Origin: Staphylococcus debuckii
GTDB lineage: Bacteria; Bacillota; Bacilli; Staphylococcales; Staphylococcaceae
Reading direction: 5' to 3'
NCBI RefSeq assembly: GCF_003718735.1
Contig: NZ_CP033460.1
Span: forward strand, 1,054,001 to 1,118,000
DNA: 64,000 bases
Shown: positions 1 through 64,000 of the stretch, piece by piece
Layout of the letters: each line of letters opens with the position of its first letter
Position numbering within the stretch: the stretch's first letter is position 1
The notes under the pieces: model-generated
The model's input: only the letters and a program-made list of their open reading frames with translations
Databases searched by the model: none
What the model was told of the DNA's origin: nothing
Position numbers and translations under genes: made by a program

Positions 1-923
1 TGCTAGCATTTTATTTTTACAGAGATTCTTCTGATATTCAGTATTCACTGATGCAGGGATTCTTTGTAGCAATTTCATCGACGACAAATGCAGGTTTAGA
101 TATTACCGGCAATTCTCTTATTCCATATGCTGATGATTACTTTGTACAAACTATTGTCATGTTCTTAATTACTTTAGGATCAATTGGCTTTCCTGTGTTG
201 CTTGAAGTCAAAGCCTATATTAAAAATAGAATTCCGAACTTTCGTTTCTCACTCTTTGCTAAGATTACAACGATTACCTATTTGGCCTTGTTTGCACTCG
301 GCACAATTGTAATCTTGTTATTAGAAGCGAACCATGCTTTTCAAGGTTCAAGTTGGCATAAAGCATTGTTTTATGCGATGTTCCAGTCTACTACGACAAG
401 AAGTGCAGGTTTAGAAACCATCGTTATTACGCATTTTTCAGATGCAACCAACATTGTGATGGGCTTACTGATGTTTATCGGTTCTTCACCAAGCTCTGTA
501 GGCGGCGGTATTCGTACAACGACCTTTGCGATTCTGATTTTATTTATACTTAACTTCAGAAATGAAACAAATAGCACAACCATAAAGGTATTCAATCGTG
601 AAATCCAACCTTCAGATATTCAAAAAACCTTTACAGTCTTCGGAGTGGCTACGATATTAACATCTGTAGCAATCATTCTCACTTCAGCTTTTGAAGGAAC
701 TAAATTAACCTTCTTGCAAGTGTTCTTTGAAATCATGTCTGCCTTTGGTACGTGCGGACTCTCTCTTGGTGCCTCAAGTGACGGCAATGACTTAACCAAA
801 ATCATCTTGATGTTGCTGATGTTTATCGGTCGTGTCGGCCTCATATCCTTTATCATTATGATTGGCGGTCGAAAAGAACCCGTGATGTATCACTATCCTA
901 AAGAGAAGATACAAATTGGATAA
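1..923 (+). CDS. Ktr/Trk potassium uptake channel subunit, 3' part
   Basis: The reading frame is open from base 3, so this is the C-terminal part of a gene cut by the window edge. It encodes a multi-spanning membrane protein of the TrkH/KtrB superfamily, the K+-conducting subunit that works with a cytoplasmic RCK protein (KtrA/KtrC). Three filter-like P-loops are visible, STTNAGLD, TTRSAGLE and AFGTCGLSLG, each with the Gly that lines the K+ filter; the first of the expected four would lie upstream of the window. The stretch SSPSSVGGGIRTTTFA between loops matches the gating-loop region of the family. Whether it is KtrB or KtrD cannot be decided from this part. It ends 32 bases before a terminator. 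Confidence 0.88.
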   Translation, partial: LAFYFYRDSSDIQYSLMQGFFVAISSTTNAGLDITGNSLIPYADDYFVQTIVMFLITLGSIGFPVLLEVKAYIKNRIPNFRFSLFAKITTITYLALFALGTIVILLLEANHAFQGSSWHKALFYAMFQSTTTRSAGLETIVITHFSDATNIVMGLLMFIGSSPSSVGGGIRTTTFAILILFILNFRNETNSTTIKVFNREIQPSDIQKTFTVFGVATILTSVAIILTSAFEGTKLTFLQVFFEIMSAFGTCGLSLGASSDGNDLTKIILMLLMFIGRVGLISFIIMIGGRKEPVMYHYPKEKIQIG

Positions 924-955
924 TGACTTTTGAAAAAATAAATACGCTGCAGATG

Positions 956-1001
956 ATGCTCCTTATAGTGGCTTGGTGAAACTATAGGGAGCATTTTTTT
1001 G
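956..1001 (+). terminator. Rho-independent terminator after the Ktr gene
   Basis: A 14-base arm ATGCTCCTTATAGT pairs with ACTATAGGGAGCAT across an 11-base loop, followed by seven T. The arms resemble the hairpin downstream of atl at 26750-26802. Confidence 0.85.
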
Positions 1002-1121
1002 TTTATTAAGAAGGAAAATCGCGTGGTAGTTTCGGCTTGATAGGGTGAAATTGTATAGGTGGCCACAATGATATTCAATATTCAACCGCTCATTTTTACA
1101 CAAAAAATACAAATCATATAA

Positions 1122-1160
1122 ATAAGGTGCTAAGACATTCTTGAGGTCTTAGCACCTTAT
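1122..1160 (-). terminator. Hairpin ending the his operon
   Basis: A perfect 15-bp inverted repeat, ATAAGGTGCTAAGAC and its complement, with a 9-base loop lies immediately after the hisIE stop codon (minus strand). The T-tract is weak (TTATTTATAT), so efficiency is uncertain. Confidence 0.75.
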
Positions 1161-1163
1161 AAT

Positions 1164-1793
1164 TTACCATTCTTGCACATCTTGACGTTCTCCTTTGAAG
1201 TTGCCACTCTTCTGGTGTCTGGCTTGCAGTACTTTTTTGACATCTGCAATAGGAACGTCGCAGGCATGCAATAATACAAACAAATGATACAAGACATCTG
1301 CCGTTTCATTGGTCAATTCTTCACGGTCCGCTTTCATCGCAGCAATGACGACTTCGAAAGCTTCTTCACCGAATTTTTTGGTGATTTTTTCAATGCCTGA
1401 AGTTAATAGATAATGGGTATAGGACTTCTCGTCATCACTTTGAGCACGTGAAGCTACAATATCCTCTAGACTATCCACAAAGAACGGGATTTCCGTATTA
1501 AAGCAACTTGTAGATCCGGTATGGCAAGTAGGGCCTGCTGGTGTGACCTTGATCAAAAGGGTATCTTGGTCGCAGTCTAAGTGGATATCTTCAACATATT
1601 GGTAATGTTTAGAGCTTTCACCTTTTTTCCATAAACGGGCTTTACTGCGTGAATAAAACCAGCATACTTTATCACGCAAGGTAAGCTCATAAGCTTCTTC
1701 GTTCATATATCCAAGCATTAAGACTTGTTGTGTTTGATTATCTTGTAAGATTGCTGGAACTAATCCTTTAGAAAAATCTGGTTTTACAGCCAT
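1164..1793 (-). CDS. hisIE: Bifunctional phosphoribosyl-AMP cyclohydrolase / phosphoribosyl-ATP pyrophosphatase
   Basis: 209 residues, catalysing steps 2 and 3 of histidine synthesis: PRPP-ATP is hydrolysed to PR-AMP (HisE) and its ring opened (HisI). The HisI half occupies about residues 1-108 and shows the metal-binding pattern D73-C-D75-x-D77 plus C90 and C97 in PAGPTCHTGSTSCF. The HisE half, about 115-209, holds the EKITKKFGEEAFEVVIAA helix and the DLLYHLFVLL-like segment (here DVLYHLFVLL). The fusion is normal for staphylococci and bacilli. Its start overlaps the end of hisF by 10 bases, so it is translated as the last cistron of the his operon. Confidence 0.96.
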   Translation of the reverse strand: MAVKPDFSKGLVPAILQDNQTQQVLMLGYMNEEAYELTLRDKVCWFYSRSKARLWKKGESSKHYQYVEDIHLDCDQDTLLIKVTPAGPTCHTGSTSCFNTEIPFFVDSLEDIVASRAQSDDEKSYTHYLLTSGIEKITKKFGEEAFEVVIAAMKADREELTNETADVLYHLFVLLHACDVPIADVKKVLQARHQKSGNFKGERQDVQEW

Positions 1794-2548
1794 CTGACCT
1801 GCACTCCTTTTTCTTGTAAATAAGTTTTAACGGCGCCAATAGTAGTTTCTTGATCGTGAAAAATACTGGCAGCTAACCCCGCAGAGACGTCTGTTTCTTG
1901 AAAAAGATCTGCAAAATGCTGAGCATTGCCTCCGCCGCCTGAAGCAATGACTGGGAGATTAACCGCTTCATTTATCTTTTTCAACAACTGATGATCGAAA
2001 CCTTGTTTCACACCATCATAATCCATACTGGTTACCAACAATTCTCCGGCACCTAAAGCTTCTACTTGTCGCACCCAATCTAAAACTCGGATATCCGTCG
2101 GTTGCTTACCGCCATGTGTATAACAAAACCAATCATTACGAGCAGCTTCCCATTTAGCATCGATAGCGATACAAATGCACTGGGAACCGAATTTATCGCT
2201 TGCTTCTTTAATCAGAGAAGGTTGACGTAAAGCACTGGAATTAAGCGAAACTTTATCTGCACCGTGCTTTAGTAATGTTGAGATATCGGCTGTAGAACTG
2301 ATGCCGCCACCGATAGTCAAGGGAATAAATAATTTCGAAGCGGTTTCTTCAATGATATCCAGCATCATTTGGTGACCGTTCTCAGTTCGGGAAATATCGA
2401 GAAACACTAATTCATCTGCTAATTCTGCATTATAATAGGCAGCTAATTCCACAGGATCACCGATATCACGTAGACCTTTAAATTGTACGCCCTTCACGAC
2501 ACGACCGTCTTTTACATCGAGACAAGGAATAATGCGTTTCTTAATCAC
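1784..2548 (-). CDS. hisF: Imidazole glycerol phosphate synthase, cyclase subunit
   Basis: 254 residues. HisF and HisH together convert PRFAR and glutamine to IGP and AICAR. The TIM-barrel catalytic aspartates are visible: D11 in [10 protein letters not shown] and D130 in [10 protein letters not shown] chose the GTG start at 2548, which gives [12 protein letters not shown] as in the family; GGGAGG lies 7 bases upstream. The GTG overlaps the hisA stop in GTGA. A longer reading frame begins at 2563 but adds five residues not seen in relatives. Confidence 0.96.
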
Positions 2549-3249
2549 GTTAATCCCTCCCAAAAGCTTTCAGTATTAGCAGCTTTGCCGACAATAGCTG
2601 CTTGTACACCAGCTTGTTCTAATTGAGTTAAGTCTGCTTGGTTTCGGATACCCCCTGAAGCAATCACAGGCAGAGGAGTCGAATTTACTAATTGAGCAGT
2701 CAATTCAAAGTTAGGACCTTGCAACTTGCCATCTTTCGAAATATCAGTATAAATAATGCCGCCGAGAGGGAGGTGGTTAATCTTTTCAACAAAATCAAAT
2801 AAATTGATTCCAGTATTTTCTAACCAGCCGTTTATTTTAATTTCATCCACGAACGCATCTACAGAAATATAAATACGACCAGGATATTGCTCTGCAACAG
2901 CTTTTAACCATTTTGTATTTTGAATGCCTTTCGTGCCCACAATAATATATTGCGCCCCTTTGCTGAAATAAGTTTCAATTGTTTCAAGTGAGCGAATGCC
3001 ACCACCGACTTCGAAAGGTAAATGAGTTAATCCGACTAATTGTTCAATATAATCTGTTTCGATAGGTGTTTGTTGCTTGGCGGCAATTAAATCGATGACA
3101 TGAATACGAGTCACACATTTAAACTGGCTATAAAAGGCGACTGCTTCTTCTGCTGTTCTGGTCATCGCTTCTTTCGAGGTATAATCGCCTTCTGTTAATC
3201 TGACGCTGGTAGAATTAATAAGGTCGATTGCTGGCCAAATTTCAATCAT
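2545..3249 (-). CDS. hisA: ProFAR isomerase (HisA)
   Basis: 234 residues. HisA performs the Amadori rearrangement of ProFAR to PRFAR, directly before the HisHF step. It is a (beta/alpha)8 barrel related to HisF: D9 in IWPAIDLIN and D131 in [11 protein letters not shown] are at the positions of the catalytic aspartates, and the phosphate-binding motifs FEVGGGIRS and VIASGGIRN are present. It overlaps hisH by 8 bases and hisF by 4 bases, which suggests translational coupling. Confidence 0.95.
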
Positions 3250-3823
3250 CTATAAAACCGCCTTTCAATGCTTGATTTAATATTTCCAACCCATAATCTC
3301 CGCTTTTTTCCGGATGGAATTGGATACCAATTTTATTTTGTGCTTGAACAATAGCAGTAACAGGCAGTCCATAATCTGCTGTCGCGATAATCGGAGCTTC
3401 AGTCTGTACATAATATGAGTGAATGAAGTAAACATCTTGATTAAGCAGAGGATGCTTACTTTCTAAATTGTTCCATCCTAAATGCGGCACTGGATAAGAT
3501 GTTTTAATCGGTACTACTTCACCAGGGATAATGCCTAATCCATTACTATCTCCTTCAGCACTGTGGTCGAACATTAGCTGCATTCCTAAACATATCCCGA
3601 TAAAAGGTTTGGAATTTTGCAATTCGATCAGAACTTGATCTAATCCTGATTGTCTCAAGGCTTGCATTGCGTCTTTAAAATGACCGACACCCGGCAGTAC
3701 AATATGAGAGCTTGAACGGATGACTTCAGGATTATCTGTTAAGACAGCTTCAAAACCCAAATGATGAATGGCGCGCTCAATATTCTTAATATTGCCGACG
3801 CCGTAGTCTACAATCGCAATCAT
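3242..3823 (-). CDS. hisH: Imidazole glycerol phosphate synthase, glutamine amidotransferase subunit
   Basis: 193 residues. This class I glutaminase releases ammonia and channels it to HisF. The nucleophile C78 sits in [12 protein letters not shown], and the H170/E172 pair in [10 protein letters not shown] completes the triad. The oxyanion-hole segment [11 protein letters not shown] is also present. The start overlaps the hisB stop in ATGA, and the end overlaps hisA by 8 bases. Confidence 0.96.
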
Positions 3824-4401
3824 TCAATCACACCTTTCGATGAAGGCACACCTTTGAATCCGTCGTCAGAGAGAGCGATTTTCAAGCTTCTTGCAAAAGC
3901 TTTGAATATCGCTTCAATTTCGTGATGCGTATTGCCACCTCGAATTAAATTGATGTGGGTTGTGAGGCGTGCATTAATGACCAGACCTCGGAAAAATTCT
4001 TCAACTAATTCCGTATCAAAGGTGCCTACTTTTTCCTTTGAAAATTGTGCATTAAAAGAAAGATAAGGGCGACCGCTGATATCAGTCACTACTCGTGCTA
4101 AGGTCTCGTCCATAGGAATATAGAAGCTGCCATAACGCGTAAAGGATTGTCGGTCTTTAATTGCTTCCAAGAGTAGTTGTCCTAGAACAATCCCAACATC
4201 TTCGGTGGTATGGTGATCATCTACTTCATTGTCGCCTTGCACTTCAATTTGACAGCTAATACCGCTATGAAAACTAAACAAAGTCAGCATATGATCTAAA
4301 AAGCCGACGCCTGTCTTAATCGAAGTTATTTGCTCGCCTGATAAATCTATAGAAATTTTAATAGAGGTTTCTTTCGTTTCACGTTGTTTGCTGTAATTCA
4401 A
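3820..4401 (-). CDS. hisB: Imidazoleglycerol-phosphate dehydratase
   Basis: 193 residues, converting IGP to imidazole acetol phosphate. The Mn-binding histidine motifs DDHHTTEDVG and GGNTHHEIEAIFKAF are intact. Start choice: the frame is open up to 4539, but that would bury 160 bases in hisC. A TTG at 4401 gives the family-like N terminus MNYSKQRETKET and has GGAG 8 bases upstream, inside the hisC coding end, so I use it. The protein then has the usual length of about 192-195 residues. hisC overlaps it by 23 bases. Confidence 0.94.
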   Translation of the reverse strand: MNYSKQRETKETSIKISIDLSGEQITSIKTGVGFLDHMLTLFSFHSGISCQIEVQGDNEVDDHHTTEDVGIVLGQLLLEAIKDRQSFTRYGSFYIPMDETLARVVTDISGRPYLSFNAQFSKEKVGTFDTELVEEFFRGLVINARLTTHINLIRGGNTHHEIEAIFKAFARSLKIALSDDGFKGVPSSKGVIE

Positions 4402-5383
4402 ATTGATCACTCCATTCTTTAACAATCTCTGATAATTGGTTGAGTTCTTGCTCGGTAGCAATAGAGTAGCGGACAGCTTCTGATAATAATGCTTCTTCGT
4501 AAAAACGAGGTTGGAAACCACGTGCCAATACGTATTCACCTAAATCACGTGCGTGAGTACCGTAAGTGAATACAAAGTTCGCTTTCGAAGGAATAACAGT
4601 CATTTTATCGTCTGCATATTGAGTGAAGATATCCTGCAACTTGCGACATAAGAAGCGCTGTTCTGCAAGCAAGTGTTCCACCCGAGTGTGATTTTTAAAG
4701 AGTGCCTCTGCTATGCGTAAAGATAAGGTGCTCATTGGATAGGGATGTGCCAAACGGTTCAATAATTGAATCGTCTCAGGTGTTGAGATGACAATGCCGA
4801 TACGTAAGCCTGCTAGAGCAAAAGCTTTGCTGAGTGTCTTCATGATGATGAGATGAGATTCAAGCGGTATTTCGTTAGGTTGTCCAAACTCGATATAAGC
4901 TTCATCTAAGACAAAGTAACTGCCTATACTTTTCAATTTGTCCCTAATCGCTTTTAAAAAGTCAGCAGAATATTGAATACCGGTCGGATTATGTGGAACG
5001 CTCATAATGAAAAAGGCAGGTCGGACTTCTTCAATGCGTGTCAAAATCGTTTCAAGAGAAAAACTGAAATCTGCTTTACATTCTACATATTCGATAGGGC
5101 GGTCGGTTTGTCGTGCAAACTCGGTATACATGACGAAATCCGGATTGAGCGCAAGCACAGGACCTTCAGGCAAAGCCAGCATACATTTCTGTATCCATTC
5201 ATCCGAGCCGTTCGCTGCTAATACTTGATTAGTATTTAAATGATAGAAATCAGCGTAGGCCTTTAAGAAAGCCTCATATTGTCCTTCCGGGTAGACTTTG
5301 AAATCAGAAGCGGCCACAATATCTGCTATTTCTGATGGGGTCAAGGCTGCTATAGGACTTTCATTCTGATTGATATAAATCAT
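4379..5383 (-). CDS. hisC: Histidinol-phosphate aminotransferase
   Basis: 334 residues, a fold-type I PLP aminotransferase making histidinol phosphate from imidazole acetol phosphate and glutamate. The Schiff-base lysine is K186 in MKTLSKAFALAGLRIG. Also present are the PLP-contacting SVPHNPTG, the aspartate in YFVLDEAYIEF, and the C-terminal phosphate-binding arginine region (VRYSIAT). It starts with ATG overlapping the hisD stop by 4 bases. Its place inside the his operon makes HisC much more likely than another class II aminotransferase. Confidence 0.94.
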   Translation of the reverse strand: MIYINQNESPIAALTPSEIADIVAASDFKVYPEGQYEAFLKAYADFYHLNTNQVLAANGSDEWIQKCMLALPEGPVLALNPDFVMYTEFARQTDRPIEYVECKADFSFSLETILTRIEEVRPAFFIMSVPHNPTGIQYSADFLKAIRDKLKSIGSYFVLDEAYIEFGQPNEIPLESHLIIMKTLSKAFALAGLRIGIVISTPETIQLLNRLAHPYPMSTLSLRIAEALFKNHTRVEHLLAEQRFLCRKLQDIFTQYADDKMTVIPSKANFVFTYGTHARDLGEYVLARGFQPRFYEEALLSEAVRYSIATEQELNQLSEIVKEWSDQFELQQTT

Positions 5384-6639
5384 TTTTCCTCCATCTCCTT
5401 CTTTGTTCTGACACGAACAGAAGCTTCGTGTTGATATAATCCTTCGTTATGCGCAATTTTCATGGCTCCCGACGCAAGTTGTTCGAAGGCTGGTTGGTCA
5501 AAGCTGATAACAGAATGACTGGTTAAGAAATCATTGACTGTCAACCCATTAGTAAAGCGGGAGGTTTGATTGGTCGGCAGCACATGACTGGGACCAGCAT
5601 TATAATCACCCAGCGCTTCTGGTGCATAAGAACCTAAGAACATCGCGCCTGCATATTTGATGTGATAAAGATATTGTTCAGGATTTTGCGTTTGAATTGA
5701 AAGATGCTCTGGTGCTACGAAATTTGCAATCTCAATAATCTCATCATTATCTTTTGCTAAGATTGCATAATGGAAATGCTGAATACTCGATTCAATAATC
5801 GCTTTACGCGGTGCATTCTGAATTGCTTCAGGCAATAGTGCTTCCACTTTTTCTAAAACTTTTTTACTAGTAGAAAGTATAAAAGTACGTGCATGTTCAT
5901 CATGTTCTGCTTGGGCCAGAATATCTTGGACGATAAATTCCGGTTCTGACGATTCGTCAGCAATAATCATAATTTCACTAGGACCAGCAATTTGATCGAT
6001 GCCGACATAGCCATACAACAATTGCTTGGCCGTTGCTACAAATTGATTGCCAGGTCCGACTATTTTATCGACCTTCGGAATGGTTTCGGTACCAAAAGCC
6101 AAAGCAACAATACTTTGTGCGCCCCCAACTTGATAGACATGATGGACACCTGTCAGCTGACAGGCAGCTAAAATACTTGGATTGACACCTTCTGGTTGAG
6201 GAGGTGTAACGACTACTATATTTTCTACGCCCGCTACTTGAGCTAAGGTAGCTGTCATCAATACAGTAGAAGGGTAGGCGGCTTTCCCGCCAGGCACATA
6301 GATACCGACACTTTCTATAGGGTGATATATTTGACTTGTATGTTTTCCAATGACATTTTCATGCTTTATCTTTTGCTGAAATGCTTTTATATTTTCATAA
6401 CTTTCTTCTAAGGCTGTGCGTAATTCAGACGAGATTTGATCTAAACTTTTTTCAATAGTTGCAGCAGGAACTTCTAGCTGATTAACTTCAACATGATCGA
6501 ACTCGCGGTTATATTGAAATAAGGCTGTATCTTGATTCAGTTTTACATTTTGGATGATGTCTTGAACACTATCTAATAAGTCTTGATTTGAAGCGGACGC
6601 TGTTTCGAATTGACGATAAAAATCTTGTTTATTGAGCAT
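5380..6639 (-). CDS. hisD: Histidinol dehydrogenase
   Basis: 419 residues, a zinc- and NAD-dependent enzyme that oxidises histidinol to histidine in two steps. Family motifs visible are [49 protein letters not shown] and the C-terminal [14 protein letters not shown]. The ATG at 6639 ([10 protein letters not shown]) is chosen over a longer frame to 6738, because the extra 33 residues lie within hisG and match nothing in the family. It overlaps hisG by 11 bases. Confidence 0.96.
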
Positions 6640-7246
6640 GAATAGAAACCCCCAGTTGCTGGATGAAATCCTCGATAGCTTGTGATTTACTGAAAAATGC
6701 GTGTTTATTAGTAATAAGACGTGCATTGATTTCTCCAATGCGTTCTCGTTCCTCTAGTCCGTTTGATTTGAGCGTAGTCCCGGTTTGTACAATATCTACT
6801 ATGGCATCTACCATATCCACTACAGCAGCCAATTCAACAGAACCAGATAAGCGAATAATAGTAACGTCTGTCCCTTTCTGGTTGAAATAATCACGTGTGG
6901 TCTTCACAAAGGTCGTGGCTACACGTTGTATATCTGTCGTCTGAGGCTTGGCTGCTACTGAAAAATGACACTGGCCAAAGGGAAGGTCAAGATAATTATT
7001 AATATTATGCTCCGGGCATTCCTTTAAAATATCGCTTCCAGTAATTCCGATATCTGCAATACCTTCTTCTACATAGGTTGGGACATCTGAACCTTTGACT
7101 AAGATGAATTTGATAGAACCAACAGTAATTTGAAGTTTACGTTCTCGCTGATTCAATGCCTCTGCCCAAGTAGCATTACCATTTTGTTCTAAAAATTGAA
7201 TAAAGTCTTTCAACAATCTGCCTTTACTGAGTGCCACTGTTAACAT
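6629..7246 (-). CDS. hisG: ATP phosphoribosyltransferase, short-form catalytic subunit
   Basis: 205 residues, the short HisG form that lacks the C-terminal ACT-like regulatory domain and depends on HisZ. It catalyses the committed step, ATP plus PRPP to PR-ATP. The start [10 protein letters not shown], the [21 protein letters not shown] segment and the PRPP loop [15 protein letters not shown] are all present. hisZ ends 12 bases upstream, consistent with stoichiometric production of the two subunits. Confidence 0.96.
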
Positions 7247-7258
7247 TCAAACCACCTC

Positions 7259-8089
7259 CTAGTCTAATTTAATTCCAAAGCCGAATCCTTCAATTTCACC
7301 AGCATAATGGCCGCCTGACATCACAGGTTCAGACTGATTATTAGTGAACAACTGCATGAAACTACCGATATAGTAAGATTTTGGCGGCATCGTCGTAATA
7401 TCTAAATGAATACTTTCAATACCGGCTCTTCTCAATTCCTCAGACCAACGTAAGAGCGACAAATAGGTTGGATGCTCATTTGGAATAAGAGACGGAATAT
7501 AATCAAGCTGCACATGTGTAGGTTGCTTTAATAAAGTTATCAATGGATGAGTTGGCGTTAAGCGTTGGCTTAATTCAGAAATGTTGCGTTCGTTAATTAA
7601 GTTTAAGATCTCAGGCGTTTGTTCTGATTGTGTTAAAAGTAAATCTAAGAGTTGATAATGACCGATAACAGCAAAGTCAACTGGTTGCTGCATCTCTTCA
7701 CGAACAAATTGCAACATGTATTGGAAACTAGTGAGCATGTCTTCATAAGAAGGATTGAATACTTCAATACCTAAATTACTATTGATATGCTCATTATTAG
7801 CAATAGGCCCTGCATATACAGCACGTTTGAAATTTAAATCATACGTTCGGGCATAATGCTGCAGCTGATCCGTCCAGTCATTTCTTAAGGCATAAAAATT
7901 TTGACCGTTTTTCCAAATACTGCGTGTACTCATACTTTCTAAATCATCTTGAGTCAATTGCTGCCAATTTAAGCGTTCAATAAAATGTAAATCAATTACT
8001 GTATAATCGTGATTTTGGAAATACTTTAAAAATTGATATTCTAATGCTTTTCTCCTCAACACTTTATCTTGGTACTCAATATAATCCAT
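7259..8089 (-). CDS. hisZ: ATP phosphoribosyltransferase regulatory subunit
   Basis: 276 residues, a HisRS-like paralogue without tRNA charging function. It activates short-form HisG and gives it histidine feedback inhibition. The aminoacyl-tRNA synthetase class II fold is recognisable from STRSIWKNGQNFYALRNDWTDQL, a motif-2-like arginine region, and the C-terminal SGGHYAGEIEGFGFGIKLD, which matches the HisRS glycine-rich loop. It is the first gene of the operon. At 276 residues it is shorter than the roughly 390-residue Bacillus form, as usual in staphylococci. I saw no T-box-like leader in the 268 bases upstream. Confidence 0.9.
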   Translation of the reverse strand: MDYIEYQDKVLRRKALEYQFLKYFQNHDYTVIDLHFIERLNWQQLTQDDLESMSTRSIWKNGQNFYALRNDWTDQLQHYARTYDLNFKRAVYAGPIANNEHINSNLGIEVFNPSYEDMLTSFQYMLQFVREEMQQPVDFAVIGHYQLLDLLLTQSEQTPEILNLINERNISELSQRLTPTHPLITLLKQPTHVQLDYIPSLIPNEHPTYLSLLRWSEELRRAGIESIHLDITTMPPKSYYIGSFMQLFTNNQSEPVMSGGHYAGEIEGFGFGIKLD

Positions 8090-8300
8090 TGCCGTCCCAC
8101 ACCTTTGCTTTTATTCTCTACCGAACTAAAGTAAAAATAAATTAATGACGTAATCATAGCATGAAAGAAAGGTGATTTCAATAGAAAACTCTGAATATTA
8201 ATAAAAATTAAAGCGGGTTTAATATGTGATGTTGAATCATATATTAGAAGTTGACTTTGTTGAAATTGAGAAGAGATAGGGTGAGGTAAAATAGCGATAG

Positions 8301-8335
8301 AAAAAACGACTAAGACTTTTAATAGTCCTAGCCGC
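8301..8335 (-). terminator. Terminator after the alpha/beta hydrolase gene
   Basis: On the minus strand CGGCTAGGAC pairs with GTCTTAGTCG (two wobble or mismatch positions), followed by TTTTTT. It lies 23 bases after the hydrolase stop codon. Confidence 0.8.
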
Positions 8336-8357
8336 TCTATTGAAAATAAGTTGATAT

Positions 8358-9173
8358 TTATTTTTTCAATGCTTCTAATAATAAACGGTTCACTTCATCT
8401 TTTTTCTCGAAGAACAATGCATGTCCTGCACCTTCAACTTTTGAAAGTGTATAATCAGGCGCTTCTTTTTCTAGATACTCAGAGAATTCGATAGGGCAAA
8501 CATGATCTGCTGTGCCGTGAATACCATATACTGGTAAATCTAATGATTTAATTTCTTCACGTAAATCTTCATCTCTCAATGATTCAGCAAGTTTAACTGT
8601 ACCGATTAAAGACGAAGTTAAAGTCATTGCATTGAAATATTGTTTATATTCATCTGAAACTTCAATATCTGAATTAAAGAATGAATCTTCACCAAAGTCG
8701 CCAATCGCTTTAGGTTGATCATCATTAATTTGCTCGATTAAAGCTGTAACATCTTCAGGTTTCAAGCCATATGGATAGCCGTCGCGTTGAACGAAACTAG
8801 GTCCAGCTGGTCCTAATAAGACCATTTTCTTCAAGTTCGAACTGTTATGTTTGACACCGTATTTCAAGGCTAATGCTCCGCCGACTGAAAATCCTACCAC
8901 TATAATATCTTTTAAGTTTAATTCATCTACAACCTTTTGAATGTCATCTGCAATAGTATCATAATCATAACCATCTGCTGCTCTGTCTGATAAACCAAAA
9001 CCACGATGATCAATGCCGATATAACGATAGCCGTTTTCTACAACGAAATCTGCTTGATATTCAAACATTGTGTTATTTGCTGGCCAGCCGTGTAAGAACA
9101 CCAATGGTTGACCTGAGCCGAAATCATCTACATTTAATGCAACTTCATCGCTTACTTGAATTCTATGTTTCAT
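8358..9173 (-). CDS. Alpha/beta-hydrolase, haloperoxidase/esterase-like
   Basis: 271 residues with an intact alpha/beta-hydrolase triad: nucleophile S96 in the elbow VGFSVGGAL, D223 in HGTADHVCP and H251 in GAGHALFFE. The oxyanion segment FLHGWPANN and DHRGFGLSDR place it in the family of non-haem chloroperoxidase-like esterases and lactonases. It has no signal peptide and is probably cytosolic. The true substrate cannot be read from sequence. It diverges from a TetR-family gene 195 bases away, which may control it. Confidence 0.85.
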   Translation of the reverse strand: MKHRIQVSDEVALNVDDFGSGQPLVFLHGWPANNTMFEYQADFVVENGYRYIGIDHRGFGLSDRAADGYDYDTIADDIQKVVDELNLKDIIVVGFSVGGALALKYGVKHNSSNLKKMVLLGPAGPSFVQRDGYPYGLKPEDVTALIEQINDDQPKAIGDFGEDSFFNSDIEVSDEYKQYFNAMTLTSSLIGTVKLAESLRDEDLREEIKSLDLPVYGIHGTADHVCPIEFSEYLEKEAPDYTLSKVEGAGHALFFEKKDEVNRLLLEALKK

Positions 9174-9368
9174 ATATTATTGCCTCCATTCGTTTATTGT
9201 ACAAAGATACTATACCCTTGCGTTACTTATGAGAAACTCAATCAATAGAGCATAGCAACTTCTTAGTATTATGTTAAAATATGAAAACAAGAAAACAAAA
9301 TTATTAAAATATTATGTGAGAATTAATACACAGTTATTTAAAATGTGGGTTGTAAGTGAGGAGATATA

Positions 9369-9914
9369 ATGAAAGAAGAAGATTTAAGAGTGATTAAAAC
9401 TAAAAATAATATTGAAAGTGCATTTTTAACTCTTTTTTATCAAAAAGAAATAGATAAAATTTCTGTTAAAGAAATCACATCAACAGCACAAATAGCGAGA
9501 AAGACATTTTATCTCCATTATATAGATAAATACGATTTGTTAGAAAAAATATTTATAAAAAGGTTAGAAGAACTAAGAGAAATTTGTCATACATTTAAAA
9601 TTGTTAATTTAAATTTGATAGTAGATGAATGGTTAAAGTTTTTTTATCAAAACCAAAAGTTTTATCGCACATTATTTGGTGATTATCATTTTAAAAAGAG
9701 CCGCCAGCAATTAATTCAATTTTTCAAAGAAGTATTAACAGAAGTAGTCTCCGAAGAAATATGCCGACAGAAAGCCTTGGATTATCATATGACCTTGAGC
9801 TTTCTTGGTCATGGTATAATTGGAATGGTTGACGAGTATATAGAAAATAATGAAAAGAATAAGGATGCAATCAGAAAACATATTATGACTTTATTGAATG
9901 CTTATAGAATTTAA
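9369..9914 (+). CDS. TetR/AcrR-family transcriptional regulator
   Basis: 181 residues. The N-terminal helix-turn-helix runs over about residues 10-55 and has the family signature ISVKEITSTAQIARKTFYLHYIDKYDLLEKI. The C-terminal part, about 85-175, resembles the ligand domain of short Firmicute TetR regulators (TetR_C_33/DhaS-like). GAGGAG lies 7 bases before the ATG. It is transcribed away from the alpha/beta-hydrolase, the usual arrangement for a local repressor and its target. The ligand is unknown. Confidence 0.85.
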   Translation: MKEEDLRVIKTKNNIESAFLTLFYQKEIDKISVKEITSTAQIARKTFYLHYIDKYDLLEKIFIKRLEELREICHTFKIVNLNLIVDEWLKFFYQNQKFYRTLFGDYHFKKSRQQLIQFFKEVLTEVVSEEICRQKALDYHMTLSFLGHGIIGMVDEYIENNEKNKDAIRKHIMTLLNAYRI

Positions 9915-9997
9915 GATAAGGAATAAGCTCTATAAAATAGTTACACATAAAACATAGTGAGCATTAATATTATTAAGAAACTAAGGAAGCGGACACC

Positions 9998-10720
9998 ATG
10001 AAGATAACAGGGAAGCATTTATTTTTGCTAAAAAAATTAAATATTGGAGTATATGATAGATTAAAAACAGAGTTTTTGTTCCATTCTAATCGATTAGAAG
10101 GCAGTATGTTCAGTAAGGAAGAAATCATGAAACTCACTATAGAGAACAGAGTGATAGGTTCACATAAACTCAATGATATTATAGAGACCGCAAATTCAAT
10201 AGAAGTATTTGATTTCATCGCAAAAATATATAATGGACAATTATCGGAGAAATTATTAAAAGAATTTCATGGTATTTTACTAAACAATTCTTTAAATGTT
10301 TTTGATAGTAAACTTGCCGGAACTTATAGACCAATGCCGGCTAGATTAAGAAAAGTAGAATTAGAATTATCGAGCCCGGAAACAATACATTTCGACATGG
10401 AACTGTTATTGCAAGAATATAATGAAGTTAAGATGGACACTAGAAAAATCGCTGAGTTTCACAGTAAATTTGAAAAGATCCATACATTCCATGATGGAAA
10501 TGGCAGAGTAGGGCGCTTTATTATTCTAAAACAATGTTTAGATAACGACGTAGATTTAATAGTTGTGCACAGTGAATATGAAAAAGAGTATAAAGATGCG
10601 CTTTACATTGCTCAAACTGGCAATGGTATTGATGCATTAGTCAATATATTTGAAAAATCTCAAAGAAGATTTGAGAAGACTATTAGGAAAATGATGAAGA
10701 ATCTAGATATATATAATTGA
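9998..10720 (+). CDS. Fic-domain protein, class II (candidate AMPylator)
   Basis: 240 residues. The Fic signature is complete: H162-T-F-H-D-G-N-G-R170-V-G-R173, matching HxFx(D/E)GNGRxxR with the catalytic histidine present. An N-terminal inhibitory motif S30-N-R-L-E34-G35 fits (S/T)xxxE(G/N), and E34 would block productive ATP binding; its position before the Fic core makes this class II. The family usually transfers AMP to a hydroxyl of a target protein. No separate antitoxin gene is next to it, as expected for an intramolecular inhibitor. There is no winged-helix tail. It lies beside the 3' end of the tRNA-Ser gene, a common integration point, but I see no integrase. The ribosome-binding site is weak. 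Confidence 0.88.
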   Translation: MKITGKHLFLLKKLNIGVYDRLKTEFLFHSNRLEGSMFSKEEIMKLTIENRVIGSHKLNDIIETANSIEVFDFIAKIYNGQLSEKLLKEFHGILLNNSLNVFDSKLAGTYRPMPARLRKVELELSSPETIHFDMELLLQEYNEVKMDTRKIAEFHSKFEKIHTFHDGNGRVGRFIILKQCLDNDVDLIVVHSEYEKEYKDALYIAQTGNGIDALVNIFEKSQRRFEKTIRKMMKNLDIYN

Positions 10721-10771
10721 TTAGAAAGGATATGACTTTGACGTGTCTACAGTGTGTCTTTTTTATAAAAA

Positions 10772-10810
10772 AAGCACAGAATTTTAGACACATTGTGCTT
10801 AAAAATTTTT
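10772..10810 (+). terminator. Possible terminator after the fic gene
   Basis: AAGCACA and TGTGCTT can pair across a 15-base loop, followed by AAAAATTTTT. It is a short stem in an AT-rich region, so the call is tentative. Confidence 0.4.
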
Positions 10811-10897
10811 AGGCGATTCTAATAGATTCCAAGTAAGGAAAGTTATAAAAATTAAAAAACAGCCGCAAAACCTTATGTATCAAGGGATTTAGAACAA

Positions 10898-10944
10898 AAT
10901 AAAAAATAGCTAGAACCCATTGATATAACGGATTCTAACTATTT
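10898..10944 (-). terminator. Terminator of the tRNA-Asn/tRNA-Ser transcript
   Basis: On the minus strand AAATAGTTAGAATCC pairs with GGGTTCTAGCTATTT (few mismatches) and runs into TTTTTT, 13 bases after the tRNA-Ser 3' end. Confidence 0.8.
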
Positions 10945-10956
10945 CTAAGTAATTAA

Positions 10957-11045
10957 CGGAAACGGAGGGATTCGAACCCTCGCGCCGCTCTCGCGACCTA
11001 CACCCTTAGCAGGGGCGCCTCTTCAGCCAACTTGAGTACGTTTCC
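10957..11045 (-). tRNA. tRNA-Ser (anticodon GCT)
   Basis: An 89-base type II tRNA with a long variable arm. The acceptor arms GGAAACG and CGTTTCC pair, the discriminator is G, the anticodon loop reads CTGCTAA, and the T-arm contains GGTTCGAATCC. No CCA is encoded. It follows tRNA-Asn by 2 bases. Confidence 0.96.
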
Positions 11046-11047
11046 AA

Positions 11048-11122
11048 TGGCTCCACAGGTAGGACTCGAACCTACGACCGATCGGTTAACAGCCGATAGC
11101 TCTACCACTGAGCTACTGTGGA
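11048..11122 (-). tRNA. tRNA-Asn (anticodon GTT)
   Basis: 75 bases including an encoded CCA. The acceptor arms TCCACAG and CTGTGGA pair, the D-arm AGCTCAGTGGTAGAGCT is typical, the anticodon loop is CTGTTAA, and the T-arm has GGTTCGAGTCC. Confidence 0.97.
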
Positions 11123-11269
11123 TTAATCTGATTTATTCAAGCACAAGTACTATTATATCAATCACTTTAAAATTTTCAAGAGAAAATAACGAAAAATATG
11201 CGGAATATTTACACCAAATTAATATGAATATCCCGCATATTAACTTACTACTATAAATTTTAATTACAG

Positions 11270-11842
11270 CTATGATTTGTTGGATTGATTGATAACCAGG
11301 TACTTGCAAAGCGTTTCATAAACATCTAGTGACGGCTTAGAATAGTCGATTGGTTTTTCAGTATTCCACTTGATAGTTTTAACGCGTTTATTAATGAGAT
11401 GTTCGTAATAAATGGCATTTTTATATTGATGATTGATAGTGCGGGATGTAACGGGTGCAGTAATAGATTGGCCATCAATAAAATTGATTTGAGTTTCTTT
11501 TGTACCTATTGACTTAATATCTTTTACATATTCAATGTTTATCCAAATATTTGATGGTGAACTGATAGATTGAGTAGAAAATAAGATGATTGAAATAATA
11601 GGTGAGAGTAAGATAGGGGGCTTGCTTTTGATATCTGTTAATCTGATCGTATCGGATCTTAAAATTGAAAATTTTGAGCCGTAGAACTTGCATGATTTTT
11701 CGAGAGCTTTCCTCGGGGAAATTTTCAAAATGCGCGGTTCCTTTTCGTAAGATAAAATTTGGGTGAGGGGGTAAGGTTCTCCTTCCATGATAATGGGCAT
11801 AATAGCGATGTCGTTACGTTTGAAGATATAATGTTCTTCCAT
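11270..11842 (-). CDS. comK: Competence transcription factor ComK
   Basis: 190 residues. ComK activates DNA-uptake genes by binding pairs of A/T-rich K-boxes. Conserved blocks shared with Bacillus ComK are SCKFYGSKFSILRSDT, IKSKPPILLSP and the WINIEYVKDI region. It appears full length; staphylococcal copies can be truncated, but this one has no internal stop. The ATG at 11842 is preferred over that at 11848: AGGAGG is 8 bases from the former and only 2 from the latter. It diverges from the IDEAL-domain gene, with one candidate promoter for each gene in the 209 bases between them. Confidence 0.88.
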   Translation of the reverse strand: MEEHYIFKRNDIAIMPIIMEGEPYPLTQILSYEKEPRILKISPRKALEKSCKFYGSKFSILRSDTIRLTDIKSKPPILLSPIISIILFSTQSISSPSNIWINIEYVKDIKSIGTKETQINFIDGQSITAPVTSRTINHQYKNAIYYEHLINKRVKTIKWNTEKPIDYSKPSLDVYETLCKYLVINQSNKS

Positions 11843-11903
11843 AGTCATTTCCTCCTATTAAGTTGTTTGAAGTTAAAATATTTATTAATCAAAACCTACA
11901 ATT

Positions 11904-11931
11904 ATTGTATACTAGAGCGAGAAAAAGTCAA
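11904..11931 (-). promoter_or_regulatory. Candidate comK promoter
   Basis: On the minus strand TTGACT, a 16-base spacer and TACAAT, about 60 bases before the comK start. It is a sigma-A type match by eye only. Confidence 0.5.
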
Positions 11932-11986
11932 TAGAAACTTTAGTACTAATATTACACTTTTTATTTTTAAAAAATCAGAATATTCA

Positions 11987-12015
11987 TTGATTTCAAAATA
12001 AATTCACTGTATACT
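11987..12015 (+). promoter_or_regulatory. Candidate promoter of the IDEAL-domain gene
   Basis: TTGATT, a 17-base spacer and TATACT, 37 bases before the ATG at 12052. Confidence 0.6.
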
Positions 12016-12051
12016 CGTAGTTACATAAAAAAGAGAAAGGCAGTGATTACT

Positions 12052-12270
12052 ATGAATCACAATATCAATGTAAAAAATGGGACGTTGCAGGCGTTTGTTG
12101 CTAATGTGAATGATTTGGGGGTTGAACTTGTTATCGATCAAGCTTTGCGTAATGTGCGAAAGGAAAAATTAACTGAGCTGATCGATCAAGCATTAGTTAA
12201 TAAAGATGAAGAAGCATTTAATCGCTATACAGCAGAATATAATCAATTGGAGGATGTTTTAATTGGATAA
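12052..12270 (+). CDS. Small IDEAL-domain protein
   Basis: 72 residues. The C-terminal part has the short IDEAL-type helix, with residues like LTELIDQALVNKDEEAFNRYTAEYN. This domain occurs in small Firmicute proteins of mostly unknown role. The start at 12052 (MNHNINVKNG) is chosen because GAAAGG ends 11 bases before it, while the GTG at 12043 would be only 2 bases away. The neighbours comK and lplA are the same as in S. aureus as I recall it. No experimental function is known to me. Confidence 0.8.
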   Translation: MNHNINVKNGTLQAFVANVNDLGVELVIDQALRNVRKEKLTELIDQALVNKDEEAFNRYTAEYNQLEDVLIG

Positions 12271-12296
12271 TTCGACATCGTGTTCCTGGGTAAAAT

Positions 12297-12335
12297 AAAG
12301 GACTATTCATTGTTATTGATAATGAATAGTCCTTT
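12297..12335. terminator. Bidirectional terminator between the IDEAL gene and lplA
   Basis: A perfect 15-bp inverted repeat, AAAGGACTATTCATT and its complement, with a 9-base loop between two convergent genes. Confidence 0.85.
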
Positions 12336-12343
12336 GTTATTTG

Positions 12344-13330
12344 TTAAGACATTAATCTAATCAGTTCTTCACGTGGAATGTCTCCGAAATAATGATATAA
12401 ATCATATTCAGAAAGTGCTTCTTCAATACTTTCGAAATTATGCAAGCTGCCAATCAACGCTTCTTCTAAATCGGATACATCACCGACACCAAAGAAATCT
12501 CCGAAAATTTTAGCGTGTTCAATACGTCCTTTTTTAACATGCAGCTTAATTTGCACAAATCCTTTTTCAAATTTTTCCTCACGTTCGAAATTATATTTAG
12601 GGTTTTTACCATAATTCCAATCCCACGTACGATATTTTTCATCGCTTAATGCTTCGATATTTTTCCAATCGTCATCAGTTAATTTATATTCTTCAACTTC
12701 ATGCTCGCCAAAGATATGTTTTAAAATAATTTGTTTAAACGTTTCAATATCCAATGGTTCCTCTAGAAATTCTGATATATTAGCAACGCGTTTTCTTACG
12801 GACTTGATGCCTTTAGATTTAATTTTAGCAGGATTAACACGTAATGCGTTTTGGACTTCGTTTAAATCACTGTCAAGCATTAAAGTACCGTGACTGAACA
12901 TGCGGTTTTTCACTTTTACCATAGCGTTTCCAGATATCTTAGCTGGTCCGACTTGAATATCGTTTCTTCCAGTCATTTCAGCATCTACTCCTAAGCTGTT
13001 TAGCGCTTGCACGATAGGCTGCGTAAATTTTTTGAAGTTATGGAAACTATTGCCGTCATCATCTGTGATGAAACTGAAGTTCAGATTACCGAAGTCATGA
13101 TAAACAGCGCCACCGCCTGAAATTCGACGAACTACATCTATATTATGTTCCTCAACATATCGTTGATTGACTTCTTCAATCGTATTTTGATTTTTGCCGA
13201 CAATAATAGATGGGCGATTAATATAGAATAAGAAGTAATCATTATCTTGAGGAAGATATTTCAATACATATTCTTCCATTGCTAAATTAAGTTTGGGGTC
13301 TGTAATATTATTGTTGCTTACAAATTTCAT
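12344..13330 (-). CDS. lplA: Lipoate-protein ligase A
   Basis: 328 residues. It activates free lipoate with ATP and attaches it to lipoyl-domain lysines of dehydrogenase complexes or GcvH. The catalytic core, about residues 1-245, has IVGKNQNTIEEV, RRISGGGAVYHDFGNLNFSF (the lipoate-binding RRxSGGGAVYHD loop) and the lysine motif GPAKISGNAM. The C-terminal accessory domain, about 250-328, is present, so this is the long LplA form. AAAGGAGA lies 9 bases upstream of the ATG. Confidence 0.94.
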   Translation of the reverse strand: MKFVSNNNITDPKLNLAMEEYVLKYLPQDNDYFLFYINRPSIIVGKNQNTIEEVNQRYVEEHNIDVVRRISGGGAVYHDFGNLNFSFITDDDGNSFHNFKKFTQPIVQALNSLGVDAEMTGRNDIQVGPAKISGNAMVKVKNRMFSHGTLMLDSDLNEVQNALRVNPAKIKSKGIKSVRKRVANISEFLEEPLDIETFKQIILKHIFGEHEVEEYKLTDDDWKNIEALSDEKYRTWDWNYGKNPKYNFEREEKFEKGFVQIKLHVKKGRIEHAKIFGDFFGVGDVSDLEEALIGSLHNFESIEEALSEYDLYHYFGDIPREELIRLMS

Positions 13331-13528
13331 GCCTATTCTCTCCTTTAAGCTTACTTTTCCTTATACTTTATTTATCCCTTATTTTTGACTAAAATGCTAA
13401 TTAAATAGTTTGAAGTTCACAATTAAGTTAGAATTTAGTATAATTATAACGCTTTCACAGGATATTTGTTTATTTGAAGCGTAAATTTTAGTACAATGTA
13501 ATTTAGTATAATTCGAGGAGGACCTGTA

Positions 13529-13714
13529 ATGACTGTTGCAGAAGTAGGAGATATTGTAGAATTTTATGATGGACTTAGAGGTCGTGTTGAAAAAATTAAT
13601 GATAATTCAGTAATTGTGGATTTAACAATTATGAAGAATTTCGAAGAATTGGATTTACCGGAAAAAACGGTAATTAACCATAAACGCTATAAGGTAGTTG
13701 ATCAAGAAGGTTAA
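13529..13714 (+). CDS. YkvS-like DUF2187 protein
   Basis: 61 residues, a small KOW/SH3-like beta protein: VGDIVEFYDGLRGRVEKINDNSVIVDLTIM. The family is conserved in Firmicutes and its role is unknown. It has a good ribosome-binding site (GAGGAGG, 7 bases before the ATG) and ends 6 bases before the next gene, so the two are probably co-transcribed. Confidence 0.8.
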   Translation: MTVAEVGDIVEFYDGLRGRVEKINDNSVIVDLTIMKNFEELDLPEKTVINHKRYKVVDQEG

Positions 13715-13720
13715 GGAACA

Positions 13721-14323
13721 ATGAAAACAAATACAAAGGCTTTATTGTGGTTTATTATTAGTTTTATAATTTTCCACATTATTTTATTAATCATGTGGGG
13801 AGAGCGACAGGAATATTGGTATTTATATACTGGCATCATGTTGTTTGCCGGTATCAGTTACGTATTCTACCAACGTGATATTGCTTCGAAACGGCTATTA
13901 CCATCTATTGGTATAGGTATTATTACCGCAGTTGCTTTAATTATCGTGCAGCTGATTATGTCTTTAATAAGCCAAGAAGTGTCATACACTACTTTGATTA
14001 AAGATTTAACACGTTCAGGCGTATATTTTAAATGGCAGATTCTAGTGACTTTATTATTTGTCATTCCATGTCATGAGTTATATATGCGTACTGTACTGCA
14101 AAAACAATTACTGAACTTGAAATTGCCTGCTTGGGCGGCAATTCTTATTACTGCTTTATGTTCAGCTTCGTTGTTTTTCTATTTTGACCAAATTTGGTTA
14201 TGCGTCTTTATCTTTATTGCTCAAGCTATCTTATCAATCAGTTATTTCTATACACGTCGCATTATTACAACTTCGATTGCTCAAATTGCGGCTGTAGTTT
14301 TATTGCTGATTTTCCATGGTTAA
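13721..14323 (+). CDS. CPBP-like membrane protein, motif degenerate
   Basis: 200 residues with about six hydrophobic segments and no signal peptide. It resembles CPBP/Abi membrane proteases in layout, and PCHELYMRTVL sits where the EExxxR motif is expected, but the first Glu is His. I see no FxxxH or HxxxN second and third motifs in the C-terminal half. It is therefore probably a non-catalytic relative, comparable to staphylococcal Spd-type proteins. It follows the YkvS-like gene by 6 bases and ends at a strong terminator. Confidence 0.65.
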   Translation: MKTNTKALLWFIISFIIFHIILLIMWGERQEYWYLYTGIMLFAGISYVFYQRDIASKRLLPSIGIGIITAVALIIVQLIMSLISQEVSYTTLIKDLTRSGVYFKWQILVTLLFVIPCHELYMRTVLQKQLLNLKLPAWAAILITALCSASLFFYFDQIWLCVFIFIAQAILSISYFYTRRIITTSIAQIAAVVLLLIFHG

Positions 14324-14329
14324 ATACAC

Positions 14330-14370
14330 AAGGGCTGGGACATTAATTTTTGTCCCAGCCCTTTCTTTTT
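14330..14370. terminator. Strong bidirectional terminator
   Basis: A perfect 13-bp inverted repeat, AAGGGCTGGGACA and its complement, with an 8-base loop and a T-rich tail. It separates convergent genes. Arms containing GGGCTGGGACA recur at many staphylococcal gene ends. Confidence 0.92.
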
Positions 14371-14381
14371 GTTTAATCAGT

Positions 14382-14588
14382 TTAATACGTAGAACGTTGT
14401 AAAATTTCAAAATGTGAGATTTTAGAAATATTTACTACATATTCTGCAGGTTCAGTTACATGGAGCACGCCTTCATCAGTATCTTCGTTAATGCCTTCAA
14501 CTGAAATTTCAGCTTGATTGTCCATGTATAAGATCAAATATTTACTTGGAAATGATTGTAAATACGAAAGAATGGTTGTTTTATTCAA
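14382..14588 (-). CDS. Conserved hypothetical protein, 68 aa
   Basis: 68 residues, acidic and soluble, without a signal peptide or membrane helix. I do not recognise a named domain. AGGAGA lies 8 bases before the ATG. It starts 12 bases after the TM2 gene on the same strand, suggesting a two-gene transcript ending at the 14330-14370 hairpin. Confidence 0.6.
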   Translation of the reverse strand: MNKTTILSYLQSFPSKYLILYMDNQAEISVEGINEDTDEGVLHVTEPAEYVVNISKISHFEILQRSTY

Positions 14589-14600
14589 ATATATCTCTCC

Positions 14601-14810
14601 TTAGTGAAATGTAATGTTACCATTTTTATCTGCAGGTTTGAAAAGTAGAGTGAAAATGGCGCTGATGACTGCAATGACATGGGGTATACCTGTCCAACAA
14701 AATAGCAGGAAGAGAATGCCTAAACCGGTTTGTCCTGCATAAAATTTGTGGACACCGAAGCCGCCTAAGAAAATGGCTAGTGCAATATAAATGACTTTGT
14801 TTACTTCCAT
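14601..14810 (-). CDS. TM2-domain membrane protein
   Basis: 69 residues with two hydrophobic helices joined by the typical TM2 turn: ALAIFLGGFGVHKFYAGQTG, then GILFLLFCWTGIPHVIAVI. The ATG at 14810 has AAGGAAG 9 bases upstream; the TTG two codons earlier is less well placed. TM2 proteins are widespread and their bacterial role is unclear. It is followed closely by the 68-residue hypothetical protein. Confidence 0.8.
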   Translation of the reverse strand: MEVNKVIYIALAIFLGGFGVHKFYAGQTGLGILFLLFCWTGIPHVIAVISAIFTLLFKPADKNGNITFH

Positions 14811-15039
14811 TAGCAAATACTTCCTTTCATGTGATATCCCTTCGATTACATTATGTAATAATTAGAGAAATATTTCCAATTTAGCTACTTATCTAATGAT
14901 ATCAAATCACCATTGTTAAACTAGAAGGTACTTTTAAGAGCTAGAGTTACTTTTTAAAGTTGAGGTAGGTGCACTTTTTTCCAAAAGAAGAGGAATTATT
15001 GTTAAACTAGAAGTGATTAAAAGAAAAAGAGGGGACATT

Positions 15040-15606
15040 ATGATTCGACAAGCAAAATCTGAAGATAAACGCGAAATTGCTGAATTATCTTATATTATTT
15101 GGGAAGATATGGAATTGCCGATTGTTCAACGATTTGATAAAGCGCAAGTAATTTCTTGGTTAGAACAAGTTATTACAAAGACGCCTTACAGAACTTATTA
15201 TGGCAATGTGCTAGTTTATGAAGTTGAGGGAAAGATAGCCGGAATTATTGTTACATATAAAGGCGAAGAAGAAATGGATTTAGAAGCGAATTGGTTGAAA
15301 CTGGATTTACCTGAAGAAGCACGCAAAATGGGAACGCCTTTACCTTTAAAGGAAGCGGAAGATGGAGAATTATACATTGAAACAGTAGCCGTATTTCCGG
15401 AATATAGGGGTAAAGGTATTGCAACACAGCTTATGCATTATGTAATTGAAGGACATCGAGATCAGAAAATCAGCTTGAGCTGTGATTATGAAAATACGGG
15501 GGCTTACCAACTCTATCAACGCTTAGGTTTTGAGACTGAGGGAACGGTTGATTTGTATGGTCACTTGTATCGTCATATGGTAATAGAAAAAAACGCCGAA
15601 CAATAA
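15040..15606 (+). CDS. GNAT-family N-acetyltransferase
   Basis: 188 residues, a soluble single GNAT domain. The acetyl-CoA loop is ETVAVFPEYRGKGIATQLM (motif A, R/Q-x-x-G-x-G/A), and motif B is CDYENTGAYQLYQRLGFETEG. The ATG at 15040 follows GAGGGG by 5 bases and gives MIRQAKSEDK, a normal GNAT start; a GTG at 15013 would add nine residues without a clear ribosome-binding site. The substrate cannot be deduced. Confidence 0.85.
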   Translation: MIRQAKSEDKREIAELSYIIWEDMELPIVQRFDKAQVISWLEQVITKTPYRTYYGNVLVYEVEGKIAGIIVTYKGEEEMDLEANWLKLDLPEEARKMGTPLPLKEAEDGELYIETVAVFPEYRGKGIATQLMHYVIEGHRDQKISLSCDYENTGAYQLYQRLGFETEGTVDLYGHLYRHMVIEKNAEQ

Positions 15607-15621
15607 ATGTTCAGCGTTTTT
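15589..15621. terminator. Terminator between the GNAT gene and menA
   Basis: AACGCCGAACA and TGTTCAGCGTT pair with one mismatch over a 5-base loop, with A-rich and T-rich flanks. It overlaps the GNAT stop codon and can act in both directions. Confidence 0.75.
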
Positions 15622-15633
15622 AGCAAGATATAT

Positions 15634-16572
15634 TTAAATACCGCCTAACAATGCACTGATATAAATACCTAATGCATAAAGTAAACCGAATACTGTATTG
15701 GTTTTGCCTGTTGCGCCCATCGCCGGCATCATCTCTGCAGCTGTATCATTTTTCTTGAAGCGACGAATTGCTTTGACTGGGAATGGGAAGGATAGCAACG
15801 CGAGCAAGTAAAAGATTGAACCGCCTGGCACGAAAAAGGCAGTGTAGACTACCCATACGTAAGCAATAATATACATGAGTGCCATGAAGCGGATGGAATT
15901 ATTCTTGCCTAATAGAATAGGTAAAGTTTTACGTCCGCTTTGTTTGTCTTTTACACGGTCGCGAATGTTATTAGCCATATTAATCAAGCCGATAGTAATA
16001 ACAATCGGAATACTTATCCACACTGCATAACCTTGCAGATTATCAGTTTGAATAAAGAATGAAATCAGGATAATAATCAGACCCATAAACACCCCAGCGA
16101 ATAATTCACCAAATGGTGTCCAAGAAATCGGGAATGGACCGCCAGTATAAAGATAACCTACTGCCATACAAACAATTCCAATCGGTATCAATAAGAAAGA
16201 TGTTTGTGAAGCGATAAAAAGACCGAGCAGCCCGGCAATCACATAAAAGGCAATCGCCAAGTTCATGACCAGTTTTGGGCTCATGCCGTTACGGACGATT
16301 GCACCGCCGATTCCGACTGATGTATGATCGTCGAGTCCTTTTTTAAAGTCATAGTACTCGTTGAACATGTTTGTGGCAGCTTGAATTAATAAACAAGCCA
16401 GCAACATAGCTATAAATAAACTTAGTTTTAAATGATCTTCACTGCCTAATAAAAAAAGTTTTGCAGTGGCAGTCCCTACAAGCACAGGTACAACTGAAGC
16501 TGTTAAAGTATGCGGACGCATCAAATGCCAGTATTTTCTAACAGTAGAATATTGTTGATATTGATTTGACAT
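15634..16572 (-). CDS. menA: 1,4-dihydroxy-2-naphthoate polyprenyltransferase
   Basis: 312 residues, an integral membrane UbiA-family prenyltransferase that attaches the isoprenoid tail to DHNA, giving demethylmenaquinone. The first Asp-rich motif is NMFNEYYDFKKGLDD and the second is NMANNIRDRVKDKQSGRKTLP. About eight hydrophobic segments follow. AAGGAG lies 6 bases before the ATG. It is divergent from the menFDHB operon 222 bases away, an arrangement shared with S. aureus. Confidence 0.95.
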   Translation of the reverse strand: MSNQYQQYSTVRKYWHLMRPHTLTASVVPVLVGTATAKLFLLGSEDHLKLSLFIAMLLACLLIQAATNMFNEYYDFKKGLDDHTSVGIGGAIVRNGMSPKLVMNLAIAFYVIAGLLGLFIASQTSFLLIPIGIVCMAVGYLYTGGPFPISWTPFGELFAGVFMGLIIILISFFIQTDNLQGYAVWISIPIVITIGLINMANNIRDRVKDKQSGRKTLPILLGKNNSIRFMALMYIIAYVWVVYTAFFVPGGSIFYLLALLSFPFPVKAIRRFKKNDTAAEMMPAMGATGKTNTVFGLLYALGIYISALLGGI

Positions 16573-16794
16573 TTCTTCTCCTTCTTAATCTTTAGAATAA
16601 CAAATTTCAGAGTGCGGCTGATAAATGAATAACATGCATTCTGATTAACAAATTAATTTTAAGCAATGAAAGTAGAAAGGTCAACTTTTGTAAAGATTTT
16701 AACTTATTAAAATGCAAATCAAAGTACAGTGAAACGCAAAAAATGATACAATGAGATAATGTGAATAATTTGAATGACGAAAGAAGTGAGATAG

Positions 16795-18147
16795 ATGACT
16801 GTAAGTGTTAAGGATGATCAAATTCTCGACGCTGTTTACGAAAACTCGGAAAAATGGGTTTCTGTTGAGATTAAAATTGACCAGCCGACAGATCCGATAA
16901 TGCTTTTTCAAATGACTGAGGGACAAGCAAAAGATCGTTTTTATTTTAGAGACAACTCAGGGAAAACCGCCTTTTTCGGATATAATGCACTATTAAAATT
17001 GAAAAATAATCATGAAAATAAACAATCTATTTTTCGAGAATGGGAGAAATATAAAGAAGAAATTGCACTCATCCATCCGGATACGTCTCATCATCATCTG
17101 AAAGTTTGCGGAGGTTTCCAATTCTCAACGCATAAATCAGGAGATGAATGGCGTCAGTTCGGGTTGAATCACTTTGTCTTGCCAAAGGTACTGATTACTA
17201 TGGAAGGAAATCACACCTACTTAACGTATACAGTGCCGAGAGATGAATTTAATATAGAAGATTTAAAGGCACTCGCTGAAAAAATAATAAGTACTGAAGT
17301 ACAGCCTACTACACCTAATGGGGAAATCAAACGCTGCGAAGATATTTATAAAGACGAGTGGCTGAACATTGTTCAAGAAGCCATAGAGACGATGAATGAG
17401 GATGAAAAGATTGTATTAGCGCGTCGTCGTATGATTCAGTTCAATAAAGATATCGATATTGCTTATGTATTAGAAAATGCTTTGAAAAGTGAATCGAACA
17501 GTTATATTTTTGTCATCGAATCTGATCAATCTGTTTTCTTTTCACAAACACCAGAGCAGCTGATGGAAGTAGATAATCAAGTGCTATCTACTAAAGCAGT
17601 GGCAGGAACGATTAAACGTACCAACGATGAGCAAGAAGACAAACAGCATTTGGATGCCTTTTTACAAGATAAGAAGAACTTGCATGAGCATCACTTTGTA
17701 GTTCAAAGTATCTTAGATGATATTGAGCCTTATGTAGAGGATGTAGATTATAATCAACATCCGAAAATCTTGAAAAATGACCATCTTTATCATTTATACA
17801 CGGAAATTTCAGGAACACTTAAAAATAAAACGTACATCGGTTTATTAGACCGCTTGCATCCAACACCAGCACTTGGAGGCTATCCAAAAGAAAAAGCGGT
17901 GGACTTTATCGAGCAAAGAGAGTTCGGTACGCGCGGCTTGTATGGTGCGCCTGTAGGTTATATTGATATGGAAGATAATTGCCAATTTATTGTGGCAATA
18001 CGTTCAATGTTGATTAAACAAAATCAAGCAACATTATTTGCTGGCTGTGGAATTATTAAGCAATCAGAACCGGAAAGTGAACTTGCAGAAACTACTTTGA
18101 AATTCACGCCGATGATGAATGCTTTAGGAGTCGAAAATCATGGATAA
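16795..18147 (+). CDS. menF: Isochorismate synthase
   Basis: 450 residues. It isomerises chorismate to isochorismate, the entry to menaquinone synthesis. The C-terminal chorismate-binding domain (about 190-445) shows [12 protein letters not shown], the [17 protein letters not shown] block and the [18 protein letters not shown] segment that holds the Mg-binding Glu. The N-terminal part is less conserved, as usual. It overlaps menD by 8 bases, the first of a chain of coupled genes. Confidence 0.93.
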
Positions 18148-19807
18148 TCATCAAACTTTATTAACAAAACAAGTGTTTACAATGGCATCAGAAATGTATG
18201 CATATGGAGTGAGAGAGGCTGTCATCAGTCCAGGTTCACGCTCTACACCGCTTGCTTTAGCCTTTGAAGCACATCCGGGTATTCAAACATGGATTCATCC
18301 GGATGAACGTAGCGCTTCATTCTTTGCGCTCGGCTTAATCAAAGGCAGTAACCGTCCAGTTGCTATTTTATGTACTTCAGGAACTGCAGCTACTAATTAT
18401 ACGTCTGCAGTAGCGGAAAGTGACATCAGCAACTTGCCGCTTCTCGTCCTTACCAGCGACAGACCGCACGAGTTGCGAGGTATCGGTGCACCGCAAACGC
18501 TCAATCAAGTCAACATGTTCCAGAATTTCGTACGTCATCAATTCGACATGCCGCTCGCCGACGATTCTGACGGTGCCGTAGAAGTAGTCAAATATCAAAT
18601 GCAGATTGCAAGTCAGTTCTTCCAAGGTCCGCAAAGAGGTCCAGTGCATTTGAATTTACCATTCAGAGAACCGTTGACACCTGATTTCGAAATGACAGAT
18701 TTATTAACTACAGATGAAAAAGAAATACCTAACTATCAAAAAACGGCATCTATCGATAAAATTCTGCCTATCTTGAAGCAAAAGAAAGGGCTCATTATCG
18801 TTGGAGATATGCAACATCAAGATGCGCGAGAATTATTGCCGTTTGCGACGGTACATGACTTGCCTATCTTGGCAGGACCATTAAGCGGTTTGCGCCAATC
18901 TGAACATCCGAATGTGATTTCAACATATGACCTGCTGTTTCGTGCAGGACTCGACCCTGAAGTCGACTTTGTAATCAGAGTCGGCAAACCAGTATTATCT
19001 AAGAAATTAAATCAATGGCTGAAAGCTTCTAATGCTTATCAGATTTTAGTTCAAAATAGTGCATTGCCAGATGCTTTCCCGGTTCCTTCAGACATTACTT
19101 TCGAGATGTCTGCAAATGACTTTTTCCGCTCTTTAGGAGAAGTTCCAGTCATTTACCGTCGTGCTTGGTTGACGAAATGGCAGAAAATGAATTATCAAGC
19201 TGTAGCGGAAGTGGAAAGCTACGTCAATCATGCTACAGATGAAGCTGCAAACGTGGGTGTGCTCTTAGACAAACTCACTGAAGAAGATACTTTATTTGTC
19301 AGCAACAGTATGCCGATTCGAGATATTGACAATTTATTCGTCAAAGGTAAAATGCAGATTTATGCTAATAGGGGTGCGAACGGTATCGATGGGGTTATCT
19401 CCACCGCACTCGGCATGGCCGTTCATAAAAAGGTAACCTTGCTGATCGGAGACTTGGCTTTTTATCACGACATGAACGGTCTGTTGATGGCTAAATTAAA
19501 TGATATTCATATCAATATTGTATTGTTGAACAATGATGGCGGAGGTATCTTCTCTTATCTGCCACAAAAACAATCAGCTGCACAATATTTCGAACGTTTA
19601 TTTGGTACACCGACGCATCTAGAATTCAAACATACTGCCCATCTGTATGACTTCGGCTATCAACACTTAGAAACCGTAGAAGACTTTAAATACACCACAC
19701 TTTCTCAGCTGGATTCATATATTTATGAAATCCGTACTGATCGTGAAGATAATTTGCAACAACATCAAATTCTATACAAGAAATTGAGTGAAATCGCCAA
19801 TGCTTAA
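18140..19807 (+). CDS. menD: SEPHCHC synthase (MenD)
   Basis: 555 residues, a thiamine-diphosphate enzyme joining isochorismate and 2-oxoglutarate. The N-terminal Pyr domain has [14 protein letters not shown] and [13 protein letters not shown], where the conserved Glu activates ThDP. The C-terminal PP domain has the ThDP/Mg motif [18 protein letters not shown] with [13 protein letters not shown]. Length is normal for the family. It overlaps menF at the start, and menH at its end. Confidence 0.95.
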
Positions 19808-20615
19808 CTATCAATTTTATGAAAGTACCGCTGCAAATCAAAGCAACCAGTTGCTCGTCATGCTCCACGGCTTTATCAGCGATGCTTCGACTTTCGATGC
19901 CCATATCGAAAGATTGCGTCCGTACGTCTCTATTTTAACAATAGAATTGCCAGGACACGGAGGAGACCAAAGCCCAGACACCGAAACATGGGACTTCTCC
20001 TACATTCAACGTGAATTGGACACAGTACTGCAGCACTATCGCAAGTACTGCATCACGTTACACGGCTACTCAATGGGAGGCCGTACCGCGTTGTATTACG
20101 CCCTTCACGGGAAAATAAAACCAGAAGGGCTGATACTCGAGAGTGCCTCTCCAGGTATTCAAGACAACGCTTCACGCACTGAGCGGATACGAGTAGATGA
20201 AGCACGCGCGAAAGTCTTAGAAATTGCGGGCATAGAATTATTTGTCAACGATTGGGAGAAACTGCCGCTGTTTGCCAGTCAAGCTGAAATGATGACTGCA
20301 ACGCAAAGAGCGCGTATTCGTAATATGCGGTTGGCTCAAAATCCTGAACGGTTGGCCAAAGCCCTACGAGATTACGGCACAGGCAATATGCCGAATCTAT
20401 GGCCAGAATTGTCTGCACTAGCAATGCCAGTCTGCTTGATAGTAGGAGAACGCGATGAGAAATTTGTGAGCATTGCAGATAAGATGGAAGCGGTTATACC
20501 GCGGTGTGAAGTACATGTGGTAGAAGAAGCGGGACACACTGTTCACGTGGAAGATGCCGAACAATTTGCTATAATAGTATTAGGTTTTTTAAATAAGGAG
20601 GATCATAATGACTAG
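19800..20615 (+). CDS. menH: SHCHC synthase (MenH)
   Basis: 271 residues, an alpha/beta-hydrolase-fold lyase that eliminates pyruvate from SEPHCHC. The HGFISDAS oxyanion segment, the nucleophile serine in [15 protein letters not shown] and the late histidine in [11 protein letters not shown] are visible. The ATG at 19800 (MLNYQFYES) matches the N terminus of staphylococcal relatives; a GTG at 19788 would add four residues. The start overlaps the menD end by 8 bases and the end overlaps menB by 8. Confidence 0.92.
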
Positions 20616-21426
20616 ACAGTGGGAAACACTTAAAGAATATGAAGAGATAAAATATGAATTTTTTGAAGGGATCGCTAAAATTACGATTAACCGTCCAGAA
20701 GTGCGTAACGCATTCACACCTAAAACAGTTCAAGAAATGATGGATGCTTTTTCACGCGCGCGTGATGATCAAAATATTTCAACTATCATTTTAACAGGTG
20801 AAGGCGACTTAGCATTCTGTTCAGGCGGAGACCAAAAAGTTCGCGGTCACGGCGGCTATGTCGGCGATGACCAAATTCCTCGATTAAACGTTCTTGATTT
20901 ACAACGTTTAATCCGTGTGATTCCTAAACCAGTAGTTGCAATGGTTAAAGGTTATGCAATCGGCGGCGGTAACGTCTTACAAGTCGTATGTGACTTGACA
21001 ATCGCAGCAGACAACGCTAAATTCGGTCAAACAGGTCCTAAAGTAGGTTCATTCGATGCAGGTTACGGTTCAGGCTATTTAGCACGCATTGTCGGACATA
21101 AAAAAGCACGTGAAATCTGGTATTTATGCCGTCAATACGATGCACAACAAGCTTTAGACATGGGAATGGCTAACACAGTTGTACCTTTAGATCGCATTGA
21201 AGATGAAACAGTACAATGGTGTAAAGAAATGATGCAACATTCTCCGACAGCATTACGTTTCTTGAAAGCAGCTATGAACGCTGATACAGACGGTTTAGCT
21301 GGCTTGCAACAAATGGCTGGAGATGCTACATTGCTTTACTACACTACTGATGAAGCAAAAGAAGGTCGCGATGCGTTTAAAGAAAAACGTAAACCAGACT
21401 TTGATCAATTCCCTAAATTCCCTTAA
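20608..21426 (+). CDS. menB: 1,4-dihydroxy-2-naphthoyl-CoA synthase
   Basis: 272 residues of the crotonase superfamily, closing the second ring by Dieckmann condensation of succinylbenzoyl-Co[16 protein letters not shown], the oxyanion-hole glycines in [22 protein letters not shown] and [17 protein letters not shown] are present. AAGGAGG lies 5-6 bases before the ATG, stronger than for the other men genes. Codon use is markedly more biased than in menD and menH, which suggests higher expression. It is the last gene here; menC and menE are not in this window. Confidence 0.95.
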
Positions 21427-21840
21427 TATTTTAAGCGGTAGTTATAGATTAGTAAGATAGTATTATATATAAAATTGAACGAGAAGCGGGACGGAAATGA
21501 TAGTTATTAAACTTATTTCATCGTCCTATTTCGACAAAGCTAACGAGAAAAGAAAATGGCTAAGAATGAGACATTGGCTATTCGAGTAGTTATTGACAGT
21601 TCAGGAGAGGAGCTAGGACAATCATGTGTTCTAGCTCCTTTGTTGTAGTTGCGGATAGTGTTGCGGGGGGGAGTGTCGAGGCACGAGTTGGCTGCCTATA
21701 CAGATTGAAGCGAAGCGGCCATGATAAGTAGTTTTTAATTAATTGCGAATTATGACATAAGTTGAAAATAATAAATTGGAATAATGAGGTATAATATAAG
21801 TGATAATAAATATAAATTTGAAGGCGCAGGTGACGCTAAG
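21427..21840. other. Non-coding stretch between menB and the CPBP gene
   Basis: I see no credible gene here. It contains an imperfect inverted repeat around 21490-21530 (GGGACGGAAATGA / TTTCATCGTCC), the terminator at 21609-21642, and a locally G-rich segment at 21650-21725 including a run of seven G. In S. aureus, as I recall, the sspABC protease operon occupies this interval. Confidence 0.6.
21609..21642 (+). terminator. Rho-independent terminator downstream of menB
   Basis: GGAGCTAGGACA pairs with TGTTCTAGCTCC (one G-T pair) over a 6-base loop, then TTTGTTG. Confidence 0.75.
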
Positions 21841-22539
21841 ATGCAAAAAATGTTTCTTAAACACGAAACCCTGTCTTGTATTTTATTGATTGTTGCTTAT
21901 GTAGTGATTAATTCATATTGCATGCAAAACTTCGGCTTAGCAGATTATCGCAGTACAATAATCAATACCTTAATTTCTATTTTGTTAATTTGGCTCATCA
22001 TTAAATTAGGTAGAGTTCGTTATTATGGATTCACAAAAGTGCATGCACCGAAAAAGTATTTATATTTTATTCCGCTGATACTAATAGCCTCTGTAAATTT
22101 GTGGGGCGGTATGAAGATCAACTTTACTGTTGGAGAAACTTTATTTTTTGTTTTGACCATGATTAATGTTGGATTTATTGAAGAAGTGATTTTTAGAGGA
22201 TTTTTATTTAAAATGATGGCAAAAGATAATTTGAAGTTAGCGATTATAGTCAGTGCAGTAACTTTCGGAATTGGTCACATTGTTAATTTGTTAAATGGCG
22301 GCGATTTAATTCCTACTTTGTTACAGATTTTTTATGCTATCGCCTTAGGGTATTTATTTGTGATTATTTTTTATAAAAGCAAATCTTTGGTACCTTGTAT
22401 TATTACGCATATTCTAATTAACGTATCATCTATTTTTAATGCGAATACTAGTGATACTTCTTACTTAATACCTTTATTTATCATCATTGTTTCTGTAAGT
22501 TATGCACTTTATATTAATAGAAAAGTAAAAGTAGCTTAG
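21841..22539 (+). CDS. CPBP-family intramembrane metalloprotease
   Basis: 232 residues with about seven hydrophobic segments. The catalytic motifs are intact: EEVIFRGFLF (EExxxR), FGIGHIVNLLNGG (FxxxH) and HILINVSSIFN (HxxxN). Families of this type cleave prenylated CAAX proteins or process peptides; its substrate is unknown. The ATG at 21841 has AGGTGA 7 bases before it and gives a normal family N terminus; the frame is open to an ATG at 21784, which lacks such a site. It is followed by its own terminator and the SarZ-like gene. Confidence 0.8.
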   Translation: MQKMFLKHETLSCILLIVAYVVINSYCMQNFGLADYRSTIINTLISILLIWLIIKLGRVRYYGFTKVHAPKKYLYFIPLILIASVNLWGGMKINFTVGETLFFVLTMINVGFIEEVIFRGFLFKMMAKDNLKLAIIVSAVTFGIGHIVNLLNGGDLIPTLLQIFYAIALGYLFVIIFYKSKSLVPCIITHILINVSSIFNANTSDTSYLIPLFIIIVSVSYALYINRKVKVA

Positions 22540-22578
22540 AAATTGTCTAGTATACGAAATAAAAAGAATAAGAATTGA

Positions 22579-22610
22579 GCAGCGAATCGTTTGCGATTTG
22601 CTGCTTTTTT
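22579..22610 (+). terminator. Terminator after the CPBP gene
   Basis: GCAGCGAATCG pairs with CGATTTGCTGC over a 4-base loop (one wobble), followed by TTTTTT. Confidence 0.88.
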
Positions 22611-22810
22611 GAGCTTTGTAAAAGTTAAGGTTTATTTCATATAGTACTAGTTATTATATTGTTAAAGAAGTGTACTTTTATATTTTTTCAATAATAAGGT
22701 AGAACTTAACTATCTGTTAATACAATTTATTAAATAAACGAAAAAATATCTTAATTTAAACAAATTATAAAAAGCACTATTGAAATTACTTTTAAAACAA
22801 AAGTATTCTA

Positions 22811-22839
22811 TTGACATTCATTGAAAAATTGAATATATT
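22811..22839 (+). promoter_or_regulatory. Near-consensus sigma-A promoter of the SarZ-like gene
   Basis: TTGACA, a spacer of exactly 17 bases, and TATATT. The predicted transcription start at about 22845-22847 falls inside the AAAAGGAGGTGG ribosome-binding site of the gene, so the leader would be only about 15 bases. The rest of the 319 bases before the gene holds only the previous terminator and AT-rich sequence. Confidence 0.75.
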
Positions 22840-22858
22840 TAAAAGGAGGTGGAATATA

Positions 22859-23299
22859 TTGGCTAATAAGCAGAACCAGAAGTTTGATCAAGATTTATGC
22901 TTTCTTTTCTATATTACAACTAAAGAAATTGTTAACCGTTTTAATAAATATTTAAAGCAGTATAACATCAGCTTTCCTAATTATATTGTTCTATCTTACA
23001 TAAAAGAAGATGAAGAGATATATGTGAAAACGTTATGTGACAAATTATTTTTAGATTCAGGGACAATTAGCCCGATTGTTAAAAGATTAGAAAAGAAAAA
23101 ATTGATAAAAAGAAAAAGATTACCTGAAGATGAGCGCAAAGTAGTATTGAGTTTGACAAAAGAAGGCTTAGCTCTCAAAGAAGAGTTTGCGGATATCTCT
23201 ACACACGTAGTTGATCAATTGAATTTAGACAGTGATGAAAAAGAGAATTACTACAATATGATGCAACGTTTTGTAGATAAAAATTTAGTTGAACCTTAA
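22859..23299 (+). CDS. MarR-family regulator of the SarZ/MgrA type
   Basis: 146 residues. The N terminus QDLCFLFYITTKEIVNRFNKYL and the winged-helix part LFLDSGTISPIVKRLEKKKLIKRKR closely resemble staphylococcal SarZ and MgrA, global regulators of virulence and oxidative stress. C14 corresponds to the single redox-sensing cysteine of those proteins, so thiol regulation is plausible. I chose the TTG at 22859 because AAGGAGGTGG ends 6 bases before it; upstream codons overlap the promoter. The gene may be an additional paralogue and not SarZ itself. Confidence 0.82.
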   Translation: MANKQNQKFDQDLCFLFYITTKEIVNRFNKYLKQYNISFPNYIVLSYIKEDEEIYVKTLCDKLFLDSGTISPIVKRLEKKKLIKRKRLPEDERKVVLSLTKEGLALKEEFADISTHVVDQLNLDSDEKENYYNMMQRFVDKNLVEP

Positions 23300-23345
23300 T
23301 ATTAATCTGAATTACTAAAATTTAATAGCTAAAAGAAGGGGAAAT

Positions 23346-23426
23346 ATGAACAACTCAGAGTATAATAAGACATTCAACTATAATATGGTCCTTTTGAAAC
23401 CAATAAAAGTGAGAGAGTACTTATAA
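23346..23426 (+). CDS. Possible 26-residue small peptide
   Basis: A short frame MNNSEYNKTFNYNMVLLK... of 26 codons begins 46 bases after the SarZ-like gene, preceded by GAAGGGG. Its last codons form the left arm of the terminator at 23405-23447. It may be a small regulatory or signalling peptide co-transcribed with the regulator, or chance. I recognise no relative. Confidence 0.25.
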   Translation: MNNSEYNKTFNYNMVLLKPIKVREYL

Positions 23427-23447
23427 AAAATACTATCTCACTTTTTT
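23405..23447. terminator. Bidirectional terminator before patA
   Basis: AAAAGTGAGAGAGTA pairs with TACTATCTCACTTTT (one mismatch) over an 11-base loop, with a T6 tail on the plus strand. It separates convergent genes. Confidence 0.85.
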
Positions 23448-23449
23448 AA

Positions 23450-24613
23450 TTAGTCTATATATTGATTCAAATAATTTTCTAAACGATTCATGCCTTCTTT
23501 GATTGTTTCTAAATCATAAGCATAAGAAATTCGTACATGACCTTTGCCTGAGTCTGTAAATGAAGAACCTGGGACCATCGCAATATGTGCTTTCTCTAAA
23601 GCATCTATACAAAATTGATAATCATCTTCGATACCGAATGGGGCTAAGCTAGGGAAAATATAAAAAGCGCCTTCAGGTTCAGCATCTAGGGCAAATCCCA
23701 TATCTAACAAACGTGATTTTAAATAAGCAAGGCGTTCCTCATAAGCTTCGTTCATTTTTTTAGGCGCATCAATGCCCTCTGTCAATGCCGTAATACAAGC
23801 AATTTGAGCAGGGACATTCGCACAAATAGTATTATAAGCATGCATAAAGGTTAATTTTTCAATTAAATACTCAGGACCTATTAAAAAACCTATGCGAATA
23901 CCAGTAGCAGAATGAGATTTACTTAATCCGCTGATTAGAAGCAACTGATTGCGTATTTCTTTAAATTCGGCTAAGGAAGTATGTTGACCATTGAAAGTAT
24001 TTTCAGCATAAATTTCATCACTTAAGATAAAAATTTGATGTTGTTTTAATTCTTCCGCAAGCGCTGACGCTTCATCGTGTGTTAATATCACTCCAGTAGG
24101 GTTTGTCGGATAATTAAGCATAATCGCTTTAGTTTTAGGAGTAATATGAGCTCTAATCGCTTCAGGTGTTATTTTAAAACCAGTTTGTGTGGTATCTACA
24201 TAGACCGGCTGGCCTCCTAGCGTTTCGATCAATGGTATATAACCTGCATAGATAGGACTTGGAAGTATAATTTCATCACCTGGTTCCAAAATACTTCTCA
24301 AAGCAGTATCGATGGCTTCACTCGCCCCGTTAGTGATAATAATTTCTTCTTCGTTATAATCAACTTGATAACGGTGGTTAAAATAATTGCGGATAGCTGT
24401 TCTTGTTTCCATTAATCCTTTATTATGCGAATAACTTGTTTGATCGTCTTGAATCGCTTTAATATATGCATCTTTTACAACCTCTGGCATTGGAAAATCA
24501 GGCTGGCCGATAGTGAGATTGACACAATCAGGAATATTTTTAATGCGACTTGAGAATTGACGGATACTTGGTGCTCGTAAAAATTTAGAATTGTTGTTTA
24601 AAGATAGTTCCAC
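23450..24613 (-). CDS. Class I/II PLP aminotransferase (PatA-like)
   Basis: 387 residues, fold-type I. The Schiff-base lysine lies in ISGLSKSHSATGIRIGF; ITNGASEAIDTALRSIL, LNYPTNPTGVIL and FILSDEIYAE supply other PLP contacts. It resembles Bacillus PatA (N-acetyl-LL-diaminopimelate aminotransferase, lysine pathway). Related enzymes act on aspartate or aromatic amino acids, so the substrate is not certain. It stands alone between terminators. Confidence 0.85.
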   Translation of the reverse strand: MELSLNNNSKFLRAPSIRQFSSRIKNIPDCVNLTIGQPDFPMPEVVKDAYIKAIQDDQTSYSHNKGLMETRTAIRNYFNHRYQVDYNEEEIIITNGASEAIDTALRSILEPGDEIILPSPIYAGYIPLIETLGGQPVYVDTTQTGFKITPEAIRAHITPKTKAIMLNYPTNPTGVILTHDEASALAEELKQHQIFILSDEIYAENTFNGQHTSLAEFKEIRNQLLLISGLSKSHSATGIRIGFLIGPEYLIEKLTFMHAYNTICANVPAQIACITALTEGIDAPKKMNEAYEERLAYLKSRLLDMGFALDAEPEGAFYIFPSLAPFGIEDDYQFCIDALEKAHIAMVPGSSFTDSGKGHVRISYAYDLETIKEGMNRLENYLNQYID

Positions 24614-24757
24614 TGCATTACACCTCTATTATTAACTTCGATATGTATATAAATTTCATCTTATCATATTTAATAGGCAGAAATCGAATAGATATCTGAA
24701 AACAAACAATCTTTAAGAAAAGAGTAGTGATATTTATTTTTTCATCCAAACAAAACA

Positions 24758-24785
24758 GACCGAGACAGTGATTAATGTCTCAGCC
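24758..24785 (-). terminator. Hairpin downstream of the acyltransferase gene
   Basis: On the minus strand GGCTGAGACA faces TGTCTCGGTC over an 8-base loop, with two mismatches. The T-tract is short. Arms with TGAGACA resemble common staphylococcal terminators. Confidence 0.55.
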
Positions 24786-24796
24786 TATAAATTTAA

Positions 24797-25801
24797 TTAA
24801 GGTTTGAATTTAGAAGGAGATTTTAAATTAATAACTGGATTAGTCCACTTAGCTATAAAGTTTGAAGATAAAATATAAACAATAATAGCAGATGTTACGA
24901 ATAGATAAATATAAGTTAAGATTGAAATTGGATCTTTGAATGGATATAAATCAAATCCGCGAATAATACCAATAGCAATACCATGTAAAAGATATACATA
25001 CATCGTACGTTGACCTATATAAGTATAGAAATGTTTTTTAGATGACATTAAATTCATAAATGAAAACATCGTTATACAAATTATAAAGTACAGTAATAGT
25101 CTTTTTAATGGACTGAATATGCTTTTTCCATCTAAAGAGCTATAAGGCGAGCTTCCAAGCAACCAATCAGGGTTAATTGGATGCATAGTATAGATGACAT
25201 AAAACGCAATCAAAATTGTAATCGAAATAGGTAACCAGCGTTTGTTACGTAAAATCATAGTCTGATGCTTATTCATAAGATAACCTAGATAAAAAATAGG
25301 GAAGAACACAATGGTTCTAGAATAACTCATGTAACCATCTATGTTTGAAGAAAATCCAGCAAACATTGCGACTAAAATAGCAATTGGCATCACATAATAA
25401 GGTTTATAATTTTTGATAATAACTAAAATCACATGGAACATAAAGAGTGTCAATAAAAACCATAATGCGAATACAGGATTAAATGGATCTAACTGCAAGT
25501 CGCTGCTTTTCCCTGTCAGATAATAATAAACTGAAAAGAAGCAGAAGAAACAAATATAGGGCACTAATAGCTTTTTAGCTACTTTTTCTAAGTGACCAGG
25601 TTTACCAGCATTTTTTGAAAAATAACCTGAAATAAAAAGAAATGAAGGCATATGAAAGCTATAAATTAACAAATAAAGCGATCCCATAAATTTATGTCCT
25701 TCTACATAGGGATTAATTAAATGTCCAAGAACTACAAGATAAATGAGAAACGCACGTGCATTATCAAAGAAATAATCACGATGTTCTAGTGTCTTGTGCA
25801 T
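24797..25801 (-). CDS. Membrane acyltransferase, acyltransferase-3 family
   Basis: 334 residues with about ten hydrophobic segments. The N-terminal RDYFFDNARAFLIYLVVLGH places a conserved His in the first membrane segment, as in acyltransferase-3 (OafA/YcgN-like) enzymes that O-acetylate surface sugars, and FISGYFSKNAGKPG follows. The C-terminal periplasmic SGNH domain of OafA is absent, so it resembles the shorter fucose O-acetylase-type group. The acceptor is unknown; peptidoglycan, teichoic acid or exopolysaccharide are all possible. Confidence 0.8.
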   Translation of the reverse strand: MHKTLEHRDYFFDNARAFLIYLVVLGHLINPYVEGHKFMGSLYLLIYSFHMPSFLFISGYFSKNAGKPGHLEKVAKKLLVPYICFFCFFSVYYYLTGKSSDLQLDPFNPVFALWFLLTLFMFHVILVIIKNYKPYYVMPIAILVAMFAGFSSNIDGYMSYSRTIVFFPIFYLGYLMNKHQTMILRNKRWLPISITILIAFYVIYTMHPINPDWLLGSSPYSSLDGKSIFSPLKRLLLYFIICITMFSFMNLMSSKKHFYTYIGQRTMYVYLLHGIAIGIIRGFDLYPFKDPISILTYIYLFVTSAIIVYILSSNFIAKWTNPVINLKSPSKFKP

Positions 25802-25955
25802 AACGATATGTATCTCCTTTGGATAATTAGGATAACCCTAACGTATTACAGATATATACATAAATGCAAGGTAAACAACTTCTTGACATTTAGTGTTGTA
25901 TATTTTGTTAATAAATTTTATAATATAAGCATTACAGTAAATGGGGTAGACAGCT

Positions 25956-26375
25956 ATGTATAAACAACTTGAACAACAAATAACTGTTACGCATAATGAT
26001 TTAATAATAGTAAATAGACGCTTTGGACAACGTGCTAATTTGACTATAGAACAAATAGATTTATTAAGAACGCTTAATGAATATCATCGCTTATCGCAAT
26101 ATGATTTAACGATGAAAGTAGGGAAAGAACAGTCGATTGTATCGCGCTGGATAAAAAAATTAGTACAATTAGGCTATGTAGTCAGCCATCAATCGCATCA
26201 AGATTTACGCTGCAAGGAACTAGAGGTTACGGATAAATCTCGTATTCTAATCAATCAAATTAATGAAGCGCGTCAGGAATTGATAGAAGCGCGATGTGAA
26301 AGGCTATCTGAAACAGATGTCAAGCAGCTGTATGATTTATTAGCAAAATTAAATAAAAAGAGTTTCGTTATTTAA
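25956..26375 (+). CDS. MarR-family transcriptional regulator
   Basis: 139 residues. The winged helix lies at about 35-100 (LSQYDLTMKVGKEQSIVSRWIKKLVQLGYVV, then the wing SHQDLRCKELEVTDK). GGGGTAGACAGCT precedes the ATG; the ribosome-binding site is modest. In S. aureus a MarR gene also lies just before atl as I recall, so the gene is conserved in place. Whether it controls atl or the divergent acyltransferase is not shown. Confidence 0.82.
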   Translation: MYKQLEQQITVTHNDLIIVNRRFGQRANLTIEQIDLLRTLNEYHRLSQYDLTMKVGKEQSIVSRWIKKLVQLGYVVSHQSHQDLRCKELEVTDKSRILINQINEARQELIEARCERLSETDVKQLYDLLAKLNKKSFVI

Positions 26376-26377
26376 TG

Positions 26378-26421
26378 AAAGTCAAGCTTTGCGATCTTAT
26401 TGAACAAAGCTTGACTTTTTG
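26378..26421 (+). terminator. Terminator after the MarR gene
   Basis: A perfect 14-bp inverted repeat, AAAGTCAAGCTTTG and its complement, a 13-base loop, and TTTTTG. Confidence 0.88.
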
Positions 26422-26475
26422 TTTTGTAAAAAAGAGGGGCGGGGAGGGATGAGTTGAGTTGATAGAAGCGGAATA

Positions 26476-26728
26476 ATTAAGTGGATATATTGGTTGGGTT
26501 TAGGGAATCTTATCCAATAAAAGGATATATTGGCCAAGAATGAGGGCAACGTGTCCAATAAACAGATATATCGGCCAAGATGGGTGCGAACGTGTCCAAT
26601 AAACGGATATATCGGCCAAGATGGGTGCGAACGTGTCTAATAAATGAATATATTGGCCAAGATGGGTGCGAACGTGTCCAATAAATGAATATATTAGCCT
26701 AGATTAGGACGAACGTGTCCAATAAATC
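26476..26728. repeat. Six tandem copies of a 41-bp intergenic repeat
   Basis: The element starts GATATAT (or AATATAT) at 26484, 26524, 26565, 26606, 26647 and 26688, so the period is 40 then 41, 41, 41, 41. A typical unit reads GATATATTGGCCAAGATGGG then TGCGAACGTGTCCAATAAAC. TATTGG at one end and CCAATA at the other are complementary, so each unit can form a stem of 6-7 pairs. Inner units are nearly identical; the outer ones have drifted. There is no open reading frame. It lies between the terminators of two convergent genes. Confidence 0.93.
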
Positions 26729-26749
26729 AAATTACATACTATCTCTCAT

Positions 26750-26802
26750 AAAAAAGCTCCCTATAAAGTTTTCACTTTTGAAGTGTCTGCTTTATAGGGA
26801 GC
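26750..26802 (-). terminator. Terminator of atl
   Basis: On the minus strand GCTCCCTATAAAG pairs with CTTTATAGGGAGC over a 21-base loop that itself can fold, followed by TTTTTT. The arms share TATAGGGAGC with the terminator at 956-1001. Confidence 0.88.
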
Positions 26803-26847
26803 ATTTCAATTATGTCCTATTGCTATTCGCTATCTTTGTATAGCTTA

Positions 26848-29800
26848 TTAGCCTTTATAATTATCGATATCGAAATATTTACCTGATTCGCCGATAGAAT
26901 CATACATTTGTTTCATACGTGTTGCATTGTGACTTGCCCAGTTAATATCAGTAGCATATTGATGGTTACCTGGGGAACTTGGATTCCAACGCATACGATA
27001 TAGTGTATTTTGTCCTTGATTGATATAAGCATTTTTAATGAATTGAGCTCCGCCGATAATCGCTTTGCTTACCGAGTCCCATCCATAATTTTGAGCTGTT
27101 TTAAAGCCGCCGCGTACAGCGTCTGTATCAATCGCTCCAATACCAAACATATTGTAGTATTTAGGATTGCTGTTAGTCACAATTTTACCAGCGCTATTTA
27201 CAACACCGCCATTAGCAAGCATTGAAGTACCATTGCCTGTTTCTAAAAGGGCATGAGAGATTAAATATATTTCATTAATATCGTATTTTTGAGCAGCTTG
27301 TGCAAATGCAGCGCCTTGTCCTTCTAAAATGCCTTTACCTTTTAAGAGTTGGTTAACGCTATTTGCTGAAAGCTTTTGAGCTTTATCTAAGCGCAAGAAT
27401 TGATATTTTTGAGTCGCATCTTCAGTAATTGTTTTTGGATCCATAGCAGTTTTTACTTCATCCTTAGTCGCATTTACCCAAATACCAGGTGTACGTTGGA
27501 TTTGAGGTGGCCAAGGTGAATTTGATTGTGTATTTGCTGCTTGGTTTAACGTATATGGAGATGTAGATACTCTTGTAAATGTATCACGAACATCTGCTGC
27601 TTTAATCCAAATCGTTTTTCCATTTGCCAATACACCATGATACCAAGTAATACCATTTACAAGTTGTTTTTCATAAACTGAAATAATATTACCGTATTGG
27701 TCTTTTAGTGAACCTAGAACTTTACCGTTTGGTGTGTTGTAAGAAGTTCCGTTTGCATTAGCGATAATATAATCATGTTTGTAAGCTGTTGCAGGTTGAG
27801 CTTTAGCTTTTGCTTGAGTTGCAGCTTTTTGTGTTGCTGCTTGAGTTTGAACTAAGTCTTTTTCATTAATCCAACCTGTTTTGCCATTAATTGTTCCATA
27901 AACGTAAGTTACTCCGTTAACTACTTTACGCTTAGAAGCTTGGAAGGCACCTTTAGCTTGTTTCAATGCGTCAATTTGTTGTTTTTGAGTACCCCATGGC
28001 ATTGTATAAAGACCGCTGTTACCTGATTTAACATTATATTTTGTTGAAACTGGTGTAGCATTGCTTTGGTTTACAACTTTAACATCCTTAGCGTTAACCC
28101 AGCCAAGTGGCGTTGCTAATCCATTGTTTTGTAATAAATAATATAATGTTCCATCTTGGTTGCGTTCTCTTAAAATATCATACGTATAGCCTAAATATTT
28201 AGCAGCATTTGCACCTTTAGCATCATAAACAGAAGCGCGTAAACCATATTGATTAGATACAAATTGACCTAATTTATTTACAACTACAGTTTGATTAAGG
28301 TTAGAAGCAGCTTTAGTTGCAGGTTTTGGCGCAACTTTAGTTGTTGCTTTAGCCGCTGGTTTTGTTGTAGTAGCAGCCTTAGCAGTAGGTTGAACTGCTT
28401 TTTTCACTGAGTTGATCACTTTAGTGACAGGTTTGGCTACCGTTTTAGTTGCTGCTGCTGTTTTAGCAACTGGTTTGACTGCTGTTTTAGTATTAACAGT
28501 AGTTTTAGCTGCCGGTTTAGTAGCGGTTTTAGCAACAGGTTGAGTTGCCTTTTTCGCTACAGTCGTTGTTTTTGCTGGTGTAGCAGTTTTCACAGCTGGT
28601 TTTATTGCAGTCTTAGTTGGTGTAGCTGTTTTGGTAACTGGTTTTGCAACAGTTGTTTTCTTAGTTGTTGAAGGTGTTGTTGCATTTGCTGCTTTAACTC
28701 CAGTTTTTGGCGGATTTACAGTTTTCACTGCAGTCTTCGGTGCAGTATATTTTGTGAGTTTCGTACTGTCCACCCAAGCATTTTTACCATTTATAGCACC
28801 GTATACATAAGTTAAAGTACCAACTTCTGTTTGTTTCTGAGCTTTGAATTGTTGTGCACCAGATCCTGTTACTGAACTGATAGATTGACGCTCAGAGCCC
28901 CAAGGAGTGTGATATAGTTTAGTGCCTGGTTGAACAGAGTAAGTTGTTGTATTTGATGTTACAGGTTTTCCTACACGATAGTTAATATCATTGGTTTGTA
29001 CCCACCCGACATTTTTGTTTTGGTTATAATCTGTAATTAAATAGAATGATTTATCGCCTAATAATGCTTTTTTAGTTAAGCGGTAAGTTCTGTCATTAAT
29101 CGCCGAATTTTGCACGCCAGCTTTATCGTATACAGTTGTATAAACACCGTGATTATTTGCAGCAACACGACCAATTGAATCAACAGGAATTACTTTTAAT
29201 TGTGAATTCGCAGGTGTTGTTGAATTCTTAGGTGCAGTTGGTGTTTTAGGTGTATTTGTTTTTGGTGGAGCTGGTGTGCTGGCAGAAGTGCCCCAAGGCG
29301 CCACTTTGCCTTCTTTAATTAAATATTTTTCATTAATTAAATCGTATAACTGATCGTAACTATAATTATGCGCTTGTAAGTAGGCATGCGGGTCAGTATG
29401 ATCAGTTCCGCTCAAGTATCTTGAAATAGCGTCATGTGTCCAAACTGTACCTTGACCATCATATTCAGCGCTATCAGGTTTCAAACCATAATATTGCAAG
29501 TTTGTCGCTGCATAATCAGCATAGTTATTCATTTGACGTGCAAAACCGTCGTAAGAATGTTCATGAACAAGTTCGATATGAATAAAGCGTTGGTTGCCGA
29601 CAGGTCCAGCGCCCCATGCAAGGTAGTCAGTATCTGCAGTTTCTACAATACGATTACCATCAATGAAACCATGTACAAAGGCATTTTGCCAATTGTTTTT
29701 CATATAATTAATTTCACCATTAATATTTGAAGTTTCATTAGCTGTATCATGGATTACAATACCTTCAGGTTTGCCATAGCGATAATTATATTTTGGAAGA

Positions 29801-31059
29801 TAAGGCGAAAAATCTTGCTCGTAAGTTGGTGCTTTAAAATTATTTTTACGAATATAATCGTTGATAGACGAATTTACAGTCGGTTTATACTTCGGTAAAG
29901 ATGAAGTTGCTTGTGTCGCAGCATAAGTTACAGGAGTAACTGAACGTGCTGCAGTTGTCGTTGCTTTAGCAGGTTGAACTGCAAGTTTTTGAACAGCCGG
30001 TTGAGCAGCAGCTGGTTTTGGACTGTTAGCCGTTGTTTTCGCTGTTTGAGCTGTAGCCGGTTTCACATTGGTAGTTGTAGTCTTCGCTGATTGAGCAGTC
30101 GGCTGCGCTGTTTGTTTTTGAGCAGTAGCTGCTCCTGGTTTTGTCACTTGAGCTGTAGCTGCCTTCACATTGCTAGCTGTAGTCTTCGCCGATTGAGCAG
30201 TGGGTTGGGCTGTTTGTTTTTGAGCAGCGGGTTGAGCTGCAAAAGAGCGTACAACAAATTTAGGTGTTACTTTATTTTCAGTATCCGCTATATTATTTTG
30301 ATCAACAGATGCAACAGGTTTCGTTTCTTTAGGTGCTGTATTATTTTCTGCTTCTACTGCATTATCAATTTTTTTATTTTGTGCAACTTCGTTTTCATTG
30401 TTAAGTTGCTCATCTTGTTTAGCTGCTTCCGGTTGAGGTTGTTGCTCATCTTGTTTAGCTGCTTCCGGTTGAGATGGTTGCTCATCTTGTTTAGCTGCTT
30501 CAGGCTGAGGTTGTTGCTCAGCAGCTGGTTGCTGTGCAGTTTCAGCAACTTTTTCACCTGAATTTTCTTGTGCATCAGAATTTATTGCAGAAGCATCTTG
30601 AACTTGTGCTTGAGCTTCTGGTGAGTTTTGTTCTGTCCCTTGTTGTCCTTCTTGAGCTGGTGCAGAAACAGGGTTACCTTCATTTGAATTCGCTTCATTC
30701 GTTTGAGAACTAGCTGAATCCTGTGTTTCAGCAGTATCATTACTCTTTTCTGTATTGGAAGATAATTCCTCAAGTTTTGAATCATAGCTTAAATTTTGCG
30801 GACTAGTTAGAGGTTGAACTTGTGCAGGGTCTTTATATGCTTGTGTACCTGCAACTTTGTTGTCATTATTCTCTGCTTGGCCTTGAGTATTATTTGTTAG
30901 ATTAGTCGGTTGTTGTCTCTGATCAGCTGTACGATTGCTCTTTGAATTTGTATCAGTTCCAGTAGAACTATCAGCAAAAGCTTGATGCGTAGTGATTGCA
31001 GTTCCTGCAATAGTGAGTGCAATGATAGCGGGTGCTTTGTAATGAAACTTTTTAGACAT
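26848..31059 (-). CDS. atl: Bifunctional autolysin (amidase / glucosaminidase)
   Basis: 1403 residues. Signal peptide 1-29 (ending AFA). Low-complexity propeptide about 30-390, with three copies of a 12-residue PEAAKQDEQ-type unit at 186-221 and a 34-residue repeat (starts 280 and 314). Amidase-2 domain about 410-580: zinc ligands H437, H542 and D556, with E473 and H554 in catalytic positions. GW/SH3 repeats R1 (617-770), R2 (921-1070) and R3 (1092-1195) bind lipoteichoic acid and direct the enzyme to the septum. Glucosaminidase domain about 1196-1403, with E1273 in SHALLETGNG. The 150-residue R1-R2 linker (772-920) is very rich in Lys, Ala, Thr and Pro. The protein separates daughter cells after cleavage into the two enzymes. 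AAAAGGAG precedes the ATG. Confidence 0.96.
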   Translation of the reverse strand: MSKKFHYKAPAIIALTIAGTAITTHQAFADSSTGTDTNSKSNRTADQRQQPTNLTNNTQGQAENNDNKVAGTQAYKDPAQVQPLTSPQNLSYDSKLEELSSNTEKSNDTAETQDSASSQTNEANSNEGNPVSAPAQEGQQGTEQNSPEAQAQVQDASAINSDAQENSGEKVAETAQQPAAEQQPQPEAAKQDEQPSQPEAAKQDEQQPQPEAAKQDEQLNNENEVAQNKKIDNAVEAENNTAPKETKPVASVDQNNIADTENKVTPKFVVRSFAAQPAAQKQTAQPTAQSAKTTASNVKAATAQVTKPGAATAQKQTAQPTAQSAKTTTTNVKPATAQTAKTTANSPKPAAAQPAVQKLAVQPAKATTTAARSVTPVTYAATQATSSLPKYKPTVNSSINDYIRKNNFKAPTYEQDFSPYLPKYNYRYGKPEGIVIHDTANETSNINGEINYMKNNWQNAFVHGFIDGNRIVETADTDYLAWGAGPVGNQRFIHIELVHEHSYDGFARQMNNYADYAATNLQYYGLKPDSAEYDGQGTVWTHDAISRYLSGTDHTDPHAYLQAHNYSYDQLYDLINEKYLIKEGKVAPWGTSASTPAPPKTNTPKTPTAPKNSTTPANSQLKVIPVDSIGRVAANNHGVYTTVYDKAGVQNSAINDRTYRLTKKALLGDKSFYLITDYNQNKNVGWVQTNDINYRVGKPVTSNTTTYSVQPGTKLYHTPWGSERQSISSVTGSGAQQFKAQKQTEVGTLTYVYGAINGKNAWVDSTKLTKYTAPKTAVKTVNPPKTGVKAANATTPSTTKKTTVAKPVTKTATPTKTAIKPAVKTATPAKTTTVAKKATQPVAKTATKPAAKTTVNTKTAVKPVAKTAAATKTVAKPVTKVINSVKKAVQPTAKAATTTKPAAKATTKVAPKPATKAASNLNQTVVVNKLGQFVSNQYGLRASVYDAKGANAAKYLGYTYDILRERNQDGTLYYLLQNNGLATPLGWVNAKDVKVVNQSNATPVSTKYNVKSGNSGLYTMPWGTQKQQIDALKQAKGAFQASKRKVVNGVTYVYGTINGKTGWINEKDLVQTQAATQKAATQAKAKAQPATAYKHDYIIANANGTSYNTPNGKVLGSLKDQYGNIISVYEKQLVNGITWYHGVLANGKTIWIKAADVRDTFTRVSTSPYTLNQAANTQSNSPWPPQIQRTPGIWVNATKDEVKTAMDPKTITEDATQKYQFLRLDKAQKLSANSVNQLLKGKGILEGQGAAFAQAAQKYDINEIYLISHALLETGNGTSMLANGGVVNSAGKIVTNSNPKYYNMFGIGAIDTDAVRGGFKTAQNYGWDSVSKAIIGGAQFIKNAYINQGQNTLYRMRWNPSSPGNHQYATDINWASHNATRMKQMYDSIGESGKYFDIDNYKG

Positions 31060-31469
31060 GAAACTACTCCTTTTTTAACTATATATTATTTGAATATATT
31101 ACAGTCTGTAGACAAACGTTTCGAGTTGTATTTTCTGTCCTCGAAGAAGTTTGTAAATTCAAATACCCAGTATAGGCGTGGTGTAACGTCAGAAAATATA
31201 TAACGTGAATAGAAGTGAAGGTAAACAGTATGTAAACAGACTCTTCAAGATATATATCCAAATCAGGAGAATTTAACCATTAAATTATAATTATCTGAAC
31301 GGATATAACTTCTTGTTATCACTTTGTAATATATCATTTTCATACAGTATAATACTTCTTAAGTCGTAGGTTAGTCTTTTTAATCGATTTGTAACCAAAC
31401 CTTAATATCGTTAAATGAATTATAAGAAACCAAGATTATATTTTTTTGACCTATACTATTAATTCACGT
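31060..31469. other. Upstream region of atl
   Basis: About 410 bases without a credible gene. The part next to atl would be a leader of about 130 bases if the promoter at 31197-31225 is right. The rest is AT-rich; I found no riboswitch-like fold by eye. Confidence 0.5.
31197..31225 (-). promoter_or_regulatory. Candidate atl promoter
   Basis: On the minus strand TTTACC, 17-base spacer, TATATA. The predicted start is about 130 bases before the ATG. Confidence 0.5.
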
Positions 31470-31506
31470 AAAAAAGACTAGGACATATAATAACATGTCT
31501 CAGTCT
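31470..31506 (-). terminator. Terminator after the GNAT gene at 31520
   Basis: On the minus strand AGACTGAGACAT pairs with ATGTCCTAGTCT (two mismatches) over an 8-base loop, followed by TTTTTT. Confidence 0.85.
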
Positions 31507-31519
31507 AATCGGTAAGCCT

Positions 31520-31942
31520 TCAAATTTCCTTTTGCATTTCAATATGCTCAATTCCTTCTTCTAAAAAAATAGCTCCGTGGGGTTGATAGCCTAAAGATTC
31601 ATAAAAAGGTTGTGCTTGGATTTGACCGTTTAATATGGCTTTTTTAAATCCGTCATTTTTAGCTTGCTGCTCAATAAATTGCATTAATTGGCGCCCAATG
31701 CCGTGTTTTCGGAAGGGTTTAGCGACTACTACACGTTCAATTTTGGCCATTTCATGGTAGGAACGATAGCGGGCAGCGGCGATAGGGAGGTTATTATCGT
31801 CATATCCAATAATGTGAGTAGATTCATCTTCAAATTGATCAAATTCATTTTCTTGCGGTACATGTTGTTCATCTACAAATACTTTTTTTCTAAGTTCGAA
31901 GCAGTCATTTAATTCTTTTTTACTTTGTGCAATCTTATACAT
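31520..31942 (-). CDS. GNAT acetyltransferase, ElaA-like
   Basis: 140 residues. ELRKKVFVDEQHVPQENEFDQFED is the characteristic N-terminal block of the ElaA/YjcF-like GNAT group, and IERVVVAKPFRKHGIGRQLM is the acetyl-CoA loop; QPFYESLGYQPHG is motif B. The ATG at 31942 (MYKIAQSKK) is used because AGG lies 9 bases before it; the frame extends three codons further. The substrate is unknown. It sits between atl and the DUF2538 gene, the same place as in S. aureus as I recall it. Confidence 0.82.
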   Translation of the reverse strand: MYKIAQSKKELNDCFELRKKVFVDEQHVPQENEFDQFEDESTHIIGYDDNNLPIAAARYRSYHEMAKIERVVVAKPFRKHGIGRQLMQFIEQQAKNDGFKKAILNGQIQAQPFYESLGYQPHGAIFLEEGIEHIEMQKEI

Positions 31943-32001
31943 TATTATCATCCTTTATAAATTGAAAAGTACTTCAAAGTTTCTTCAAGAATATAGAAAA
32001 A

Positions 32002-32039
32002 TCGCTATAAATGCACTAAATTCAATACATTTATAGCGA
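32002..32039 (-). terminator. Terminator after the DUF2538 gene
   Basis: A perfect 12-bp inverted repeat TCGCTATAAATG and its complement, 14-base loop, TTTTT on the minus strand. Confidence 0.8.
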
Positions 32040-32044
32040 AATAT

Positions 32045-32515
32045 TTATTGAGCGTATTTTCTTACGATTGCAGTATATTGCCAGAATATACGCATTTGAG
32101 CGATATTCCAATTGTTCATTCCCATTGTAAATCCAGATGGTTTGAAAATATTCACGTCTGTGACTTCCAAAGCAGCTGCAATAAGATACTGAATAGGAAC
32201 ACTGATTTTTTGCATTGTTTCAGTTACACCATTTTCATCATAAACCCAAGAAAATGGAAGTTCAGATTGAAAAATATCTACGCGATCAAAAATTTCAGGT
32301 AGTGCAACAATATAACATGCTCCATCGATAAATGGATTTTCTACACTATCTTTATAGTAGAGTAAGAGTGCTTCATAATTTTCACGGTGTTGATGATTAA
32401 CGTAGAAAAATTCATTACGAAAATGTGCCATGTCTTTACTGTGTATAATCTGTTGTTCTAATACACCGAACATCCCGTTAATATTATTAAGCTTTTCATA
32501 TGTTTTTCGCGGCAT
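32045..32515 (-). CDS. DUF2538-family protein
   Basis: 156 residues, soluble and without a signal peptide. The sequence (MPRKTYEKLNNINGMFG..., MGMNNWNIAQMRIFWQYTAI) matches a staphylococcal family of unknown function known from a solved structure but no activity, as I recall. GGGAGAGAATG gives a good ribosome-binding site. It starts 22 bases after lcpB, so the two may share a transcript. Confidence 0.78.
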   Translation of the reverse strand: MPRKTYEKLNNINGMFGVLEQQIIHSKDMAHFRNEFFYVNHQHRENYEALLLYYKDSVENPFIDGACYIVALPEIFDRVDIFQSELPFSWVYDENGVTETMQKISVPIQYLIAAALEVTDVNIFKPSGFTMGMNNWNIAQMRIFWQYTAIVRKYAQ

Positions 32516-32537
32516 CTCATTCTCTCCCTTCTATTAA

Positions 32538-33857
32538 TTAATAATACCCTTGATTAGAAGGCGCTTGCTGTGCATTATTCACATCAGTTTGTGGATTACC
32601 TTGTTGAGTTTGATCCGGTACTTGCTGTTGATCTTGGTTATAGCCGTTAGGGTCTTGCTGTACATTTGGAGCTTGTTGGCTATTAGGATCCTGTTGAGCA
32701 TTAGGATCTTGTTGTTGGTTAGGGTCTCCTTGATTTTGCTGATCATCATTTTGATCTTGGTTTTCACCTTGATCTACATCGTTGTCATTTTTACCTTTAG
32801 AAGTATCATGTTGATTTTTACGTAACAGACTTTCATCTATTTCGGTTAATGGTACCAATTCACCATATTGATCGATGAAACGCTGATTTAAGAAATCGTC
32901 ATTATCTTTAATTTTAGGCAAACCTAAGTCTCCACGCAATAAATTAGAGAATTTCTTGATACTCTTAATATCTGGGTTGTAATAATAGATACCATTTAAC
33001 ATATCATTATTGCCTTCTAATTGTTCTGTTTTAATTTTAAGGTCTGCTGGCAAATATGTACTCAATAGACTTTGGATATCTTTATTAGATAGGTCATGTT
33101 TCGAATTCTTACCTACAATTTCAACTAAATTATTTAATTTGTTAACAGAATCAAGTTTTTGAGCTTTTTTGAATAGAATTTTAATCAATTCCATTTGTCT
33201 TTGGCCACGCTTTAAATCAGAATCGTGATACCGTGTTCTGGCTACCGCTAAAGCTTGGTCGCCATTCAGTTTATGATAACCTTTTTTAACTTTAGTACGT
33301 CCGTCATCATTAGTGTTCGGTTCGTTTAAATTATATGGAACATCGTAGTAAATACCGCCTAATTCATCTACAGCTTGTACGAATGCATCCATATCTACAC
33401 GCACATAATAATCTACGGGGACGTTCAAAGTACCTTCCACTGCATCCATCGCAGCTACAGGGCCGCCATAAGCATGGGCATGGGTGATTTTATCATAATA
33501 GCCGACTTTTGGAATGTAACTAATAGTATCACGCGGAATACTTAACATTCTTACTTGTTTTTTATCGGGATTAAGAGTAGATAAAATCATTGCGTCAGTT
33601 CTAGAATGTTCAGTTGATTGACCATTTTCTCGTCTTCCTTTATTATCATCGATTCCTAGAAATAAGATAGAAACAGGATCTTTAGCCGGATTTACTTTGC
33701 CATTTCTTAAATTGGAAGTTCTGTCTGTATTTTCCCCGCTAAAAGAAGTATCGATTGCATGTTGCGATGTTCTTAAGAGAATCACCGCAAATACAATAGG
33801 AATAATGACCAGGACAAGCGAGAGTAGAATCAAAAAATATTTGAAAACTTTATTCAT
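32538..33857 (-). CDS. LytR-CpsA-Psr family wall polymer ligase, LcpB-like
   Basis: 439 residues. One N-terminal membrane helix (about 5-28) anchors an extracellular LCP domain (about 60-290), with SILFLGIDDNKG, the arginine-rich catalytic segments RTDAMILSTL, SIPRDTISYIP and VARTRYHDSDLKRGQRQ. LCP enzymes transfer teichoic acid or capsule from lipid carrier to peptidoglycan. The last 85 residues (355-439) are Gln/Asn/Asp/Pro-rich with QQDPN repeats and probably unstructured. The ATG at 33857 has GGAG 8 bases upstream; the open frame begins 12 codons earlier. The position after atl suggests LcpB. Confidence 0.88.
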   Translation of the reverse strand: MNKVFKYFLILLSLVLVIIPIVFAVILLRTSQHAIDTSFSGENTDRTSNLRNGKVNPAKDPVSILFLGIDDNKGRRENGQSTEHSRTDAMILSTLNPDKKQVRMLSIPRDTISYIPKVGYYDKITHAHAYGGPVAAMDAVEGTLNVPVDYYVRVDMDAFVQAVDELGGIYYDVPYNLNEPNTNDDGRTKVKKGYHKLNGDQALAVARTRYHDSDLKRGQRQMELIKILFKKAQKLDSVNKLNNLVEIVGKNSKHDLSNKDIQSLLSTYLPADLKIKTEQLEGNNDMLNGIYYYNPDIKSIKKFSNLLRGDLGLPKIKDNDDFLNQRFIDQYGELVPLTEIDESLLRKNQHDTSKGKNDNDVDQGENQDQNDDQQNQGDPNQQQDPNAQQDPNSQQAPNVQQDPNGYNQDQQQVPDQTQQGNPQTDVNNAQQAPSNQGYY

Positions 33858-33950
33858 TATTTTTACTCCTGGTTTTATTAGAATGTGCAGCAACTACAAT
33901 AGAATTAACTTACCAACTGTATGTAACTGCTTTGAAATTTGTACATTATA

Positions 33951-33979
33951 ACCATATATTCTAATACGGCGATGGTCAA
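33951..33979 (-). promoter_or_regulatory. Candidate lcpB promoter
   Basis: On the minus strand TTGACC, 17-base spacer, TATGGT. The remaining bases to pgcA (33980-34252) are AT-rich, with a TATAAT at 34178-34183 that could serve pgcA although its -35 is poor. Confidence 0.4.
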
Positions 33980-34252
33980 ATTACAAACTTATAATACACC
34001 TTATTATTTCACAAACTCTTATAATACTAAAGGGAATCGCGATTTTAATTTTAATATTTACACTAGTTTTACAATTTAATAAGATTAATGCGACAGAATA
34101 TGTATATATGTAGATGAATCAATGGTTTTCGATAGTGCTTTCCATGATTCAATAATGATTTAATTTAACCGATAAGATATAATAGTATTGTTAAAACTCC
34201 GATACTTATATGGATAGAAAACAAACGGAAACAGTCTGAGAGGAGAATACGA

Positions 34253-35899
34253 ATGAAAATTAAATGGGAAAATAAACTTGAAGAAAGTTTAGTTTCAGAT
34301 TTTTATAATAATCAAGATGAAACATCACGTGCTGAAGGTTTTGAGGAGACGTTGGCATTTGGTACAGCCGGCATCCGTGGTTTATTAGGCCTTGGACCAG
34401 GGCGTTTAAATGCGTTTACAGTACGCAAAGTAGCTGCTGGATTAGCTAAATACTTAAATGAGCATAAACCAGGTTCGAAAGTAGTAATTCATTTCGATAC
34501 ACGTTTTTTATCAGAAGAATTCGCACACGAAATTGCAGCTATATTGTCTCAATATGATTTGCATGCAGTAGTAGGAAAACATTACAATTCGACGCCTGAG
34601 CTTTCTTTTGCAGTGAGATATTTAGAAGCGGATGCGGGCGTAATGATTACTGCGAGCCATAACCCTAAAGAGTATAACGGGATTAAAGTTTATGGTGCAG
34701 ATGGAGGGCAATTACTGCCTGAAGCATCAGAAATGCTGAGCGGATATATTAATCAAATTGAAGACCCATTAGAATTAGAAAGCGGAAACTTTGAAGAAGG
34801 ATTAAGCAAAGGTCTTATTACATATCTGAATCCAGAAGTTAGTAATGCCTATCGCAAAGCAGTAGAATCACTCGTTCAAAGTATACCATCGCAACAAGAT
34901 AAAATTGTGCTGACAAGTTTACATGGTACAAGTCTTCCTTTACTTTCAGATATTCTTGATGATTTAGGATATCGCAATTATGTAATAGAAGAAGAACAAT
35001 CTCGTCCAGATGGCAGTTTCCCAACAGTAGCCTACGCTAATCCAGAAGAAGAACAAGCTTTCGATTATAGTTTGCGCCTAGCTGAAAAAGAGAATGCGCA
35101 ACTTGTATTGGCTACTGATCCTGATGCCGACCGTTTTGGTATGATTGAACGTTATGCAGACGGAAGTCATCGCTATTTTAATGGAAATGAAATTGGATTG
35201 TTATTACTGAAGTTACGCTATGACAATATTAAAGAGCAACATAAAAATTTATATATGGTGAAATCAATCGTAAGCAGTGCAGCAAGTGATCGATTAGCAC
35301 ATGCATTAGAAATAGAAAACCATACAGTTTTAACAGGTTTCAAATATATTTCTGAAATATTGCAGAAAAAAGAAAATTCTAATGAAACATTAGTCTTAGG
35401 ATATGAAGAAAGTCATGGTTACTTAGCTGCTCCATTTTCAAGAGATAAAGATGCTATACAAATGATTCCATTAGTTGTAAAATATAAAAATCAATTGACA
35501 AAAATTGGAAAGAATTTCCAAGATTTGTTAAATGAAATTTATAACATTACTGGTACGTTTAAAGACTGTACGATTTCTCCAAAATTTGAGGGACAAGCTG
35601 GACGTCAAAAAATGAATGACTTACTTGAGAATTTCCGAGTTAATACTCCTAATGAAATTTGCGGTTTAAAAGTCAAACGAGTTGAAGACTATCAAACTGA
35701 ATTAATTACAGATATTGAGAATGAGGAAAAAAGTGCTACGGTATTGCCAAAAGCAAATCTGATCCGATTTATTTTTGAAGAAGGATTTATTGCATTGCGC
35801 CCTTCTGGAACTGAGCCGAAAATAAAAGTATATTTCTCTTTAAATGTAGGGGACTTAAATCAGGTGATAGATGAATTTAAATCAACTTATTTGCCTTAA
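34253..35899 (+). CDS. pgcA: Alpha-phosphoglucomutase
   Basis: 548 residues, the phosphohexomutase family. S135 in GVMITASHNPKEYNG is the phosphoserine; DPDADRFGM binds Mg, GYEESHGY is the sugar loop and LRPSGTEPKIKVYF the phosphate loop. The length and N terminus resemble S. aureus PgcA, which makes glucose-1-phosphate for UDP-glucose and so for glycolipid anchors of lipoteichoic acid. In S. aureus, as I recall, pgcA is elsewhere; here it stands between lcpB and fmtA. GAGAGGAG precedes the ATG. Confidence 0.93.
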   Translation: MKIKWENKLEESLVSDFYNNQDETSRAEGFEETLAFGTAGIRGLLGLGPGRLNAFTVRKVAAGLAKYLNEHKPGSKVVIHFDTRFLSEEFAHEIAAILSQYDLHAVVGKHYNSTPELSFAVRYLEADAGVMITASHNPKEYNGIKVYGADGGQLLPEASEMLSGYINQIEDPLELESGNFEEGLSKGLITYLNPEVSNAYRKAVESLVQSIPSQQDKIVLTSLHGTSLPLLSDILDDLGYRNYVIEEEQSRPDGSFPTVAYANPEEEQAFDYSLRLAEKENAQLVLATDPDADRFGMIERYADGSHRYFNGNEIGLLLLKLRYDNIKEQHKNLYMVKSIVSSAASDRLAHALEIENHTVLTGFKYISEILQKKENSNETLVLGYEESHGYLAAPFSRDKDAIQMIPLVVKYKNQLTKIGKNFQDLLNEIYNITGTFKDCTISPKFEGQAGRQKMNDLLENFRVNTPNEICGLKVKRVEDYQTELITDIENEEKSATVLPKANLIRFIFEEGFIALRPSGTEPKIKVYFSLNVGDLNQVIDEFKSTYLP

Positions 35900-35961
35900 T
35901 GAGTCTAATTGACGAAGAATGACTATTATATGGAAAAATACCAGTACTCAAAGAGGAAAAA

Positions 35962-37133
35962 ATGAAAAGAAATATAAAAATAATTTCACTATTTGTAATT
36001 GCTGTCGTTATTTTAGTAGCTGTTATGTTATTTGTTTTAAATCGAAAAGATTATAATCGACAAACTGACTTAAGCGAAAAGAAAATTACCGGACATATTG
36101 CTAAGGAAGATGTTGATTATAAAACAGTTGAAAATAAAAAGATACCTGTTTATAAGAATATTGATAAGTATCTAAAAAAACGAAATACAATGGCTCTATT
36201 GTAATTTACTATAAAGGGAAAATTATGATGAATAAGGGCTATGGCTTCCAAGATTTTGCAAGTGGGACGAAATCTTCTCCTAATACTATGTATCTGATTG
36301 GTTCTGCTCAGAAATTTGCTACAGGTCTGATGTTGAAGAAATTAGAAACTGAAGGAAAAGTTAATATCAATGATCCGATTACAAAATATCTGCCGTGGTT
36401 TAAAACGAGCAAACCGCTTTATTTAAAAGACTTTATGTTACATAGAAGCGGCTTGAAAAAATATGTAGCAACAGGACAAGTTCATGATATAGATGGAGCG
36501 TCTAGATTGTTGCAAAAAGAAGGTATACAGCCGGGTATGTATCATAAACATTTATACAACGACGGTAACTATATTGTATTGGCGCGTGTAATTGAAGCTG
36601 TTACCAAAGAACCTTATGCAAAATATTTTAATGATAATTTTGCAAAGCCTTATGAGTTAGAACGTACAGCATTTTATAATGATTCAACTTTCACTCCATA
36701 TATGGCTCAAGGGTATAATGAAATGAAAGATTTTCAAAAGCCTAAGTTTTTAGATCAATACTATGGTGCCGGTAATTTATACATGGCTCCAAAAGATTTA
36801 GCAAGATTAGTCATTGATTTACAACAGTATAAAATTTTCCCTGAAAAAGTGACTAATCCATTACTCTATAGTGTTAAAACGAATGAGTATCCAGGTGACT
36901 ATCGTTATGGTTTCTATTCCGACGGCCCTGCACACAGAATTAATGGTGTTTTCTTTGGACAAACGGTCACTTCCTACTTTAATAAAGATTATGTAGTCGT
37001 GATGGCATCTAATTATCAAAAGTCCAAGGCACAAAATGAAAAATCACTGTTCCATATATATGAAAAGATGTTGCATCAACAACCTTATTTATTAAAGAAA
37101 GCTAAACCTTCACCTTCACTTTCACCACAATAG
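35962..37133 (+). pseudogene. fmtA: FmtA-like teichoic acid D-Ala esterase, frameshifted
   Basis: Two adjacent frames together match FmtA, the penicillin-recognising esterase that removes D-alanine from teichoic acids. Frame 1 (35962-36204) gives the membrane anchor and up to IDKYLKK, then runs off into NTMALL and a stop. Frame 2 resumes from about 36181 and holds the active-site SxxK motif GSAQKFATG, YNDGNYIVLARVIE and the rest to 37133. The break is at A7 (36174-36180); one more A restores KTKYNGSIVIYYKGK and a full protein of about 390 residues. It may be a true mutation, slippage-controlled expression or a sequencing error. Frame 2 also has an ATG at 36225 but would lack the membrane anchor. 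Confidence 0.88.
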
Positions 37134-37150
37134 AAGTGCTATAAATTAAT

Positions 37151-37207
37151 AAGACGTTCGTAAAGGGGAACACTATATAGTTTCCACCCCTTTTCGACGT
37201 CTTTTTT
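37151..37207 (+). terminator. Terminator after fmtA
   Basis: AAGACGTTCGTAAAGGGG faces CCCCTTTTCGACGTCTT over a loop of about 20 bases with few mismatches, then TTTTTT. Confidence 0.85.
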
Positions 37208-37351
37208 CATGAAAGAAATATTGAAAGTTTATCTGCAACAAAAATAAGTGAAAGTATTGTTTTACAATGTAGGTCTACACCAATTTCTGAAAATTGTCTT
37301 AATAATTTCTTTACATTCGGGTAGATTATTAATAAACAAGGAGGAATTGAT

Positions 37352-37966
37352 ATGAAGACAAAAATGTTATCATTACTGCTTGCATCAGGCGTTGTTTTAG
37401 CTGCGTGCGGACAAGGCGGTTCAGGTGATGAAGGCAAGAAATCAGACAATGACAGCAATAAAACTGAGCAAAAACAATCAGGTGACACATCAAGTACTTC
37501 TGAAACAGGAAAAAATAGTAAAACAATCAAATTAAGTGATATTAAAACAACACCAGAAGAAGCGGTTAAGACTGCTAAAAAAGAATATAATGGTGAAGTA
37601 AAAGAAATATCATTTGAAAAAGAACAAGGTAAGTGGGCTTATAAAGTCGATTTACAAAAACAAGGCGAAGAAGCTGAAGTTGTTATTAACCAAAAAGATG
37701 GCAAGTTGATGCATAAGTCTACTGAAAAAGAAGATGATTATGATAAAAATAAATCATTTGAATATAAAGACTTCAAGCCATATAAAGAAATTATTAAAAA
37801 AGCACAAGACGATTATGATGGCGATATACATGAATGGTCATTATCGAAAGACGATGATGAAGGTAAATTTGTATATGATTTAGATTTACAAAAAGGTAAT
37901 AACAAACACGAATTCAGCTACGATGCTAAAAATGCAAAATTGTTATCAAACGAAAAAGATAATTAA
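37352..37966 (+). CDS. PepSY-domain lipoprotein
   Basis: 204 residues. A lipoprotein signal with lipobox VLAAC, C19 being lipidated, followed by a charged Ser/Asp/Lys linker (20-58). Two PepSY-type repeats follow, about 65-115 (TPEEAVKTAKKEYNGEVKEISFE) and 143-195 (YKEIIKKAQDDYDGDIHEWSL). PepSY domains often inhibit or chaperone proteases, but no target is adjacent. AAGGAGG lies 7 bases before the ATG. It has its own terminator, so it is an independent gene. Confidence 0.85.
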   Translation: MKTKMLSLLLASGVVLAACGQGGSGDEGKKSDNDSNKTEQKQSGDTSSTSETGKNSKTIKLSDIKTTPEEAVKTAKKEYNGEVKEISFEKEQGKWAYKVDLQKQGEEAEVVINQKDGKLMHKSTEKEDDYDKNKSFEYKDFKPYKEIIKKAQDDYDGDIHEWSLSKDDDEGKFVYDLDLQKGNNKHEFSYDAKNAKLLSNEKDN

Positions 37967-37982
37967 TATGCATGTTGTAAAG

Positions 37983-38017
37983 AAAGCTGCTTAGGAGCAA
38001 TCCTGGGCAGCTTTTTT
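37983..38017 (+). terminator. Terminator after the PepSY lipoprotein gene
   Basis: AAAGCTGCTTAGGA pairs with TCCTGGGCAGCTTT (minor mismatches) over a 4-base loop, then TTTT. Confidence 0.88.
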
Positions 38018-38047
38018 AATGTCCAAAAACGAGAACAGAGACGAAAA

Positions 38048-38061
38048 ATAAAGCGCTGTCA
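38048..38061. promoter_or_regulatory. Possible CcpA (cre) site
   Basis: ATAAAGCGCTGTCA matches 11 of 14 positions of the palindrome TGAAAGCGCTTTCA. It lies about 70 bases upstream of the lacF -35, plausible for catabolite control of lactose genes. Match judged by eye. Confidence 0.4.
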
Positions 38062-38131
38062 ATTTCTCTCTCAATTATGTAACTTATTTGTCAAAATTCA
38101 TTGTAAACTAGATTAATTTTTGAATTTTGAA

Positions 38132-38160
38132 TTGACTATATCATAGGAACAAGTTACATT
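38132..38160 (+). promoter_or_regulatory. lacFEG promoter
   Basis: TTGACT, 17-base spacer, TACATT. The predicted start at about 38167 is directly before the repeat at 38169-38193. Confidence 0.7.
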
Positions 38161-38168
38161 ATTATTGT

Positions 38169-38193
38169 GAACAAAAACGAACATTAACGAACA
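38169..38193 (+). promoter_or_regulatory. Candidate lac operator (lacF copy)
   Basis: A 25-base element: GAACAAAA, ACG, AACATT, AA, CGAACA. 21 of 25 bases equal the element in the lacA leader (46288-46312). A second partial copy in inverted orientation lies at 38230-38245 (AAGTTCGTTTTCGTTG). The ACGAAAACGAAC-like composition is typical of operators of DeoR-family sugar regulators. Confidence 0.65.
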
Positions 38194-38287
38194 AGTAAAA
38201 TGCTGCGATTTTAATTTTATAGTTGAGATAAGTTCGTTTTCGTTGATCTACAAATAATAATTAATTACACCATGAGGGGGAAACATC

Positions 38288-38617
38288 ATGAGTAACAAAG
38301 AAGAAAATATGATGATTGGTTTCACGATTGTTGCAATAGCAGGAGATGCACGTCGTGAGGTAATGGGAGCTTTAGCAGCAGCTAAAGACAACGACTTTGA
38401 ACAAGCACGCCAACATATTGTAGAAGCCAATAATTTTATCACTGAAGCTCACAAAGAACAAACACAAATGTTAGCTAAAGAAGCCGCGGGAGAAGCATCT
38501 GATATTAGTTTTATCATGGTACATGGTCAAGACCATTTGATGACAACAATGGCTTTACGTGATGCAGCAAATTATATGATCGATCTTTATGAACAACTCC
38601 ATGATTTAAAACACTAA
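38288..38617 (+). CDS. lacF: PTS lactose-specific EIIA component
   Basis: 109 residues, all helical, of the lactose/cellobiose IIA family. It accepts phosphate from HPr on the histidine in FIMVHGQDHLMTT (H79) and passes it to the IIB domain of LacE. GAGGGGG lies 7 bases before the ATG. lacE starts 15 bases downstream. Being in front of lacE and lacG makes the lactose specificity more likely than cellobiose. Confidence 0.94.
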   Translation: MSNKEENMMIGFTIVAIAGDARREVMGALAAAKDNDFEQARQHIVEANNFITEAHKEQTQMLAKEAAGEASDISFIMVHGQDHLMTTMALRDAANYMIDLYEQLHDLKH

Positions 38618-38632
38618 TGAGTAGGTGACAGC

Positions 38633-40327
38633 ATGAATAAAATAATCAAAATGATCGAAAAAATGAAACCATTTTTTGAAAAAATTGCATCTAACCCTTA
38701 CTTAGCAGCAATCCGTGATGGTTTCGTAGCATTAATGCCCGTCGTACTTTTTTCATCTTTATTTATCCTAGTAGCATATGTACCAAACGTTTGGGGCTTC
38801 CATTGGCCTAAAAATATTGAAGATATCATTATGAAAGTTTACAACTTCACAATGGGTATGTTAGCTGTCTTCATGGCTGGTACGGTTACTAAATCTTTAA
38901 CAGATAATCGAAATTTAAAATTACCGAAAACTAACCAAATCAATGTGATATCAACTTTCGTTGCAGCAGAATCATCATTACTGATCTTAGCTGTTAAGCC
39001 TATTAAAGATGGTATCAATATTGAATTATTAGGTACTAAAGGATTAATCGCAGCATTCTTAGTAGCATTTATCGTACCTAATATCTATAAATTCTGCATC
39101 GGCAGAAATATCACAATTAAAATGCCGCCTCAAGTTCCAGGCAACATCGCTCAAGCATTTAAAGATATGATTCCGTTTGCATTCTCAGTAACATTCTTCT
39201 GGATTGTAGACATCGTTGTAAGAGCTTTATCTAAAGGTAACACAGCAGAATTAGTTACTAACTTGTTATCTCCATTATTCAGAGCAGCTAACGGATATTT
39301 AGGATTTGCTATTATCTTTGGTTTCATGGCATTCTTCTGGTTTATCGGAGTACATGGACCATCAGTTGTAGGACCAGCTGTTATTGCGATTATGTACAAT
39401 AACCAAGTTGAAAACTTGCGTTTATTCAGAGCAGGAGAACATGCTCATTATGCATTGACTCAGTCTACTCAAGATTTTGTAGCGCTAATTGGTGGTACAG
39501 GGGCAACATTACTTGTGCCTTACATGTTTATGCTGCTATGTAAATCCCCAGAACTAAAAGCCGTAGGTAAAGCATCGTTTATTCCGACAACCTTTGCAGT
39601 AAATGAACCGTTATTATTCGGTGCGCCTATTATCTTGAACCCAGTATTTATGATTCCATTCATTATCACTCCGATTTTAAACTCATGGGTTTTAAAATTC
39701 TTTGTTGATAATTTAGGAATGAACGGCTTTATGCATTTCTTACCATGGCCAACTCCAGGTCCAATTGGTATTTACATGGCTTCTAACTTCTCGACATTAT
39801 CATTATTATTAATTGCAATTATTTTAGTATTAGACTTCTCAATCTGGTTCCCATTTGTCAAAGCTTACGACAAATTGAAAGTAGATGAAGAACGTGAACT
39901 TGAATTAGCTAAAGCTAATGATGTAGCAACTGCTGCGGCAGGCGGTGCTACGACAACAGCTCCAGTAGAAGTAGAAGAAAATACACCAGATTTCAACTCT
40001 CGTGAACATACGAATGTTTTAGTAGTATGTGCAGGCGGTGGTACAAGCGGTATTTTAGCGAATAGCTTAAATAAATATGCGAAAGAAAATGATATTTCAT
40101 TAGAAGCAACAGCACGTGCTTATGGACAAGATATGGATTTAATTAAAGATATGGACATTGTTATCTTAGCGCCTCAAATGGACGCGATGAAAGATGAAAT
40201 GAGAAAATTCACTGATCAATATGGTGCTGTATTAGTACCGACAACTGGTAAACAATACATTGGCTTGACTCGAGATGGAGAAGGCGCAATGAAATTGATT
40301 TTTGAAAAAATTAACGAAAATAAATAA
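38633..40327 (+). CDS. lacE: PTS lactose-specific EIICB component
   Basis: 564 residues. The N-terminal IIC domain (about 1-420) has some ten membrane segments and transports lactose. An Ala/Thr/Val-rich linker (about 425-450) leads to the cytoplasmic IIB domain, in which C466 in LVVCAGGGTSGILAN carries the phosphate given to the sugar, yielding lactose-6-phosphate. The size matches staphylococcal LacE. The codon use is strongly biased, suggesting high expression. It is separated from lacG by a 143-base gap with a long stem-loop. Confidence 0.95.
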   Translation: MNKIIKMIEKMKPFFEKIASNPYLAAIRDGFVALMPVVLFSSLFILVAYVPNVWGFHWPKNIEDIIMKVYNFTMGMLAVFMAGTVTKSLTDNRNLKLPKTNQINVISTFVAAESSLLILAVKPIKDGINIELLGTKGLIAAFLVAFIVPNIYKFCIGRNITIKMPPQVPGNIAQAFKDMIPFAFSVTFFWIVDIVVRALSKGNTAELVTNLLSPLFRAANGYLGFAIIFGFMAFFWFIGVHGPSVVGPAVIAIMYNNQVENLRLFRAGEHAHYALTQSTQDFVALIGGTGATLLVPYMFMLLCKSPELKAVGKASFIPTTFAVNEPLLFGAPIILNPVFMIPFIITPILNSWVLKFFVDNLGMNGFMHFLPWPTPGPIGIYMASNFSTLSLLLIAIILVLDFSIWFPFVKAYDKLKVDEERELELAKANDVATAAAGGATTTAPVEVEENTPDFNSREHTNVLVVCAGGGTSGILANSLNKYAKENDISLEATARAYGQDMDLIKDMDIVILAPQMDAMKDEMRKFTDQYGAVLVPTTGKQYIGLTRDGEGAMKLIFEKINENK

Positions 40328-40343
40328 ACTTTAATTTAAGTCA

Positions 40344-40421
40344 ATACACAACTGCCCCTTGTTGCATTCCACACGACAGCACGAATCAACATAAGCGGCA
40401 AGGGGCTCCATTTGTGTGTAT
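40344..40421 (+). other. Intercistronic stem-loop between lacE and lacG
   Basis: ATACACAA-x-TGCCCCTTG-x-GC at the left and GC-x-GCAAGGGGC...TTGTGTGTAT at the right form a long, interrupted stem with GCCCCTTG/CAAGGGGC as the core. No T-tract follows, so it is more likely an mRNA-processing or stability element than a terminator. Confidence 0.7.
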
Positions 40422-40470
40422 AAGTAAAGTAATAATATTGAAGATTTTAATTCATTAAAAAGGAGCGCTA

Positions 40471-41880
40471 ATGATGAGTAAATTACCTAAAGACTTTGTG
40501 TTAGGTGCTGCAACTGCTGCATATCAAGTTGAAGGTTCTAGTACTGTTGATGGTAAAGGACGTATTTTGTGGGATGGATTTTTAGAAAAACAAGGACGTT
40601 TTTCTCCTGATCCTGCAAGTGATTTCTACAATCGTTACGAAGAAGATATTCGCTTAGCTTCAGAATACGGCATTAAAGGTATCCGAATTTCAATTGCTTG
40701 GTCAAGAATTATTCCTGATGGTACAGGCGAAATTAATCCTAAAGGTATCGAATATTACAGAAATGTATTTGAAACTTGTCACAAGTATGGCGTTGAACCA
40801 TACGTTACATTGCATCATTTCGATACACCAGAACCACTTTTTGAAAAAGGAGATTGGTTGAATAAAGAACAGTTGGATGCATTTGAACGCTTTGCTGAAC
40901 TTGTATTCGATGAATATCATGATATTGTTACACATTGGATGACAATCAACGAACCGATTGCATATGTTCAAGGTCAATATATTACAGGTGCCTTCCCTCC
41001 AGGTGAACAATACAACACATTAAAATGTCTTCAAGCTCAACATAATCAAATCGTTGCACATAGTCGTGTTGTGAATTTATTTAAATCTAAAGGATACGAA
41101 GGAGAAATTGGTTTAATTCACGCGTTAACTCAATTCTACAGTATTGATAATCAACCATTAAATCAAATTACTGCCTATAAACACGATATCTTTATGAACG
41201 GATTTATGTTAGATGGTACTTTCTTAGGTTATTACACTCCGGAAAAATTAACAGTGGTACGAGAAATTTTAGGTGAAGAATTTGCAGAATTAGATATCCG
41301 CGAAGAAGAATTAGAGGAAATGCGTAAAGCAGCATCTCAACTTGATTTCTTAGGTATCAACTATTATCAAAGTAACTGGATTAAATATCATAACCAAGAT
41401 AGCTACATTCATCATAATGGTACAGGCGAAAAAGGAACTTCAGTCTTCCGCGTTAAAGGTATCGGAGAAGTCGTTAAAAATGAAGCAATTCCTACAAATG
41501 ATTGGGATTGGTATATCTATCCTCAAGGACTATACGATATCATGTCACGCGTTAAAAACGACTATCCGAATTACAAAAAAATCTATGTCACTGAAAATGG
41601 CTTAGGATATAAAGACGTTTTAGAAGAAAATGGCGAAGTCCATGATGAAGAACGTATTGATTATATCCGCCAACATATTGAAGCTATTGAAAAAGCTTAT
41701 GTAGATGGCGTAAATGTCAAAGGCTATTTCGTTTGGTCATTACAAGATATGTTCAGCTGGTCAAATGGTTATAATAAGCGTTATGGTTTATTCTATATTG
41801 ATTTTGAAACTCAAAAACGTTACATCAAAGATAGTGCAAAATGGTACAAAGAACTATCTGAAGATATTTACGGAAAATAA
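40471..41880 (+). CDS. lacG: 6-phospho-beta-galactosidase
   Basis: 469 residues, glycoside hydrolase family 1. It cleaves lactose-6-phosphate to glucose and galactose-6-phosphate. The acid/base E161 lies in WMTINEPIAY and the nucleophile E375 in IYVTENGLGY; the C-terminal SNGYNKRYGLFYIDF contains the phosphate-recognition Ser/Lys/Tyr region typical of phospho-glycosidases. AGGAG precedes two adjacent ATG codons; the second (40474) has the better spacing. It is the last gene of the lacFEG transcript. Confidence 0.95.
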   Translation: MMSKLPKDFVLGAATAAYQVEGSSTVDGKGRILWDGFLEKQGRFSPDPASDFYNRYEEDIRLASEYGIKGIRISIAWSRIIPDGTGEINPKGIEYYRNVFETCHKYGVEPYVTLHHFDTPEPLFEKGDWLNKEQLDAFERFAELVFDEYHDIVTHWMTINEPIAYVQGQYITGAFPPGEQYNTLKCLQAQHNQIVAHSRVVNLFKSKGYEGEIGLIHALTQFYSIDNQPLNQITAYKHDIFMNGFMLDGTFLGYYTPEKLTVVREILGEEFAELDIREEELEEMRKAASQLDFLGINYYQSNWIKYHNQDSYIHHNGTGEKGTSVFRVKGIGEVVKNEAIPTNDWDWYIYPQGLYDIMSRVKNDYPNYKKIYVTENGLGYKDVLEENGEVHDEERIDYIRQHIEAIEKAYVDGVNVKGYFVWSLQDMFSWSNGYNKRYGLFYIDFETQKRYIKDSAKWYKELSEDIYGK

Positions 41881-41888
41881 ATTTGAAG

Positions 41889-41925
41889 AGGGACTTGGAT
41901 AATATAATTTCCAAGTCCCTTTATT
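41889..41925. terminator. Bidirectional terminator between lacG and arsB
   Basis: A perfect 11-bp inverted repeat AGGGACTTGGA and its complement, with a 10-base loop, between convergent genes. Confidence 0.88.
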
Positions 41926-41944
41926 CATACTTTTCAATATGCAA

Positions 41945-43237
41945 TTAAAATAATAACAGTGTTAAATATAGCCCAATCAATGTTGCAAATAGGACAGGGA
42001 TTGTAATGATTACTCCCGTTTTAAAATAAACGCCCCAAGAAATTTTTAGACCTTTTTGACTTAATACATGTAACCAAAGTAAAGTCGCTAACGATCCGAT
42101 AGGGGTCATCTTAGGACCTAAATCTGCACCGATGACATTGGCATAAATAAGTGCTTCTTTGATTAAGCCATGTGCTGCCGATTGGTTGATTGCTATGGCG
42201 TCGATCATCACAGTGGGTAAATTATTCATAACTGCAGATAAGAAAGCGGAAACAAATCCCATACCCATTATACTTGCAAAGAGTCCATAATGTGTAAAGT
42301 TATCGATAACACCAGCTAATAAGCCAGTAATCCCCGCGTTTTTTAAACCAAAAACTACAAGATACATTCCGATAGAGAAAATAACAATATTCCATGGCGC
42401 ACCTTTTAGCACCTTACGTGTATTAACAGCTGGCGAGGTTTTTGCTAAACCAAGAAAAATAAGGGCAATCATTCCAGCGATTAATGAAACTGGTATTCCA
42501 AAGAATTCACTTACAAAATAGCCTATTAATAAAAACGAAATAACTATCCACGAAATTTTAAAAAGGCGCGGATCTTTAATGGCCTTCTGTGGAGGATCTA
42601 ATTTTGAAACATCCACCTGTTTAGGAATACTTTTTCTGAAATAAAGATATAAAATCAAGATACTGGAAAGAAGTGAAAAAATGTTCGGTAAAATCATATG
42701 TAAAAAGTAGTTTGTAAAAGTGATATTGAAATAATCTGCAGAAACAATGTTTACCAAGTTACTCACAATTAAAGGTAACGAAGTTGTGTCGGCCACAAAT
42801 CCGCACGCAATTATAAAAGGAAAGATGAATTTCTTATTAAAATTAAGGTGTCTGACCATTGCTAGCACAATAGGGGTAAGTATTAATGCTGCGCCATCAT
42901 TTGCAAATAGGGCAGCAATAAGAGCACCTAATAGTATGATATAGATAAACATACGGTTGCCGCTTCCTTTAGCAGCATGAACCATGTGTATAGCAGCCCA
43001 TTCAAAGAAACCAATGTTATCTAGGATGAGTGAAATGATAATCAAGGCTACAAATGTCAGCGTAGCATTCCAGACAATTTGAGCTACTTCTCCTGCATCA
43101 TGTAGAGAAACTACCCCTGTAAGAAGTGCTAACAAAGCGCCTATGGATGCTGTAATACCTATATCTAAACCTTTCGGCTGCCAGATAATGAAAATAAGTG
43201 TTAAGAGAAAAATAATAATTGCGATAATAGCCATCAT
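41945..43237 (-). CDS. arsB: ArsB arsenite/antimonite efflux permease
   Basis: 430 residues, about 12 membrane segments. It closely matches plasmid-type staphylococcal ArsB throughout, for example [50 protein letters not shown] and [16 protein letters not shown]. The family exports arsenite alone or with ArsA. No arsR or arsC is nearby. It lies between the convergent lacG and the end of lacD, inside the lactose cluster. AAGGA lies 5 or 8 bases before two adjacent ATG codons. Function in arsenite export is inferred; the regulation is unclear. Confidence 0.9.
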
Positions 43238-43370
43238 AAGCGTCCTTTATTTCTTTATCAGATTTATTTTTACATACATTATGATAGCACTGCATAATCC
43301 CCTTGTATATACAGAAGAGAAGGGGGACGCAATAACAGTAGTAGTTAAAGCTATTTCAGATTTATTGCGA

Positions 43371-43410
43371 AAAAATAAGGACCTGAACAAATTGATGTTC
43401 AAGCCCTTGC
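43371..43410 (-). terminator. Terminator after lacD
   Basis: On the minus strand AGGGCTTGAACA faces TGTTCAGGTCCTT over a 6-base loop with mismatches, followed by ATTTTTT. It would separate arsB from lacABCD transcription. Confidence 0.7.
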
Positions 43411-43430
43411 ATGGTTGTTAAGAAATTAAA

Positions 43431-44366
43431 TTATTTAACAGGTGTAGCAGTTTCATCTAATACTTTATTTAAACCTTCGATATTTGCTTTACCTTCAGTA
43501 CGGAACCATTCTTGAACAGCTGCATCGCCTTCAGCAAAGTGATCAGTAGCGCCTCTCCAAGTTGCACGGCCGCAAAGTACACCATTAAATGTAGAACCAG
43601 CTTCTTTAGCGAAGTATAATGTTTTTTGGAATAAATCTGCAGATACTCCAGCACTTAAATAGATATAAGGTAAGTTTGTTGAAGCGGCTTGTTCTTTGAA
43701 AGCTTGAGCAGCTTCTTCTTTAGTGAATAATGCTTTTTCACCAAATCCTTCAACATAGTTCATATTTACAGGTACTTCAACTTTTAATACATCTACATTG
43801 AAACGAGGTTCAGAATATTTTTTCATAGCTTCATTTACTTTATGTGCTTTAACTTTTGCGAATTCTTCAGAACCGCTGTCAGAGTTGTTCGCATCATATG
43901 ATACTAATTCTAAGAAAAGAGGTAGACCTTCAGCTACACATTCGCTGCCTACGCGTTCAACAAAAGCTTCTTTTTGATCATTGATAGCTTTGTCTTCGTC
44001 AATATCTACGTATACTAATAATTTAACAGCATCTGCGCCAGCTTCTTTTAAGCGTTTCACAGACCATACATTTAATAAATCAGGAAGACGTCCTGGTTCA
44101 GATGCATCATAACCAGTTTTTTCGTAAGCAAGTAATAAACCAGCGTTTTTAGCACGAACTTTAGTAGCTGGTAAGCCGTATTCAGGGTCAAGTAAGATAC
44201 TTGAAGCATAAGGAGTTAATTCTTCAGAAACATGAACTTTAAATTGTTCTAAGTCTTCAGTTTTAGCATCTTCACCTAATAAGCGTTTTAATGCTCCACG
44301 TTGGTCGATTGCTAATGCAGCAATGTAATTTTTGTCATTTAATAAAGGTTTGATGGATTTTGTCAT
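43431..44366 (-). CDS. lacD: Tagatose-1,6-bisphosphate aldolase
   Basis: 311 residues, a class I aldolase of the LacD family, splitting tagatose-1,6-bisphosphate to dihydroxyacetone phosphate and glyceraldehyde-3-phosphate. The blocks [30 protein letters not shown] (with the Schiff-base region Lys), [10 protein letters not shown] and [15 protein letters not shown] are typical. It overlaps lacC by 4 bases and ends at a terminator. Confidence 0.94.
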
Positions 44367-45310
44367 GAGGTTTTTGCCACCTTTTCAATAATTATTTGAT
44401 TACTAAATTTATTAAAATTATCTAAATCTACATGTCCAGTTCTTGCTTCTAATGCGTTCGACATTCCGGCAGCCATTGCAAATTTCGCCGCTGATTCAAA
44501 GCTTTCATTTTTAGAAAGACCATAACTGAAGCCGGCTAAACTGCTATCACCTGAACCTACGGGATTAACGGCAACGATTTTAGGAATATCAATATTGTAT
44601 ACTTCTTCTTTGATACGTAATAATGCACCATTCTTACCTAATGATAATAAAATGTAAGGAATATGAGCCAAGCTCTCATCTAATAATTGATTAGCTAAAT
44701 CAATAGAATCTGAACTTGTGATTGCATTGATTTCTTCATCATTTGGTTTAATCAGAAGGGGAGGGCAATGGTTTGAATGCGTTACTGTATAATTCAATAC
44801 TTGTCCAGAAGTATCTAGACATACAGGAATATCTTGAGTATGCGCTATTTCCAGTAACTTGACGTAATAGTCCTCAGGGAAACCTTTTGGCAGACTACCG
44901 GAAATAGTGACCAAATTATAGTTAGATACTATAGTATTAAAGTGTTCTAAAAATCTTGTTTGAATTTCTTCAGGCTGCAATGCACCGCTTTCTAAAATTT
45001 CAGTTTGACTGCCTTCGCTGTTGATAGCAATACAAAGTCTAGTAGAAGCGGGGGAAACAGTGAAATCATGATTGATATGTGTTTCATCCAAATTATGTGT
45101 AAGCCACTCACCGAATTTGCCGCCGATAATACCTGTACATGTAACAGACAGACCTAATTCGGCAGCTACACGTGCGACATTAATTCCTTTGCCGCCAGCT
45201 GATTTATAATCTTCGGTAGCTCGTTGTACAGTGTTAATCTCGAAATCCTTTATTGGATAGTTGATGTCGATTGCAGGATTTAATGTAACAGTTAATAATT
45301 TGAAAGTCAT
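44363..45310 (-). CDS. lacC: Tagatose-6-phosphate kinase
   Basis: 315 residues of the PfkB sugar-kinase family, making tagatose-1,6-bisphosphate with ATP. The N-terminal signature [16 protein letters not shown] and the C-terminal catalytic [16 protein letters not shown] (with the base Asp) are intact. Among PfkB kinases, fructose-1-phosphate kinase is similar, but the lacB–lacC–lacD context settles it. The ATG is overlapped by the lacB stop (TAATG). Confidence 0.94.
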
Positions 45311-45825
45311 TAGTCGTGATATTCTCCGTTATCCCATTTATTCAAATACTCATCAAACATTTTATGAGAATAATGTACGTCTTCTGGTTTTAAGCTTTCA
45401 TCCATTACTTTAATAAGCGCTTCTTTTTCAGGTGTTGGTTCGTATTTTGTTTCAGCAAATGTGTCTACAATGTTTTTAATAAGATCTACACCAGTTACCA
45501 TACCGCCTGCAGCAATAATGTTGCAGTTATATTCACTTTTAGCTAAACGAGCGCTTGTTGCATCACGTACAAGGGCAACACGAGTTCCAGGTACTTTATC
45601 AGCACTAGCTGAGATACCTACGCCAGTACCGCACAATGCAACACCGAAGTCTACGTCTCCGTTAGCAACAAGTTCGCCGATACGAGTACCGTAAATAGGG
45701 TAGTGTGTACGGACGTAGTCGTAAGTACCAACGTCAATGACTTCGTGTCCGTTATTTTTTAAATAAGTAGCAACTTCTGCTTTAATATTAGTAACAATAT
45801 GGTCACAACCAATAGCTATTTTCAT
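45310..45825 (-). CDS. lacB: Galactose-6-phosphate isomerase subunit LacB
   Basis: 171 residues of the RpiB/LacAB family. LacA and LacB form the heteromeric isomerase converting galactose-6-phosphate to tagatose-6-phosphate. KIAIGCDHIVTNIK, ALCGTGVGISASADKVPGTRVALVRD and the CNIIAAGGMVTG motif are visible; the Cys in LCGTG is the catalytic base in RpiB relatives. GGAGG lies before the ATG. It starts 18 bases after lacA. Confidence 0.95.
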   Translation of the reverse strand: MKIAIGCDHIVTNIKAEVATYLKNNGHEVIDVGTYDYVRTHYPIYGTRIGELVANGDVDFGVALCGTGVGISASADKVPGTRVALVRDATSARLAKSEYNCNIIAAGGMVTGVDLIKNIVDTFAETKYEPTPEKEALIKVMDESLKPEDVHYSHKMFDEYLNKWDNGEYHD

Positions 45826-45843
45826 AATCTTATAATCCTCCTA

Positions 45844-46275
45844 TTAACATAAAGAATTTAACATATCAATTCTGATTTGGTGGCGTCCAGCGTCATATCC
45901 AGCTTTTAAGAATGCTTTCACACAGTTTAAGGCATTTAATTTGCCGACAACTTCGCTGCCTAAAACGATAACGTTTGTATTATTGTGTCTATGCGTCATT
46001 TTTGCTGATTGTTCATCTGAAACAGTAGCTGCAATAATGTTCTTTTGTTTATTAGCAAGAATAAACGGAGCGATACCGTACTTATCAATAATAATTGCCT
46101 TTGTACCTTCATGTTCTTGAACATATCGAGTGACCTCAAAAGTAATTTCATCAATTGTTTCTGCTGAACTATTTGCTGATAAATCCTCGATTTCGTAATC
46201 TGCATCAGCTAGTGATTTTAAAATAAAATCTTTTAACTCTTGTGATTGTGCATCACTATGAATAACAATAGATAT
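45844..46275 (-). CDS. lacA: Galactose-6-phosphate isomerase subunit LacA, apparent ATA start
   Basis: About 143 residues, the partner of LacB. AIIIDKYGIAPFILANKQKNIIAATVSDEQSAKMTHRHNN in pieces, and AGYDAGRHQIRIDMLN, match LacA. The expected N terminus M-A-I-I-I-G-S-D corresponds to I-S-I-V-I-H-S-D, and the first codon there is ATA at 46275-46273, with AGTAGGA ending 6 bases before it. The frame is open to a GTG at 46329, but that codon lies before the transcription start predicted from the strong promoter at 46321-46349, and it has no ribosome-binding site. So the start is probably the non-standard ATA, or the gene is impaired, or the base is a sequencing error. Confidence 0.85.
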   Translation of the reverse strand: MSIVIHSDAQSQELKDFILKSLADADYEIEDLSANSSAETIDEITFEVTRYVQEHEGTKAIIIDKYGIAPFILANKQKNIIAATVSDEQSAKMTHRHNNTNVIVLGSEVVGKLNALNCVKAFLKAGYDAGRHQIRIDMLNSLC

Positions 46276-46287
46276 AGTAAATCCTAC

Positions 46288-46312
46288 TGTTCGAAAATGT
46301 TTGATTTTGTTC
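46288..46312 (-). promoter_or_regulatory. Candidate lac operator (lacA copy)
   Basis: On the minus strand GAACAAAA, TCA, AACATT, TT, CGAACA; 21 of 25 bases identical to the element downstream of the lacF promoter. It begins about 2 bases after the predicted transcription start, as the lacF copy does. Confidence 0.65.
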
Positions 46313-46320
46313 TCATTTAG

Positions 46321-46349
46321 AATATACACTCTGCTATGAAATCTGTCAA
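46321..46349 (-). promoter_or_regulatory. lacABCD promoter, near consensus
   Basis: On the minus strand TTGACA, 17-base spacer, TATATT. The predicted start is about 46313-46315. Confidence 0.8.
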
Positions 46350-46433
46350 TTTTATAGAAGAAGATTTATGTATAAATGTTTGTATAATAAGGGTTTTAGG
46401 TGATTTTAAAGTGATATTTTCATAAATTAGACA

Positions 46434-46461
46434 TAAAAAATACGCACATCAAAATGTGCGT
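46434..46461 (-). terminator. Terminator after lacR
   Basis: A perfect 8-bp stem ACGCACAT / ATGTGCGT with a 4-base loop, followed on the minus strand by TTTTTT. It separates lacR from lacABCD. Confidence 0.85.
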
Positions 46462-46478
46462 TTATGTTTGGGAGATAT

Positions 46479-47231
46479 TTATATAATTTTTGTGAGGTTA
46501 CTGTAATAATTTTTTACTTTATGGGATACTTCGTTATCTGTAATAATTGCAGTCAAATCTTTGATTTTGTAAAAAGGCGTGAAAGCTCTTGTATTGAATT
46601 TCGAGCTGTCAGAAACCAGATACTTTTCCGTTGAGTGGTTTAAAATGAGTTCATTTACATTTCCTTCTTCTTCATTAGCTGTTGTAGCTTCATCGTCTAT
46701 AATGCCATTGACACCGATAAATGCTTTATCGATATGAACTTGTTTCAACATCGTGTTAGCTAGTTGCCCAATAAACGATCCAGTTTTCTTTCTGTAGCGA
46801 CCGCCTATTAAAACCACATCCATATGCTTTATATCTTTATACTGCTCAAAGATATAAAGAGAATTCGTAATGATATGCAGCTTTAATTCTTTAATAAAAG
46901 GAAATATCGCTTCGTTGGTAGTTCCTGAACCGATAAATACAGTATCATCATCGTGAATTAAGCGACCTGCTTTTTCAGCAATAACGCGTTTGTTCTCACT
47001 GTTCAATTGTTGTTTTTCTTCGTTTGCCAATTCATCGTAAAACGTAGATTTTTCCACAGCTCCACCATGTACACGAACTAATAATGCTTTTTGTTCTAGT
47101 TCCTTTAAATCTCTACGAATCGTCATGGGAACTACTTGCATTTCTTCTGATAATTTTTTTACTGATACACTTTTGGATTGTTTTAATTTATTGAGGATAA
47201 ATTGGTGGCGTTCTTCTTTTAAATTCATCAT
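46479..47231 (-). CDS. DeoR-family regulator, probable LacR
   Basis: 250 residues. The N-terminal DeoR helix-turn-helix spans about 5-55 (VSVKKLSEEMQVVPMTIRRDLKELEQKALLVRVHGGAV); the C-terminal sugar-phosphate domain holds IGSGTTNEAIFPFI, IITNSLYIFEQY and FIGVNGI. Similarity to S. aureus LacR seems only moderate to my eye, so I do not assign the symbol. LacR represses lac genes until tagatose-6-phosphate accumulates. The location directly before lacABCD supports that role. The first of two ATG codons at 47231 has AGG 8 bases upstream. Confidence 0.85.
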   Translation of the reverse strand: MMNLKEERHQFILNKLKQSKSVSVKKLSEEMQVVPMTIRRDLKELEQKALLVRVHGGAVEKSTFYDELANEEKQQLNSENKRVIAEKAGRLIHDDDTVFIGSGTTNEAIFPFIKELKLHIITNSLYIFEQYKDIKHMDVVLIGGRYRKKTGSFIGQLANTMLKQVHIDKAFIGVNGIIDDEATTANEEEGNVNELILNHSTEKYLVSDSSKFNTRAFTPFYKIKDLTAIITDNEVSHKVKNYYSNLTKII

Positions 47232-47314
47232 TTTCACAACCTACATCTTTATTTCTTAATTTATGGTTATTATAGCATATAGAATTATACTGCTCTTATT
47301 AGAATTCTAAATTA

Positions 47315-48223
47315 TTATTTAGCATATGATAAAGCCTCAAAAAACATGGTGATAAATTGAGATTTGTCGACTGAAAGAACTACTTTTGCGTTCGTCGTTT
47401 CCTCATCAAAATTAACAACAGTTTCTCCTTTTGTATAAGTTCCTGTCAATTCAATTTTTACATTGGCATCTGCTACAGAAAACTTTTCAGGATAGAGTAA
47501 ATATAAAATAGTATAGGCATCATAAACAGCGATACCATCACCAAATTGGTCGCCGCGATAGTGGTTGAACATGTGATAAAGCATGTGAGAAGTTTGGTTT
47601 TTTTCTTGTAATTTATTAATCGCTTCATAAGTTAAGCTTGCTCCTCTTGCAACATCCAAACCAACCATCGTGATAGGGATGTGAGAGTTAAAGACGATAT
47701 CTGCAGCTTCTGGATCGCAATAAATATTAAATTCAGCAGCTGGGGTAACATTACCTCTGCCTGCACTGCCGCCCATCAATACGATTTCTTTAATTTGGCG
47801 AGATACTTCTGGATAAGTTCTCAATAATAAAGCGATATTTGTAAGTGGTCCAATAGGGACAAGAGTAATAGGTTCATCAGAGTTGAGCAATGTCTCTTTC
47901 ATAGCTTCAACTGCTTTATCTGAAGTTAGCAAATCATAATCAGCTTCCGGAAATTCAAAGCCTGCCATTCCTGTTTCACCATGAACGTGTTCAGCGTCTA
48001 CAGGTTGATTAATAAGTGGTGTTGCAACTCCTTGGTGAATAGGGACATCACTGTTAAAGAATGCTTTCAATTGTAAAGCATTGCTAGTAGTCTTATGGAT
48101 ATTTACATTGCCGTGCACAGTTGTAATCATTCTTAAATCTAAATCAGGGTGAGTGAGAGCAATGCTGATGGCTGCCGCATCGTCAATTCCTGGATCTGTA
48201 TCTATAATAATTGGGATAGCCAT
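47315..48223 (-). CDS. Nucleoside hydrolase (IunH/RihC-like)
   Basis: 302 residues. The calcium-binding DTDPGIDDA signature at residues 8-16, ITLVPIGPLTNIALLL, and EFNIYCDPEAADIVF mark an inosine-uridine preferring hydrolase, which releases free base and ribose from ribonucleosides for salvage. AAGGAGG lies about 8 bases before the ATG. It lies upstream of the DeoR-type regulator on the same strand with a 83-base gap, but has no evident part in lactose use. Base preference cannot be told from sequence. Confidence 0.88.
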   Translation of the reverse strand: MAIPIIIDTDPGIDDAAAISIALTHPDLDLRMITTVHGNVNIHKTTSNALQLKAFFNSDVPIHQGVATPLINQPVDAEHVHGETGMAGFEFPEADYDLLTSDKAVEAMKETLLNSDEPITLVPIGPLTNIALLLRTYPEVSRQIKEIVLMGGSAGRGNVTPAAEFNIYCDPEAADIVFNSHIPITMVGLDVARGASLTYEAINKLQEKNQTSHMLYHMFNHYRGDQFGDGIAVYDAYTILYLLYPEKFSVADANVKIELTGTYTKGETVVNFDEETTNAKVVLSVDKSQFITMFFEALSYAK

Positions 48224-48270
48224 TATATCGTTTCCTCCTTCAAATGAATTAATTCACCTTATATTGTATG

Positions 48271-48306
48271 TAAAAAAAGCCGGTGGGGCAAATGCCTCAC
48301 CAGCTT
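48271..48306 (-). terminator. Terminator of the qox operon
   Basis: On the minus strand AAGCTGGTGAGGCA pairs with TGCCCCACCGGCTT (two mismatches) over a 2-3 base loop, followed by TTTTT. Confidence 0.85.
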
Positions 48307-48336
48307 AGTATGCTCACTTGAATATAATTCCTTATA

Positions 48337-48627
48337 TTACATATGTGAACTGTGTCCGCCGACCATTACCCAGTATGAACCGATTACAGTTACAAGAGTA
48401 ATGATAATGGCGAAGATGACTTTGAATGTTTGAGCTTGTCCATCTTTACCTTCAGTTAAATGCATGAACATTAATAACTGAACTGCAGCTTGGATAAAAG
48501 CGAATCCAAAGATAATTGTAATTTTAGCATTGAGTGTCAATGATGTGTAAAGAGTTACGAAAACTGCGAGTAGTGTCAAAACAATAGAAGCTATAAAGCC
48601 GACTGTATGTTTTACGATTGTATTCAT
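48337..48627 (-). CDS. qoxD: Quinol oxidase subunit IV
   Basis: 96 residues with three hydrophobic helices, the size and layout of the small subunit IV of aa3-type menaquinol oxidase. It overlaps the end of qoxC by 4 bases and lies before the operon terminator. It stabilises the complex; no catalytic residues are known. Confidence 0.93.
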
Positions 48628-49226
48628 CCGCTATACACCATCCCTATCATATAGACTGCAGTAAAGATGAAAATCCATACAACATCTAAAAAGTGCCAAT
48701 ATAAACTTACGATAAATAATTTTGGAGCATTATGTTCATTAAGTCCACGTGTTGCCACTTGGATTAATAAGCAAATGATCCAGACGATACCTAACGATAC
48801 GTGGGCACCGTGAGTTCCTAACAAGATGAAGAAACTTGACCAGTAAGAACCGATTTGCGGTGTTACACCTTCAGATACATAGTGTGCGAATTCGAAGATT
48901 TCTAATCCAACGAAGACTGCACCAAGTGCAACTGTGATGATCATCCAAATCATCATTAATTTTTGTTTTTCTTTTCTCATATAGTAAATTGCGATACCGC
49001 ATGTATATGAACTGATTAACAATGCGAATGTCATCAATAATACTAAAGGAAGTTCAAACAAATCAGTTGTTAATTTGTCTGCGTAATCACCGGCATGTTG
49101 CATAATAAGCAACGTTGCAAATAGAGTACCGAATAAAGAGAATTCAGCTGTTAGGAAGATCCAGAAGCCAAACTTGTTCAAATTACCTTCATGCGAACGC
49201 GCATCAATAGTCTTTGTATCATGCAT
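48624..49226 (-). CDS. qoxC: Quinol oxidase subunit III
   Basis: 200 residues with five membrane helices, subunit III of the haem-copper oxidase family: [35 protein letters not shown] and [21 protein letters not shown]. The ATG at 49226 ([15 protein letters not shown]) is preferred because GGGAGG is 9 bases upstream and it agrees with the S. aureus N terminus; the open frame extends 12 codons further. It overlaps the qoxB end by 8 bases. Confidence 0.95.
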
Positions 49227-51201
49227 GACTTGCAGCCTCCCTTTCTTTTTCACGAGCCTCACGAAGTTTCGCTTCAGTAGCAGCTACTTCAGAAGCTGGA
49301 ATGTAGTAACCGTGATCTTCTTGGAAGCTTCGGTAAATCATGCAGCCGAATACACCGATTAAGCAGATGATTGCTGGAATGATTGTATCGAAAGTCAAGA
49401 AGAATCCGCCGATTGTCATGAAGATACCCATGAAGAAACCAACTGGTGTGTTGTTCGGCATATGAATATCTTTATAGTTATGATTGTCTAAATAATGACG
49501 ACCTTGTTTTTTCATGTCTACAAATGTATCTAAATCATCCCAATCAGGAGTGATAGCAAAGTTGTAAACAGGAGGTACAGATGAAGCAGTACTCCATTCT
49601 AAAGTACGGCCAAGACCCCAAGAGTCACCTGAAGCAATTCTTGGTGATTTAAGGTGACTGTAGATAATGTTAGCAACTAAGAATAATACACTTGCTGCCA
49701 TCATTAATGCACCGATTGTTGAAATAACGTTTAACATGAACCAACCGTCTGAAGGCATGTAAGTGTATAAACGACGTGGCATACCATCTAATCCAAGAAT
49801 GAATTGAGGCATGAAACATACGTTGAAACCAATTACAAATAACCAGAAGAATGGTTTGTTCAAACGTTCATTCAATTTGTAACCCATCATCTTAGGATAC
49901 CAGAAGATAAGTGCTGCGAAACAAGCGAATACAACACCACATACCAATGTGTAGTGGAAGTGGGCAACTAAGAAATACGTATTATGGTATTGATAGTCAG
50001 TAGACGCCATTGCAAGCATTACACCGGTAACCCCACCGATAGTGAATGTTGGGATAAATGCTAATGAGAATAGCATTGGTGATTCGAAACTGATTCGACC
50101 TTGATATAAAGTGGCTAACCAGTTAAAGATTTTAACTCCGGTAGGCACAGCGATTAACATTGTTGAGATTGAGAAGAATGAGTTGATTAACGCACCATTA
50201 CCCATTGTGAAGAAATGGTGGACCCAAACTAAGAAACTCAAGAATGAAATAGCAGCTGTTGCCCAAATCATACTTTTATGTCCGAATAAGTGTTTACGTG
50301 CGAATGTCGGAATAATATCTGAGAAGATACCGAATGCTGGAAGGACAACGATATATACTTCAGGGTGCCCCCATACCCAGAAGAAGTTCGCCCATAACAT
50401 CGGCATACCGCCATTTGCGACTGTAAAGAATTGAGTACCGAAAATACGGTCAATTGTCATAAGCGCTAAAGTAACTGTGAATACTGGGAATACCAAGATT
50501 ACGATTAAAGCAGTGATAAATGTTGTCACTGTGAACATTGGCATTTCCATAAATTTCATAGTTGGTGATTTACATCTTAAGATTGTTACAAAGAAGTTAA
50601 TACCAGTCATTAACGTACCGATACCTGAGATTTGAATCGCAAGTAAGTAGTAGTTAACCCCAGGACCAGGACTGAATTCACCAGCAAGTGGTGCATAGTT
50701 TGTCCAACCTGCAGCAGGTGAACCACCGACGATAAATGAAAGGTTGAATAGTAACATTGCGCCTGCGAACAACCAGAAACTGATGTTGTTCATTACAGGA
50801 AAGGCAACATCACGTGCGCCGATTTGCAATGGAATTACTGCGTTCCATAATCCGAAGATGAAAGGCATTGCCATGAAGATGATCATGATAACACCATGTG
50901 TTGTGAAAATTTCGTTGTAGTGGTTTGCTTCCAAGAACGTATTGTTTGGAATTGTTAATTGAGTACGCATTAATAGTGCATCAATACCACCGCGGACGAA
51001 CATTAAGATTGCACAAAGCAAGTACATGATACCGATTTTTTTATGATCGACAGTTGTAAACCATTCTTTGTACAGATATTTCCACAATTTAAAGTATGTG
51101 ATTACTGCGATGACACCAATAACTAGGAAAGGAGCACCGATTTGCGCCATTGTAATCATCCAGTTACCGTGAACGAGTAATTCATTCCATGGGAAATTCA
51201 T
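49219..51201 (-). CDS. qoxB: Quinol oxidase subunit I
   Basis: 660 residues, about 14 membrane helices. This is the catalytic subunit that carries the low-spin haem and the haem-Cu(B) centre, reduces oxygen to water and pumps protons. The Cu-ligand region [19 protein letters not shown] with the His-Tyr cross-link residues, WVHHFFTMG, and the haem ligands in [12 protein letters not shown] are intact. GGAGG precedes the ATG, which overlaps the qoxA stop by one base. Confidence 0.97.
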
Positions 51202-52313
51202 TAATGTTCACCTCCATCATTTTTCTTTTCTAGCTCAGAAGCTTTTTTGTCTTTAGAGTTTTTGTGAGCTTTTTCCATTTCGTCCATATTATGAGATTCT
51301 TCTTTCTTGAACTCATTATCATATGGTTTGTCGTTTGGCAAGATCATTTCTTTCATGCCGTGACGGTTGTACATAACGTTTGTAATTTGTGCTTTACGTG
51401 CTGGATATTTTGCATCTGGTTTGCTTAAAACGCCTTCTTTTTGATCATAGAAGTTTGGATCTTTCGGTGTGAAGTGGAAACGTTTGTAAGCATAGAAGAT
51501 GTATTCAGGATCGGCAGCTGGATCAACAAACGCCATATGCGTACCGCTGAATGTCAACTCTTGGTTTTTAGTTGTAGGTAAAAGTTGTTTATCGAAAGTA
51601 TCTTGTTTAAGAACTTCTTTTTTCTTAGCTTTATCTACCCATTTATTAAACTCTGAGTTGTTGACAACGTGAACAGGGAAAGTTTGACGAGCGAAGCCTT
51701 CACCGTTGAAGTTTGAGTTACGACCTCGGTATGTACCTTCTTTGTCACCTTCTAAAGTCCATTCCATTGTCATAGCTGTCATAGCATATTTTTGACCGCC
51801 AAGTTGTGGAATCCAGAAACTTGTCATAGTATCCATAGATTGCAATTTGAATACTACTGGACGATCTTTTGGAATCGTTAAGTGATTCACTGTTTCAATC
51901 TTTTGCTCTGGATAAGCAAAGAACCATTTGAAACCTGCACTAGTTGCATAAACAACGACTGGGTCTTTGTCGCTAGCAGGCGGTTTTTCGTAATCATACA
52001 ATGTTTTGACAGTTGGAATTGCCAAAGCAAGTAAGATAATGAATGGTACGATAAACCAAATAGTTTCTAACAATGTGCTGTGATGTATTTTGCCTGATTC
52101 AGTGGTATTTGAATAACGGTATTTATAAGAAAATACAGCAAACAATACAAACACAACCGCAACAATAACAAGCATAAAGATGATTGAATAAATAATCAGC
52201 CATTTCAAACTGCTTGCCATTGGCCCTTTTGGGTTAAGTACTTCCATATTTTGACAACCGCTGAGTAAAATCAACGAGCCAAATAGTAGAAGCAAAGACT
52301 TGATTTTTGACAC
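51201..52313 (-). CDS. qoxA: Quinol oxidase subunit II
   Basis: 370 residues. A lipoprotein signal with lipobox LLSGC (C20), two membrane helices (about 35-60 and 80-100), and an extracellular cupredoxin domain that has no CuA ligands, as is typical for quinol and not cytochrome c oxidases. [21 protein letters not shown] is a family block. The C-terminal 40 residues are Lys/Glu-rich. It is first in the operon, with AGGAGGTC before the ATG. Confidence 0.95.
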
Positions 52314-52417
52314 TTTATTGACCTCCTAATACTACAATTGTAGGGCTTAACAATAATTTTAAGATATTACGTGATATTTACAAGTGGGTGGAGGAAAATT
52401 TTTTCGAAAAAATTAAA

Positions 52418-52452
52418 GAAAGCCCAACAGACACTAGGACTGACGGGCTTTC
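52418..52452 (-). terminator. Hairpin between the Ig-like gene and qoxA
   Basis: GAAAGCCC pairs with GGGCTTTC at the base, with an internal loop and a further CAG/CTG pair; a T-rich stretch follows on the minus strand. It probably ends the upstream gene. It could also act as an attenuator in a long qox leader. Confidence 0.6.
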
Positions 52453-52613
52453 ACAGATTTGTTAAAATTATGTGTCCATTTTGTGAATACTGACATAAAT
52501 TACATTCCACACTAAAATAGGCGCTGTAGTTGAGAACGCTTATCAATTAAGGGGTTAAAAGCGGTAGCACCTAATTTAAAAATAAACACATTGTTATTAA
52601 ATTTTATTTCGAA

Positions 52614-52931
52614 TCATTTGACTTCTATGTAACGTTCGGAAATTTCTTTCGCACCATCCGAGTCAATGACTTGATATTCAACTTTATACTTACCAATTTT
52701 ATTAGTATTGACGTTTCCGTTAACTTTAATTTGGTCAGTTAAATCTCCATCTTCTTTATCATAAGCACTGACCCCGTTTAACAGGTTATAGCTTTCACCT
52801 TTTTGAATGATTGCATCTTCAACGCCTTTTAATTCAGGTACAGAGTTGTCAGTGGCTTCAGCATTTAAGTTAGGTGTTACAAGAGTTGCTGAAACGCCTA
52901 AAGCTGATAAAGACTGTAATAATTTGTGCAT
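52614..52931 (-). CDS. Small secreted protein with Ig-like (DUF5011-type) domain
   Basis: 105 residues. A signal peptide (MHKLLQSLSALGVSATLVTP, cleavage near NAEA) precedes one Ig-like domain with ISAYDKEDGDLTD-type signature (here VSAYDKEDGDLTDQI) and IGKYKVEYQVIDSDGAKE. This domain occurs in surface and carbohydrate-active proteins. It is alone here, without an LPXTG anchor or enzyme part, so it is probably released. GGAGG lies 6 bases before the ATG at 52931. S. aureus has a similar gene before folD, as I recall. Confidence 0.78.
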   Translation of the reverse strand: MHKLLQSLSALGVSATLVTPNLNAEATDNSVPELKGVEDAIIQKGESYNLLNGVSAYDKEDGDLTDQIKVNGNVNTNKIGKYKVEYQVIDSDGAKEISERYIEVK

Positions 52932-53317
52932 TTTATCGACCTCCGAATTCAATGGCTTACTAACGAGTGAGTTTATATTTATACTATAACGATTTCTTTA
53001 TCAAGTCACATCATACTATGGACCTAATATTTAGAACACTTACAATATTAAATGATAATTATGAAAATTGGATTAAAAACGCGTAAAAATTTGTTCTATT
53101 GCTGAATTGTGAACAAAAATAGACGTTAAGAAAGGGGACAAAAGTAACTAAATAAGAAATGGTGTTTAAAAAAAGGATAAGTGTATATAAAAAATAATAG
53201 AAACGTGTCTAAATTAGTTATAATTTTTGACTATTGTGTGAACTCAAGCTTTAAATGTTTATATATCGTGAAAAGCGTATTATGATTGGAATTGAGTCGA
53301 AGAGGGAGTGAAGTTAA
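52932..53317. other. Divergent region between the Ig-like gene and hmp
   Basis: 386 bases without a gene. A possible hmp promoter, TTGACT (53227) with an 18-base spacer and TTAAAT, is present. TTGTGAAC at 53106 and TTGTGTGAAC at 53234 recall half-sites of redox regulators such as Rex, but neither is a full palindrome. Confidence 0.35.
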
Positions 53318-54466
53318 ATGTTAACTGAACAAGAAAAAGATATTATTAAACAAACAGTACCAGTATTACAAGACAAAGGTGTGGAAATTACGTCATTCTT
53401 CTATAATAGAATGTTTAATGAACACCCTGAACTTCGTAATATGTTTAACCAAACTAACCAGAAAAAAGGTTTGCAATCTACAGCTTTAGCACAAACTGTA
53501 TTAGCTGCTGCAGCAAATATAGAAAATTTAGGTGCTATTATGCCTGTAGTAAGAGAAATTGCATATAAACACTGTGCATTGCAAGTACCGCCAGCTGGTT
53601 ATGAAATCGTCGGCGAAAATTTAATTGCTGCAATTATGGAAGTCTTGGGATTAGAAGAAGATGATCCTATCATTAAAGCTTGGGTAAATGCGTATTGGGA
53701 AATTGCAAATGTATTTATAGATGTTGAAAAACAAATGTATGCGGATATGTTATGGGATGGTTTCCAACCATTTAAAATTACTAATATTGAAAATGTTGCT
53801 TCTGATATCAAAGCATTTACAGTTTCATCTGAAAAATATGATTTAAGTCAATTTATCCCAGGTCAATATATTACAGTAGATGTTTCTAGTGATAAATTGC
53901 CTTACAGAGCTAAACGTCACTATTCTATCGTGGGCGGAGACGAAGATACTTTAACATTTGCAGTAAAACGTGATGTAACTAAAGACAATGAAGGTGAAGT
54001 TTCTACAATCTTACACGATGAATACAGTGTTGGAGATGATTTGAATTTAACAGCTCCTGTTGGTGCATTCAGATTGCATGAAACAGATAAACCTCAATTG
54101 TTCCTTGGTTCTGGTATCGGTGTGACACCGTTAGTATCTATGTTCGAAGCAGCGGTACAAGGTGATTCACCAAGTGTTCAATTCATTCAAAATACACGTA
54201 ACATTTCAGATGTGCCATTTGCTGAACGTTTAGCAAACTTTGCTGCTGAATATGATAATGCCAGCTACACATTGCATGATAGAGAAGCAGATGGATATAT
54301 TACTAAAGAAGATTTGAAACCGTATGTTTCAGATGATACACAAATTTATATTTGCGGCGGTATCCACTTCTTGAAATCAATCGTAAATGAATTGTATGAA
54401 ATGGGTGTAGATAAATCACGTATCCACTTCGAAACATTCATCCCACGTTTGAGTGTAGAAGTTTAA
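53318..54466 (+). CDS. hmp: Flavohaemoprotein, nitric oxide dioxygenase
   Basis: 382 residues. The globin domain, about 1-140, has the proximal haem ligand H85 in IAYKHCALQVPPAGY. The FAD domain (about 150-255) has YRAKRHYSIVGG, and the NAD(P)H domain (255-382) has FLGSGIGVTPLVSMFE and IYICGGIHFL. The enzyme turns NO and O2 to nitrate, protecting respiration; the qox operon is close by. GAGGGAG precedes the ATG. In S. aureus hmp is, as I recall, elsewhere. Confidence 0.96.
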   Translation: MLTEQEKDIIKQTVPVLQDKGVEITSFFYNRMFNEHPELRNMFNQTNQKKGLQSTALAQTVLAAAANIENLGAIMPVVREIAYKHCALQVPPAGYEIVGENLIAAIMEVLGLEEDDPIIKAWVNAYWEIANVFIDVEKQMYADMLWDGFQPFKITNIENVASDIKAFTVSSEKYDLSQFIPGQYITVDVSSDKLPYRAKRHYSIVGGDEDTLTFAVKRDVTKDNEGEVSTILHDEYSVGDDLNLTAPVGAFRLHETDKPQLFLGSGIGVTPLVSMFEAAVQGDSPSVQFIQNTRNISDVPFAERLANFAAEYDNASYTLHDREADGYITKEDLKPYVSDDTQIYICGGIHFLKSIVNELYEMGVDKSRIHFETFIPRLSVEV

Positions 54467-54503
54467 TAAAGATAGCAAAATAAATAATTTTATAATAAAT
54501 GCT

Positions 54504-54540
54504 AGCAGACAAGTCTTATGGATAGGCTTGTCTGCTTTTC
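54504..54540 (+). terminator. Terminator after hmp
   Basis: AGCAGACAAG pairs perfectly with CTTGTCTGCT over a 13-base loop, then TTTC. Confidence 0.8.
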
Positions 54541-54591
54541 TTTATAATTTTTAATTGCTACTATTAGAATTAAAAGAGAGGGGATGTTTAA

Positions 54592-55668
54592 ATGGATGAA
54601 ACAAATCAATTATTAAAAAATTTAACGGATGTAAATGGAATAGCTGGACATGAAATGCAAGTTAAGGAAACAATGCGTGAGTATCTGAATCCTGTTTCTG
54701 ATGAGCTGATTGAAGATAACTTAGGCGGCATTTTTGGTAAAAAGAATGCTGCAAAGGGTGATAAAACGTTGATGGTGGCTGGCCACTTAGATGAAGTCGG
54801 CTTTATGGTGACAGATATTGATGAAAATGGATTTATTAAGTTTGCGGCAGCAGGTGGATGGTGGAGTCAAGTAATGCTTTCTCAAAAAGTAACTGTGACG
54901 ACAGAAGACGGCAGTGAAATCAGAGGCGTTATTGGATCGAAACCTCCGCATGTTTTAGCACCTGAAGAACGTAAAAATGCGATGGACATAAAAAATATGT
55001 TTATCGATATTGGAGTAGCTTCAAAGGAAGAAGCGGAAAAATTAGGAATTGCACTAGGTGACATGATTACCCCGTATTCTGAATTTGAAGTCATGAGTGA
55101 TGAAAATTATTTGTTAGCTAAAGCTTTCGATAATCGCTTCGGATGTGCACTTTCAGTAGACGTATTAAGAAACTTGAAAGATGAAGATATCAATGTCAAC
55201 TTGGTTGCAGGTGCGACAGTTCAAGAAGAGGTAGGATTACGCGGGGCTAAAGTAGCAGCACATAAAATCAAACCAGATTTGGCTATTGCAGTGGATGTAG
55301 GTATTGCTTACGATACACCAGGAATGAAAGGTGGCGCTGAACAATCTGAATTAGGCAAAGGGCCATTAATTGTCTTTATGGATGCTACTATTATTGCTCA
55401 CGTTGGTTTACGCAGACATATTAAAAAAGTAGCTGAAGAAAAAGGTATTGAAGTACAGTGGGGCACGACTCAAGGTGGCGGTACAGATGCCGGTAGTATT
55501 CACCTAGTTGATGATGGTATTCCTTCGATTGTAATCGGCGTACCTTTGAGATATATGCATTCTAATGTTTCTATTATGCATAAACAAGATTACTTAAATG
55601 CTGTGAAACTAGTTACTGAAGTTGTGAAATCTTTAGATAATGATGTAGTAGAAAATATAAAATGGTGA
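54592..55668 (+). CDS. M42-family aminopeptidase
   Basis: 358 residues, a cytosolic dinuclear-metal peptidase of the glutamyl/deblocking aminopeptidase family. Metal ligands are found in MVAGHLDEVGFMVTD, AFDNRFGCALSVDVL, TVQEEVGLRGAKVAA (catalytic EE), AIAVDVGIAYDTPG and the last His in PLRYMHSNVSIMHKQDY. The enzyme trims peptides from the N terminus and often forms a dodecamer. GAGAGGGG precedes the ATG. Substrate preference is unknown. Confidence 0.9.
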   Translation: MDETNQLLKNLTDVNGIAGHEMQVKETMREYLNPVSDELIEDNLGGIFGKKNAAKGDKTLMVAGHLDEVGFMVTDIDENGFIKFAAAGGWWSQVMLSQKVTVTTEDGSEIRGVIGSKPPHVLAPEERKNAMDIKNMFIDIGVASKEEAEKLGIALGDMITPYSEFEVMSDENYLLAKAFDNRFGCALSVDVLRNLKDEDINVNLVAGATVQEEVGLRGAKVAAHKIKPDLAIAVDVGIAYDTPGMKGGAEQSELGKGPLIVFMDATIIAHVGLRRHIKKVAEEKGIEVQWGTTQGGGTDAGSIHLVDDGIPSIVIGVPLRYMHSNVSIMHKQDYLNAVKLVTEVVKSLDNDVVENIKW

Positions 55669-55682
55669 TTTATTGAATATCA

Positions 55683-55718
55683 GGAGGTGGAACAAAATGG
55701 TGTTCCTCCTCCTTTTTT
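55683..55718 (+). terminator. Terminator after the M42 gene
   Basis: GGAGGTGGAACA faces TGTTCCTCCTCC (one mismatch) over a 6-base loop, followed by TTTTTT. Confidence 0.88.
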
Positions 55719-55725
55719 ATTCAAC

Positions 55726-55759
55726 AAAAAAATCGGAATGTCCCTCAAACATTCCGATC
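55726..55759 (-). terminator. Terminator after folD
   Basis: ATCGGAATGT pairs with ACATTCCGAT over a 7-base loop, followed by TTTTTTT on the minus strand. Confidence 0.88.
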
Positions 55760-55777
55760 CACTATAACCCTTACTTA

Positions 55778-56635
55778 TTATTGGATGCCGCGACGCATTT
55801 TTTCAGCTAACAATGTATTGTTTAATACCATTGTAATCGTCATAGGACCTACTCCTCCAGGAACAGGTGTAATAGCGCCCGCAATTTCTTTAACGTCTTC
55901 ATATTCGACATCGCCTTTTAATTTTCCGTTTTCATCAGGTGTATTACCGACATCGATAACAACTGCGCCTTCTTTTACATCATCTTTAGTTACAAGTCCA
56001 GGTTTACCCACAGCGCTGACAATAACATCCGCGTCTTTAAGATGTTTGCTCATGTCTTTTGAATGAGAATGCAAGATTGTAACAGTAGCGTTTTGCTGAA
56101 TTAATAATTTAGAGACAGGTTGGCCGACAATGTGACTGCGTCCAATTACTACAGCATCTTTACCATCTAAATCAATATCCGCATTTTTTAGTAATTCCAT
56201 AATACCAAGTGGTGTACAAGGAACGAAAGTTTGTTCATCAATATATAATTTACCGATGTTTTGTGGATGGAAGCCGTCAACATCTTTCTCAGGATTAATG
56301 GCTTCAAGTACTTTTTGTTCACTTACTTGAGATGGAAGCGGTACTTGAACAAGAATGCCGCTGACAGAATCATCATTATTTAAACGGTCAAGTTCGTTTA
56401 ATACTTCTTCTTCAGTAGCTGTTTCTTCTAAATGTACGATTTCTGAAATCATACCGATTTTTTCAGCAGCTTTCTTTTTAGATTTTACATAGCTTAAACT
56501 CGCCCCATTATTGCCCACTAGAATTACTGAAAGTTTCGGCGTATAGCCCTTTTCTTTTAACGCTTCGACTTGATCTTGCAATCCTTGACGATAGTCCTTG
56601 GCAATTTGTTTGCCATCTAAAATTTTTGCAACCAT
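55778..56635 (-). CDS. folD: Methylenetetrahydrofolate dehydrogenase / cyclohydrolase
   Basis: 285 residues. The enzyme interconverts methylene-, methenyl- and 10-formyl-tetrahydrofolate, the last being the one-carbon donor for purine synthesis. The catalytic Y49xxxK53 motif is in [49 protein letters not shown] and [11 protein letters not shown] are all present. AGGAGG lies before the ATG. It diverges from purE, sharing a control region with PurBox-like sites, which fits co-regulation with purines. Confidence 0.96.
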
Positions 56636-56653
56636 GTGTAAATTCCTCCTAAA

Positions 56654-56668
56654 AAATTTTCGAACTTT
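56654..56668 (+). promoter_or_regulatory. PurBox-like site 1
   Basis: AAATTTTCGAACTTT resembles the PurR consensus AWWWCCGAACWWT with CG for CCG. It lies just upstream of folD. Confidence 0.6.
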
Positions 56669-56735
56669 AACATAGATTTAAAAGTGTAAATTAACGAATT
56701 TACGTATAATTACGTAATTTTCTTTAAAAAATCTA

Positions 56736-56752
56736 TTGAAAGTTCGATTTTT
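56736..56752 (-). promoter_or_regulatory. PurBox-like site 2, inverted
   Basis: TTGAAAGTTCGATTTTT; its complement AAAAATCGAACTTTC matches site 1. PurR typically binds two such boxes in opposite orientation. Confidence 0.6.
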
Positions 56753-56754
56753 GA

Positions 56755-56784
56755 TTGAAAAAGCATGACCTGATTTGTTATGCT
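56755..56784 (+). promoter_or_regulatory. Candidate purE promoter
   Basis: TTGAAA, 18-base spacer, TATGCT, directly next to PurBox-like site 2, so a bound PurR would cover the -35. No purine riboswitch fold was seen in the short leader. Confidence 0.45.
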
Positions 56785-56843
56785 ATATCTGTAATATACA
56801 ACTTACTTGATTAAAATTTCAAATAATTGAAAGGGTGTTCAAT

Positions 56844-57326
56844 TTGAAAGTGGCAGTTATTATGGGCAGTTCTTCTGATTGGGATATGATGTCAGAAAGT
56901 TGCCAGATGTTGGACCAATTTGGAATCCCGTACGATAAAAAAGTAGTATCCGCACATCGTACGCCTAAGTTAATGTTCGACTTTGCGACAGAAGCCAGAT
57001 TAAATGGATATGATGTTATTATTGCCGGAGCAGGCGGAGCGGCACATTTACCAGGTATGGTTGCTTCTATGACGACATTGCCTGTTATTGGAGTTCCGAT
57101 TGAATCAAAAAGTTTAAAAGGATTAGATTCATTACTATCGATTGTTCAAATGCCAGGTGGTATTCCAGTTGCTACAACAGCAATCGGAAAAGCAGGCGCT
57201 AAAAACGCAGGTATCTTGGCAGCACGTATTTTAAGCATCCAGAGTGATGAAGTACGTCAGAAATTAGAAGCATATCAACAATCATTAGTAGACAAAGTAG
57301 GAGAGATGCAAAGTGAACTTCAATAA
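56844..57326 (+). CDS. purE: N5-carboxyaminoimidazole ribonucleotide mutase
   Basis: 160 residues. It moves the carboxyl group of N5-CAIR to give [39 protein letters not shown] and [13 protein letters not shown] are family blocks. I use the TTG start at 56844 ([12 protein letters not shown], as in S. aureus), with GAAAGGG 8 bases upstream; a GTG at 56835 overlaps the ribosome-binding site. First gene of the pur operon; it overlaps purK by 14 bases. Confidence 0.94.
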
Positions 57327-58440
57327 ATTAAAGTTCGGCGCCACTGTAGGTATTATCGGCGGCGGCCAATTAGGCAAAATGATGGCGCAATCTGCTCAGA
57401 AAATGGGCTTTAAAGTGATTGTGCTTGACCCTGACCCTGATGCGCCTTGTCAGTACGTAGCGCATGATTTCATTAATGCAGCATATGATGATATGGAAGC
57501 TTTAAGACAATTAGGAGAAGCTTCTGATGTCATTACTTATGAGTTTGAAAATATCGCTGCAGACCAATTGCAAACATTAACTGAAGAATTCAATGTACCT
57601 CAAGGTTATCAAGCGATTCACTTACTTCAAGATCGCTTGACTGAAAAACAAACATTAGAATCAGCTGGCACTAAGATTGTTCCTTATGCACAGTTGACAT
57701 GTCCTTCTGATTTAGAGGAAACTGCAGAAAAATTAGGCTATCCATTTATGGTTAAAACACGTTTCGGCGGCTATGACGGCAAAGGTCAAATTCTAGTGAG
57801 AAATGAACAAGATATGGATGAAGCAAAAGAGCTTGTTGAAAAACAAGAGTGTGTGGCTGAGCAGTTCCTTGATTTATACAAAGAAGTTTCACTCACAGTG
57901 ACTATCGGAAATGGTGGTCAAATCTGTTACTTCCCGCTTCAAGAAAACGAACACCGCAACCAAGTACTTTTTAAAACAATCGTTCCAGCTCGTTCTGACA
58001 AAGAAGCAGAAGCTAGAGCTGAAGTAGACAAGATTACAGAAAAGGTTCATTTCGTCGGTACCTTTACAGTCGAGTTCTTTATTGATAAGAACAACAATTT
58101 ATACGTGAATGAAATCGCACCGCGTCCGCATAATTCAGGACATTATTCGATTGAAGCTTGTGATTATTCACAATTCGACACACATATATTAGGTGTGACT
58201 GGCCAAAAGCTGCCAGAAAGTATTGAAATCTTAAAACCGGCAGTTATGATGAACTTGCTAGGAAAAGATTTAGACTTATTAGAAGACGAATTCGGTGATC
58301 ATCCTGAATGGCACGTGCATATTTACGGTAAAGCAGATAGAAAACCAGCCAGAAAAATGGGACATATGACAGTATTGACAGATGATATTGATCAAACAGA
58401 GCAAGAAATGTTGGCAACCTTTAAAGGAGGAAACAAGTAA
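57313..58440 (+). CDS. purK: N5-carboxyaminoimidazole ribonucleotide synthase
   Basis: 375 residues of the ATP-grasp family, carboxylating AIR with ATP and bicarbonate. [18 protein letters not shown] is the N-terminal glycine-rich site, [11 protein letters not shown] the grasp loop and [25 protein letters not shown] (in parts) the metal region. It starts with GTG within the end of purE, with GGAGAG before it. The stop overlaps the purC start by one base. Confidence 0.95.
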
Positions 58441-59144
58441 TGTCATTATTATATGAAGGAAAAGCAAAACGTATTTTTTCAACAGATGAAGACGGCGTAT
58501 TACGTGTAGAATATAAAGATGAAGTGACAGCAGGCAATGGTGCGAAAAAAGACCACATCGACGGTAAAGGCCGACTTAACAATCAAATCACTTCAATTAT
58601 TTTTGAATATCTTAAAGAACACGGTATCCAAAGCCACTTTATAGAACAAACATCCGAAACTGAACAGCTTGTACGTTCAGTAGAAATTATTCCTTTAGAA
58701 GTTGTTGTACGTAACATCGCAGCAGGTTCCATTACAAGACGTTTAGGTTTCGATAAAGGACATGAATTCGAAACACCGCTCGTTGAATTCTTCTATAAAA
58801 ATGATGACTTGAATGATCCGCTTATTACAGATGACCACGTCAAATTATTAAACATTGCAAATGAAGAAGAAATTGCAAAATTGAAAAAAATGGCATTAGA
58901 AATTAACAAAGCATTAGTTGAAATGTTAGACAGCATCAATCTTCGTCTCGTTGATTTTAAAATCGAATTCGGCCGTACAAAAGATGGCGATATTTTATTA
59001 GCAGATGAAATTTCTCCAGATACTTGCCGTATTTGGGAAAAAGATAGCGATACAAACTTTGATAAAGATGTTTATCGTGAAGATCGCGGTTCAATTATAG
59101 ACACATACCAAACTTTCTTAAATAAATTGGAGGAACTTAAATAA
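58440..59144 (+). CDS. purC: SAICAR synthase
   Basis: 234 residues. It couples aspartate to CAIR with [44 protein letters not shown] and SPDTCRIW are signatures. AAAGGAGG lies 8 bases before the ATG. It overlaps purK and purS by one base each (TAATG), so translation is probably coupled. Confidence 0.96.
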
Positions 59145-59410
59145 TGAAAACAATCGAATTGCACATCACATTACAACCGCAAGTATTAGATACACAAGGA
59201 CAAGCACTTAACCGTGCCGTACATGATTTAGGTTATAACCAAGTCAATGACATTCGTGTAGGTAAATTATTGTATTTTACAGTGGATGAAGCAACAGATG
59301 AAGCAGTGCATAACATTGTAAATACTTTAAGTGAAAAATTATTTGCGAACACAGTAATCGAAGAATACAACTACAAAGTAGTCGAAGATGATGAAAAGGA
59401 GAATGCATAA
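59144..59410 (+). CDS. purS: FGAM synthase subunit PurS
   Basis: 88 residues, the small subunit that bridges PurQ and PurL in the three-part FGAM synthase of Firmicutes. [24 protein letters not shown] is the family's N-terminal block. GGAGG precedes the ATG. One-base overlaps on both sides point to equal synthesis with its partners. Confidence 0.95.
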
Positions 59411-60081
59411 TGAAATTCGCAGTATTAGTATTTCCTGGCTCTAACTGTGATAGAGATATGCTGAATGCAGCATTGAAAACAGGCGCAGAGGCAGAATATG
59501 TAGATTACCGCGAAACTTCATTAGAAGGCTTCGACGGTGTATTGATTCCTGGCGGTTTCTCATTCGGAGATTACTTGCGTTCAGGTGCAATGGCAAGTGT
59601 AGCGCCAATTATTTCGGAAGTAAAACGCTTTGCTGCAGAAGGTAAACCAGTATTAGGCGTTTGTAACGGTTTCCAAGTCTTAACAGAAGTAGGATTGCTT
59701 CCAGGTGCTTTGTTGCATAACGAGACACATTTATTTGTCAGTCGTAACGAAGCATTGAAAGTAGTGAATAACCGTACACCGTTTACACGTGAATATGCTG
59801 AGAATGAAACAGTTATTTATCCAGTGGCCCACGGTGAAGGCAACTACTACTGTACAGAAGAAATGTATAAATCACTAGAAGCGAATAACCAAATCATCTT
59901 AAAATACACTGACAACCCGAACGGTTCTTACGATGATATCGCAGGTATTGTAAACGAACAAGGCAATGTGTGTGGCATGATGCCACACCCTGAACGTGCA
60001 TTGGAATCTATTTTAGGAACTGAAGACGGCGTAAAATTATTTGAGTCAATGGTAAATAGTTGGAGGGAACAAAATGCCTAA
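59410..60081 (+). CDS. purQ: FGAM synthase, glutaminase subunit PurQ
   Basis: 223 residues, class I glutamine amidotransferase. The nucleophile C85 lies in [10 protein letters not shown] and H193/E195 in [25 protein letters not shown] is the oxyanion region. It gives ammonia to PurL in the complex with PurS. AAAGGAG precedes the ATG; it overlaps purL by 8 bases. Confidence 0.96.
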
Positions 60082-62263
60082 GTTTATTGAACCGAGTATC
60101 GAAGAAATCAAAGCTGAGAAGATTTACAGCGACATGGGATTAACTGATGCAGAATATGATAAAGTGGTTGATATTTTAGGAAGAGAACCAAACTTTACTG
60201 AAATCGGAATTTTCTCTGTAATGTGGAGTGAACACTGTTCATATAAACATTCTAAACCTTTCTTGAAACAGTTCCCGACAACCAGCGAACACGTATTGAT
60301 GGGACCTGGTGAAGGTGCCGGAGTCGTAGATATCGGCGATGACCAAGCAGTGGTATTCAAAGTCGAATCACATAACCACCCATCAGCAATTGAGCCTTAC
60401 CAAGGTGCTGCAACGGGTGTTGGCGGTATTATCCGTGACATCGTATCTATCGGAGCGCGTCCAATCAATTTACTCAATAGTTTACGCTTCGGTGAATTAA
60501 ACGAAATTCAAAACCGTACATTAACACGCGGCGTGGTTGCGGGTATCGGCGGTTACGGCAACTGTATCGGAATTCCGACAACAGCTGGAGAAATTGAATT
60601 TGACGAACGCTATGACGGTAATCCTTTAGTGAATGCAATGTGCGTGGGTATTATTGATCACGATATGATTCAAAAAGGTACTGCTAAAGGTGTCGGCAAC
60701 TCTGTCATTTATGTTGGTTTGAAAACAGGCCGCGACGGTATCCATGGTGCGACTTTTGCATCTGAAGAATTAAGCGAAGAAAGTGAAAGCAAACGTCCTT
60801 CTGTACAAATTGGCGACCCATTTGTAGGTAAAAAGTTAATGGAAGCAACACTTGAAGCTATCACTTTCTCTGAATTAGTCGGTATCCAAGATATGGGTGC
60901 TGCTGGTTTAACATCTTCATCATCTGAAATGGCAGCTAAAGGCGGCAGTGGTATGCACATGCGTTTAGATCAAGTACCTGTTCGTGAAGAAGGTATTTCA
61001 CCATATGAAATGATGCTATCTGAAACTCAAGAACGTATGTTATTAGTTGTTGAAAAAGGAACAGAACAAAAATTCTTAGACTTATTCGATAAACATGAAC
61101 TAGACAGTGCAGTTATCGGGGAAGTAACAGATACAGATCGTTTCGTTCTTACTTATGACGACGAAGTATATGCTGATATTCCTGTAGAACCTTTAGCAGA
61201 CGAAGCGCCTGTATATATTTTAGAAGGTGAAGAAAAAGAATATAATACTTCTAAAAATGATTACAGCAATGTCGATGTAAATGAGGTATTCAAGAAGTTG
61301 TTAGCTCATCCAACGATTGCTTCTAAACGTTATTTATACGAACAATATGATCAACAAGTTGGGGCAAATACAATTGTAAAACCAGGTTTGCAAGCTTCAG
61401 TAGTACGTGTCGAAGGTACTAATAAAGCCATTGCCTCTACAATTGACGGAGAAGCACGTTATGTATATAACCAACCGTATGAAGGCGGCAAAATGGTGGT
61501 AGCAGAAGCTTACCGTAACTTGATTGCAGTAGGGGCAACACCACTTGCTATGACTGACTGCTTGAACTATGGTTCTCCTGAGAAAAAAGAAATCTATCAA
61601 CAATTGATTGATTCTACAAAAGGTATGGCAGAAGCGTGTGAAGTACTTAAAACACCAGTTGTATCTGGTAACGTTTCTTTATACAACGAAACAAAAGGAA
61701 CTTCAATTTTCCCAACACCAGTAGTAGGAATGGTCGGCTTAATTGAAGATATTGATTACTTAAATGATTTCCAACCGCATGCTGGAGATAAATTATATGT
61801 TGTAGGTGAAACACGTAACGATTTCGGCGGCAGCCAACTTGAAAAATTATTGTATGGCAAAGTCAACCATGAATCAGAAGCCTTAGATTTATCTGAAGAA
61901 GTAGCAAAAGGAGAAGCAATTAAAAAAGCAATCAGAGACGGCAAAGCTTCTCATGTGCAAACTGTCGGTAAAGGCGGTTTATTGATTACACTTGCACGTT
62001 TCAGTGCTTACTACGGTTTAGGTGTAAATGTGAAATTAGATGTTACAGATGCACAATTATTCAGTGAATCTCAAGGGCGTTATATTGTAGCAGTGAAAGA
62101 TGGACAAACTTTAGATATTCCGGGCGCTCAAGAAATCGGAACAGTAACTAATAACAAGGAATTTAAAGTAACAAATGGTCAAACAACAGTAGAAGACAAC
62201 GTGTCGACGTTAAACGAAATTTGGGAAGGAGCAATTCCTCAATGTATGACATCCGCGGATTAA
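60074..62263 (+). CDS. purL: FGAM synthase, large subunit PurL (short form)
   Basis: 729 residues, the Firmicute short PurL without a fused glutaminase. It is an AIR-synthase-type ATPase making [46 protein letters not shown] (in pieces), the two AIRS-N/AIRS-C repeats, and [20 protein letters not shown] are visible. GGAGG lies 7 bases before the ATG. The end overlaps purF by 22 bases. Confidence 0.96.
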
Positions 62264-63663
62264 ATGAAGAATGTGGAGTCTTTGGAATATGGAATCATCC
62301 TCATGCAGCCACACTGACATACATGGCGTTGCATAGCTTGCAGCACCGTGGTCAAGAAGGTGCCGGCATTGTGTGTTCAAACGGCGAATCGCTGTTTGGC
62401 GCACGCGGCATGGGTTTGTTAACTGAAGCAATTTCAGATGCACAATTAGAATCATTGCAAGGTTATCAAAATGCAATCGGACATGTGCGTTATGCGACAA
62501 CAGGAGCAAGCGAGATTGCCAACGTACAACCATTTTTATTCAAACATTCAAAAGGTGATTTAGGCTTAGCCCACAATGGTAATTTGACAAATGCAGTTCA
62601 AATTCGCCATGCACTAGAATCTGAAGGCAGTGTGTTCCAAACAACGAGTGATTCAGAAGTACTCGCACATTTGTTGATCAGAGGGAAATCACCTAACATT
62701 AAAACCAATCAAAAAGCGGCATTAAATCAAGTTAAAGGTGCATTCAGCTGTGTCATGCTGAACACTAATCAATTAGCAGCAGTGAGAGATAATAACGGCG
62801 TGCGACCATTAATGCTAGGCGAAGTAGACGGTGCCTATTGTGTCGCAAGTGAAACATGTGCGTTTCAAGCCATTGGTGCGACTTATATTCGCGACATCGA
62901 ACCAGGTGAATTAATTACTTTCAGCGGTGAAAATGATATCGATTATGATTATTACTCAACCGATATTAATCACAATATGTGTTCTATGGAATATGTGTAC
63001 TTTGCACGTCCTGATTCAGAATTCCATAAACATTCTATTTATAACGTGCGCAAAGCCTTAGGTAAAAAGCTTGCGAGTGAGATGGGAATTGAAGCGGATA
63101 TTGTTATCGGTGTGCCTGATTCATCTTTACAAGCAGCGAAAGGTTTTTCAGAGTATACAGGTATTCCGAATGAACAAGGTTTATTGAAGAATCGTTATAT
63201 CGGACGTACCTTTATTACACCTGATCAAAGTGTGCGTGAAAAACAAGTACGAATGAAACATTCGCCAATCAGAGATGTCATTGAAGGCAAACGTGTAGTG
63301 GTCATTGATGACTCTATTGTACGTGGTACAACAAGTAAGTATATTGTGAAAGCATTGAAATCAGCAGGAGCGAAAGAAGTACATATGGGTATTTCTTCTC
63401 CACCTCTCATCGACCCTTGTTATTACGGTATTGATGTGTCAACACACGCTGAATTAATGGCTGCACAACATACTGTAGAAGAAATGCAGGAAATGATCGG
63501 AGCAGATTCATTAACGTATCTTTCAGTTGAAGGTATGCACGAAGTATTCCATGAATTTGATTCAAAAGGTGAATGTGATGCTTGCTTTACAGGAAATTAT
63601 CCAATTGAAATTGTCGATCATCAATTACCAGAAGTAAAAGAACTTAAGAGAAGAGGAGTGTAA
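62242..63663 (+). CDS. purF: Amidophosphoribosyltransferase
   Basis: 473 residues, the first committed enzyme: PRPP and glutamine to phosphoribosylamine. The nucleophile C11 ([10 protein letters not shown]) becomes N-terminal after propeptide removal. The PRPP loop [14 protein letters not shown] is intact. C247, C393, C445 and C448 have the spacing of the 4Fe-4S ligands of the Bacillus enzyme (in which the cluster makes it oxygen sensitive). ATG at 62242 follows GGGAAGGAG; the frame is open seven codons earlier. It lies inside the end of purL. Confidence 0.95.
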
Positions 63664-63667
63664 AGCT

Positions 63668-64000
63668 GTGGCAGAGTCATATAAAAATGCAGGTGTAGAT
63701 ATTCATGCAGGTTATGAAGCGGTTGAACGTATGAAAAGTCATGTGCAACGCACAATGCGTAAAGAAGTCTTAGGCGGTTTAGGAGGCTTCGGCGCAGCGT
63801 TCGATTTATCACAATTAAATATGCAGAAACCCGTTTTAGTTTCAGGTACAGATGGCGTCGGAACTAAATTAAAGCTTGCGATTGATCATGACAAACATGA
63901 CACAATCGGTATCGATGCAGTTGCAATGTGTGTGAATGATATTTTAACAACAGGTGCTGAACCGCTTTATTTTTTAGATTATATCGCAACTAATAAGGTC
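63668..64000 (+). CDS. purM: AIR synthase PurM, 5' part
   Basis: 111 codons up to the window end. It starts with GTG, four bases after the purF stop, preceded by GAGGAG 9 bases upstream. [32 protein letters not shown] and [16 protein letters not shown] match PurM, which closes the imidazole ring to give AIR. The frame remains open to base 64000; the rest of the gene is outside. Confidence 0.95.

Follow-up and report, generated by a model that had tools for sequence, protein, structure and literature searches.

Replacement of the lacA start codon by ATA in Staphylococcus debuckii: a probable recent start-loss allele

Start-loss pseudogenes are a known class in sugar operons. Initiation at AUA has been reported in Staphylococcus aureus, where infC, ccpN and citZ start at this codon, in the case of citZ only in the NCTC 8325 lineage (PMC13009471). 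Reporters with AUA starts in S. aureus reached about 10% of the AUG level in poor medium, and that of ccpN rose to as much as 30% when the medium was rich (PMC13009471). The same source reports an extended Shine-Dalgarno (SD) sequence for infC, ccpN and cvfC1, the last of which has an AUU start. The galactose-6-phosphate isomerase of L. rhamnosus is described as having its active site between the LacA and LacB subunits, and the two subunits were inactive when expressed separately (PMC3755991).

The locus compared here with these systems lies in a 64,000 nt stretch of the Staphylococcus debuckii chromosome (NZ_CP033460.1, positions 1,054,001 to 1,118,000), referred to as the window, and coordinates are given as positions within it. 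The S. debuckii genome is one closed contig of 2,691,850 bases. Five lac genes are found on the minus strand of the window. These are lacR, encoding a DeoR-family regulator (46479..47237, drawn from GTG), the lacA body, encoding the galactose-6-phosphate isomerase subunit LacA (45844..46275, 143 codons and a stop, counted from ATA), the adjoining lacB for the partner subunit (45310..45825), which has a strong SD of its own with a predicted pairing of -10.2 kcal/mol, lacC (44363..45310) and lacD (43431..44366), the latter two with intact frames and named by position and similarity. Nearby on the plus strand are the intact frames of lacF (38288-38617), lacE (38633-40327) and lacG (40471-41880). 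From their sequence and from general knowledge, we take this plus-strand group (38288..41880) to be the lactose transport and phospho-beta-galactosidase genes. All of the lac genes other than lacA have open frames in the genome. The GTG from which lacR is drawn is a stop codon in simulans-clade relatives, so that lacR probably begins at one of the ATG codons that closely follow it.

On the minus strand, the lacA start region has the order TTGACA (46349-46344), 17 bases, TATATT (46326-46321), ...CGAACAGTAGGATTTACT, ATA, TCTATTGTTATTCATAGTGAT. Direct reading and alignment place ATA (46273..46275) where the relatives have their ATG start, as an earlier sequence-only reading of this DNA had claimed. 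That reading had given the N-terminus of relatives as M-A-I-I-I-G-S-D, which the alignment corrects to M-S-I-V-I-H-S-D in the close relatives. LacA from the nearest relative (G049) has the same residue in 143 of 144 codons, stop included, and the sole difference is the first codon. Reading through the frame also bore out that GTG at 46329 is the only in-frame standard start upstream. The frame beginning at this GTG runs uninterrupted for 161 codons and contains no further ATG, GTG or TTG ahead of the conserved body; the next in-frame standard start is an ATG deep inside that body, at its codon 93.

A total of 98 lacA-family loci were compared, 30 from a genus search with matches in 75 of 84 genomes and 68 from a search of a species collection. 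These are best matches of the family and comprise 90 distinct sequences, some being the same record twice. In 97 of them a standard start (92 ATG, 3 GTG and 2 TTG) occurs no more than 8 codons from the aligned position; the S. debuckii locus is the one that has none, so the AUA is not conserved across species. In the comparison with related genomes, ATG was present in all seven carnosus/simulans genomes and ATA only here. The start region is GGAGGATTTA-TATGTCTATT in those seven genomes and GTAGGATTTACTATATCTATT in S. debuckii. Since all seven keep both ATG and GGAGGA, the changes from ATG to ATA and from GGAGGA to GTAGGA are both derived in the S. debuckii lineage. On these comparisons, S. debuckii lacA is a case of real, derived start loss.

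The altered SD is AGTAGGA (46282..46288, minus strand), which ends 6 bases 5' of ATA as had been stated, and which is AGGAGGA in the relatives, the changed base being 46286. Its predicted pairing with the 16S rRNA 3' end, the pairing sequence of which was confirmed six times in the S. debuckii genome, is -5.1 kcal/mol as opposed to -12.0 in the carnosus/simulans relatives (GGAGGA to GTAGGA). Taken by itself, the SD change may be harmless, because the lacA of S. auricularis has GTAGG with an ATG start and likewise a predicted pairing of -5.1, and because lacR (-4.5 kcal/mol) and the gene at 41945-43237 (-5.7) also score weakly in S. debuckii; the value for lacC is -6.6. The stretch AAACATTTTCGAACAGTAGG in the S. 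auricularis lacA leader (L034 2481-2500) is common to both species, and the conserved CATTTTCGAACA within the leaders may be an operator. A hairpin hiding the SD by the pairing AACAGUAGG was considered and rejected, as its fold of -6.9 (z -0.57) does not stand out from those of shuffled sequences; folds at the same site in four relatives are -9.3, -7.2, -7.2 and -7.9. A longer stretch of the leader folds at -12.2 in S. debuckii and at -10.0 in G049.

The near-consensus promoter described in the sequence-only reading, TTGACA-17-TATATT (46321..46349, minus strand), is predicted with a score of 11 out of 12 in a loose scan for which 3.1 sites were expected by chance and 3 were found in the region, but it is identical in all seven carnosus/simulans-clade relatives searched. 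From the position of this promoter, the lacA transcript should begin near 46315-46313.

The explanation that we consider probable is that S. debuckii lacA lost its start recently and that this allele yields little LacA or none. The change of ATG to ATA, together with that of GGAGGA to GTAGGA, would leave the lacA transcript without a standard start before the body, and translation would fall to the point where little or no LacA is made. LacB, LacC and LacD, having kept their own frames and starts, would probably still be produced, and the expected phenotype would be weak or lost use of lactose and galactose. A silent mutant was one of three possibilities raised by the sequence-only reading, beside a weak ATA start that limits LacA against LacB and a misread base. 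The start loss in that proposal is upheld by the ATG and GGAGGA of the seven relatives, while the absence of LacA itself is favoured rather than established.

Signs of decay come from a 93-residue database protein, P0005, which represents a cluster of 4 sequences on 5 contigs. P0005 opens with 13 residues of the +1 frame of S. debuckii lacA and, one residue later, continues with the final 79 residues in frame. Those first 13 residues all fit the S. debuckii genome, whereas the seven relatives fit 8, 7, 7, 4, 4, 1 and 1 of them. Judged by this fit, P0005 appears to be a frameshifted lacA of the S. debuckii lineage or of a near sister. It does not derive from the genome analysed here, because the lacA frame is open there, and no further disabling changes were seen in the lacA of this genome. 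The protein search returned no N-terminal LacA piece of the S. debuckii lineage, the only such pieces being P0010 and P0011 of other species. This absence may be taken as weak support, in that no ATG-started piece was called in the lineage. P0010 is a short LacA N-terminal protein, like G014; P0011 is a 52-residue S. simulans protein that looks like LacA truncated after about 42 residues.

Other lac genes are broken in sister species. In three of the seven carnosus/simulans relatives (L101 G018, L102 G065 and L105 G062), lacD is split over two reading frames as assembled, and the lacF of G065 is likewise split, as assembled. The stretch fetched for G018 is without lacF and the first half of lacE, and that for G062, which contains 10 unknown bases, is without lacE, lacF and the first part of lacG. 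The start loss of S. debuckii lacA would thus fit a clade with repeated lac gene decay. As in start-loss pseudogenes, the lacA body is intact and the initiation codon is lost; unlike them, only the lacA start region is affected in S. debuckii and the remaining lac frames are open. Taken together, the weakened SD, the lack of conservation of the ATA and the P0005 frameshift favour loss over a tuning of LacA relative to LacB.

The main alternative, by analogy with S. aureus a real rival to a near-silent allele, is that AUA is a working weak start used at some percent of the AUG rate, with LacA low but sufficient and this state either tolerated or selected. LacA made from AUA at a few percent is quite possible, because AUA starts work in S. 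aureus and infC has ATA in S. debuckii itself. In S. debuckii (L106) and all five relatives searched (L107-L111), the infC ATA follows GGAGGTG, the start being assigned by analogy with the S. aureus gene (PMC13009471). The lacA gene resembles the AUA-start class, and thus staphylococcal infC and ccpN, in that AUA occupies the position homologous to the start and no standard start is usable (PMC13009471). However, infC and ccpN have a conserved AUA and, like cvfC1, an extended SD, whereas the AUA of lacA is private to one lineage, conserved in no relative, and preceded by a weakened SD (PMC13009471). No extended SD precedes the lacA ATA, the predicted pairing being -5.1 kcal/mol compared with -13.4 for infC in the same genome. 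The nearest case is S. aureus citZ, which like lacA has a lineage-restricted AUA at the gene of a metabolic enzyme in a staphylococcus; citZ initiation was demonstrated by ribosome profiling and reporters, whereas lacA is known from its sequence and its SD is weakened as well (PMC13009471). With the P0005 frameshift also against it, a working AUA start is held here as a tentative alternative. Its more specific form is more doubtful: AUA would be a real start selected to keep LacA scarce and nutrient-dependent, as the ccpN reporters show in S. aureus, the amount of isomerase would change with the growth medium, and an AUA start would function with no extended SD.

The lacA body itself can be read in favour of a gene that still works. 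Polarisation with G014 and G018 assigns 6 synonymous changes and no nonsynonymous one to the S. debuckii branch of lacA, and 2 synonymous and no nonsynonymous ones to the sister branch, 6 sites being ambiguous. Had lacA evolved neutrally along its entire branch, 15 to 22 nonsynonymous changes would be expected; their absence confines any unconstrained period to no more than about 13 to 20% of that branch. The changes on this branch thus give no sign of relaxed constraint on the body, which was under constraint until recently, so that either the loss happened lately or the gene is still functional. All six of the LacA active-site residues listed for the L. rhamnosus structure are present, shifted by one position. 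The top NCBIfam match of lacA is to the LacA family NF006380, at 153.4 bits against a cut-off of 164, and lacA passes the threshold of TIGR00689, the broader RpiB/LacA/LacB subfamily. On its own branch the lacB gene has acquired 6 nonsynonymous and 11 synonymous changes, and several of these affect residues 127-162, close to the helix packing against LacA. The lacB changes were considered as possible co-decay, but with a one-residue offset none of them alters any of the five helix residues of LacB that are listed as contacting LacA, and for this reason they favour neither loss nor function.

It is unlikely that the base at 46273 was misread or differs between strains and that the real or typical genome has ATG there. 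The comparison includes one S. debuckii genome, which leaves room for such a variant, but that genome is a closed single contig, and a misread at 46273 alone leaves the SD change unexplained. P0005 furthermore suggests that lacA has been independently disturbed in the S. debuckii lineage.

Initiation at the upstream GTG (46327..46329, minus strand) from a longer transcript, giving a LacA with an 18-residue extension, is very improbable, although the frame is open and this start would be the automatic gene call. The GTG abuts the -10 box, lying 5' of it in a promoter kept in all seven relatives, and is conserved as promoter DNA. A predicted terminator-like hairpin (46442..46461, minus strand) lies 3' of lacR and ahead of the promoter, where it would reduce the transcription that reaches lacA from lacR. 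Compared with G049, the stretch from GTG to ATA has 4 nonsynonymous changes and no synonymous one, and the lacA body has 0 and 14 (Fisher's exact p = 3e-4), so the extension evolves as non-coding DNA and not as protein. When the 161-residue form was used as the query of a protein search, no protein of this length was retrieved. Both the position of the GTG and this substitution pattern agree with the view of the sequence-only reading that it is not the lacA start. Least credible of all is translation of a speculative 10-codon frame, ATG...TAG (46284..46316, minus strand), whose stop contains the changed SD base and was created by the SD change, followed by restart of ribosomes at the nearby AUA, as it has the positions of these elements in its favour, while its ATG is at or before the predicted 5' end and the relatives give it no support.

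If lacA is a recent start-loss allele as preferred here, the enzyme would be affected as a whole. Like the L. rhamnosus LacAB galactose-6-phosphate isomerase, that of S. debuckii would be a two-subunit enzyme, with the listed active-site residues present in LacA; the L. rhamnosus subunits were co-expressed, whereas expression of S. debuckii LacA is in doubt (PMC3755991). A PF02502 profile search of the S. debuckii genome matched lacA and lacB only, revealing no second LacA copy and so no stand-in for LacA, and there was no match to lacA on plasmid records. Because the active site is at the subunit interface and the lone subunits are inactive, use of lactose and galactose via tagatose-6-phosphate should be lost or weak. 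The genome contains galK, and free galactose may therefore have another route. A lactose phenotype for S. debuckii was not found in the literature searched, and the word lactose does not occur in the searched text of the two S. debuckii papers, PMC11685071 and PMC10666945.

Unless the AUA still works, the start loss of lacA is most likely gene decay of an ordinary kind. If it is a loss, then the first step in the decay of a pathway would have been caught in a milk isolate, S. debuckii SDB 2975 having been isolated from bovine milk (PMC11685071), with the initiation site struck and the body still intact. Automatic annotation would in that case conceal the start loss by placing a false start at the GTG. 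Should the AUA work, lacA would be the second lineage-restricted AUA enzyme gene in the staphylococci, and it would test whether AUA starts need an extended SD.
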